DNA from: Ruminiclostridium sp.
GTDB lineage: Bacteria; Bacillota; Clostridia; Oscillospirales; Ruminococcaceae
Length of the DNA stretch: 37,183 nt
Assembly (NCBI GenBank): GCA_024682455.1
Contig: JAIKZF010000038.1
Coordinates: 1 to 37,183, forward strand
Direction of reading: 5' to 3'
Below, piece after piece: positions 1 through 37,183 of the stretch. The stretch's first letter is position 1; each line of letters starts with the position of its first letter. The notes below the pieces were generated by a model. The model had not been told where the DNA came from, made no database searches, and worked only from the letters and a program-made list of their open reading frames with translations. A program made the translations under genes and the position numbers.

Positions 1-117
1 TTGAAAAGAGAAAATGAGATAGCCGCGTCGGATACAAGGAAAGCCGACGAAGCCGGGCTGGCGCCCGGTTAGGAGGTTTGACGCAGTAGACGGCGTGGAT
101 AGCTCCTTTTCTCTCAA
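1..117. other. Structured inverted-repeat-bounded element (candidate ncRNA or repeat)
   Basis: The ends are imperfect inverted repeats (TTGAAAAGAGAAAATGAG and CTCCTTTTCTCTCAA). Internal stems are CGTCGG/CCGACG and CCGGGC-TGGC-GCCCGG. The left boundary may be cut by the window edge. Confidence 0.4.
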
Positions 118-2210
118 ATTGGGTTTTTAGAGGTTCCCTTAAGATAATTTCTCATGCTTGCGACGCCTATCGCTATCGTGGATGAATTATGCAGGAACGC
201 CGATGTCGCGGGCGGCAGGACTCCAGCCGCTCCGAGGATTATCAGCCCGAGATTGAAGCCGATTATAGCGCGGTAGTTGGCGTGTATGCGCTTCATAAGC
301 TCCGCGCTTATTTTTCGCAATGTCAGCAGGCAATACAGGTCGTCGGCTGAAATGGTTATATCCGCGATCTCGCGCGCTATCGCAGCGCCTGTGCTTATCG
401 CGATACCCGCGTCCGCCTCGGACAGCGCAGGAGAGTCGTTCACGCCGTCGCCTATCATTATCACCCTGCGGCCGGAGGCGTGCTCTTTTTTCACGAACGC
501 AGCCTTGTCCTCGGGGAGAACTTCATAATAGAATTCATCGACCCCGACCTTCGCCGCGACAGCCTCGGCGGTACGCCTGCTGTCGCCGGTCATCATCACG
601 ACTTTTGATGTCCCGAGCTTTTTCAGCCCCGATATCACATCGGCAGCCTCCGTTCTCAGCGGATCCTCGATACAGATAACAGCGGCGAGCTTTCCCCCTA
701 CCGCAAGGAACAGATGCGAGTATTCGGCGGTAAGCCCGTTCAGCTTGCTTTCGTCGCCCTCCGGCACCTGAGCTCCCTCGTCCTCGAAAACGAAATGATA
801 GCTTCCGATCACGGCTTTCTCGCCGTCGATAGAGCTTGAGATACCGTGCGCGACAACGTACTGCACGGCCGAATGCTTCTCCTCATGGAACAGCCCGCGC
901 TTCTCGGCTTCGTTCACGACAGCGCTCGCTATCGAGTGCGGGTAATGCTCTTCAAGGCACGCCGCGAGCCGCAGACACTCGCTCTCGTCACAGCCTCCGA
1001 ATGTCACGATCTTTGCGACTCTCGGCTCGGCGTGAGTGAGCGTACCGGTCTTGTCGAATACTATCGTTTCAGCCTCCGCGACAGCTTCGAGGAACCTGCC
1101 GCCCTTGACGGTGATTCCGTGAGTGCTGCTCTCGCGCATTGCGGAAATGACCGAAACGGGCATAGCAAGCTTAAGTGCGCAGGAAAAATCCACCATAAGT
1201 ATCGACAGCGCTTTCGTGGCGTTTCGCGTCAGCAGATATGTCAGCAGCGTGCCTCCGAGACTGTACGGAACGAGCCTGTCGGCGAGGTGGGCAGCCTTGC
1301 TTTCCGCCTCGGATTTCAGCTTTTCCGACTCCTCGATCATCTTCACGATGCGGTCGTATTTACCGCTGCCGGAGGTCTTGTCAACGCTGATGATCACGCT
1401 GCCGTCCTCGACCACGGTACCCGCGTATACGTAGCTTCCGGGCTTCTTGTGGACCGGCATAGCCTCGCCTGTCATCGACGCCTGATTCACCTCGGCTTCA
1501 CCGTGTATCACCTTGCCGTCGAGCGGTATCATACCGCCCGTGCGGACTATGATCTCGTCGCCCGCGGAAACCGAGTTTATCGGGACAAGTATCTCCGTGT
1601 CCGCGGTTTTCAGCCACACCTTGTCAACTCCGAGCGACATCGTGCGCGCAAGATCGTCTACCGAGCGCTTGTGCGTCCACTCTTCGAGCAGCTCGCCGAT
1701 CTTAAGCAGGAACATCACCGATGACGCTGTCTTCGTATCCCGGCGTATCAGCGAAACGACTATCGCAGTCGCGTCGAGTATCGCGACTTCGATCTTTCCC
1801 TTCACGATACAGCGGAGAGCTTCACGGACGTATTTCAGCGCCTTGATGACCGCGAGACCGAACCTCACCGGAGCGGGGATCAGCAGCTTGCTCACATATC
1901 TTTTCGATATCTCGAATATCAGCTTATCCTCGAACCTGCGGTCAAGCTCGCGGCCCGAATGCTCTGGTACGAGCGCGTTCGCCGCTTCGTCATCGTATGA
2001 GAAGCCCGCGAGCGCCGTTACAACCTCGGAGCGCTTACCGCTGTATTTTATCACTGCGTCGCCCGTCCTGTCGAACACCTTCACAGCGGTGACAAACGGC
2101 TTCGCGCGCAGATATATTTCGAGAATATCGGCCTGTCTGAAGCTCATGCGGGGCTGCATGATATGTACTCTCAGCCTCCCCCGCGATTCATGCAGTATCC
2201 GGCATCTCAT
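114..2210 (-). CDS. Heavy-metal (P1B-type) translocating P-type ATPase
   Basis: 698 aa. DKTGTLT phosphorylation motif, TGEAMP, MTGDSRRTAEAVA and GDGVNDSPAL. N-terminal HMA_2-like region. Membrane motif is DFSCALKLAMP. Confidence 0.93.
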   Translation of the reverse strand: MRCRILHESRGRLRVHIMQPRMSFRQADILEIYLRAKPFVTAVKVFDRTGDAVIKYSGKRSEVVTALAGFSYDDEAANALVPEHSGRELDRRFEDKLIFEISKRYVSKLLIPAPVRFGLAVIKALKYVREALRCIVKGKIEVAILDATAIVVSLIRRDTKTASSVMFLLKIGELLEEWTHKRSVDDLARTMSLGVDKVWLKTADTEILVPINSVSAGDEIIVRTGGMIPLDGKVIHGEAEVNQASMTGEAMPVHKKPGSYVYAGTVVEDGSVIISVDKTSGSGKYDRIVKMIEESEKLKSEAESKAAHLADRLVPYSLGGTLLTYLLTRNATKALSILMVDFSCALKLAMPVSVISAMRESSTHGITVKGGRFLEAVAEAETIVFDKTGTLTHAEPRVAKIVTFGGCDESECLRLAACLEEHYPHSIASAVVNEAEKRGLFHEEKHSAVQYVVAHGISSSIDGEKAVIGSYHFVFEDEGAQVPEGDESKLNGLTAEYSHLFLAVGGKLAAVICIEDPLRTEAADVISGLKKLGTSKVVMMTGDSRRTAEAVAAKVGVDEFYYEVLPEDKAAFVKKEHASGRRVIMIGDGVNDSPALSEADAGIAISTGAAIAREIADITISADDLYCLLTLRKISAELMKRIHANYRAIIGFNLGLIILGAAGVLPPATSAFLHNSSTIAIGVASMRNYLKGTSKNPI

Positions 2211-2485
2211 GCTTCATCAGCGGGAGCTTCTTCGCTCTCGTCCCCGATGATTTCATCGTCCTCCGCGTCACGCTTTTCGTTGATATCGCGGGCTTCCGCG
2301 AGAATATCACCGCAGCCCTCGCGCACCTTTGTCGCCTGCGTCATAACGCAGTCCTTCGCGCGGATAACGGCAGCTGTCGTGTGGGCATATACCGTTCTTG
2401 CCTCCTTCGACGAAAGTATCTTCACTCCGGCTGTCCCAATCAGAAAGCCTCCCGCAAGCAATGCTATGTTCTTTAACGCACTCAT
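2207..2485 (-). CDS. DUF6110-like small membrane-associated protein
   Basis: 92 aa (MSALKNIALLAGGFLIGTAGVKILSSKEARTVYAHTTAAVIRAKDCVM). It overlaps the ATPase start by ATGA, suggesting translational coupling. Confidence 0.75.
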   Translation of the reverse strand: MSALKNIALLAGGFLIGTAGVKILSSKEARTVYAHTTAAVIRAKDCVMTQATKVREGCGDILAEARDINEKRDAEDDEIIGDESEEAPADEA

Positions 2486-2516
2486 TGTTCATTCTTCCTT
2501 TCGATATTTCATTTTA

Positions 2517-2530
2517 TTAGCGTCTGCTAA
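2517..2530. promoter_or_regulatory. Operator-like palindrome TTAGCGTCTGCTAA
   Basis: Matches TTAG-N6-CTAA, which is also present at 2544-2557 and 2645-2658. Confidence 0.55.
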
Positions 2531-2542
2531 CCATTGTATGGC

Positions 2543-2558
2543 GTTAGTCTCGCCTAAC
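2543..2558. promoter_or_regulatory. Operator-like palindrome GTTAGTCTCGCCTAAC
   Basis: GTTAG-N6-CTAAC palindrome of the same family, upstream of the DUF6110/ATPase operon. Confidence 0.6.
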
Positions 2559-2614
2559 TTTAATTACTATATCACCAATTTTTAAAAAAGTCAAGAGAAT
2601 TTTCAAAAAATATC

Positions 2615-2643
2615 TTGAATTACGACAAAATACGTGTTATAAT
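2615..2643 (+). promoter_or_regulatory. Sigma-A promoter for the ZIP gene
   Basis: TTGAAT - 17 bp - TATAAT. Confidence 0.7.
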
Positions 2644-2659
2644 GTTAGCAATGACTAAC
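2644..2659. promoter_or_regulatory. Operator-like palindrome GTTAGCAATGACTAAC overlapping the predicted start site
   Basis: GTTAG-N6-CTAAC immediately after the -10 box of the ZIP promoter. Confidence 0.6.
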
Positions 2660-2721
2660 CTGCGGTCTGATACAGGTCTCCCGCAAAAAAGCGGTGAACA
2701 CCAAATGAAAAGCAAACGGAA

Positions 2722-3510
2722 GTGAAAGATATGACCGGACTTATAGAAGGCGTCCTGATACCGTTTCTCGGCACATCACTAGGAGCGGCGTGCGTGTTCC
2801 CGATGAAGGAGCAGCCCGGAGTTACTGTGCAGCGCATACTCACCGGTTTCGCGGCGGGTGTGATGACAGCGGCAAGCGTATGGAGCCTGCTTATCCCTGC
2901 GATAGAGCAAAGCGGCGAAGCTATGGGAAAGCTCGCGTTCCTGCCCGCAGCCGTCGGGTTTCTGCTCGGTATCGCGTTCCTGCTCCTGCTCGACAGGCTT
3001 ATACCGCACCTGCACATGAACAGCGACAAGGCGGAGGGCCTGCGCTCTAAGCTGCCGAAAAACATAATGATGCTGCTTGCCGTAACTCTGCACAACATTC
3101 CGGAGGGAATGGCGGTCGGAGTGGTCTACGCGGGCGCAATATACGGCGGTGGGATGTCGGCTTCTGCGGCGCTCGCGCTTGCGATAGGCATTGCGATACA
3201 GAATTTCCCTGAAGGCGCGATAATCTCAATGCCGCTCAAAGCCGAGGGAATGAGCAAGGGCAAGGCTTTCGCGGCTGGCGTGATCTCCGGCGCGGTAGAG
3301 CCCGTCGGAGCGCTCCTGACCGTTGCCGCGGCAGGGCTGATAGTCCCCGCGATGCCGTATCTTCTCAGCTTCGCGGCGGGCGCTATGATCTATGTCGTGG
3401 TCGAGGAGCTGATACCCGAAATGTCCGCGGGAGAACATTCCAACGTCGGCACGATAGCCTTCGCGGCGGGCTTTACAGCAATGATGATACTCGATGTCGC
3501 GCTCGGATAA
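2722..3510 (+). CDS. ZIP family metal transporter
   Basis: 262 aa. HNIPEGMAVGVVYAG and QNFPEGAIISMPL are the typical ZIP metal-binding TM4/TM5 motifs. Confidence 0.93.
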   Translation: MKDMTGLIEGVLIPFLGTSLGAACVFPMKEQPGVTVQRILTGFAAGVMTAASVWSLLIPAIEQSGEAMGKLAFLPAAVGFLLGIAFLLLLDRLIPHLHMNSDKAEGLRSKLPKNIMMLLAVTLHNIPEGMAVGVVYAGAIYGGGMSASAALALAIGIAIQNFPEGAIISMPLKAEGMSKGKAFAAGVISGAVEPVGALLTVAAAGLIVPAMPYLLSFAAGAMIYVVVEELIPEMSAGEHSNVGTIAFAAGFTAMMILDVALG

Positions 3511-3853
3511 AAGGAAAGATATGAAGACGGCCGCGGGATCAAAAGCCTCCGACCGCGACCCGTACTCGTGGGACGCGAAGCTTCCGTTTTTTGTGCGTAA
3601 ATACACTCTCGCTAGCGGAGGTCCGTACTGCGACTGCGGGTATAAAAAAACTCCGCGCTCGTTGCTCCCGACCGAGAAAATTTCACGGACGAATTTAAAC
3701 GCATATACAAACTCCCGCCGCTCGGGCAATATCAACGGGACGATCCGTTTTCATAATGATCCCGAAAACAGATAAAGCATGGTATCGGCGCAGAGCCCTC
3801 GTCACCGTTAATATCCGGGTAAGCTTTGCGCAAATTTTAGTTTTCTTCTCCTA

Positions 3854-3882
3854 TTGCCTTTTTCTTCTTTATATGATATAAT
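3854..3882 (+). promoter_or_regulatory. Sigma-A promoter
   Basis: TTGCCT - 17 bp - TATAAT upstream of the 4022 ORF. Confidence 0.6.
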
Positions 3883-4021
3883 AAACTGATAACAACTCCT
3901 TTTTAATGTGTCCGCCGCAGCGATAGATATAAAAGCAAGATGCGAAAAGCCTTGTCACAGAACGCTGCTTTGACGGCACCCGTGAAAAAGCGTGAGAAAA
4001 TAAAAAGCGGGAGGAAGAAAA

Positions 4022-4972
4022 ATGAAGAAAAAACCCGGAGTTTTCGCGGCTGTGCTTATTGCTGCCGTGCTGCTGATATGCACGGGCGCGTCCGCGTTCG
4101 ACGCCAATGACTACGACTACGGCGGAGGCGGTGGTTACAGCTATGACTACGGCGGAGGCGGCGATTACAGCTATGACTACGGCGGCAGCTCATGGGACGA
4201 CGATGACGACTATCATTCATCATCGGGCAGCTCAAGTGGCGAATATACATGGCAGGATATGCTGACAACGGTAATAATCCTTGTTGTGGTGATCGGAGGC
4301 GGCGGTATATGGGCTTCAATACCGAGCAAGTCGAAGGGCGGCAAAACTCCCGCGACTCCGCGCAGTCCAAAGAACGTTCAGGTACCCAATCGCACTACGG
4401 AAATACGCAATGCCGCTCTGCAGTTTGATCCGTCCTTCAGCAGCGAGCAGATGATGACATTCGCGCAGAACACCTTTATCGCTGTACAGAACGCGTGGTG
4501 CGCGAAGGATCTTGAGCCTGTGCGCGGCCTTATGCACAATAACCTGTTCAACACGACGAGCCGGCAGGTACAGGCAAAGATCGACCAGCACGTGACTTAT
4601 CACTACGAGAACTACACTTTCAGGAACGTATACCTGACAAGCTACGTCCGTGACAGCGATTACGAGTACATGACGGTATATCTGAACACCGAATATATCG
4701 ACTATCAGACCGACGACAACACCGGCGCTGTCATTAAGGGCGACAAGACCACCATGTGGAAGATGCGCTACCTTATGAAGTTCATGCGCAGCACCGCAAG
4801 ACCCGCCTCCGGACAGGGCACCTGCCCGAACTGCGGAGCTCCGCTCGAGATCGCAAGTACCGGAAAGTGCGTCTACTGCGGCTCGACCGTTACGACAAGC
4901 AGCTTCGACTGGCTGCTCTGCGATTTCACCACAGTCCGCGCCGATACCAAGGACGACGGCATCAGGATCTGA
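4022..4972 (+). CDS. Exported/membrane Tim44-like domain protein with C-terminal zinc ribbon
   Basis: Signal peptide, DYGGGG(Y/D)YSY repeats, TM segment TVIILVVVIGGGGIW, Tim44-like domain, CPNCGAPLEIASTGKCVYCGSTV zinc ribbon. Confidence 0.75.
   Translation: MKKKPGVFAAVLIAAVLLICTGASAFDANDYDYGGGGGYSYDYGGGGDYSYDYGGSSWDDDDDYHSSSGSSSGEYTWQDMLTTVIILVVVIGGGGIWASIPSKSKGGKTPATPRSPKNVQVPNRTTEIRNAALQFDPSFSSEQMMTFAQNTFIAVQNAWCAKDLEPVRGLMHNNLFNTTSRQVQAKIDQHVTYHYENYTFRNVYLTSYVRDSDYEYMTVYLNTEYIDYQTDDNTGAVIKGDKTTMWKMRYLMKFMRSTARPASGQGTCPNCGAPLEIASTGKCVYCGSTVTTSSFDWLLCDFTTVRADTKDDGIRI
4115..4189 (+). repeat. 30-bp in-frame tandem repeat (GACTACGGCGGAGGCGGyGrTTACAGCTAT)
   Basis: Two full copies plus a half copy, encoding DYGGGGxYSY. 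Confidence 0.75.
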
Positions 4973-5002
4973 CCGAGACCGTCTCGCTTTCCGAAATAAA
5001 AG

Positions 5003-5042
5003 AAGCTCTGCTCCCCCTATCCCGGAGGAGCAGAGCTTTTTA
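5003..5042. terminator. Bidirectional intrinsic terminator
   Basis: AGCTCTGCTCC...GGAGCAGAGCT stem followed by a T tract, between convergent genes. Confidence 0.85.
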
Positions 5043-5046
5043 TGTT

Positions 5047-7218
5047 TCAGTTAAGTCCCTTCATAGTCAGCGAAATGCGGTTTTTCTTGGTGTCTATCCC
5101 GAGTATGCGCACATTCACCACGTCGCCCACCTTTACGACATCGAGCGGGTGCTTGACGTACTTGTTGCTCATATGCGAGATATGGACGAGACCGTCCTGA
5201 TGCACGCCGATATCCACGAACGCCCCGAAATCAGTCAGGTTGCGCACCGTGCCTTTCAGCTCCATACCCTCTTTCAGGCTGTTTATGTCCACAACGTCCG
5301 TGCGGAGCATGGGCTTGGGGAGTTCGTCGCGGGGGTCGCGGCCGGGCTTCATCAGTTCCTTTATCATATCGGTCAGGGTCATGGTGCCTACGCCCGTTTC
5401 CTCGGCGACCTTCGCCGTTCCGAGCTTCTTTACGGCGGCGTTTATCTTCTCGGCGGCGAGCTTCGAGCTGTCGCCCTTAAGGTCGGCCTCCGTCACGCCG
5501 GAGAGAGCGAGCAGTTTACGCGCAGCCTCATAGCTTTCGGGGTGCACGGCGGTATCGTCGAGAGGCTCCCTGCCGTCCCGCACGCGCAGAAAGCCCGCGC
5601 ACTGCTCAAAGGTCTTCTTGCCGAGCTTCGCTACCTTAAGGAGCTCTTTTCTGTCGGTGAAGCCTCCGTTTTCCTCGCGGTAGGCGACGATGTTCTTCGC
5701 AATGCCGGAATTAATGCCCGCGACATAGGAAAGCAGAGCAACAGACGCGGTGTTCACGTCCACGCCGACATTGTTCACGCAGTCCTCCACCACGCCTCCG
5801 AGAGCCTCGGAGAGCTGTGCGGGCGGCATATCATGCTGGTACTGTCCCACGCCGATCGCCTTGGGCTCTATCTTGACAAGCTCCGACAGCGGATCCTGCA
5901 GACGGCGCGCTATCGAAACGGCGCTCCTTACGGTCACATCGAAGTCCGGGAACTCTTCCTGCGCGAGCTTGCTTGCCGAGTATACGCTGGCACCCGCCTC
6001 GGACACCACCATATAGCTTACCGGCAGCCCTGTGTCGTGTATCATGTCCGCGATGAATACCTCGCTCTCGTGGCTTGCGGTGCCGTTTCCTATGGAGATA
6101 GCGGTGATACCGTACTTCTTTATGAGAGAGGTGAGCTTTGCGCGGGATTCGGCGGTCTTATTCTGCGGCATCGTGGGATAGACGACCGTATGGTCGAGCA
6201 CCTTGCCGGTCTCGTCAACGACGGCTATCTTGCAGCCCGTTCTGTAGCCCGGGTCGAAGCCCATGGTCACCATGCCCTTTACGGGAGGCTGCATCAGGAG
6301 CTGGCGCAGATTGTCGCCGAACACCTTTATCGCGGCTGTGCAGGCCTTTTCCGTGAGGTCGTTCCTGACTCTGCGCTCTATCGAGGGGTGGATGAGGCGC
6401 TTATAGGCGTCCGCCGCAGCCTGCTCCACCAGGTCGGAGTTCTTGTTTCCGGCGTTGCCGGTGATGTAGCGGCTGTTTATGGTAGCGATCATCTCGTCGG
6501 TATCCACCTCAACGGCGACCTTCAGCACGCCCTCGCGCTCGCCGCGGTCTACGGCAAGGATACGGTGCGTGGGTATTTTCGTCACCGACTCGCGGAAATC
6601 GAAGTATATCTCATATACCGACTGATTTTCCGTCTCGGCGTCGGTCTTTTTCGAGTTGATAAGGGCGTGGCGGTCATAGAGTCCGCCGAGTATCTTGCGG
6701 ATCTCGGGGTCGTCGGAGATGTTTTCGGCAATTATGTCGAGAGCTCCGGCTATGGCGTCCTCGGCAGAGGCAACGCCCTTTTCCTCGTTTATGTACTGCT
6801 TAGCCTCGGCGTAAGGATCGTCCTTGGACTGGGCGAGTATGAACTCCGCGAGAGGCTCCAGCCCCTTCTCCTTCGCTATGCCGGCACGAGTCTTCTTTTT
6901 CGGCTTATAGGGACGGTAGATATCCTCGACCGCGGCGAGAGTCACGGCTTCGGCGAGGTCTTTTTCAATCTCCTCGGTCATTTTTCCGAGGGACTCTATT
7001 GATTCGCGGACCTCCTCCTTGCGCTTTTCGAGATTGCGCAGGTATGTCAGGCGCTCCGACAGCTCACGAAGCACCACATCGTCGAGAGCTCCGGTCGCTT
7101 CCTTTCTGTACCTTGCTATGAAGGGTATGGTATTACCCTCGTCGAGCAGCTTGACTGCCGCCTCCGCCTGTGTCGGGCGTATTTTCAGTTCTTCCGATAT
7201 CTGTTTTACAATATCCAT
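5047..7218 (-). CDS. tex: Tex family transcription accessory / S1 RNA-binding protein
   Basis: 723 aa. FIARYRKEATGALDD, GMVTMGFDPGYRTGCK, SVYSASKLAQEEFPDFDVTVRSAVSIARRLQDPLSELVKIEPKAIGVGQYQHD, and a C-terminal S1 domain. Confidence 0.97.
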   Translation of the reverse strand: MDIVKQISEELKIRPTQAEAAVKLLDEGNTIPFIARYRKEATGALDDVVLRELSERLTYLRNLEKRKEEVRESIESLGKMTEEIEKDLAEAVTLAAVEDIYRPYKPKKKTRAGIAKEKGLEPLAEFILAQSKDDPYAEAKQYINEEKGVASAEDAIAGALDIIAENISDDPEIRKILGGLYDRHALINSKKTDAETENQSVYEIYFDFRESVTKIPTHRILAVDRGEREGVLKVAVEVDTDEMIATINSRYITGNAGNKNSDLVEQAAADAYKRLIHPSIERRVRNDLTEKACTAAIKVFGDNLRQLLMQPPVKGMVTMGFDPGYRTGCKIAVVDETGKVLDHTVVYPTMPQNKTAESRAKLTSLIKKYGITAISIGNGTASHESEVFIADMIHDTGLPVSYMVVSEAGASVYSASKLAQEEFPDFDVTVRSAVSIARRLQDPLSELVKIEPKAIGVGQYQHDMPPAQLSEALGGVVEDCVNNVGVDVNTASVALLSYVAGINSGIAKNIVAYREENGGFTDRKELLKVAKLGKKTFEQCAGFLRVRDGREPLDDTAVHPESYEAARKLLALSGVTEADLKGDSSKLAAEKINAAVKKLGTAKVAEETGVGTMTLTDMIKELMKPGRDPRDELPKPMLRTDVVDINSLKEGMELKGTVRNLTDFGAFVDIGVHQDGLVHISHMSNKYVKHPLDVVKVGDVVNVRILGIDTKKNRISLTMKGLN

Positions 7219-7667
7219 TTTCTCTCTCCTTCTGCGCGGTCACCGTTTGCGGAAATACGGCAAAGGGCTGTCTGTCCGCTTCGCAGCTTTTGTAATCAAT
7301 GACAATATATTATAGCATATAATCGAAAAAAAAGCAATGGGAGAAGTAAATATTGTTCTCCGCAAAGCTGCCGGAGGAAATATCGGCGGCGCGGGCTCCG
7401 CGCTTATAGCATACTTTATCGCAGATCGCAGGCTTTTTACGCCCCGGGAAAAACGGCAAAAAATGTCAATACCAAATCAGGGACACTTTGTCCTACAGCG
7501 GCGTTTTTGTAAATAATACCAAAAAGCGAAAAGTGAGAACAAGCTCCGGCGGCCGCATTTTCCGATCAATTGTAATTTCATTCCCCGCTCCGGTGCGCCC
7601 CAAGCGGCATCTGGTCAATATCGGGGACAGTTCGACGCGCCGGGAGCGCTTTGTGCCCTTTGACAAA

Positions 7668-7695
7668 TGACATAAAAACCAAAATGTGGTATAAT
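7668..7695 (+). promoter_or_regulatory. Sigma-A promoter
   Basis: TGACAT - 16 bp - TATAAT upstream of the AAA+ gene. Confidence 0.5.
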
Positions 7696-7737
7696 AAAAG
7701 CACGATAAAAAAAGGAACAGAAACGGAGGAACGAATC

Positions 7738-9750
7738 ATGATCAATGGACCGGAACTCACTAAGCTCACCGACGGTACAGTTGCTCTTGTACCTAGCTCG
7801 ATCGACTCGGCAGAGATCGGGAGGACGATCTCCAGACCCGCTTACGCCGGACTCAGGGACGTGTGCGCAAAGCTCCGCGCCGCCGCGAAGAAGGCTCCCG
7901 GCGGAAAGCTCGACGGTATCTTCGACACCCATTTCTGCATTGCCGCCCCGAACGAGAAGGCTTTGTATACCGCGGCAGTATACCTTTATAATACTCTTTC
8001 GGAATGCTGCTCCGATATCGGCAAATACATTGTGTTCGGAAACGACGCACTCAGAGATCTGCCGTCCGGCAGCATAAACGCAGCCGGGTCCGGCAGCAGC
8101 CGGAACACCTCCGAAAACGACGACGGATCTGACTATACAGAAGAAGACTACGATGACGAAGACTACGATGACGAAGACTATGAAGACGAATACTGTGACG
8201 ACGGGCCTGATCTCGGCTGCCTGCAGCTTCCGCCGACGGAGATAAACTATACCGCCGATATCGAGGACCTCATAAGAATGCGCTCGGAGAAGCCCGAACC
8301 CCTGTTTTACACCGAGCTTCTCAACAGCTCCAACCCCGTTATGATCTCCGCCGATTCTATCTCTCACCTCGGAGACAGCGTAGCCTCGCACCCGGTCATA
8401 ATCGCCGGCAAGATCATGTTCCCCGGCTCCTTCGAGGACATCAATTATAACGTGGGACAGGCTGAAGCCATCGCGTGCGCAGAAAACTTCATATTTATAG
8501 ATGTGCGCGCATTCAGCGAAAAGGACGTTATCATGATATTCGAGGAGGAGTTCGCAAAAAGAGGCTGCGTCCTCGCAAGCCCCGCCTCTGCCGCGAAGCA
8601 CGTAAATCTCAACGTGACCGACCGCGAGGAGACCGCCGTGAAGACCGCGCACGCGATACTCAACCGTCACCTCCTCAGCTCCCCCGGCAGCGGGAAGATC
8701 ACTGCCGGCGAGATCGGGAACGTGCTCAAAAGCCTTGACCCCGCCAATTACATCGGTCTCATCAACCCCTTCGCCGGGATGCCGAACGGGCTGCCGGGCA
8801 TGGTACCGCTGCCCGACACAGTCACTGCCCCGGCCGCCGCACCCGCGGAAAAGGACTGCGACCCGCTCGGAGAGCTTGACAGGCTTGTCGGGCTCCACAA
8901 TGTCAAGACCGACATAACGGATACCGTCAACGTCATAGCAATTCAGAAAAAAATAACGGAGAGCGCCCGCGCTCAGAACAGAAAGGTCGAACAATGCAGC
9001 TCGCATATGCTGTTCGAGGGCTCGCCCGGCACCTGCAAGACCACGGTAGGCAGGATATTCGCACAGCTACTCTATAAGAAGGGGCTCATCCCCTCCCCCG
9101 CTAATTTCACCGAATGTACCAAGTCCGATATCGTGGGGCAGTTCGTGGGGCAGACCTGCGCCAAGATAGACGCAATGTTCCGCTCGATGCACGAGCGCGG
9201 AGGCGGCGTTCTGTTCTTTGACGAGATTTACTCCATATCCGAGGCGAACTCGACCTGCTACGACGTTGAGGCCGTGAACTCCCTGAACCAGAATATGGAG
9301 AACTACCGCGGCACCGTCTACTGCATATTCGCAGGCTACACGGACAAAATGGCAGCGTTCCTCAACGCGAACAGAGGTCTGCGCTCCAGGATACCGTTCA
9401 CGATAACGTTCGACGACTATACGAATGACGATCTCTACGACATTTTCATCAGTATCGCCGAAAGCAGCGGTTTTGAGGTGTCCGGCGACTGCCGCGCAGA
9501 GACTGACTCTTTCTTCGGCGAGATCAGAAAGCTCGAAGGCCAGAGCTTCGGCAACGGCCGTGAAGCGCGCAATCTCTTCACCAACGCCATGACTTTCGCG
9601 GCAAGAAGATACACCGGCGGCAAGCTTCCCGAGAGCTTTACCCTGCTCCCCGAGGATATCCGCGAAGCCGCGGACTCGATAATCAAAAAATACCGCAGAC
9701 TTTCTTCGGCAGGAAAGGATAACGGGCTCCGCAAGGTGATAGGGTTTTAA
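7738..9750 (+). CDS. CbbX/SpoVK-like AAA+ ATPase with acidic linker and unknown N-terminal region
   Basis: The likely start is ATG 7738, preceded by GGAGG. LVGLHNVKTDI, GSPGTCKTT (Walker A position), GGGVLFFDEIY (Walker B), NRGLRSRIPF. The Walker A glycine before K is Cys. Confidence 0.85.
   Translation: MINGPELTKLTDGTVALVPSSIDSAEIGRTISRPAYAGLRDVCAKLRAAAKKAPGGKLDGIFDTHFCIAAPNEKALYTAAVYLYNTLSECCSDIGKYIVFGNDALRDLPSGSINAAGSGSSRNTSENDDGSDYTEEDYDDEDYDDEDYEDEYCDDGPDLGCLQLPPTEINYTADIEDLIRMRSEKPEPLFYTELLNSSNPVMISADSISHLGDSVASHPVIIAGKIMFPGSFEDINYNVGQAEAIACAENFIFIDVRAFSEKDVIMIFEEEFAKRGCVLASPASAAKHVNLNVTDREETAVKTAHAILNRHLLSSPGSGKITAGEIGNVLKSLDPANYIGLINPFAGMPNGLPGMVPLPDTVTAPAAAPAEKDCDPLGELDRLVGLHNVKTDITDTVNVIAIQKKITESARAQNRKVEQCSSHMLFEGSPGTCKTTVGRIFAQLLYKKGLIPSPANFTECTKSDIVGQFVGQTCAKIDAMFRSMHERGGGVLFFDEIYSISEANSTCYDVEAVNSLNQNMENYRGTVYCIFAGYTDKMAAFLNANRGLRSRIPFTITFDDYTNDDLYDIFISIAESSGFEVSGDCRAETDSFFGEIRKLEGQSFGNGREARNLFTNAMTFAARRYTGGKLPESFTLLPEDIREAADSIIKKYRRLSSAGKDNGLRKVIGF
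8146..8190 (+). repeat. Three in-frame 15-bp tandem repeats (GACTAyGAwGACGAA)
   Basis: 8146-8160 and 8161-8175 are identical; 8176-8190 is diverged. Encodes DYDDE DYDDE DYEDE. Confidence 0.85.
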
Positions 9751-9754
9751 ATGC

Positions 9755-9785
9755 AGGGCGAAAGCGCATTAAGCGTTTTCGCCCT
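9755..9785 (+). terminator. Intrinsic-terminator-like hairpin, copy 1 of a 31-nt exact duplication
   Basis: AGGGCGAAAGCGCATTAAGCGTTTTCGCCCT, identical to 10044-10074. Confidence 0.7.
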
Positions 9786-9801
9786 GAGTTTGTCAAAAGA
9801 A

Positions 9802-9835
9802 GTCGCTTGCGCTCGAGTAGCCGCTTGCGCTCGAG
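9802..9835. repeat. Tandem pair of GyCGCTTGCGCTCGAG, period 18 bp (element copy A)
   Basis: The same 16-mer family and period recur at 33619-33652. Confidence 0.7.
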
Positions 9836-10043
9836 TGCCTCCGGCGGCCAGGTCTGTCGGTCAGCCCCTCTGCCGTTTTTGGCAAAGCCAAAAACTCCAC
9901 CTCCCCGCTAACGGGGAGACCACCTTTTAAAAAAGGGCTGGACCCTAAAACAAACCGCTTCGCCTTGCAGCGGGGGTAGGTATTGCTCCTTTTGACAGTA
10001 AAAAAAACAGAAATAACCCAAAACTGTACTTTTTGATATAATG

Positions 10044-10080
10044 AGGGCGAAAGCGCATTAAGCGTTTTCGCCCTTTTTAA
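10044..10080 (+). terminator. Intrinsic terminator hairpin, copy 2 of the 31-nt duplication, with T tract
   Basis: AGGGCGAAAGCGCATTAAGCGTTTTCGCCCTTTTTAA. Confidence 0.75.
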
Positions 10081-10123
10081 TTCGATAAACAGAAAATTTT
10101 TATCGTTTTTCGATATTTTTCTA

Positions 10124-10152
10124 TTGACAAACAGATATTGTTGTGCTATAAT
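10124..10152 (+). promoter_or_regulatory. Sigma-A promoter
   Basis: TTGACA - 17 bp - TATAAT. Confidence 0.85.
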
Positions 10153-10183
10153 GAGTCCAACGACCGGAAAAGGAGAAACAAAA

Positions 10184-10636
10184 ATGAATATCAAATGGAC
10201 CTCGGCAAACTCACTTAAGCTTACCCGCATACTGACAACAGCGGTATTTTTGCTCGCGTGCGGTGTGCTGTTCCTAATACCGATAATAACGCAGTGGTAC
10301 GACGACGTGTCCGGAAAGCCGCCGATAATGCCTGTGCTGACGGTATGCTTCTATATCTGCGACGGGCTCGCGATACTCGCGCTCTGGGAGCTTAACACGA
10401 TGCTGAAAAATATTTCAAAGCAGGAGCTCTTCACCGACCGGAACACCCGCTGCGTGCGCATAATATCATGGTGCTGCTTCGGAGTGGCGGCGGTGTTCGC
10501 GGGGCTGGCGTTCTGGAGGCTGCTCGCCCTGCTCGTGGCGATAATAGTGGGCTTCGTCGGACTTATCCTGCGTGTGGTCAAGAATATGCTCGCTTCCGCG
10601 GCCGAAATGCGCGAAGAGAACGACTACACGATATAG
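10184..10636 (+). CDS. DUF2975 family membrane protein
   Basis: ATG 10184 with AGGAGA Shine-Dalgarno. Four-TM profile. Followed by a YozG-like HTH gene, the usual DUF2975 partner. Confidence 0.8.
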   Translation: MNIKWTSANSLKLTRILTTAVFLLACGVLFLIPIITQWYDDVSGKPPIMPVLTVCFYICDGLAILALWELNTMLKNISKQELFTDRNTRCVRIISWCCFGVAAVFAGLAFWRLLALLVAIIVGFVGLILRVVKNMLASAAEMREENDYTI

Positions 10637-10648
10637 GGAGGTGCGGAT

Positions 10649-10861
10649 ATGCCGATAATCGTAAACCTAGACGTGATGATGGCGAAGCGGAAGATATCCG
10701 CCGGTGAGCTCGCCGAAAGGATCGACATCACCCCCGCCAATCTCTCGATACTGAAAAACAACAAGGCGAAAGCCGTGCGCTTCTCGACGCTTGAAGCTAT
10801 ATGCAGCGTGCTCGACTGCCAGCCCGGAGACATACTCGAATATTCCAAGGAGGACAACTGA
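10649..10861 (+). CDS. XRE/Cro family helix-turn-helix regulator (YozG-like)
   Basis: 70 aa: MPIIVNLDVMMAKRKISAGELAERIDITPANLSILKNNKAKAVRFSTLEAICSVLDCQPGDILEY. Confidence 0.92.
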   Translation: MPIIVNLDVMMAKRKISAGELAERIDITPANLSILKNNKAKAVRFSTLEAICSVLDCQPGDILEYSKEDN

Positions 10862-10862
10862 A

Positions 10863-12416
10863 ATGACAGAACAGATAACAGCTCAGCAGATACCGATGCA
10901 AAGCGCGCAGCCGGCTGTATACAGACCGGAGATACGAGGCTTCGACCGCATTTTCGCGGTGCTGTCGGTCATTGCCGGATATCTCTTCATGCGCTTCTCG
11001 ATATTCACTTACAACGGCTTTTTCACCACGCTTTCCGTGCTGCTGACCTTCGCCTGCTGCGCGGCATACGTCATTAAGTGCGGCCGCAGACCCACCGCGG
11101 CTCAATGGACGTTCGGAGCGGTGATATGCGCTTTCGCGTTCACCTACTCGATAACGTCCAGTCCCCTGCTCCACATTCTTTGCACGATGTTCCTGATCGG
11201 GGCGGTATTCTGGTGGGTCCAGGCCGTGTGCATACACGCGAGCTTCGTGACGAAGTTCTTCTTCTTCGACCTGCTGCGTACCGTGTTCGCGCAGCCGTTC
11301 TACGATTTCGCGGGGTTTTTCCGTGCCTTCACGAAAAAGAGTGACGGCTCCGGAAGCAAGATACTTCCGATAATTCTGGGACTTCTCGCTACGATACCGC
11401 TTACTGTCGCGGTGGCTCTGCTCCTTGCCGTAGCCGACGAGGGTGTCGGGAGAATGATCGACAGTTTCTGGGACATGATAGCGTTCAGGGATATATACAC
11501 CTCGGCGCGCGTCATTTTCTGGACTATACCCGCCGGCATAATAATTTTCGGTATGCTCCGCGCCGACGCTAAGCAGAAGCTCCGCCCCCTGCCCAGCGAT
11601 ATGTACTATCATGAAAAGCTCGGCCGCTGCAAGGTCATAAACAATCTCGCGGTATATGCCGGAGTGACCCCGATATGCCTGCTCTACCTGCTCTATGTGA
11701 TATCTCAGGCGAGCTATTTTCTCTCCGCTTTCTCAGGGAAGCTCCCGGAGAATATGCTGTATTCGGAATACGCGAGACGCGGCTTCTTCGAGCTCTGCAT
11801 CATAGCGGTGATAAACCTGTGCGTAATCCTGTTCATGCTTACCTTCTCTAAGAAGAGCGGTACGGGAGCCACACCCGCGCTGAAGGTCTACACCTGCCTT
11901 ATCTGCGGCTTCACACTGTTCATCATATCCACCGCGCTCGCGAAGATGCTGCTGTATATCGGCAAGTATGGCCTGACGAGACTGCGCCTGTACACTTCGT
12001 GGTTCATGGTGCTGCTGGCTGTGATATTCGTGGTGCTGGCGGTAAGGGCGTTCGTGAAGCGCCTGCCCACCGCGCGCATCATCACGGCATTCTTCATCGC
12101 GATGTTCGCGGCTCTCTGCTTCTCAAGACCCGACGCTCTGATAACCGGGTACAACATACAGAAGTACCTCAGCGGCGAGCATGAAGAGCTTGATATACAC
12201 ACGCTCTCCGCCATGTCCGACGACGCGTATCTCGAAGCGCTAAAATACGTGAACTCGGGTATGTTCGATAATTCCGGCCGTCCCGCAGCGGAGCAGTATA
12301 AAGAGGAAATCATCGGTCTGTGCGAGGACGCGGCCGATATGTACAGGCTCGCTCCCGACCGCTCCTATAACATCACGGCTATTGAGCTTACCTCGGCGCT
12401 CGGGCAGACCGAATGA
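10863..12416 (+). CDS. DUF4173/DUF4153 family polytopic membrane protein
   Basis: Start ATG 10863. Multiple TM segments and a C-terminal soluble tail. Confidence 0.75.
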   Translation: MTEQITAQQIPMQSAQPAVYRPEIRGFDRIFAVLSVIAGYLFMRFSIFTYNGFFTTLSVLLTFACCAAYVIKCGRRPTAAQWTFGAVICAFAFTYSITSSPLLHILCTMFLIGAVFWWVQAVCIHASFVTKFFFFDLLRTVFAQPFYDFAGFFRAFTKKSDGSGSKILPIILGLLATIPLTVAVALLLAVADEGVGRMIDSFWDMIAFRDIYTSARVIFWTIPAGIIIFGMLRADAKQKLRPLPSDMYYHEKLGRCKVINNLAVYAGVTPICLLYLLYVISQASYFLSAFSGKLPENMLYSEYARRGFFELCIIAVINLCVILFMLTFSKKSGTGATPALKVYTCLICGFTLFIISTALAKMLLYIGKYGLTRLRLYTSWFMVLLAVIFVVLAVRAFVKRLPTARIITAFFIAMFAALCFSRPDALITGYNIQKYLSGEHEELDIHTLSAMSDDAYLEALKYVNSGMFDNSGRPAAEQYKEEIIGLCEDAADMYRLAPDRSYNITAIELTSALGQTE

Positions 12417-12436
12417 CATCGGACTATACACAAAAG

Positions 12437-12475
12437 CTCCCCCGGCAGAGCTGTCTCTGCCGGGGGAGTCTGTTC
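12437..12475. terminator. Bidirectional intrinsic terminator
   Basis: CTCCCCCGGCAGAG-CTGT-CTCTGCCGGGGGAG hairpin between convergent genes. Confidence 0.85.
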
Positions 12476-12479
12476 TTTC

Positions 12480-15143
12480 TTATGAGCGTTTTCTGCGCTT
12501 TCCTGCCGCGAGCATAGCCGCGCCGGCAATGAATACGACCGCGATATCGCCGATCGGAGCGCCGGTATTCGGGTTGGTCTCCGAGCCCGCGCTTACGCTG
12601 CCGGAGATCTCGGTAAGACCGTACTTTTCACCGAAAGCGTTGGTCAGATCCTTAAGCTGCATATAGGTCTCAAGCGGCTTTTTGCCATAATCGAACACGA
12701 TGCTGCTGTTGATGATCCTGCCTGTCTCAAGCTCGCGCATGATGTTTCTCGCCATACTTACGTTGGGCTCAACATCGACGAACTTGACGTGCACGTTGTA
12801 ACCCGCAGCCTCAAAGGGCTTTATGTATTTGTCCATGAGCTTGTCGAAGCCGTCGCCTACCGTAGGAATGATCACATTCACGCCATTCATGCTTCCTGTG
12901 ATGAACTCCTCTATTACGGAAGCCGTGATATTCGAGCTTTCCTTATGCACCGCGTCAGCCGCAGCGCCGTAGGTCTCCTTGTATTCGGGAAGAAGCTCCT
13001 TAACCACGTCGGAATCGAGAATGAACGCCTTCATTGCCTCGCTGTCGGGGTCGGTGACTCTCGATGATTTGCCCGCCGCAGGCAGTCCGCACACAAGCTC
13101 CATCTGATATCCCTTTTCGAGCTCGCCGTCATAGACATAGGTATGTCTGCCGTTCTCATCTACGCTCTCCGTTCTTGCGGAGCCTATCGACAGGAATTCC
13201 TTCTTGACCTCCTCACGGAGCTGCTCTCTTTCGGGTGTGTTTATATCGCTTGTCTTTCCGTAGTAGGCTATATAGTAGTCGGACAGCGCGTCGAGCTGCG
13301 CGACTACATTGCTGCTGCGGAGCTCCTCGATCGTGGGATAGTCGCCTGCCTTTATGCGCTCGTAGAGCTCTCTTGCTTCGTCTGTCTCAATGACAAGATG
13401 CTCGGGCGAGGGCTCCCATGTCACCGGAACAACGTCCGCGAAAGGATCCTGCGCGATACCCATGGTTATTCTGCCCTGACCGAACGGGTCGCTGTACTCG
13501 TCCGGTATAACGCCTCCGAGCACATCCCTGATATAGGCTATCACAGCCTCGGTATCGGACATTACATCGTCCCTGACGATCTTAACGTCTCCGCCGATGA
13601 AATACTTTTTGGCGCCGTCCTTGAACAGATAGTTTATCGAAGCAACGGTGTAGGTCTTTTCAAGGTCGAGCGGTTCTTCGCCCACCATTACATTGTAAAC
13701 TCTGAAATTGCCGTCAACGCTCTCGTATTCGCCGTAATCGTTAAGAATAACGGAGCTCGTTATGGTATCGTCCACCGAGTATGATACTCCGGAGATATGT
13801 ATAAATGAGCCGCTTTCGCCCGGAAGAGCAGCCGCGCCCCTTTCAAGGAGCTCAAGGAGCTGCTGACCGGTTATCTCAGCCACAAGAGTGCTGTTAGAGT
13901 TTGGCAGCACGGATAAGATCTCGTTGTATGTGATCTCGCCCGCTTCGATACCGTCTCTGATGCCGCCGCCGTTCATTATGCCTATCTCTGCGCCGAGGAC
14001 TTCCCTGAACGCGTCCGCGCAGAGGTCACCCAGATTGGTCTCCATCTGCCTTACGATACGATTGCCTGTCTCGGGGTCGGAGTCGGCCAGTACGAAATCG
14101 GTGTGTCCGACCTTCTGTCCGAGCTTTTCGGACAGTCTGTCCCTTATCTCAAGTATCTTGAGATTCACGGCTTCATCGACGAAAATACCTTCTCTGCCGT
14201 CGGGCTCCGTCCACGAATCCTCCGCGATGCCCATACTCTCGTCGGGAGCCGGGACCTCTCCGATGAGCTCGGTCTTCATCGAGCCGTCCGCGGAGATAGT
14301 CAGCTTGCCGATATTGTTGAGCTTTGTGCCGGTCTGCGTTACGATAACGTCCTTGCCGTCCTTCGACTTGACCGTAAGCCCCTGCGTAGTTTCATGGGAA
14401 TGTCCGTCTATTATGACATCTATGCCGGAAAGCTCGCCCGCGATCTCGGGGGCGCTCCAGCCCTTGGTGACATTGCTTTCGCCGAGGTGTCCGAGTATCA
14501 CGACATAGTCCGCGCCCTCGGCTCTCGCGTCGTCTATCGCGGTCTGGATAAGGGTATAGACCGAGCCGTCCTCGCCGAAACTGTAAATGTACTCGCCCTT
14601 GTCGTTCTGGAAGTATGTGGGCGTGGAGGCGGAAAGAGTTTCCGGCGTGGACGCGCCGACGAACGCTACCGTCTTGCTGCCGGCTTCTACAAGCTTATAC
14701 GGCTCGAAAATGAGCTCGCCGGTCTCCTTATTGGTGAAATTCGCGTTGACGTAGCCGCAGTTGAGCTCGTCCGCACGCAGCATGAGCTCGCTCACGCCGT
14801 AGTCGAACTCGTGATTGCCGGTGACAGCCGCGTCATAGCCGACGGCGTTCATTATCTCCGTGATATAAGCTCCGTTGGACAGAGCACCTATGGGCGAGCC
14901 CTGTATCGCGTCGCCCGCGTCAACAAGAATAACGCTGTCGTGAGTCGCTTCCATTTCGCGCTTGTAGAGCGCGAGTCCGTCGTAGCCGATGTGGTCGTCT
15001 ATGCCGCAGTGCACGTCATTTGTGTAGAGAATGACGATATCATCGCTTTTCGCGGTGCCTTCCGCGTACGCGGGGACCACGAAGCTGCCCAGCAGCACGG
15101 TTCCGGCGGTCAGCGCCGAAAACAGTTTCCTGAACTTATACAT
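12480..15143 (-). CDS. Exported, cell-surface-anchored 5'-nucleotidase (UshA-like) fused to a zeta-toxin-like P-loop kinase domain
   Basis: 887 aa. Signal peptide. Metallophosphatase motifs LYTNDVHCG, LVDAGDAIQGSP, GNHEFDYG, LGHLGES, IDGHSHE. 5_nucleotid_C domain. Then MELVCGLPAAGKSSR...ILDSDVVKELLPEY...HKESSNI. C-terminal NPNTGAPIGD-TM-GKRRKRS tail. Confidence 0.9.
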   Translation of the reverse strand: MYKFRKLFSALTAGTVLLGSFVVPAYAEGTAKSDDIVILYTNDVHCGIDDHIGYDGLALYKREMEATHDSVILVDAGDAIQGSPIGALSNGAYITEIMNAVGYDAAVTGNHEFDYGVSELMLRADELNCGYVNANFTNKETGELIFEPYKLVEAGSKTVAFVGASTPETLSASTPTYFQNDKGEYIYSFGEDGSVYTLIQTAIDDARAEGADYVVILGHLGESNVTKGWSAPEIAGELSGIDVIIDGHSHETTQGLTVKSKDGKDVIVTQTGTKLNNIGKLTISADGSMKTELIGEVPAPDESMGIAEDSWTEPDGREGIFVDEAVNLKILEIRDRLSEKLGQKVGHTDFVLADSDPETGNRIVRQMETNLGDLCADAFREVLGAEIGIMNGGGIRDGIEAGEITYNEILSVLPNSNSTLVAEITGQQLLELLERGAAALPGESGSFIHISGVSYSVDDTITSSVILNDYGEYESVDGNFRVYNVMVGEEPLDLEKTYTVASINYLFKDGAKKYFIGGDVKIVRDDVMSDTEAVIAYIRDVLGGVIPDEYSDPFGQGRITMGIAQDPFADVVPVTWEPSPEHLVIETDEARELYERIKAGDYPTIEELRSSNVVAQLDALSDYYIAYYGKTSDINTPEREQLREEVKKEFLSIGSARTESVDENGRHTYVYDGELEKGYQMELVCGLPAAGKSSRVTDPDSEAMKAFILDSDVVKELLPEYKETYGAAADAVHKESSNITASVIEEFITGSMNGVNVIIPTVGDGFDKLMDKYIKPFEAAGYNVHVKFVDVEPNVSMARNIMRELETGRIINSSIVFDYGKKPLETYMQLKDLTNAFGEKYGLTEISGSVSAGSETNPNTGAPIGDIAVVFIAGAAMLAAGKRRKRS

Positions 15144-15197
15144 TACGTTTCTCCTTTTCGAAATAATTTGTATATATGACCGACAGCGCGCAAAACG

Positions 15198-15524
15198 TTA
15201 TCTGCGCGTTACACCTCCTGTCGGTGAGGGACGGCGCTGAGCGAGCTTTTTGGTCTCGTTTGATGCAAAGACCACCTCCGCGTAGATAGCTGCCACTATC
15301 TGATAGAGCTCCTGCGGGATAGCCTCGCCGGAATTGAGCATGACAAGCAGCGCGGCGGTGCTGTCGTCGCGGTAGATCGGGACGCCGTTTGCGTCGGCGA
15401 TGTTCACGATGCGCTGCGCCAGCTCGCCGAGACCCGAGGCTACGACGACGGGGGCGTAGTTGAGGTTCGGGTTGTATTTAAGCGCGACGGCAGCCTTCTG
15501 TCCGTAGTTTTTACGCCTTGACAT
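15198..15524 (-). CDS. FlhB C-terminal-domain homologue (YlqH-like, EscU/YscU/HrcU family)
   Basis: 108 aa: AVALKYNPNLNYAPVVVASGLGELAQRIVNIADANGVPIYRDDSTAALL. Confidence 0.88.
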   Translation of the reverse strand: MSRRKNYGQKAAVALKYNPNLNYAPVVVASGLGELAQRIVNIADANGVPIYRDDSTAALLVMLNSGEAIPQELYQIVAAIYAEVVFASNETKKLAQRRPSPTGGVTRR

Positions 15525-17670
15525 TGAGACCCGCCCTCCTTTCGGTCAGCTTGGGGAATATCTGGGTAAGATTATGCGGCTCCTTGAGCACGCCCGTCTG
15601 GAAATCGTCTATGCGGTAATTCGTTCCCGCCGTGATCCGGCTGACCTTCTGCACGATGCTCTCGACGTTGCGGGCGAATGTCGGCGGGTGCAGCAGATTC
15701 ACGCGCACGGAGCTGTCGTTTGCGTACACGTCGACCTCAAAGCGTCCGTAGGTATCCACGTCAAACGTGAGGAACAGATGATGATGCTTGCCTCCGCCTT
15801 TTCCGGTCGCTCCGGAGTCGTCGTTGTTATCGACCCACAGCTCGCCGAACGCACGGGTATTCTCTATCTGTATCGGCAGGATATAGTGCGCGAGCGGGGT
15901 AAGCACTCCAGGCGCGTTTATCATGCTCTGGAGCAGGTTCGAGGCGTTGAAGCTGTCGATAGATTTCAGTGCGGGGTGGTTGATGTTCTTCTCAACAAAG
16001 TCGGTCAGAGCCTGTATCGAGCTGGACTTTTCCTTCATCTGACGGGAAGACTGCTCGTTCATGGACTGCTGCTGACCGCCGCCGTGTCTGCGCTCCTCAT
16101 CGTCGCGGACGCGGTCGTCGTGCTGATCTGCGACATCGGGCATCTGGCTGACCGCCTCCTCGAGCGCCTCATAGACCTTGTTGCGAAGGTCGCTGTCGGG
16201 CATAGCCTCCAGCACGTCGTTCAGGAAGTTTATCATCTGCTCCGGCGTATGGATATCGGAAAGCTGCCGGTCGAGAGTCTGACGGACCCCGTCGTCCTCG
16301 ATGAGCGACTCCAGTACATCTCGTATGGTCTCCTCGGGCGTCGAGGCTCCGCTTCTCAGATTATCGACAAACGATGTGAAATCGGCGTCGAGTATCCCGG
16401 AGCTTGAAACATAGTCAACATCACCAAGTGTATTTGTCAAATATGCCGAAATTGTCTTGTCGGGTTGGTACTCATTACCTAAAATCTCATTTTCCCCTTG
16501 ATTTTTTTGTTCATTTGTAGTATAATTGTCAAGAGGAATGTGTTGGGGGTCATTCTGCGCCGCGGCATTCTGAGCGGCAGCGGCGGTCTCCGGAGCTGTG
16601 CCCGATAAGCCTTGAGCCGTATCGGCGCTGTTCTGAGCCGCTTCTGCGTTGCTTTGGGCAGCTGTGGGCATACCGCGCACAGCCTCTTCTCCCTCTTCCC
16701 TGGCCGGCACCGCAAATTCCGGCGGGATCGCGGCGGCAGAGTCTTCCGCGACCTCGTCGCGAAGAGTTCTGGGGATAAGATCGGGGTTCTTGTTTATCAG
16801 CTTGTTCAGAAGTCCCTCGAACGCTCTTGAAAGCTCGTTCCTGAGCTCATAGTTCGGTATCAGGGTCAGGAGCTGATTAAAGTTTTCACGCATCATCGCG
16901 GTATTGGTATTGAATTTCGACAGGTTGTGAGTAACGATAGGAAGCAGCGTCTGCGTATGACTGTCGTTGAGCAGGCTCTCCGAAAGGTTTTGCATAAGCT
17001 CGGAGGTCCGGTCGCGCAGAGCGGCGAAATTCGACTGCGAATCGGGCGACGACCACTGCTCCGCCAGATCGGCGAGCTTGCCGGAAAGGCTGCGGTTCGG
17101 CGAGAAGTACTCCGCCAGAAAGCGCAGATTGGCAGAGACCGCCGTGGTTATCTCACTTCGGTTCTGCGTGAAGTTTATCGCCTTGAGCATATTACCGATG
17201 GCTTCCTTCTGGTCGCCGTCCGCCTCCTTCGCAAGTTCACGAAGCATATCGTAGAACTTGTCGCCGGAGAACATGGTGTTCTGCTTCTCCTGCTCGGAGA
17301 TCTCCTTGAGAAGATCCTTGGCGGGGATATAGAGCGAGGCGCTCAGCTGCTCCAGCTCACCGACGAGCTCGGTGTAGCCGTTGAGCTTCGCGGTGGCGAG
17401 AAGTCCGGTATCTATGATGTCCTTGACTGTCTCGACCGCTAAGGTCTGGTTCTTTGTACTGGTGACGGCAAGAGGGATAAGATCCTTCTGTCCCATTGTC
17501 GTCGACGCGTTATTGCCCGCGTTCTTGTCGCTTACAGCCTGGAGCTGCTCCTGCTTGGGCGCACCGGAGACGGAAAACGCCTCACCACCCTGTTCGCTGT
17601 TGCGGTTATTGAGGGCGGAGTTGCTGAAGCCCTTGCCGGCGGAGACATCGCGGATATTTGAGATCGGCAC
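15511..17670 (-). CDS. FliK-like/YlqG-like protein
   Basis: 719 aa, low complexity. C-terminal FliK-like beta region (HHHLFLTFDVDTYGRFEVDVYANDSSVRVNLL). Overlaps the FlhB-like ORF by 14 bp. Confidence 0.7.
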   Translation of the reverse strand: MPISNIRDVSAGKGFSNSALNNRNSEQGGEAFSVSGAPKQEQLQAVSDKNAGNNASTTMGQKDLIPLAVTSTKNQTLAVETVKDIIDTGLLATAKLNGYTELVGELEQLSASLYIPAKDLLKEISEQEKQNTMFSGDKFYDMLRELAKEADGDQKEAIGNMLKAINFTQNRSEITTAVSANLRFLAEYFSPNRSLSGKLADLAEQWSSPDSQSNFAALRDRTSELMQNLSESLLNDSHTQTLLPIVTHNLSKFNTNTAMMRENFNQLLTLIPNYELRNELSRAFEGLLNKLINKNPDLIPRTLRDEVAEDSAAAIPPEFAVPAREEGEEAVRGMPTAAQSNAEAAQNSADTAQGLSGTAPETAAAAQNAAAQNDPQHIPLDNYTTNEQKNQGENEILGNEYQPDKTISAYLTNTLGDVDYVSSSGILDADFTSFVDNLRSGASTPEETIRDVLESLIEDDGVRQTLDRQLSDIHTPEQMINFLNDVLEAMPDSDLRNKVYEALEEAVSQMPDVADQHDDRVRDDEERRHGGGQQQSMNEQSSRQMKEKSSSIQALTDFVEKNINHPALKSIDSFNASNLLQSMINAPGVLTPLAHYILPIQIENTRAFGELWVDNNDDSGATGKGGGKHHHLFLTFDVDTYGRFEVDVYANDSSVRVNLLHPPTFARNVESIVQKVSRITAGTNYRIDDFQTGVLKEPHNLTQIFPKLTERRAGLNVKA

Positions 17671-17940
17671 TCTGTATCATTCCTTCCTTGCCGAATACGG
17701 GGCGCTTATACCTTTTAAAATATATTATCACATTTTTCTCGGTTTTGCAACCAAAAATATTGAATTTACATAAATTTCGTATACTCATACAAAAATGTTT
17801 GTGCAAAACAGCGATAATTCGAGTCAATAATACGGCGCTCAGCACCGTTTTGTATATATGCGATATACCCTTATCGAACAAATAAAACAGTCTCCCGATC
17901 CGGACACGTGGGAACGGGAGCGGAAAGGCAATGGAAAGTT

Positions 17941-20064
17941 ATGGCTAAAGTAGAACCCGGAATGGAAGCAATGGTCGATGTTTACATCTTTGAAACAACG
18001 GGATTGCTTGAACAGCTCGACGAGATCCTTCTCAGGACAGAGAAGGCGAACGAGTTCACGGAGGATGATATCAATGAGATCTTCCGTATCATGCACACGG
18101 TCAAGGGCTCATCCGCGATGATGGGCTTCGACAACCTCCAGCAGCTCGCGCACAAGGGAGAGGATATGTTCTTCATTATCCGTGAGGCGCCGGAGAAGAT
18201 GACCGATGTGGGCTTTGTCTACGACCTCGTTTTCCAGATGTCCGATCTCTTCAAGGCAGAGATCGATATGATCCAGAACAATGACGACTACGAACCGACG
18301 GATTTCTCCGAGATGATCTCAAGGCTCGAAAAGGGCGCAAAAATGCTCAAGGGCGAGCTTGAGGACGACGGCGGCACAGCCGCTGCGGCTCCCGCAGCAG
18401 AAGCAGAGGCTCCCGCTGCCGCAGCTCCAGCCGACAGCACTACCGTGCGTGTGTTCTTCGAGGACGGCTGCAAAATGGAGAATATCCGCGCTTTTATGTT
18501 GATAAACAATGTAAAGGAGTCCGTCGATGAGGTCGAGATCGTCGGCTATGTGCCCGAGGATATCGAGTCCAATCAGGATTCCGCAAATGTGATAATCGAC
18601 AACGGCTTCCTTATGACGTTCCGCGCTCCCGACCCCAAGGCGGTATTCACCGCTATCGAGAACTCGCTGAACGTGCAGTCCTATGAGGTCGTTGACAACG
18701 TTGCCGCTTCGGCTCCCGCCGAGGCTCCCGCGGCAGAGCCCGCAGCTCCCCCCGCCGCAGCTTCCGGCACGGCTCCCGCTGCTTCCGCTCCCGCGGCAGC
18801 TCCCGCTCCGAAGCCCGCCGCCGCTCCCGCTGAGAAGTCCAAGGCTCCCGAGCAGAAGGCTCCTGCGGCTCCTTCCTCCGGCGGAGGAAAGCAGAGCCTC
18901 ATCAGCGTAAACCTCCAGAAGCTCGACCAGCTCCATGATATCGTCGGTGAGATCATCACCACCGAGTCCATGGTAATATCCAACCCCGAGCTTGAGGGAC
19001 TGCGCCTCGAGAGCTTCACAAAGTCCGCACGCGAGCTCCGCAAGCTGACCGCCGATCTTCAGGATACGGTAATGTCGATCAGAATGGTACCGCTGACCGG
19101 TCCTTTCCAGAAAATGAACCGCATAGTAAGAGATATGAAGGTAAAGCTCGGCAAGGACGTTGAGCTCGTCATAGAGGGCGACACCACCGAGGTGGACAAG
19201 TCTATCGTCGATAACCTCAACGACCCGCTGATGCACCTTGTAAGAAACGCGGTCGACCACGGCATCGAGGATACCTCCGAGGAGCGTGTGGCGCGCGGCA
19301 AGCCCGCCAAGGGCACGGTAAAGCTTTCCGCCATGAGCAGCTCCGGTGAGGTCGTTATCACGATCTCCGACGACGGTCAGGGCATTGACACCGAGAAGGT
19401 CATTCAGAAGGCGGAGCGCAACGGTCTGCTCACAAAACCGATCTCCGAATACTCCGAGCGCGAGATACAGAATATGATACTGCTGCCGGGCTTCTCTACC
19501 AACGATGTAGTCACCGAGTACAGCGGCAGAGGCGTCGGCATGGACGTTGTAAAGTCCAACCTCAGCAAAATGGGCGGCTCGCTCACCGTTGAGTCCAAGA
19601 AAGGCGAGGGTACCTCGTTCATCATCAAGATACCGCTCACTCTCGCTATCGTGGACGGCATGGAGATAATGGTCGGCGACGCGGAATTCACAGTTCCGAT
19701 CTCCGTCATCAAGGAGAGCTTCATCGTCAAGCGCGACCAGATAATCAACGACACCAAGCGCGGCGAGATGATAATGATACGCGGCGTCTGCTACCCGATG
19801 CTCAGACTCAACGAAAAGTTCGGTCTGCCCTCGGACGTCAACGACATCGAGGACGGCATAGTGCTGCTGATAGAGTCCGAGAACAGAGGTATCTGCCTCT
19901 TCGCGGACAAGCTCATCGGCGAACAGCAGGTCGTTGTAAAGCCGTTCCCGAAGTATCTCTCGCAGTACGATATCAAGGGTCAGGGACTCAGCGGCTGCAC
20001 CATTATGGGTGACGGCAGCATCTCCCTCATTATAGATGTCAACAGACTTATCGAGTCACACTAA
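17941..20064 (+). CDS. cheA: Chemotaxis histidine kinase CheA
   Basis: P1 phospho-His MHTVKGSSAMMGF; HATPase MHLVRNAVDHGIE and GRGVGMDVVKSNL; CheW-like C-terminus; Ala/Pro-rich linkers. Start ATG 17941 is chosen inside the longer ORF. Confidence 0.96.
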   Translation: MAKVEPGMEAMVDVYIFETTGLLEQLDEILLRTEKANEFTEDDINEIFRIMHTVKGSSAMMGFDNLQQLAHKGEDMFFIIREAPEKMTDVGFVYDLVFQMSDLFKAEIDMIQNNDDYEPTDFSEMISRLEKGAKMLKGELEDDGGTAAAAPAAEAEAPAAAAPADSTTVRVFFEDGCKMENIRAFMLINNVKESVDEVEIVGYVPEDIESNQDSANVIIDNGFLMTFRAPDPKAVFTAIENSLNVQSYEVVDNVAASAPAEAPAAEPAAPPAAASGTAPAASAPAAAPAPKPAAAPAEKSKAPEQKAPAAPSSGGGKQSLISVNLQKLDQLHDIVGEIITTESMVISNPELEGLRLESFTKSARELRKLTADLQDTVMSIRMVPLTGPFQKMNRIVRDMKVKLGKDVELVIEGDTTEVDKSIVDNLNDPLMHLVRNAVDHGIEDTSEERVARGKPAKGTVKLSAMSSSGEVVITISDDGQGIDTEKVIQKAERNGLLTKPISEYSEREIQNMILLPGFSTNDVVTEYSGRGVGMDVVKSNLSKMGGSLTVESKKGEGTSFIIKIPLTLAIVDGMEIMVGDAEFTVPISVIKESFIVKRDQIINDTKRGEMIMIRGVCYPMLRLNEKFGLPSDVNDIEDGIVLLIESENRGICLFADKLIGEQQVVVKPFPKYLSQYDIKGQGLSGCTIMGDGSISLIIDVNRLIESH

Positions 20065-20080
20065 GGGAGGGAGAATACTT

Positions 20081-20602
20081 ATGGATATCAAAGAATTGTT
20101 TGCCAAGCAGGAAGAAATGAAGCAGAAGACTCTCAACTCGAAGAACGAGAAGGAGAGCGAAATAACGAAGGTCATGACCTTCTATATCGGCGACCAGGTC
20201 TACGGCATAGAGATACCCTACGTCATCGAGATCATCGGAGTCCCGCATATTACGGTCGTTCCCGGCATACCTTATTACATAAAGGGCATAATCAACGTCC
20301 GCAGTAAGGTGGTCCCCGTCATCGACATGAGAAGCCGTTTCGGCAAGGAGGAAAAAGAGTACAACGAACGTACAAACACCATTATCATCGAGGAGAGCGG
20401 CGTTTCCGTCGGCGTTATCGTCGATGAGGTCATCGGCGTTATCCCCGTGTATCAGAAATATATAGCCAATTCCCCCGACCGTATCGGCGTAAATGACAAC
20501 AAGTTCATCAAGTACCTTCTTGAGATGCAGGACGGCATCAAGCTCGTTCTCGATGTTTCGAAGCTCATTTTCGACGGCGATATGTTCATAACCGAGGAAT
20601 AA
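20081..20602 (+). CDS. cheW: Chemotaxis coupling protein CheW
   Basis: FYIGDQVYGIEIPYVIEIIGVPHITVVPGIPYYIKGIINVRSKVVPVIDMRSRFG. GGGAGGGAG Shine-Dalgarno before ATG 20081. Confidence 0.95.
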   Translation: MDIKELFAKQEEMKQKTLNSKNEKESEITKVMTFYIGDQVYGIEIPYVIEIIGVPHITVVPGIPYYIKGIINVRSKVVPVIDMRSRFGKEEKEYNERTNTIIIEESGVSVGVIVDEVIGVIPVYQKYIANSPDRIGVNDNKFIKYLLEMQDGIKLVLDVSKLIFDGDMFITEE

Positions 20603-20621
20603 GGTTTAAGGAAAAGGAAAA

Positions 20622-21443
20622 ATGCAGGTTAAGATAGACGATACCGAATTCAACAGGCTTGTTTCGTTCGTACACGACAACTATGGTATAAATCTCTCGC
20701 AGAAGCGCGTGCTCATTGAGGGCAGACTCGGCAATGAGCTGAAAAACAGGGGCTTCACGGACTATAAATCGTTTCTTGATATGGTGTTCGCGGATAAGAG
20801 CGGCACCGAGGTGGTCAATCTGCTCAACAAGCTCACCACCAATCATACGTATTTCCGCCGCGAGCCCGAGCACTACGCCTTCATGAAGGACGTTTTTCTG
20901 CCCGAGATCAAGCAGAAGAAAGCAAGCTCAAAGACAATATATATCTGGAGCGCGGCCTGCTCCAGCGGTGAGGAGCCGTATACCAACGAGATCGAGATGT
21001 TGGAGTTCTTCGGCATGGACGCTGCGAGCTGGGATACGAAGATACTCGCGACAGACATCTCACGCAAGGTGCTCGCAAAGGCGCAGCAGGGCGTATACCA
21101 CCAGGACAGCATGAAGAATCTCGACCCCAAGGTCATCAAGAAATACTTCATACCTATGGAGAACAACTGCTACCGCGTAAACGACGAGCTTAAAAAGCGC
21201 GTTGTGTTCAAGGTGTTCAACCTCATGGAGCCGATACCGTACAAGAAGCACCCCTTCGACCTCATCTTCTGCCGCAACGTTATGATCTATTTCGACGCCG
21301 AAACAAAGAACGCCCTCGTGAACCGTTTTTACGATGTTATCGCACCGGGCGGATATCTGTTCATAGGTCACGCCGAGAGCATACCACGCGACGCTACGAA
21401 ATTTGAGTATGTAAAGCCGGCGATCTACAGAAAGCCGGAATAA
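20622..21443 (+). CDS. cheR: Chemotaxis methyltransferase CheR
   Basis: TTNHTYFRREPEHY, WSAACSSGEEPYTNEIEM, FDLIFCRNVMIYFD, GGYLFIGHAES. Confidence 0.96.
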   Translation: MQVKIDDTEFNRLVSFVHDNYGINLSQKRVLIEGRLGNELKNRGFTDYKSFLDMVFADKSGTEVVNLLNKLTTNHTYFRREPEHYAFMKDVFLPEIKQKKASSKTIYIWSAACSSGEEPYTNEIEMLEFFGMDAASWDTKILATDISRKVLAKAQQGVYHQDSMKNLDPKVIKKYFIPMENNCYRVNDELKKRVVFKVFNLMEPIPYKKHPFDLIFCRNVMIYFDAETKNALVNRFYDVIAPGGYLFIGHAESIPRDATKFEYVKPAIYRKPE

Positions 21444-21618
21444 TCAAAAAGTACCTTCTCCCCGCCACGTACGGGGAGAAATACCATATTAAAGGGAATT
21501 TTCCGCGGATATGATACCGCTCCCCTGTCAGAGCGCCGATCAAGGGCTTCAGCCGTTATCGTTCAACGGTCTGACAGAAGTTTGTATAAAAAATGCCAAA
21601 AAGAAGGGGGACTGCAAT

Positions 21619-22638
21619 ATGGCGATCAGAATAATCACCGTCGATGATTCCATACTGTTCAGGACAATTATAAAGAAAGAATTCGCGAAATACAACGATA
21701 TAGAGATAATTGATATGGCGGCAAACGCGATGGAGGCGGAAGAGAAGATAATGCGCCTCAAGCCCGATGTCGTCACAATGGACGTTGAGATGCCCGGCAT
21801 GAACGGCATCGACTTCATCAAGTCCTTCCTGCCCAAGAAGCGCGTACCCTTCATCGTCATCACTTCCTCGCCGACAAGAGCATTCGACGCTATCAGCGCG
21901 GGCGCAGTCGAATTCATGAAGAAGCCGCTGGTGCAGAACTCCGCGGATATGGACGCCTTCTGCGCAAGGCTCGCCTCGGTCATCAGATTCGCAGCCCAGG
22001 CAAATATCCGCTCCGGTCCCGTAAGACCGATGGCATCGGCTTCGACGCTGACTATGAGCTCCTCGGTGAACCCGAACAAGATAATAGCTCTCGGCGCGAG
22101 CACGGGCGGCACCGAAGCCCTTATCGAGGTGGTCAAGAGACTCCCGAAGAACTCGCCCCCCGTTGTCATCGTTCAGCATATGCCGGCAGGCTTCACAAAG
22201 ATGTACGCCGAGCGCCTTGACAGGATATGCCAGATGGACGCCAAGGAGGCGGAGAACGGCGACAGACTGCGCCCGGGTCTCATAATACTCGGTGCCGGAG
22301 AATATCACCTGCGCCTGGCGAAGGACGCGCGCGGCTACTACGTTACCAGCAAGCCCGGCGAAAAGGTCTCGGGTCACTGCCCGTCCGTCGACGTGCTTTT
22401 CGAGAGCGTCGCCGAGGTCGCGAGAAACAACGCGGTCGGTGCTATCCTCACCGGAATGGGCGCTGACGGAGCCGAGGGTCTCCTGAAAATGCGCAAGGCG
22501 GGCGCCTATACGATAGGTCAGAATGAGCAGACCTGCGTGGTCTACGGAATGCCTGCCGTGGCGTTCAAGATCGGCGCCGTTATGAAACAGCTCCCGCTCG
22601 AAAAGATTGCCGAGGAAATAATCTCAAAGGTAAAATGA
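21619..22638 (+). CDS. cheB: Chemotaxis response regulator / protein-glutamate methylesterase CheB
   Basis: Receiver MDVEMPGMNGIDF; esterase ALGASTGGTEAL, VIVQHMPAGFTKMYAERL, GILTGMGADGAEGL-type motif. Start ATG 21619. Confidence 0.96.
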   Translation: MAIRIITVDDSILFRTIIKKEFAKYNDIEIIDMAANAMEAEEKIMRLKPDVVTMDVEMPGMNGIDFIKSFLPKKRVPFIVITSSPTRAFDAISAGAVEFMKKPLVQNSADMDAFCARLASVIRFAAQANIRSGPVRPMASASTLTMSSSVNPNKIIALGASTGGTEALIEVVKRLPKNSPPVVIVQHMPAGFTKMYAERLDRICQMDAKEAENGDRLRPGLIILGAGEYHLRLAKDARGYYVTSKPGEKVSGHCPSVDVLFESVAEVARNNAVGAILTGMGADGAEGLLKMRKAGAYTIGQNEQTCVVYGMPAVAFKIGAVMKQLPLEKIAEEIISKVK

Positions 22639-22645
22639 ACAAATA

Positions 22646-22676
22646 AAAGCCGCAGCACCCCGCAGCGGCTTTTTTG
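22646..22676 (+). terminator. Intrinsic terminator after cheB
   Basis: AGCCGC...GCGGCT stem plus a T tract. Confidence 0.8.
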
Positions 22677-22775
22677 TCTGATTTTTCCCGAAGGCTCTAA
22701 AGTTTTAGGAGCTTCTGTCGATATTATTAATAAGAATCTGACATAACACCACGACCCTGAAATGAGGTGATCCGG

Positions 22776-23468
22776 ATGCTCAGCGTCGGAAGAGTAATGG
22801 AATTTTCCGCGATGACCAACGCTACCGCGCCTAAATCGAGCGAGCAGTTGTCCGAAAGAAAGACTTCGACACTCGCGGCGGACAATACCGATAAATTTGT
22901 GCAGTCCGGAGCTACGTTCACTCAGGCGTACACAAAAGCGACAGTCACCGACAACCGCAGCAACAATACAAATACGAGCACTATGCCGGACAGCGACGAC
23001 GCCGTTCAGCAGGCTCGTGAGCGTGAGGAACGAAAAAAAGAAGAGGAAGCAAGGATAAACGACGAGCCGGAAGCTCCCGGACAGCCCGCAGAGGAGGAGC
23101 GTCCTCTCACCGCGATAATGAGGGACTTCGTGAAGCAGACTATGAAGGGTCAGGTCGAGGACAGCCGCAAGACCGACGCTCAGCGCGAGCTTGACGAGAT
23201 ACTCGGCACGCTCAGCGATGAGGAGCTCGACGGAAGCTACTGGAACGCCGGGAATACCGCGTACCGCATACTGGGCTTCGCGGAGGAGCTCGCCGGCGGC
23301 AACGCGGCGCAGTTCGGAGAACTGCGCGCAGCATTCGAGGAAGGCTTCGGCGACAGCGAGGCGGACTTCGGCGGCAGAGCCAATATGCCGCGTGTGAGCT
23401 ACGAGACCTACGACCTTGTGCAGAACGGGTTCGACTATTTTATGAAAGCTGCCGGGACCATACAATAA
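22776..23468 (+). CDS. Hypothetical protein, che-adjacent
   Basis: About 230 aa. Ser/Thr-rich N-terminus, charged middle, C-terminal YETYDLVQNGFDYFMKAAGTIQ. GAGGTGAT Shine-Dalgarno before ATG 22776. Confidence 0.7.
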   Translation: MLSVGRVMEFSAMTNATAPKSSEQLSERKTSTLAADNTDKFVQSGATFTQAYTKATVTDNRSNNTNTSTMPDSDDAVQQAREREERKKEEEARINDEPEAPGQPAEEERPLTAIMRDFVKQTMKGQVEDSRKTDAQRELDEILGTLSDEELDGSYWNAGNTAYRILGFAEELAGGNAAQFGELRAAFEEGFGDSEADFGGRANMPRVSYETYDLVQNGFDYFMKAAGTIQ

Positions 23469-23503
23469 GCCGGGATACGGCGGCGTAATACTTCCGGAAC
23501 AGC

Positions 23504-23541
23504 GCAGTATAAGCTTCTGAGCCTATACTGCCTTTTCTTTT
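23504..23541 (+). terminator. Intrinsic terminator
   Basis: GCAGTATA...TATACTGC stem followed by CTTTTCTTTT. Confidence 0.75.
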
Positions 23542-23817
23542 CCCATAAAACGAACAAGCCCCCCGCAGTACGCGGGGGACTCGTCGTTATGGAAGGATAA
23601 CTCAGGATATAAAAAGTGAGATGTATCTGATTTATGTTATCGAACCGGATCCGTTCTATGCTTTTATTATACAGCATAATTCCGGAAATTGCAATTACAA
23701 AGCGGTTAAAAATGTTTACGAAGCGGTTACAATTTACGGAAAATTGTTACAAAATGTAACCTATGCGAAATAATGTGAATTTATTGTGATATCCGGAGGA
23801 AAAATGCCCGCGCAAGG

Positions 23818-23846
23818 TTGCATAGTACGCAAATATGTGCTATAAT
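23818..23846 (+). promoter_or_regulatory. Sigma-A promoter upstream of the alarmone synthetase
   Basis: TTGCAT - 17 bp - TATAAT. Confidence 0.65.
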
Positions 23847-23957
23847 GAATGTGTCCTCAACAACTGCCGTTTGGCAGTTGTTGTCCCAAATCCTGTTTTA
23901 CAGGATTTGGGGTCGCTGTAAAACGCGCTTTCAGCGTGTTTTACAGCGGACACATTC
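23847..23957. other. Cloverleaf-forming element: closing helix plus three hairpins
   Basis: GAATGTGTCC (23847-23856) pairs with GGACACATTC (23948-23957). Hairpins: CAACAACTGCC/GGCAGTTGTTG, CCCAAATCCTG/CAGGATTTGGG and CGCTGTAAAACGCGCT/AGCGTGTTTTACAGCG (one G-U). Confidence 0.8.
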
Positions 23958-24043
23958 CTTGATGTCAGGCTCATTCCGCCCCTTTGGAGTAATGTGCAGA
24001 CATCAACAGCTCACAGGCAGTAAAACAGGAGAGGAAGATCGTT

Positions 24044-24736
24044 ATGTCGGAAAATACCCAGCTTACCGTACCGGGAAGCTTTGAAAATATACTCGGCTCC
24101 GGCCGCACGGAGGAGCTGCTTGAGACCGCGAAGCCTTTCATAGAGCTCATGATGCAGTACGAGTGCGCCGTGCGCGAGGTCGAGACAAAGCTGAACGTCC
24201 TCAACGACGAGTTCTCGACCCTCTATAACTATAATCCCATTGAGACCATAAAGACCCGCGTTAAGGATCCTATCAGCATTATCGGGAAGATGAAGCGCAA
24301 GAATCTCACCCCGACCGTCGAGAATATAGAGAGGAACCTCAACGATATTGCGGGAGTGCGCGTTATCTGCTCCTTCCCCGACGATATCTACGCCATAGCG
24401 GAGATACTTACCGGGCAGGACGACATCACTCTTGTAAAGCGCAAGGACTATATCGCCGACCCGAAGCCCAACGGCTACCGCAGCCTGCACCTTATTATAG
24501 AGATACCCATATTCCTGTCCACCGGCAAGAAGATGATGCGCGTTGAGGTGCAGTTCCGCACTATCGCCATGGACTTCTGGGCGAGCCTTGAGCATAAGCT
24601 GAAATATAAGCACAATGTCCGGGACTCCGAGGAGATATCGGCTTCTCTCAAATCCTGCGCCGACTCGATAGCCGAGCTCGACGCGCGTATGCAGGAGATA
24701 CACAACCGTATAGAGCGCGAAAACGAGGATACGTAA
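24044..24736 (+). CDS. GTP pyrophosphokinase family protein (small alarmone synthetase, RelQ/YjbM-like)
   Basis: KTRVKDPISIIGKMKRK, NDIAGVRVICSFPDDIY, YIADPKPNGYRSLHLII, VEVQFRTIAMDFWASLEHKLKYK. Confidence 0.95.
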   Translation: MSENTQLTVPGSFENILGSGRTEELLETAKPFIELMMQYECAVREVETKLNVLNDEFSTLYNYNPIETIKTRVKDPISIIGKMKRKNLTPTVENIERNLNDIAGVRVICSFPDDIYAIAEILTGQDDITLVKRKDYIADPKPNGYRSLHLIIEIPIFLSTGKKMMRVEVQFRTIAMDFWASLEHKLKYKHNVRDSEEISASLKSCADSIAELDARMQEIHNRIERENEDT

Positions 24737-24738
24737 AC

Positions 24739-24775
24739 AGCGGCGGAAAAGCGGTAAACGCTTTCCGCCGCTTTC
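24739..24775 (+). terminator. Intrinsic terminator
   Basis: AGCGGCGGAAAAGCG-GTAAA-CGCTTTCCGCCGCT hairpin. Confidence 0.75.
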
Positions 24776-24824
24776 CCGTTCCGCTGAAACTGACCGGGTA
24801 ACGGCACACTTTTCAGAACAGAGC

Positions 24825-24853
24825 TTGCATTCCCGCACTATAAATGCTATAAT
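24825..24853 (+). promoter_or_regulatory. Sigma-A promoter
   Basis: TTGCAT - 17 bp - TATAAT. Confidence 0.7.
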
Positions 24854-24897
24854 GCTATCGGAAAGCGGCCCGGATGACGAGAAACGGAGATGTAACT

Positions 24898-26103
24898 ATG
24901 GAAATGATGAAAAAGAACAGGTTCACATACGCGGCAGGCGATATTTTAGATCTGGCCGACGATGCGCTTGTGATGACGACAGACGAGTCCTGCCGCCCCT
25001 TCGGTACGTTAAACGGTGATCTCTGGAATCACGGCGGTGCCGCATTGTTCGGCATCAGGCGCGATCTCCGTCATAAAGGCGAGAAGCTCAAAGCCGGAGA
25101 TATACGGATAACGAGAGGCTACAACCGGACAATGAATAAGGATTATACCTGCATAGTCGCGTGTATGCCTTTGTGTACAGGAAGCTGGGACAGAGAGCTG
25201 ATAGCGGACTGCTACCGCAGATGCATCGAAACGGCAGTCATGAAAGGCAAAAAAAATCTGTTTTTCCCGCTGATCGGCGAGAGTGACAGTACGGATACCG
25301 ACGGTCTGCTGATCTGCGCGGAGTACGCGATAAACGACGCCCTCGGCAGGCTCGGCGCCGATAAGCCCATCGACGTGACCGTTGTTCTGAGCGACGAGGT
25401 GTTCTCGTATATAGTGCCGCTTGAGGAGATGATGACAGGCGGACATCTGCCGGAGCCGGAGTGGCAGGCTGCACACGGCAGCCCTGAGCGCGCCGCCGGA
25501 GAATACGCGGCAAAGAAGCAGGCTTTCCTGACAAGCAAAAGAGAACGTGAGCGCAGTGCCGTTACCGAAAGCATCGTAAAGCGGATAAAGCGGGAAAAGG
25601 AAGCCTTCCTTGCCGAAAATGCCGACAGATACGCGGACGAAAAGCCGGAAAAGATACTGAAAATATTCCGCACGGAAAAGATAGACGGCATAATACAGAA
25701 CTGGTGCGACAGTCCGAACCCGCTCAGGGGACTGGAAAAATATGCCCGCGCTGAAAACAGCCGCAACAGCCTCGCGCAGACGACAGGTATCTCGGCGCAG
25801 ACTCTGACCGACATAAACGGCAAGCACAAGCTCCCCGCGCGAGAGACCCTTCTGGCGTTGGCCGCAGGCATGAAGCTGCCATACGACGAAAGGCTGGAGC
25901 TTATGATGTACCGCGACGAGGATATGCGCTACCCGTCCACCGAAAAGGAAATACTGATCGAGAAGTGCATAGACGAAACGGGCTACGACGAAAACGATAT
26001 GACGTATAAGGAGCTGAACGATCTGGTCTACAAAATGTCGGGCGAAAGGTTCAGCATCTACGACGGGACAGGCATATCGCTCGCCGCGAATAAGGATAAA
26101 TAA
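24898..26103 (+). CDS. Macro-domain protein with C-terminal HTH-like domain
   Basis: N-terminus AAGDILDLADDALVMTTDESCRPFGTLNGDLWNHGGAALF...NLFFPLIGES fits a macro fold. C-terminus NSLAQTTGISAQTLTDINGKHKLPARETLLALAAGMKLPYDERLELM is XRE-like. Confidence 0.7.
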   Translation: MEMMKKNRFTYAAGDILDLADDALVMTTDESCRPFGTLNGDLWNHGGAALFGIRRDLRHKGEKLKAGDIRITRGYNRTMNKDYTCIVACMPLCTGSWDRELIADCYRRCIETAVMKGKKNLFFPLIGESDSTDTDGLLICAEYAINDALGRLGADKPIDVTVVLSDEVFSYIVPLEEMMTGGHLPEPEWQAAHGSPERAAGEYAAKKQAFLTSKRERERSAVTESIVKRIKREKEAFLAENADRYADEKPEKILKIFRTEKIDGIIQNWCDSPNPLRGLEKYARAENSRNSLAQTTGISAQTLTDINGKHKLPARETLLALAAGMKLPYDERLELMMYRDEDMRYPSTEKEILIEKCIDETGYDENDMTYKELNDLVYKMSGERFSIYDGTGISLAANKDK

Positions 26104-26126
26104 AGGCTTCACGCCTGTACCGGAAT

Positions 26127-26152
26127 TATTCAGCCGTCGGCTGAAGCTTTTT
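26127..26152 (+). terminator. Intrinsic terminator
   Basis: TTCAGCC-GTC-GGCTGAA followed by GCTTTTTT. Confidence 0.8.
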
Positions 26153-26230
26153 TCTCTCCGATATGTTATAATACGATCATGGAAGCCGGAAACGGCGAAA
26201 AACGATAATAACATAACGGAGGAAACGGCT

Positions 26231-26848
26231 ATGACAGACCACATCATCACAAACACCATAACAGCCCCGGCGTATATCCGCAGCGGATCGTCGGGTATAA
26301 GAGAGGTGCCTCTCGACAGCGAGCTGCTCTCGAAGCGCATCATCGTTCTCAACGGCGAGATCACGCCGGAGACCGCGGTGGGGTTCTTCATGAGTATGCA
26401 GTACCTCACCCGCACGAACGAGCCTATAAACATCTATATCTACTCTCCGGGCGGCGACGTGACCGCGGGCAGAGCGATATACGACATGATGCAGGGCTGC
26501 CGCAATGAGGTAAGGACTTACTGCATCGGCATGGCGGCAAGCATGGCGGCGGTGCTGCTGGCTGCGGGGACTCACGGCTCACGCTTTATACTCCCGAACG
26601 GCGAGGTAATGATCCATGAGGTGCTCACCAAGAGCATCGGCGGCTCAGCCACCTCGATCACTAAGCTCTGCGCCTCGATCAACGAGGTCAGGGACATTAT
26701 GAACGGCATACTGGCGAATCACACCGGCAAAACCGTCAAGGAGATAAACAAGGCTACCTCCTTCGACAACTACATGAACGCTGAGCAGGCGATAGAGTTC
26801 GGTATATGTGATAAGATAGTGACTGACATTTTCGGGGAGGCTGAGTAA
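26231..26848 (+). CDS. ClpP-like serine protease
   Basis: INIYIYSPGGDVTAGRAIYDMM, GMAASMAA (Ser), MIHEVL (His), FDNYMNAEQAIEFGICDKI (Asp). The catalytic triad appears intact. GGAGGAAA Shine-Dalgarno. Confidence 0.93.
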   Translation: MTDHIITNTITAPAYIRSGSSGIREVPLDSELLSKRIIVLNGEITPETAVGFFMSMQYLTRTNEPINIYIYSPGGDVTAGRAIYDMMQGCRNEVRTYCIGMAASMAAVLLAAGTHGSRFILPNGEVMIHEVLTKSIGGSATSITKLCASINEVRDIMNGILANHTGKTVKEINKATSFDNYMNAEQAIEFGICDKIVTDIFGEAE

Positions 26849-26849
26849 T

Positions 26850-28100
26850 ATGATGACAAATGAGAACACGGGAACAGTAAGGATAGCGCAGGGCTGCTCG
26901 TACAGCCTCGACGACCTGAGGACGGGTATCAACAACAACATTCTGGCGGTAGGCTCCAGCGGTACGGGAAAGACCCGCTCGCTGGTCATTCCGGCGCTTC
27001 ATGAGGCTGTCGGCTCCTACTTTATCGTAGACCCCAAGGGTCTGCTTTACCGGAGCTTCGCACCGTACCTTGAGAGCAAGGGCTATGTGACAAAGCTCAT
27101 CAACTTTGCGGATCCGGCTCACTCCGACGGCTACAACCCCATGGAATGCATACATTCGACGCAGGATATCATCAAGCTCGCGGAGCTTATCACCGATTCA
27201 AAGCAGACCGTAGGCACAGACCCGTTCTGGGATCAGAACGAGATGATATATCTGTGCGCGCTGACAGGCTACCTTTACGAGACCAGGATCATGCCCATGA
27301 ATATCAGCTCTATACTCAAGCTCAATAACGAGGGTGAGCGCGACGGAGAGTATGACAAGTCCTCAAAGCTCCGCAGGCGGTTTCATGAGCACAAGCGTAA
27401 AAACCCGGACAGCTGGGCGTGCATGAAGTTCGACGAGGTGGACGTCACGCCGTACAAGACCTACGACTGCATCAGGTCGACGCTCTCCGGCAAGTTCTCA
27501 AAGCTCGACACAAAGGAGCTTCGCACGATGATGCGCAAGGGCAGGTTAAGCTTTACCGACGCCGCGACCCGCAAGACCGCCGTGTTCGTGACCATAAGCG
27601 ACACCGACAGATCAATGGATATGCTCGCCAACCTCTTCTTTTCACAGGCTTTGAACAGTCTCTGCGACTACGCCGACAAGGAATGCGGCGGAAGGCTCCC
27701 CATACCGGTGCGGCTGATACTCGACGACTTCGCCACCAACGTCACGATAAGAGAGTTCCCGCGAATGATCGCGTCCATACGCTCCCGCGGCATATCTACC
27801 ATGCTCCTTATACAGGCGGAGTCGCAGCTTGAGCAGAACTACAAGCAGGACGCCCGCACCATAATCTCCAACTGCGACACCTACGTCTATCTCGGCACAA
27901 ACGACCTGAACACAGCAGAAGCGATAAGCAAGCGCTGTGACCGCGAACTCTGGGACGTTCTGTATATGCCCAGAGGACGCTGCTGGGTGTTCCGCAGCGG
28001 CGATCAGCCGGTAAACGCAAAGCTCGTCGACCCCGTGCCGCTCATTGAAGAAATGAAAGACAGCGTGAAAAAGGAATATACCGAAGAGCTGCCCGCGTAA
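26850..28100 (+). CDS. Soluble VirD4/TraG-like (HerA/FtsK superfamily) ATPase
   Basis: ILAVGSSGTGKTRSLVIPAL (Walker A), YFIVDPKGLLYRSFAPYL, VRLILDDFATN (Walker B), MIASIRSRGISTMLLIQAESQLEQNY, ISNCDTYVYLGTND. No N-terminal TM segments. Confidence 0.88.
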   Translation: MMTNENTGTVRIAQGCSYSLDDLRTGINNNILAVGSSGTGKTRSLVIPALHEAVGSYFIVDPKGLLYRSFAPYLESKGYVTKLINFADPAHSDGYNPMECIHSTQDIIKLAELITDSKQTVGTDPFWDQNEMIYLCALTGYLYETRIMPMNISSILKLNNEGERDGEYDKSSKLRRRFHEHKRKNPDSWACMKFDEVDVTPYKTYDCIRSTLSGKFSKLDTKELRTMMRKGRLSFTDAATRKTAVFVTISDTDRSMDMLANLFFSQALNSLCDYADKECGGRLPIPVRLILDDFATNVTIREFPRMIASIRSRGISTMLLIQAESQLEQNYKQDARTIISNCDTYVYLGTNDLNTAEAISKRCDRELWDVLYMPRGRCWVFRSGDQPVNAKLVDPVPLIEEMKDSVKKEYTEELPA

Positions 28101-28166
28101 AACGGGCTGCTCCCGGCAGGCGGTACCCCGGATCATCTCCGACAGTATTTTTTTCATCAAAAAGTA

Positions 28167-28195
28167 TTGTAAAAAAACAAAAAATATGATATACT
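28167..28195 (+). promoter_or_regulatory. Sigma-A promoter of the EAL gene
   Basis: TTGTAA - 17 bp - TATACT. Confidence 0.7.
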
Positions 28196-28201
28196 TTAAT
28201 G

Positions 28202-28304
28202 AAGAATAACTGTAGTGCGTTCACACTGAGCTCGGAAACATACTCTGATCAGGTGTGAAAACGCCGGAAGCCCCAAGGGGTCACACAAGCTGGGAGGTAT
28301 CCGT
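28202..28304 (+). promoter_or_regulatory. Structured 5' leader with mutually exclusive helices (candidate riboswitch/attenuator)
   Basis: GTGTGA(A) at 28253-28259 can pair with TTCACAC (28220-28226) or TCACAC (28281-28286). The Shine-Dalgarno GGGAGG is at 28292-28297. Confidence 0.45.
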
Positions 28305-29924
28305 ATGACGGAAGGTACGGAAAGAACAATGACGGAAAAGGAGCTGCTCGACAGCTTCGACGAGGCGCTGAGAGACGGACATATTTTTGTCTGCTATCAG
28401 CCGAAGATCAATCACGCGACAGGCAGAATGATAGGTGCCGAGGCGCTTATGCGCTGGAAGCACCCCGTTTACGGGCTCCAGTTCCCTTCCGACTTTATAC
28501 CCGTGCTTGAGCGCAACGATCTTATCCACCGCGCTGACCTGTACGTATTTGAACAGGTGTGCGCGTTCCAGAGACAGATCATAGACAGCAAGACTTCGCC
28601 TGTGCCTGTCTCCTTCAATATGTCGCGCCTCGATATGCTGCATGACAGCTATATCGACGACATTGAAAAGCTCCGCAAAAAGTACGATATACCCGTGAAG
28701 CTGCTTCACGCCGAGATAACCGAATCGTCCGCCGTGGGCGGTATGGAGCTCGTCATCGGCGTGCTTAAAAAGCTGCACGACTGCGGCTATAAGGTGGAGA
28801 TGGACGACTTCGGCAGCGGCTATTCGTCGCTCAATATGCTTAAGGATCTCGACGTGGACGTGATAAAGCTCGATATGCGTTTCCTGAGCGGCAATATCGG
28901 CGGACGCGGCGGTACTATAATCAGCTCTATCGTCCAGATGACAAAATGGCTCAATACGCCCGTCGTAGCGGAGGGAGTCGAGACTATCGAGCAGGCGGAC
29001 TATATGAAGAGCATCGGCTGCAGCTATATACAGGGCTATCTCTATTCAAAGCCCCTGACCGCCGACCAATTCATCGAAATGCTCCGCAGGCTCGACCATG
29101 AGCCCGCAGCCGCGGCTATGGACCTGATATCCGTCATGGACGCGGGTAAGTTCTGGGATCCGAACTCGCTGGAGACGCTGATATTCAACAGCTACGTCGG
29201 CGCGGCTGTGATCTTCAGATATCAGAACGGCAAATGCGATATTCTGCGTATCAATCAGAAATATATGAAAGAGATCGGCATGAATATGACCGAGAAGGAG
29301 ATACTGTGCTCCGACCCGTTCGAGGGCTTCGACGAGGCGAATCTCAAAAAGTTCACCGACACGCTGAAACGCGCCGCCAAGTCCTATGACGAGGAATCCT
29401 GCGAGACATGGCGCACAGTATGCTCGAAGATCTGCGGCAAGGACAAGATCTGCGTGCGCACAGACCTGCGCATGATAGGCAAGGCGGACGACGAGTATAT
29501 CTACTACGCCACAGTCCGCAATATCACGTCGGAGAAGAAGCGCTTCGGCGAGATCGAGGAGAGCGAGCGCAAATTCCGTATGGCAAGCGAGCAGGTCAAC
29601 GTATACGCCTGGGAGTATATTTTCGCCACAAAGCAGATGAGACCGTGCTTCCGCTGCATGAGGGATCTCGGTGTACCTCCGGTGGTGGAGAATTACCCCG
29701 CGCCGCTGTTTGACAGCGGGCTGTTCCCCCGCGACTATGAGGAGATGTACTATGATATGCTCCATAAGCTCGAAGCGGGACAGGAATCAGCCGAGGCGGT
29801 CATACCGCTCACAGTCGGGCGTATACCCTTCCATGTGCGCTATACGACCGAGTTCGACGAGAACGGCAAGCCCCTCAAGGCGTACGGCTCGGCGGCTATT
29901 GTAGCGGACGGGAAGAAAGCATGA
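28305..29924 (+). CDS. EAL-domain c-di-GMP phosphodiesterase with C-terminal PAS-like region
   Basis: GAEALMRW, FNMSRLD, AEITESS, MDDFGSGYSSL, VIKLDMRFL, VVAEGVET, IQGYLYSKP: the catalytic EAL residues are present. Confidence 0.95.
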   Translation: MTEGTERTMTEKELLDSFDEALRDGHIFVCYQPKINHATGRMIGAEALMRWKHPVYGLQFPSDFIPVLERNDLIHRADLYVFEQVCAFQRQIIDSKTSPVPVSFNMSRLDMLHDSYIDDIEKLRKKYDIPVKLLHAEITESSAVGGMELVIGVLKKLHDCGYKVEMDDFGSGYSSLNMLKDLDVDVIKLDMRFLSGNIGGRGGTIISSIVQMTKWLNTPVVAEGVETIEQADYMKSIGCSYIQGYLYSKPLTADQFIEMLRRLDHEPAAAAMDLISVMDAGKFWDPNSLETLIFNSYVGAAVIFRYQNGKCDILRINQKYMKEIGMNMTEKEILCSDPFEGFDEANLKKFTDTLKRAAKSYDEESCETWRTVCSKICGKDKICVRTDLRMIGKADDEYIYYATVRNITSEKKRFGEIEESERKFRMASEQVNVYAWEYIFATKQMRPCFRCMRDLGVPPVVENYPAPLFDSGLFPRDYEEMYYDMLHKLEAGQESAEAVIPLTVGRIPFHVRYTTEFDENGKPLKAYGSAAIVADGKKA

Positions 29925-29943
29925 CCTCCGCGACCTTCGCACG

Positions 29944-29966
29944 CAAAAAAAGCCGGCGAACCGGCT
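29944..29966 (+). terminator. Hairpin/terminator
   Basis: AAAAAAGCCGG-CGAA-CCGGCTT. Confidence 0.55.
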
Positions 29967-29985
29967 TCATCAGCTATTGATCCCG

Positions 29986-30014
29986 ACCTCCCGCGGCAGC
30001 TGACCGCGGGAGGC
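29986..30014. terminator. Hairpin between convergent genes
   Basis: CCTCCCGCGG-CAGCTGA-CCGCGGGAGG. Confidence 0.55.
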
Positions 30015-30035
30015 CGTTTGACTCTCGGGAACGTA

Positions 30036-30587
30036 TTATTCCTCGGGCTCGGTTTTTTCGGCGGGCTCGGGCTTTTCGGCGGGCTTCGGGGTGTCGGAGC
30101 GCACAGAGCCGCTGCCTGTTCTCACGCCGTATTTCAGCAGCTCGGCGGAAGCCATGATAAAGCCGCCGAACACCATTGCTCCGCAGCCGAAGGACTGGTC
30201 TCCTATATCAGCGATATTGTATGAGTTCATCGCTATCACCATGGGATAGAGCCCTACGATAAGCATGTGCACTATACCGCCGAATATCGCGGCATACGCC
30301 ACGGCATTCACGCCGTTTATCACCTCGGCTATGAACGGCGTCCCGAAGGTCCTGAGCTTGACCATGGCGATTATCATGAATATCACCGCCACAAGCACGG
30401 CAAGAAGATCAACTCCCTGAACCACAAGCTTACACAGCCTTTCGGTGTCGTGTATGAAGTCGCCCGGAGCCATAAGGCTCTTAACGAACGCCCAGCCGAA
30501 TATGGCCAGCGCCACTCCCGATATCACGCATACGGTCGCTATCAGAGCGACGGGCTCCAGTATTTTGAAATTTCTTTCGTCCTTCAT
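30036..30587 (-). CDS. Hypothetical polytopic membrane protein
   Basis: 183 aa with about four hydrophobic segments and a PKPAEKPEPAEKTEPEE tail. Confidence 0.8.
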   Translation of the reverse strand: MKDERNFKILEPVALIATVCVISGVALAIFGWAFVKSLMAPGDFIHDTERLCKLVVQGVDLLAVLVAVIFMIIAMVKLRTFGTPFIAEVINGVNAVAYAAIFGGIVHMLIVGLYPMVIAMNSYNIADIGDQSFGCGAMVFGGFIMASAELLKYGVRTGSGSVRSDTPKPAEKPEPAEKTEPEE

Positions 30588-30713
30588 GGTACTATCCCTC
30601 TCTTATTATAAGCAAATTCACGCGGCCTTCGGTGAAATTATAACACAAAACCGGGAAATTGTCAATAATTGTCCCGATACCGGCACAATTACCCGAAATC
30701 GCGCAGTAAACGA

Positions 30714-30742
30714 TTGAAAAAACATGATATTTATGATATAAT
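30714..30742 (+). promoter_or_regulatory. Sigma-A promoter of the TerB-N/ATPase/helicase operon
   Basis: TTGAAA - 17 bp - TATAAT. Confidence 0.75.
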
Positions 30743-30781
30743 GATACAGGATATCGGCTCGTGACGAAAGGGGGCGGCAGC

Positions 30782-32302
30782 GTGGATCCGAAAAAACAGC
30801 TCGAAGAGATATACAGGATCATAGAGCAGCTCGGTCAGGACGACAATCTGAAAAAGAACGCCTCGCAGGACGGCGTGTACAGCGACGAGCCCATACTGCG
30901 CACCGCCGCGCAGATACCGCGTCCCGCCGCCAAAGCCGCGGTTCCCGCGAAGATCAGGGATATGCGCGACCTCGCCTTTGCGGACCATATGTTCTGGCAG
31001 CCCAAGGAGCGCATTTTTATCGAACAGGCTCGCTTCATGGAGAGCTATGAGGACGATCTTGAATATACCGGGCAGTTAGAACTCTCGTTCCCTACCTATT
31101 CCGATCTTACGATCGAGCAGCTGCGCGGGTATTTCACCTGGCGCGCCGCAGTACGCAAAGGCGGCTTCCCCGACGCGCCGAAAGCCTTCATCTATATCTA
31201 CTGCTTTGAGCTGATAAACGGTATCGGAGCCGAAAGCCCCGAGGACAGCTGCGCAAAGCTTGCCCGGATACGCGACAGATACGGCGAAGACCGTTTCCTG
31301 AAACGTGACACGGAGCGCTGGATAAAGGATCTGGCCATATACCACAGACTTGCGCCGGAGCTCGCTTCCCTGCCCTCTGTCGGCGCCGAGCCTGCCGTTT
31401 ACGTGCTGACCCACCCCGGCGGGTATGACGACGGGGAGCTTTTCGGCGCGGTAAAGGAGCTGTCCGACTACCTGATCGAAACAAGCACGTATTATAAGGA
31501 ATACCCCGCCGAGGTCGCCGAGGTGACCTGCGGGCTTTTCCGCGCGCTGGCGGAATACTTCGGAGGAGACGGCAGCGAGCAGCTCATGAAAAAGCTGTAC
31601 ACCACGCATGCCAGATCACATCACTATCACAGGCTGTTCCTCGGAGCTGTTTTTGTGGATATGATGAGAGACAGGAGCTATGTCTACGAGCTGAATATCT
31701 GCGAGCATTACGAGTGCGAGAACGGTGTATACAGCTGCGATATGGTATATGTCCCGCCTCACAGGAATCACGTTATCGGCATGCTGCTGCGCGCCGTTGA
31801 CTATATGATGCGGAAAAGATACGGGTTCAGATATAAGCTCGGGAGCTGCAGGGTGAGCAGTGAGGACGAGAAGCTCATAAACGCTGCTATGGACAGGCTC
31901 GACGAGCACAAAAAACAGAACAGTATCAAAAAAGTTGAAATAGACGTGAGCAAGCTCGGAAATATAAGACATTCGGCGGACATTATCCGTGAGAAGCTTA
32001 TAGTCGATGACGAGGAGGACGGGACTCCCGCGGATCCCGTGCCGGAGCCCGGGCAGCCCGCGCCGGAGGACAGCGTTCTGCCGCTGAACGACGGCGAGCT
32101 GGGTTATCTGCGCTGCCTGCTTTACGGCGGAGACGCGAACGCCGCCGCAAAGTCCGCGGGCAGTATGCCCTCGCTGCTTGCCGACGCGATAAACGATAAG
32201 CTGTTCGATATGTTCGGGGACACGGTGATAGAGCTGTCCGGCGGCGAACCGAGCGTTATAGAGGATTATACGGACGAACTGAAAGGACTGATAACGACAT
32301 GA
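30782..32302 (+). CDS. TerB-N / TerB-C domain protein
   Basis: IFIEQARFMESYEDDLEYTGQLELSFPTYSDLTIEQLRGYFTWRAAVRKGGFPDAPKAFIYIYCFELINGIG is the TerB-N signature. GTG 30782 has GGGGG upstream; GTG 30761 is the alternative. Confidence 0.9.
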   Translation: MDPKKQLEEIYRIIEQLGQDDNLKKNASQDGVYSDEPILRTAAQIPRPAAKAAVPAKIRDMRDLAFADHMFWQPKERIFIEQARFMESYEDDLEYTGQLELSFPTYSDLTIEQLRGYFTWRAAVRKGGFPDAPKAFIYIYCFELINGIGAESPEDSCAKLARIRDRYGEDRFLKRDTERWIKDLAIYHRLAPELASLPSVGAEPAVYVLTHPGGYDDGELFGAVKELSDYLIETSTYYKEYPAEVAEVTCGLFRALAEYFGGDGSEQLMKKLYTTHARSHHYHRLFLGAVFVDMMRDRSYVYELNICEHYECENGVYSCDMVYVPPHRNHVIGMLLRAVDYMMRKRYGFRYKLGSCRVSSEDEKLINAAMDRLDEHKKQNSIKKVEIDVSKLGNIRHSADIIREKLIVDDEEDGTPADPVPEPGQPAPEDSVLPLNDGELGYLRCLLYGGDANAAAKSAGSMPSLLADAINDKLFDMFGDTVIELSGGEPSVIEDYTDELKGLITT

Positions 32303-33615
32303 AGATACCGAAGCGCATAGCCTCGGCTGTGATAAATTCTCTCAAGGGAGGCGTTGTTCCGCGTATCGGACTGCCCTACATCACTGTGGGCAGAGAGGCA
32401 GAGATAAACGCCCTGCTGCACGATGTCGACATCATCGCGGACGGAGGAGCGGCGTTCCGCTTCATCGTCGGCAAGTACGGAAGCGGCAAGAGCTTCCTGC
32501 TCCAGACTATACGCAGCCACGTTATGGACAGGGGATTCGTAGTGGTCGACGCCGACCTCTCACCCGAGAGGAGGCTCCAGGGCACAAAGGGACAGGGGCT
32601 CGCGACCTACAAGGAGCTTATCCGCAATATGTCCACCAAGACCTGCCCGGACGGCGGAGCCCTTACCCTGATACTCGACCGCTGGATAAGCGGCGTGCAG
32701 GCGGAGACCGCCGCAGACAGCGGGCTCGCTGCGGATTCGCCTGAGTTCGCGAAGCTGGTGGAAAAGAAGATATACACCGTGATAAGCTCGCTGAACGAAA
32801 TGGTGCACGGCTTCGATTTCGCAAGGCTGCTGACCATTTACTGCCGCGCCTGCACCGACGGGAACGACGAGGACAAGGCTAAGGTCGCGAAGTGGTTCCG
32901 CGGCGAGTACGCGAACAAGACCGACGCCAAGGCTGAGCTCGGCGTCAACATCATAGTAACCGACGACGATTGGTACGAGTATATCAAGCTTTTCGCGGCG
33001 TTTCTTAAAATGGCGGGCTACAACGGGCTGCTGGTGCTGATAGACGAGCTTGTGAACATCTACAAGGTACCGAACTCGATAACCCGCCAGTACAACTACG
33101 AAAAGATACTGACGATGTACAACGACACCCTGCAGGGCAAGGCAAAGCACCTCGGCATCATCATGGGCGGGACTCCGCAGTGCATCGAGGACACGCTGCG
33201 CGGCGTATACAGCTATGAGGCTCTGCGCTCGCGGCTCTCCGAGGGACGCTTCGGGCGCGAAGGCATAAAGGATATGCTTGCTCCCGTGATACATCTGGTG
33301 CCTCTCACCTATGAGGAGATGCTGGTGCTGACCGAAAAGCTGGCCGATATCCATGCCCAGCTCTTCGACTATGAGCAGCGCATGACCCAGGATGATATGA
33401 TCGCGTTCATTAAGACTGAATTCGGCAGGATAGGCGCGGATACGCATATCACGCCTCGCGAGGTCATACGCGACTTCATCGAGCTGCTGGATATCATTTA
33501 CCAGAACCCGGATATCAATATCACGGAGTTCATCGGCTCCGGCGGTATGAAGTTCACCGCTCCCGACGGCGGCGACGATGACGACAGCGGCGAGTTCGCG
33601 GAATTTGAGGTTTAA
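32299..33615 (+). CDS. BrxD-like P-loop ATPase (BREX ATP-binding domain, DUF2791)
   Basis: RIGLPYITVGREAEINALLHDVDIIADGGAAFRFIVGKYGSGKSFLLQTIR, VVDADLSPERRLQG, GLLVLIDELVNIYK. Start overlaps the TerB-N stop (ATGA). Confidence 0.9.
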   Translation: MKIPKRIASAVINSLKGGVVPRIGLPYITVGREAEINALLHDVDIIADGGAAFRFIVGKYGSGKSFLLQTIRSHVMDRGFVVVDADLSPERRLQGTKGQGLATYKELIRNMSTKTCPDGGALTLILDRWISGVQAETAADSGLAADSPEFAKLVEKKIYTVISSLNEMVHGFDFARLLTIYCRACTDGNDEDKAKVAKWFRGEYANKTDAKAELGVNIIVTDDDWYEYIKLFAAFLKMAGYNGLLVLIDELVNIYKVPNSITRQYNYEKILTMYNDTLQGKAKHLGIIMGGTPQCIEDTLRGVYSYEALRSRLSEGRFGREGIKDMLAPVIHLVPLTYEEMLVLTEKLADIHAQLFDYEQRMTQDDMIAFIKTEFGRIGADTHITPREVIRDFIELLDIIYQNPDINITEFIGSGGMKFTAPDGGDDDDSGEFAEFEV

Positions 33616-33618
33616 GAA

Positions 33619-33652
33619 GCCGCTTACGCTCGAGTGGCCGCTTACGCTCGAG
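33619..33652. repeat. Tandem pair of GCCGCTTACGCTCGAG, period 18 bp (element copy B)
   Basis: Perfect 16-mer pair, same family and period as 9802-9835. Followed by a 17-bp perfect hairpin at 33654-33689. Confidence 0.75.
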
Positions 33653-33653
33653 C

Positions 33654-33689
33654 CCGGGGGAAACTTTTTTGAAAAAAAGTTTCCCCCGG
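33654..33689. repeat. Perfect inverted repeat inside the repeat element
   Basis: CCGGGGGAAACTTTTTT-GA-AAAAAAGTTTCCCCCGG. Confidence 0.8.
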
Positions 33690-33769
33690 ACCCCCTTCAA
33701 AAAACTTTCAACCGCTTCGCTTTTAAATCAGAGAGTTATCTGCGTTATTCAAAAAGATTGGAATAAGTT

Positions 33770-35995
33770 ATGAGTATTTTTGAGAGATACGCGCCCTTCG
33801 TGCAGGATTTCATATACAGAAATAACTGGGAGTCCCTGCGCGCAATACAGACCGCCGCCGGCGACGGTATTTTCAATACCGACGACAATGTGCTCCTGTC
33901 CGCGTCGACCGCCTCGGGCAAGACAGAAGCAGCGTTCTTCCCTATTCTCACCCTGTTCTCCGAGGATATGCCGAAGTCCGTCGGCGCAATATATATAGGA
34001 CCGCTTAAGGCTCTGATAAACGACCAGTTCGCAAGACTGAACGACCTGTGCGCGGAAGCGGATATCCCCGTGTGGCACTGGCACGGCGATGTCTCGCAGT
34101 CCCACAAGGCGAAAATGATGAGGAATCCCTCGGGTATACTCCAGATAACGCCCGAGTCTCTCGAAGCCATGCTTATCCGCAAGCACTCTGCTATCCCTAA
34201 GCTTTTCGGAGATCTGCGCTTCATCGTTATCGACGAGATCCATTCCCTTATGCGCGGTGACCGCGGAGGACAGACTATCTGCCTGATCGAGCGGCTGTCA
34301 AAGCTCGCGGGGGTCAATCCGCGCCGCATAGGTCTGTCCGCGACGATAGGCAACCTTGAGGCAGCGGGCGAGTTCCTGTCCTACGGCTCCGCCAGAAAGA
34401 CATTCATTCCCCGCATAAAGGAAAAAGGAAGCAAATGGCGGCTCTCAATGGAGCATTTCTACGTTGCGGACGTTCAGGCTTCCGAGGGCAAGAAGACCCC
34501 GGACGCCATGCCGCTGCCCGAGGAGCCCACCGACAAGGCTCCGGAGCACGCAGACCCGGGAATGGGTTATATATTTGAACACACCAAGGGGAAAAAATGC
34601 CTTGTCTTCGTAAACTCACGCGAGGAATGCGAGGCTGTCACCACTACCCTGCGCTCATACTGCGAGGCTAACCACGAGCGTGACAGGTTCCTCATACACC
34701 ACGGCAATCTCTCAGTTTCCTACCGCGAGACTGCCGAGACCGCGATGAAGGACGAGGACGTGTACATGACCACCGTTACCACCGCGACTCTGGAGCTGGG
34801 CATAGATATAGGGAGGCTGGAAAGGGCGTTCCAGATAGACGCGCCGTTCACGGTTTCGTCATTTCTGCAGCGCTTGGGACGTACCGGCCGGCGGGAGCTC
34901 CCGCCGGAGATGTGGTTCGTTATCCGCGAGGATATGCCCGAGCCGCGCACTATGATGCCCGAGGCCATACCGTGGAAACTGCTCCAGGGGATAGCTCTGA
35001 TACAATGCTACCTGGAGGAGCGCTGGGTCGAGCCTCCGAAGCTCGACAGGCTGCCGTACAGTCTGCTATACCACCAGACAATGAGCACTCTTGCCTCCTG
35101 CGGGGAGCTGACTGCGGCGGAGCTGGCGCAGCGTGTGCTTACGCTAAAATACTTCCACAGGATATCGCAGGACGACTATAAGATCATGCTTCGCTATCTT
35201 ATCGACAACGACCACATTCAGCGCACCGACGAGGGCGGGCTCATAGTTGGGCTGTCGGGAGAAAGAGTGACCAACTCGTACAAATTCTACGCGGTATTCC
35301 GCGAAAATGAGGAATTTACCGTGCGCTGCGAGTCTCAGGAGCTCGGCACTCTGGTCATGCCTCCGCCTGTCGGCGAGAAGATCGCGTTAGCAGGTCACGT
35401 ATGGCTGGTCACCGAACTCGACCGCAAAGCTCATATGGTCTACTGCCAACCCGTAAAAGGAAAAGTCCCCGCTTATTTCGGGGACTGTCCGGGAGATATC
35501 AACACAAAGATACTGCTGCGTATGCGCGAGGTACTGCAGGAAGACAAGAGCTATCCGTACCTTATGAAGAACGCCGTTCAGCGATTGGCTCAGGCACGAA
35601 TGGCGGCGCGCAATTCATACGTGAGTGATCTGCCGCTGATTGATCTGGGCGGAGATATGTGGGCGCTGTTCCCATGGCTCGGGACGTACGCGTTCCTTGC
35701 GCTGGAGAGGTTCATCAAGATACGATGCGCGGACAGGCTCGGGCTGAAAAGCCTCGATCCGTCGCGTCCGTACTTCATGCAGATAACGATGAAGGCCGGA
35801 GCCAAAGAGTTCTACGACGTGCTCGCGGACGAGGCGAAAAAGCCTCTCGACCCGCTGGAGCTCGTCTATCCCGACGAGGTGCCGGAATTTGAGAAATATG
35901 ACGAATTCGTACCGCCGGAGCTGGTCAGGAAGGGCTTTGCCTGCGGAGTACTGGGCATCGACGAGATGCTGGAGCGCGTGAAGAGCTGGAACTGA
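33770..35995 (+). CDS. DEAD/DEAH-box superfamily II helicase (BrxHII/Lhr-like)
   Basis: ESLRAIQTAAGDGIF, LLSASTASGKTEAAF (motif I), IVIDEIHSLMRGDRG (motif II), IGLSATIGN (motif III), CLVFVNSREECEAV, TTATLELGIDIG, FLQRLGRTGRR (motif VI). Confidence 0.93.
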   Translation: MSIFERYAPFVQDFIYRNNWESLRAIQTAAGDGIFNTDDNVLLSASTASGKTEAAFFPILTLFSEDMPKSVGAIYIGPLKALINDQFARLNDLCAEADIPVWHWHGDVSQSHKAKMMRNPSGILQITPESLEAMLIRKHSAIPKLFGDLRFIVIDEIHSLMRGDRGGQTICLIERLSKLAGVNPRRIGLSATIGNLEAAGEFLSYGSARKTFIPRIKEKGSKWRLSMEHFYVADVQASEGKKTPDAMPLPEEPTDKAPEHADPGMGYIFEHTKGKKCLVFVNSREECEAVTTTLRSYCEANHERDRFLIHHGNLSVSYRETAETAMKDEDVYMTTVTTATLELGIDIGRLERAFQIDAPFTVSSFLQRLGRTGRRELPPEMWFVIREDMPEPRTMMPEAIPWKLLQGIALIQCYLEERWVEPPKLDRLPYSLLYHQTMSTLASCGELTAAELAQRVLTLKYFHRISQDDYKIMLRYLIDNDHIQRTDEGGLIVGLSGERVTNSYKFYAVFRENEEFTVRCESQELGTLVMPPPVGEKIALAGHVWLVTELDRKAHMVYCQPVKGKVPAYFGDCPGDINTKILLRMREVLQEDKSYPYLMKNAVQRLAQARMAARNSYVSDLPLIDLGGDMWALFPWLGTYAFLALERFIKIRCADRLGLKSLDPSRPYFMQITMKAGAKEFYDVLADEAKKPLDPLELVYPDEVPEFEKYDEFVPPELVRKGFACGVLGIDEMLERVKSWN

Positions 35996-36004
35996 TCTTC
36001 CGGT

Positions 36005-36388
36005 TCACACCTCGTATATCGTTACGATAACGCCGGTATCTGTGGGCTGCACGGAGGAACGGAGCTCGGCCTCCTCCAGAAAAACCAGCTCCGGGGAATC
36101 TGTCACTATGCTCGGGACACAGCTTTCAAGGGAGCTGCCGTTGTTCTCTATGCAGACACGGCAGCTTCTTCCCGTCATATCCGTTCCCTCGAGCATATAC
36201 CTCGCCGACAGCGAAAAGCTGCCGTCCTGCCCTATATGCTGTGTGTCAGTACCGTCAAACAATGTCCTGCCGCGGAAGAACACGCCCTCAGCCGTCGCAG
36301 CGAACGGTATCATCACGACCCGGCAGGTCTTGCCTGCCGTTTCATACTTGCCGTGGATCGTCACATTTATCTTCATTATCGTACGCAT
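36005..36388 (-). CDS. DUF3237-like small protein
   Basis: 127 aa: GVFFRGRTLFDGTDTQHIGQDGSFSLSARYMLEGTDMTGRSCRVCIENNG resembles the GGVDTQ...L.ARY.LE core of DUF3237. Confidence 0.55.
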   Translation of the reverse strand: MRTIMKINVTIHGKYETAGKTCRVVMIPFAATAEGVFFRGRTLFDGTDTQHIGQDGSFSLSARYMLEGTDMTGRSCRVCIENNGSSLESCVPSIVTDSPELVFLEEAELRSSVQPTDTGVIVTIYEV

Positions 36389-36533
36389 ATCGGTCTCCTT
36401 CTGTCGTCAGCTCTTTTCTCAAGTATATCACCCGGAAAGCGGGATTGTCAACTGTTTATTCGGAGCTCCGCGCGGTGTTATAAGCAGAAAATATGAAAAT
36501 TTTCAGTTTTTTTAAAATTTTTCAAAAAAAAGC

Positions 36534-36562
36534 TTGACAAAATGCTCGGATTATGGTATACT
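36534..36562 (+). promoter_or_regulatory. Sigma-A promoter of tRNA-Leu
   Basis: TTGACA - 17 bp - TATACT. Confidence 0.85.
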
Positions 36563-36590
36563 GATACAGTCATCAGCGAGATGACCACCT

Positions 36591-36676
36591 GCGGAGGTGG
36601 TGGAATGGCAGACACGCTACTTTGAGGGGGTAGTGGGCGTTAGCTCGTGTGAGTTCAAGTCTCATTCTCCGCACCA
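36591..36676 (+). tRNA. tRNA-Leu (anticodon GAG)
   Basis: Acceptor GCGGAGG/TCTCCGC; anticodon stem CTACT-TTGAGGG-GGTAG; long variable arm GGGC-GTTA-GCTC; T arm GTGAGTTCAAGTCTCAT; encoded CCA. Confidence 0.95.
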
Positions 36677-36694
36677 GTGAATAACTGATAACAG

Positions 36695-36727
36695 AGCCGT
36701 TTGTGGGCAATACCACAGACGGCTTTG
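36695..36727 (+). terminator. Terminator after tRNA-Leu
   Basis: AGCCGTTTGTGG-GCAATA-CCACAGACGGCT followed by TTG. Confidence 0.65.
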
Positions 36728-37126
36728 TTATATTATCTAACTGTGATTTTACGTCAGTTCGCACAAAGTTCGCACACTTTGGTGCTTTACTGCGAGAAAA
36801 CTGCACTTTTTCTCACGTTTTTTTAGCAGTAAGAAGGGTTTATATAAATATCCCTCTGATGAGTGTCAAAAATCAATTCTTCTAAAAACGGAAAGAAATG
36901 ATCTGAGATAATTTCTATAACTTATATGTAGCATCAAAGCCGCGGAACAAATTACCGTTCCACGGATTGCTGACATTTATCTGTCAAAAAAGTTATATAT
37001 TAATGAAGTTCGTTTAATGGCGTGGAAATTTGAGCCTATGTCGAGTGTTGTAACCGACTCTCAACGTTTTGTATTCAAGCGTCAGAAATACTCCGACAAA
37101 ATGTAGTCAATGTCGGCAGAATATTT

Positions 37127-37158
37127 AACGCTCTGTATATCGCGATATACAGAGCGTT
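37127..37158. repeat. 32-bp perfect palindrome
   Basis: AACGCTCTGTATATCG|CGATATACAGAGCGTT. Confidence 0.85.
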
Positions 37159-37183
37159 GATTCATTCGTTAAGTATCGTTACC

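Follow-up and report, generated by a model that had tools for sequence, protein, structure and literature searches.

Shango is the name given to a three-gene system composed of a TerB-domain protein, an ATPase and a DEAD/DEAH helicase (PMC10250203). A Shango of equal gene content to the operon described here brought the plating of several phages down 10-100-fold in PAO1, and it also protected liquid cultures of that strain (PMC10250203). The system was reported independently from E. coli, where, in the account given by the citing paper, phages were likewise inhibited (Millman et al. 2022, cited in PMC10250203). Its two motor components have relatives in Type-2 BREX, in which BrxD belongs to the ORC-Cdc6 class and has been suggested to act as a helicase loader, and in which BrxHI is described with a wHTH, a beta-barrel and an Lhr-CTD (PMC12839542). 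SngC, the Shango helicase, has been placed together with BrxHI, DruE and DpdJ in a possibly distinct helicase clade (PMC12278908).

Gene content and assignment of the operon

We analysed a stretch of 37,183 nucleotides (the window), towards the end of which lie three genes with the following features.

30714..30742, + strand: putative promoter-like site, TTGAAA and TATAAT separated by 17 nt, 11/12 bases by consensus scan
30782..32302, + strand: sngA, TerB_N / TerB_C protein of 506 aa, proposed sensor or specificity subunit
32299..33615, + strand: sngB, BrxC/BrxD-type AAA+ ATPase of 438 aa, with an ATGA overlap with sngA
33616..33769, no strand: sngB-sngC gap, a dispersed repeat made of an 18-bp tandem unit and a hairpin with a 16-bp stem
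33770..35995, + strand: sngC, Lhr/BrxHI-type SF2 helicase of 741 aa

The layout agrees with what an earlier note on this DNA had read from its letters, namely a co-directional three-gene operon behind one clean promoter, with the ATPase gene overlapping the stop codon of the TerB gene. The three ORFs are adjacent on the same strand and free of internal stops in the window's ORF list, and the promoter-like site is near consensus, with a TG preceding its second hexamer. The start of sngA is the GTG at 30782, preceded by a ribosome-binding-like stretch (AAAGGGGG); an in-frame GTG upstream, at 30761, is a possible alternative. The 4-bp overlap of sngA and sngB (32299-32302), shared by 39 of 79 related loci, is consistent with translational coupling of the two genes. 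There is no overlap between sngB and sngC, which are separated by 154 bp.

The best PADLOC match of each protein was a Shango component over nearly its full length: SngA for the first (1.3e-60 over residues 26-503), SngB for the second (1.1e-189 over 2-436 of 438 residues) and SngC for the third (1.7e-275 over 3-736 of 741 residues). Pfam assigned TerB_N (4e-23) and TerB_C (2.4e-18) to the first protein, BrxC_BrxD (3.9e-170) to the second, and DEAD (7.9e-27) and Helicase_C (4.8e-16) to the third. All three members of the system, a TerB-domain SngA, an ATPase SngB and a DEAD/DEAH helicase SngC, are present and adjacent on one strand, and the order A-B-C recurs in 72 of 80 loci. Judged on profile scores, as distinct from direct alignment to the proteins tested in P. 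aeruginosa and E. coli, the operon is almost certainly a complete Shango (SngABC) in a rumen-type Ruminococcus. Anti-phage activity would be expected of it by analogy with the tested members (PMC10250203), and that it is both Shango and a defence system appears highly probable. The earlier note had put the trio forward as a candidate stand-alone defence system; it is self-contained and of a defence family, but it is no new candidate, being a further copy of the already described Shango and in that respect an ordinary find.

Both motor proteins carry intact motifs. Walker A (GKYGSGKS) and Walker B (LLVLIDE) are complete in SngB, and Walker A (residues 58-65) and the D249-E250 pair of Walker B are invariant across 19 homologues. 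SngC is, as had been claimed, an SF2 helicase with every motif in place (ASTASGKT, DEIH, SAT, TATLELG and QRLGRTGR), and the helicase and ATPase motifs are almost wholly conserved in relatives. The best fold match of SngC in the PDB was Lhr bound to ssDNA (5v9x, M. smegmatis, E 7e-19), and Lhr was also its top sequence match among solved structures; a sequence search with SngB against the PDB gave a chance-level match only. In the SngC model the helicase core itself is of low confidence, and the helical, barrel-like and alpha/beta segments predicted after it are in keeping with the architecture reported for BrxHI (PMC12839542). Pfam and PADLOC profiles revealed no nuclease domain in any protein of the trio.

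The repeat in the sngB-sngC gap (33616-33769) consists of an 18-bp tandem unit (GCCGCTTACGCTCGAGTG-like) of variable copy number, adjoining a long A/T-cored hairpin (GGGGGAAACTTTTTT...), and it also occurs in L027-L035. It matches 64 places in the same genome, about 10 of them near full length, and it resembles REP or MITE elements, being probably an insertion that lies outside Shango proper. Its hairpin has a fold z-score of -5.1; a dedicated regulatory role is unlikely, because the repeat occurs all over the genome, and the scan did not flag it as a terminator. The two genes sngB and sngC are no more than 60 bp apart in 47 of 73 loci and more than 300 bp apart in 14. What lies between them differs by lineage across loci: a P-loop kinase-like gene (R. 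albus-type loci L067, L068, L069, L072 and L078; decayed in L074, L075 and L077), an ArsC-like gene (L113, L119) or short hypothetical ORFs. Since these inserts are unrelated between lineages, a fourth system gene at this position was rejected, and the junction seems merely to tolerate insertions.

Unequal divergence of the three subunits

SngA has diverged far more than its partners. When nine loci of one genus were compared in pairs, protein distance averaged 0.52 for SngA, against 0.11 for SngB and 0.13 for SngC. In six pairs, SngA dN was 0.11-0.44 and SngB dN 0.026-0.055, a 3.5-12-fold difference, whereas dS was comparable, that of SngA being 1.2-1.7 times that of SngB (rough values, as dS near or above 1 is close to saturation). 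Because the dS values are so similar, fast divergence is favoured over replacement of SngA alleles by transfer. The overall dN/dS of SngA was 0.16-0.31, i.e. <0.35; this is below 1, and positive selection is not demonstrated.

The same pattern was seen at greater distances. Across 73 complete loci, median identity to the window was 37% for SngA, 82% for SngB and 78% for SngC, and SngA was the least conserved of the trio in every one of the 73. Plasmids of Rhodobacterales pointed in the same direction (SngA 55-72%, SngB 85-94%), and in a very close Bradyrhizobium pair the difference was hardly visible (94 vs 97%). The SngA model (pLDDT 81.7) is mostly helical. Fold comparison against the PDB returned nothing with E below 0.001, the top matches being LysR-type DNA-binding domains (E 0.19 at best), and a winged helix placed at the end of SngA from predicted secondary structure is a hint only. 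A PDB sequence search found no relative of SngA.

As SngA changes several times faster than SngB and SngC, it may be the part that senses the invader, and we put the chance that it is a sensor or specificity subunit at about even. The suggestion of the earlier note that the TerB protein is a sensor or adaptor gains indirect support from this rapid evolution. We would go further only tentatively, to a rapidly diversifying recognition subunit that would determine, allele by allele, the phage range, with SngB and SngC as a conserved motor; if that were true, exchanging SngA alone would retarget Shango.

SngA may instead diverge fast through weak constraint, as a scaffold with no part in recognising invaders, an explanation that is quite possible though we stop short of calling it probable. 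The low dN/dS, together with the correlation of SngA and SngB distances (Spearman 0.80), is what steady drift would give. A weakly constrained scaffold sits less well with 13 SngA positions that are invariant across distant homologues, with the concentration of change in the middle of the protein (residues 160-380) and the better conservation of TerB_C, and with the fact that SngA was never missing where SngB was present in 119 relatives.

No mechanism for Shango was found in the papers searched, and we infer the roles of sensor, AAA+ loader and translocase, as we do every functional step. SngA, with its TerB_N domain, variable middle and TerB_C domain, would sense a sign of infection, which might be a phage protein or DNA in an unusual state. 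SngB, an ORC/Cdc6-type AAA+ ATPase translationally coupled to SngA, would relay this signal by loading or activating SngC, an idea taken from what has been proposed for BrxD and BrxHI (PMC12839542). SngC, as an Lhr/BrxHI-type SF2 motor, would then move on phage DNA and either block its replication or expose it to host nucleases. The loader and translocase steps are plausible but somewhat less likely than not. One fast and two slow subunits that co-occur strictly, even when unlinked, amount to a directly testable division of labour, and the useful addition made here, that SngA evolves differently from its partner subunits, opens the sensor question to testing.

Distribution, linkage and surroundings

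The SngA, SngB and SngC models matched the identical 23 of 119 related genomes; two random sets of 23 genomes would coincide with a chance of ~5e-25, a figure that ignores shared ancestry. Linkage was looser than occurrence: sngC lay on a contig other than that of sngAB in four genomes (G047, G076, G100 and G118), and sngA on a contig other than that of sngBC in one (G041), and while draft contigs cannot always tell real unlinking from assembly breaks, the split genes of G047 and G100 lie well inside their contigs. Loss of SngC from the four genomes was rejected, as sngC was found on another contig in each. In genus g7 (L053 7640-12559, L054 and L055), sngA and sngB occupy one and the same site ahead of rny (RNase Y); a GNAT-like gene separates them in 2/3 loci, and sngC is on another contig. 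Shango is split in these genomes, and its site seems to be fixed.

Within the genus of the window the trio was patchily present, in at least five different gene neighbourhoods. A membrane-protein gene (30036-30587 in the window) flanks it in the window, G007 and G039; L037 and L043 share one set of flanks, L039 and L044 another, and L036 and L042 have others. A universal core locus, which the earlier note had held would undo its stand-alone reading, is rejected by this restricted occurrence and these differing contexts. In G111, from another family, SngB identity is 76% and Tex identity 55%; in G024, a congener, the values are 66% and 83%; elsewhere in the genus SngB identity follows Tex. These disagreements and the patchy contexts suggest that vertical descent has been overlaid by some horizontal transfer. 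Named Ruminococcus genomes that encode the trio include those of R. flavefaciens and R. albus, and Shango is common in rumen Ruminococcus, a phage-rich setting.

Homologues of SngB, all at <60% identity, were found in 691 of 72,556 plasmids and in 0 of 50,697 phage records. The 691 plasmids included 449 from Klebsiella and 144 from Salmonella, with 542 predicted conjugative; the full Shango locus was checked in seven other plasmids, outside this Klebsiella/Salmonella count. Defence-island enrichment of the trio in these genomes is not clear (PADLOC matches in at most 11 of 80 proteins near it vs at most 8 of 80 farther away). Some relatives have extra neighbours adjoining the trio: a RecQ/DpdF-like helicase gene (L049, L050), a 1679-aa protein with a REase_MTES_1575 end (L056), a PD-(D/E)XK nuclease gene (a Sulfitobacter plasmid) and AbiE (two plasmids). 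In those relatives a nuclease or toxin function may come from such genes; none of either kind was found directly beside the window trio.

Lhr acts in DNA repair, and we know of no TerB/ATPase operon of which it is part. That Lhr names a family of DNA-repair helicases, and that SngC resembles it in structure, might favour a housekeeping repair or stress module of TerB/Lhr-like proteins in place of a defence system, as might the conserved place of sngAB before rny in 3/3 g7 genomes seen and the unclear enrichment in defence islands. Such a module would hardly be expected in only 23 of 119 relatives and in varied contexts, with signs of transfer and with the trio or SngB homologues on plasmids; homologous Shango systems, moreover, block phages (PMC10250203). 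We regard a housekeeping role as improbable and retain defence.

Several other features of the window were observed. The possibility that the operon had integrated at a downstream tRNA-Leu was rejected: the 3' end of this tRNA is not duplicated anywhere in the window, and it is the 5' side of the tRNA that faces the operon. Three kb upstream of sngA, 24044-28100 encodes a RelA/SpoT-type synthetase, a Macro-domain protein, ClpP and a TraG/VirD4 coupling protein, the last two genes abutting by one base, and this set may be a conjugative-element remnant. Farther upstream, 12480-15143 encodes an unusual fusion, an 887-aa 5'-nucleotidase whose C-terminal part is a Zeta_toxin-like P-loop kinase domain. 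A 108-aa protein (15198-15524), encoded near the chemotaxis genes cheA, cheW, cheR and cheB (17908-22638), matches no part of FlhB except the C-terminal end.

Comparison with BREX and other known systems

BREX profiles ranked second for both motor proteins, BrxD for SngB (3.2e-49 vs 1.1e-189) and BrxHI for SngC (6.6e-120 vs 1.7e-275), and the BrxD equivalog NF033438 (NCBIfam) scored 165.9 bits, far short of the 350 bits set as its curated cut-off. PglZ (PF08665) was not found in the assembly, which is 86% complete, and the only PF10923 (BrxC/D) gene there was sngB, so that a BrxC-type large ATPase beside the BrxD-like gene was not seen in the scan. As for PglX, the window proteins scanned showed no DNA methyltransferase domain, CheR being the sole methyltransferase. 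The earlier note thus holds in seeing no BREX core gene here, and beyond the window, where it had allowed that such genes might lie, the assembly yielded no PglZ and no second PF10923 gene. Its comparison of the helicase with BrxHII has to be replaced, as the actual relative is BrxHI of Type-2 BREX, and BrxHII is a Swi2/Snf2 RapA-like protein of Type-3 BREX (PMC12839542). Nor is a "reduced" module supported, since the three genes are found together again, as a unit in their own right, in Clostridia, Paenibacillus and plasmids of Proteobacteria. A degenerate Type-2 BREX, in which a leftover of the tightly linked BrxD-BrxHI pair (PMC12839542) works with a TerB adaptor, would account for the homology of SngB and SngC to that pair, but it is very improbable and already largely refuted by the far higher Shango scores, the missed BrxD cut-off, the assembly findings for PglZ and PF10923, and the recurrence of the intact trio across many genomes.

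Type-2 BREX nonetheless offers a homologous ORC/Cdc6-type ATPase and Lhr-CTD-type SF2 helicase side by side (PMC12839542), whereas BREX requires BrxC, PglX, PglZ and PglW alongside BrxD-BrxHI and the window trio has a TerB protein instead. Hachiman, with HamB, is like the trio a defence based on an SF2 helicase (PMC12278908), but its helicase is paired with a nuclease, which neither Pfam nor PADLOC detected in the trio. The Lhr helicase of M. smegmatis (PDB 5v9x), which translocates on ssDNA, is the nearest solved fold to SngC, at an identity of only ~19%. The closest counterparts are the Shango systems of P. aeruginosa PA14 and E. coli, which share with the window the same three components and domain types in a stand-alone operon. 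The window differs from them in its host lineage, Ruminococcus, and in the dispersed repeat between sngB and sngC, and its SngA is shorter than those of the Proteobacteria plasmids compared (506 vs 786-873 aa).
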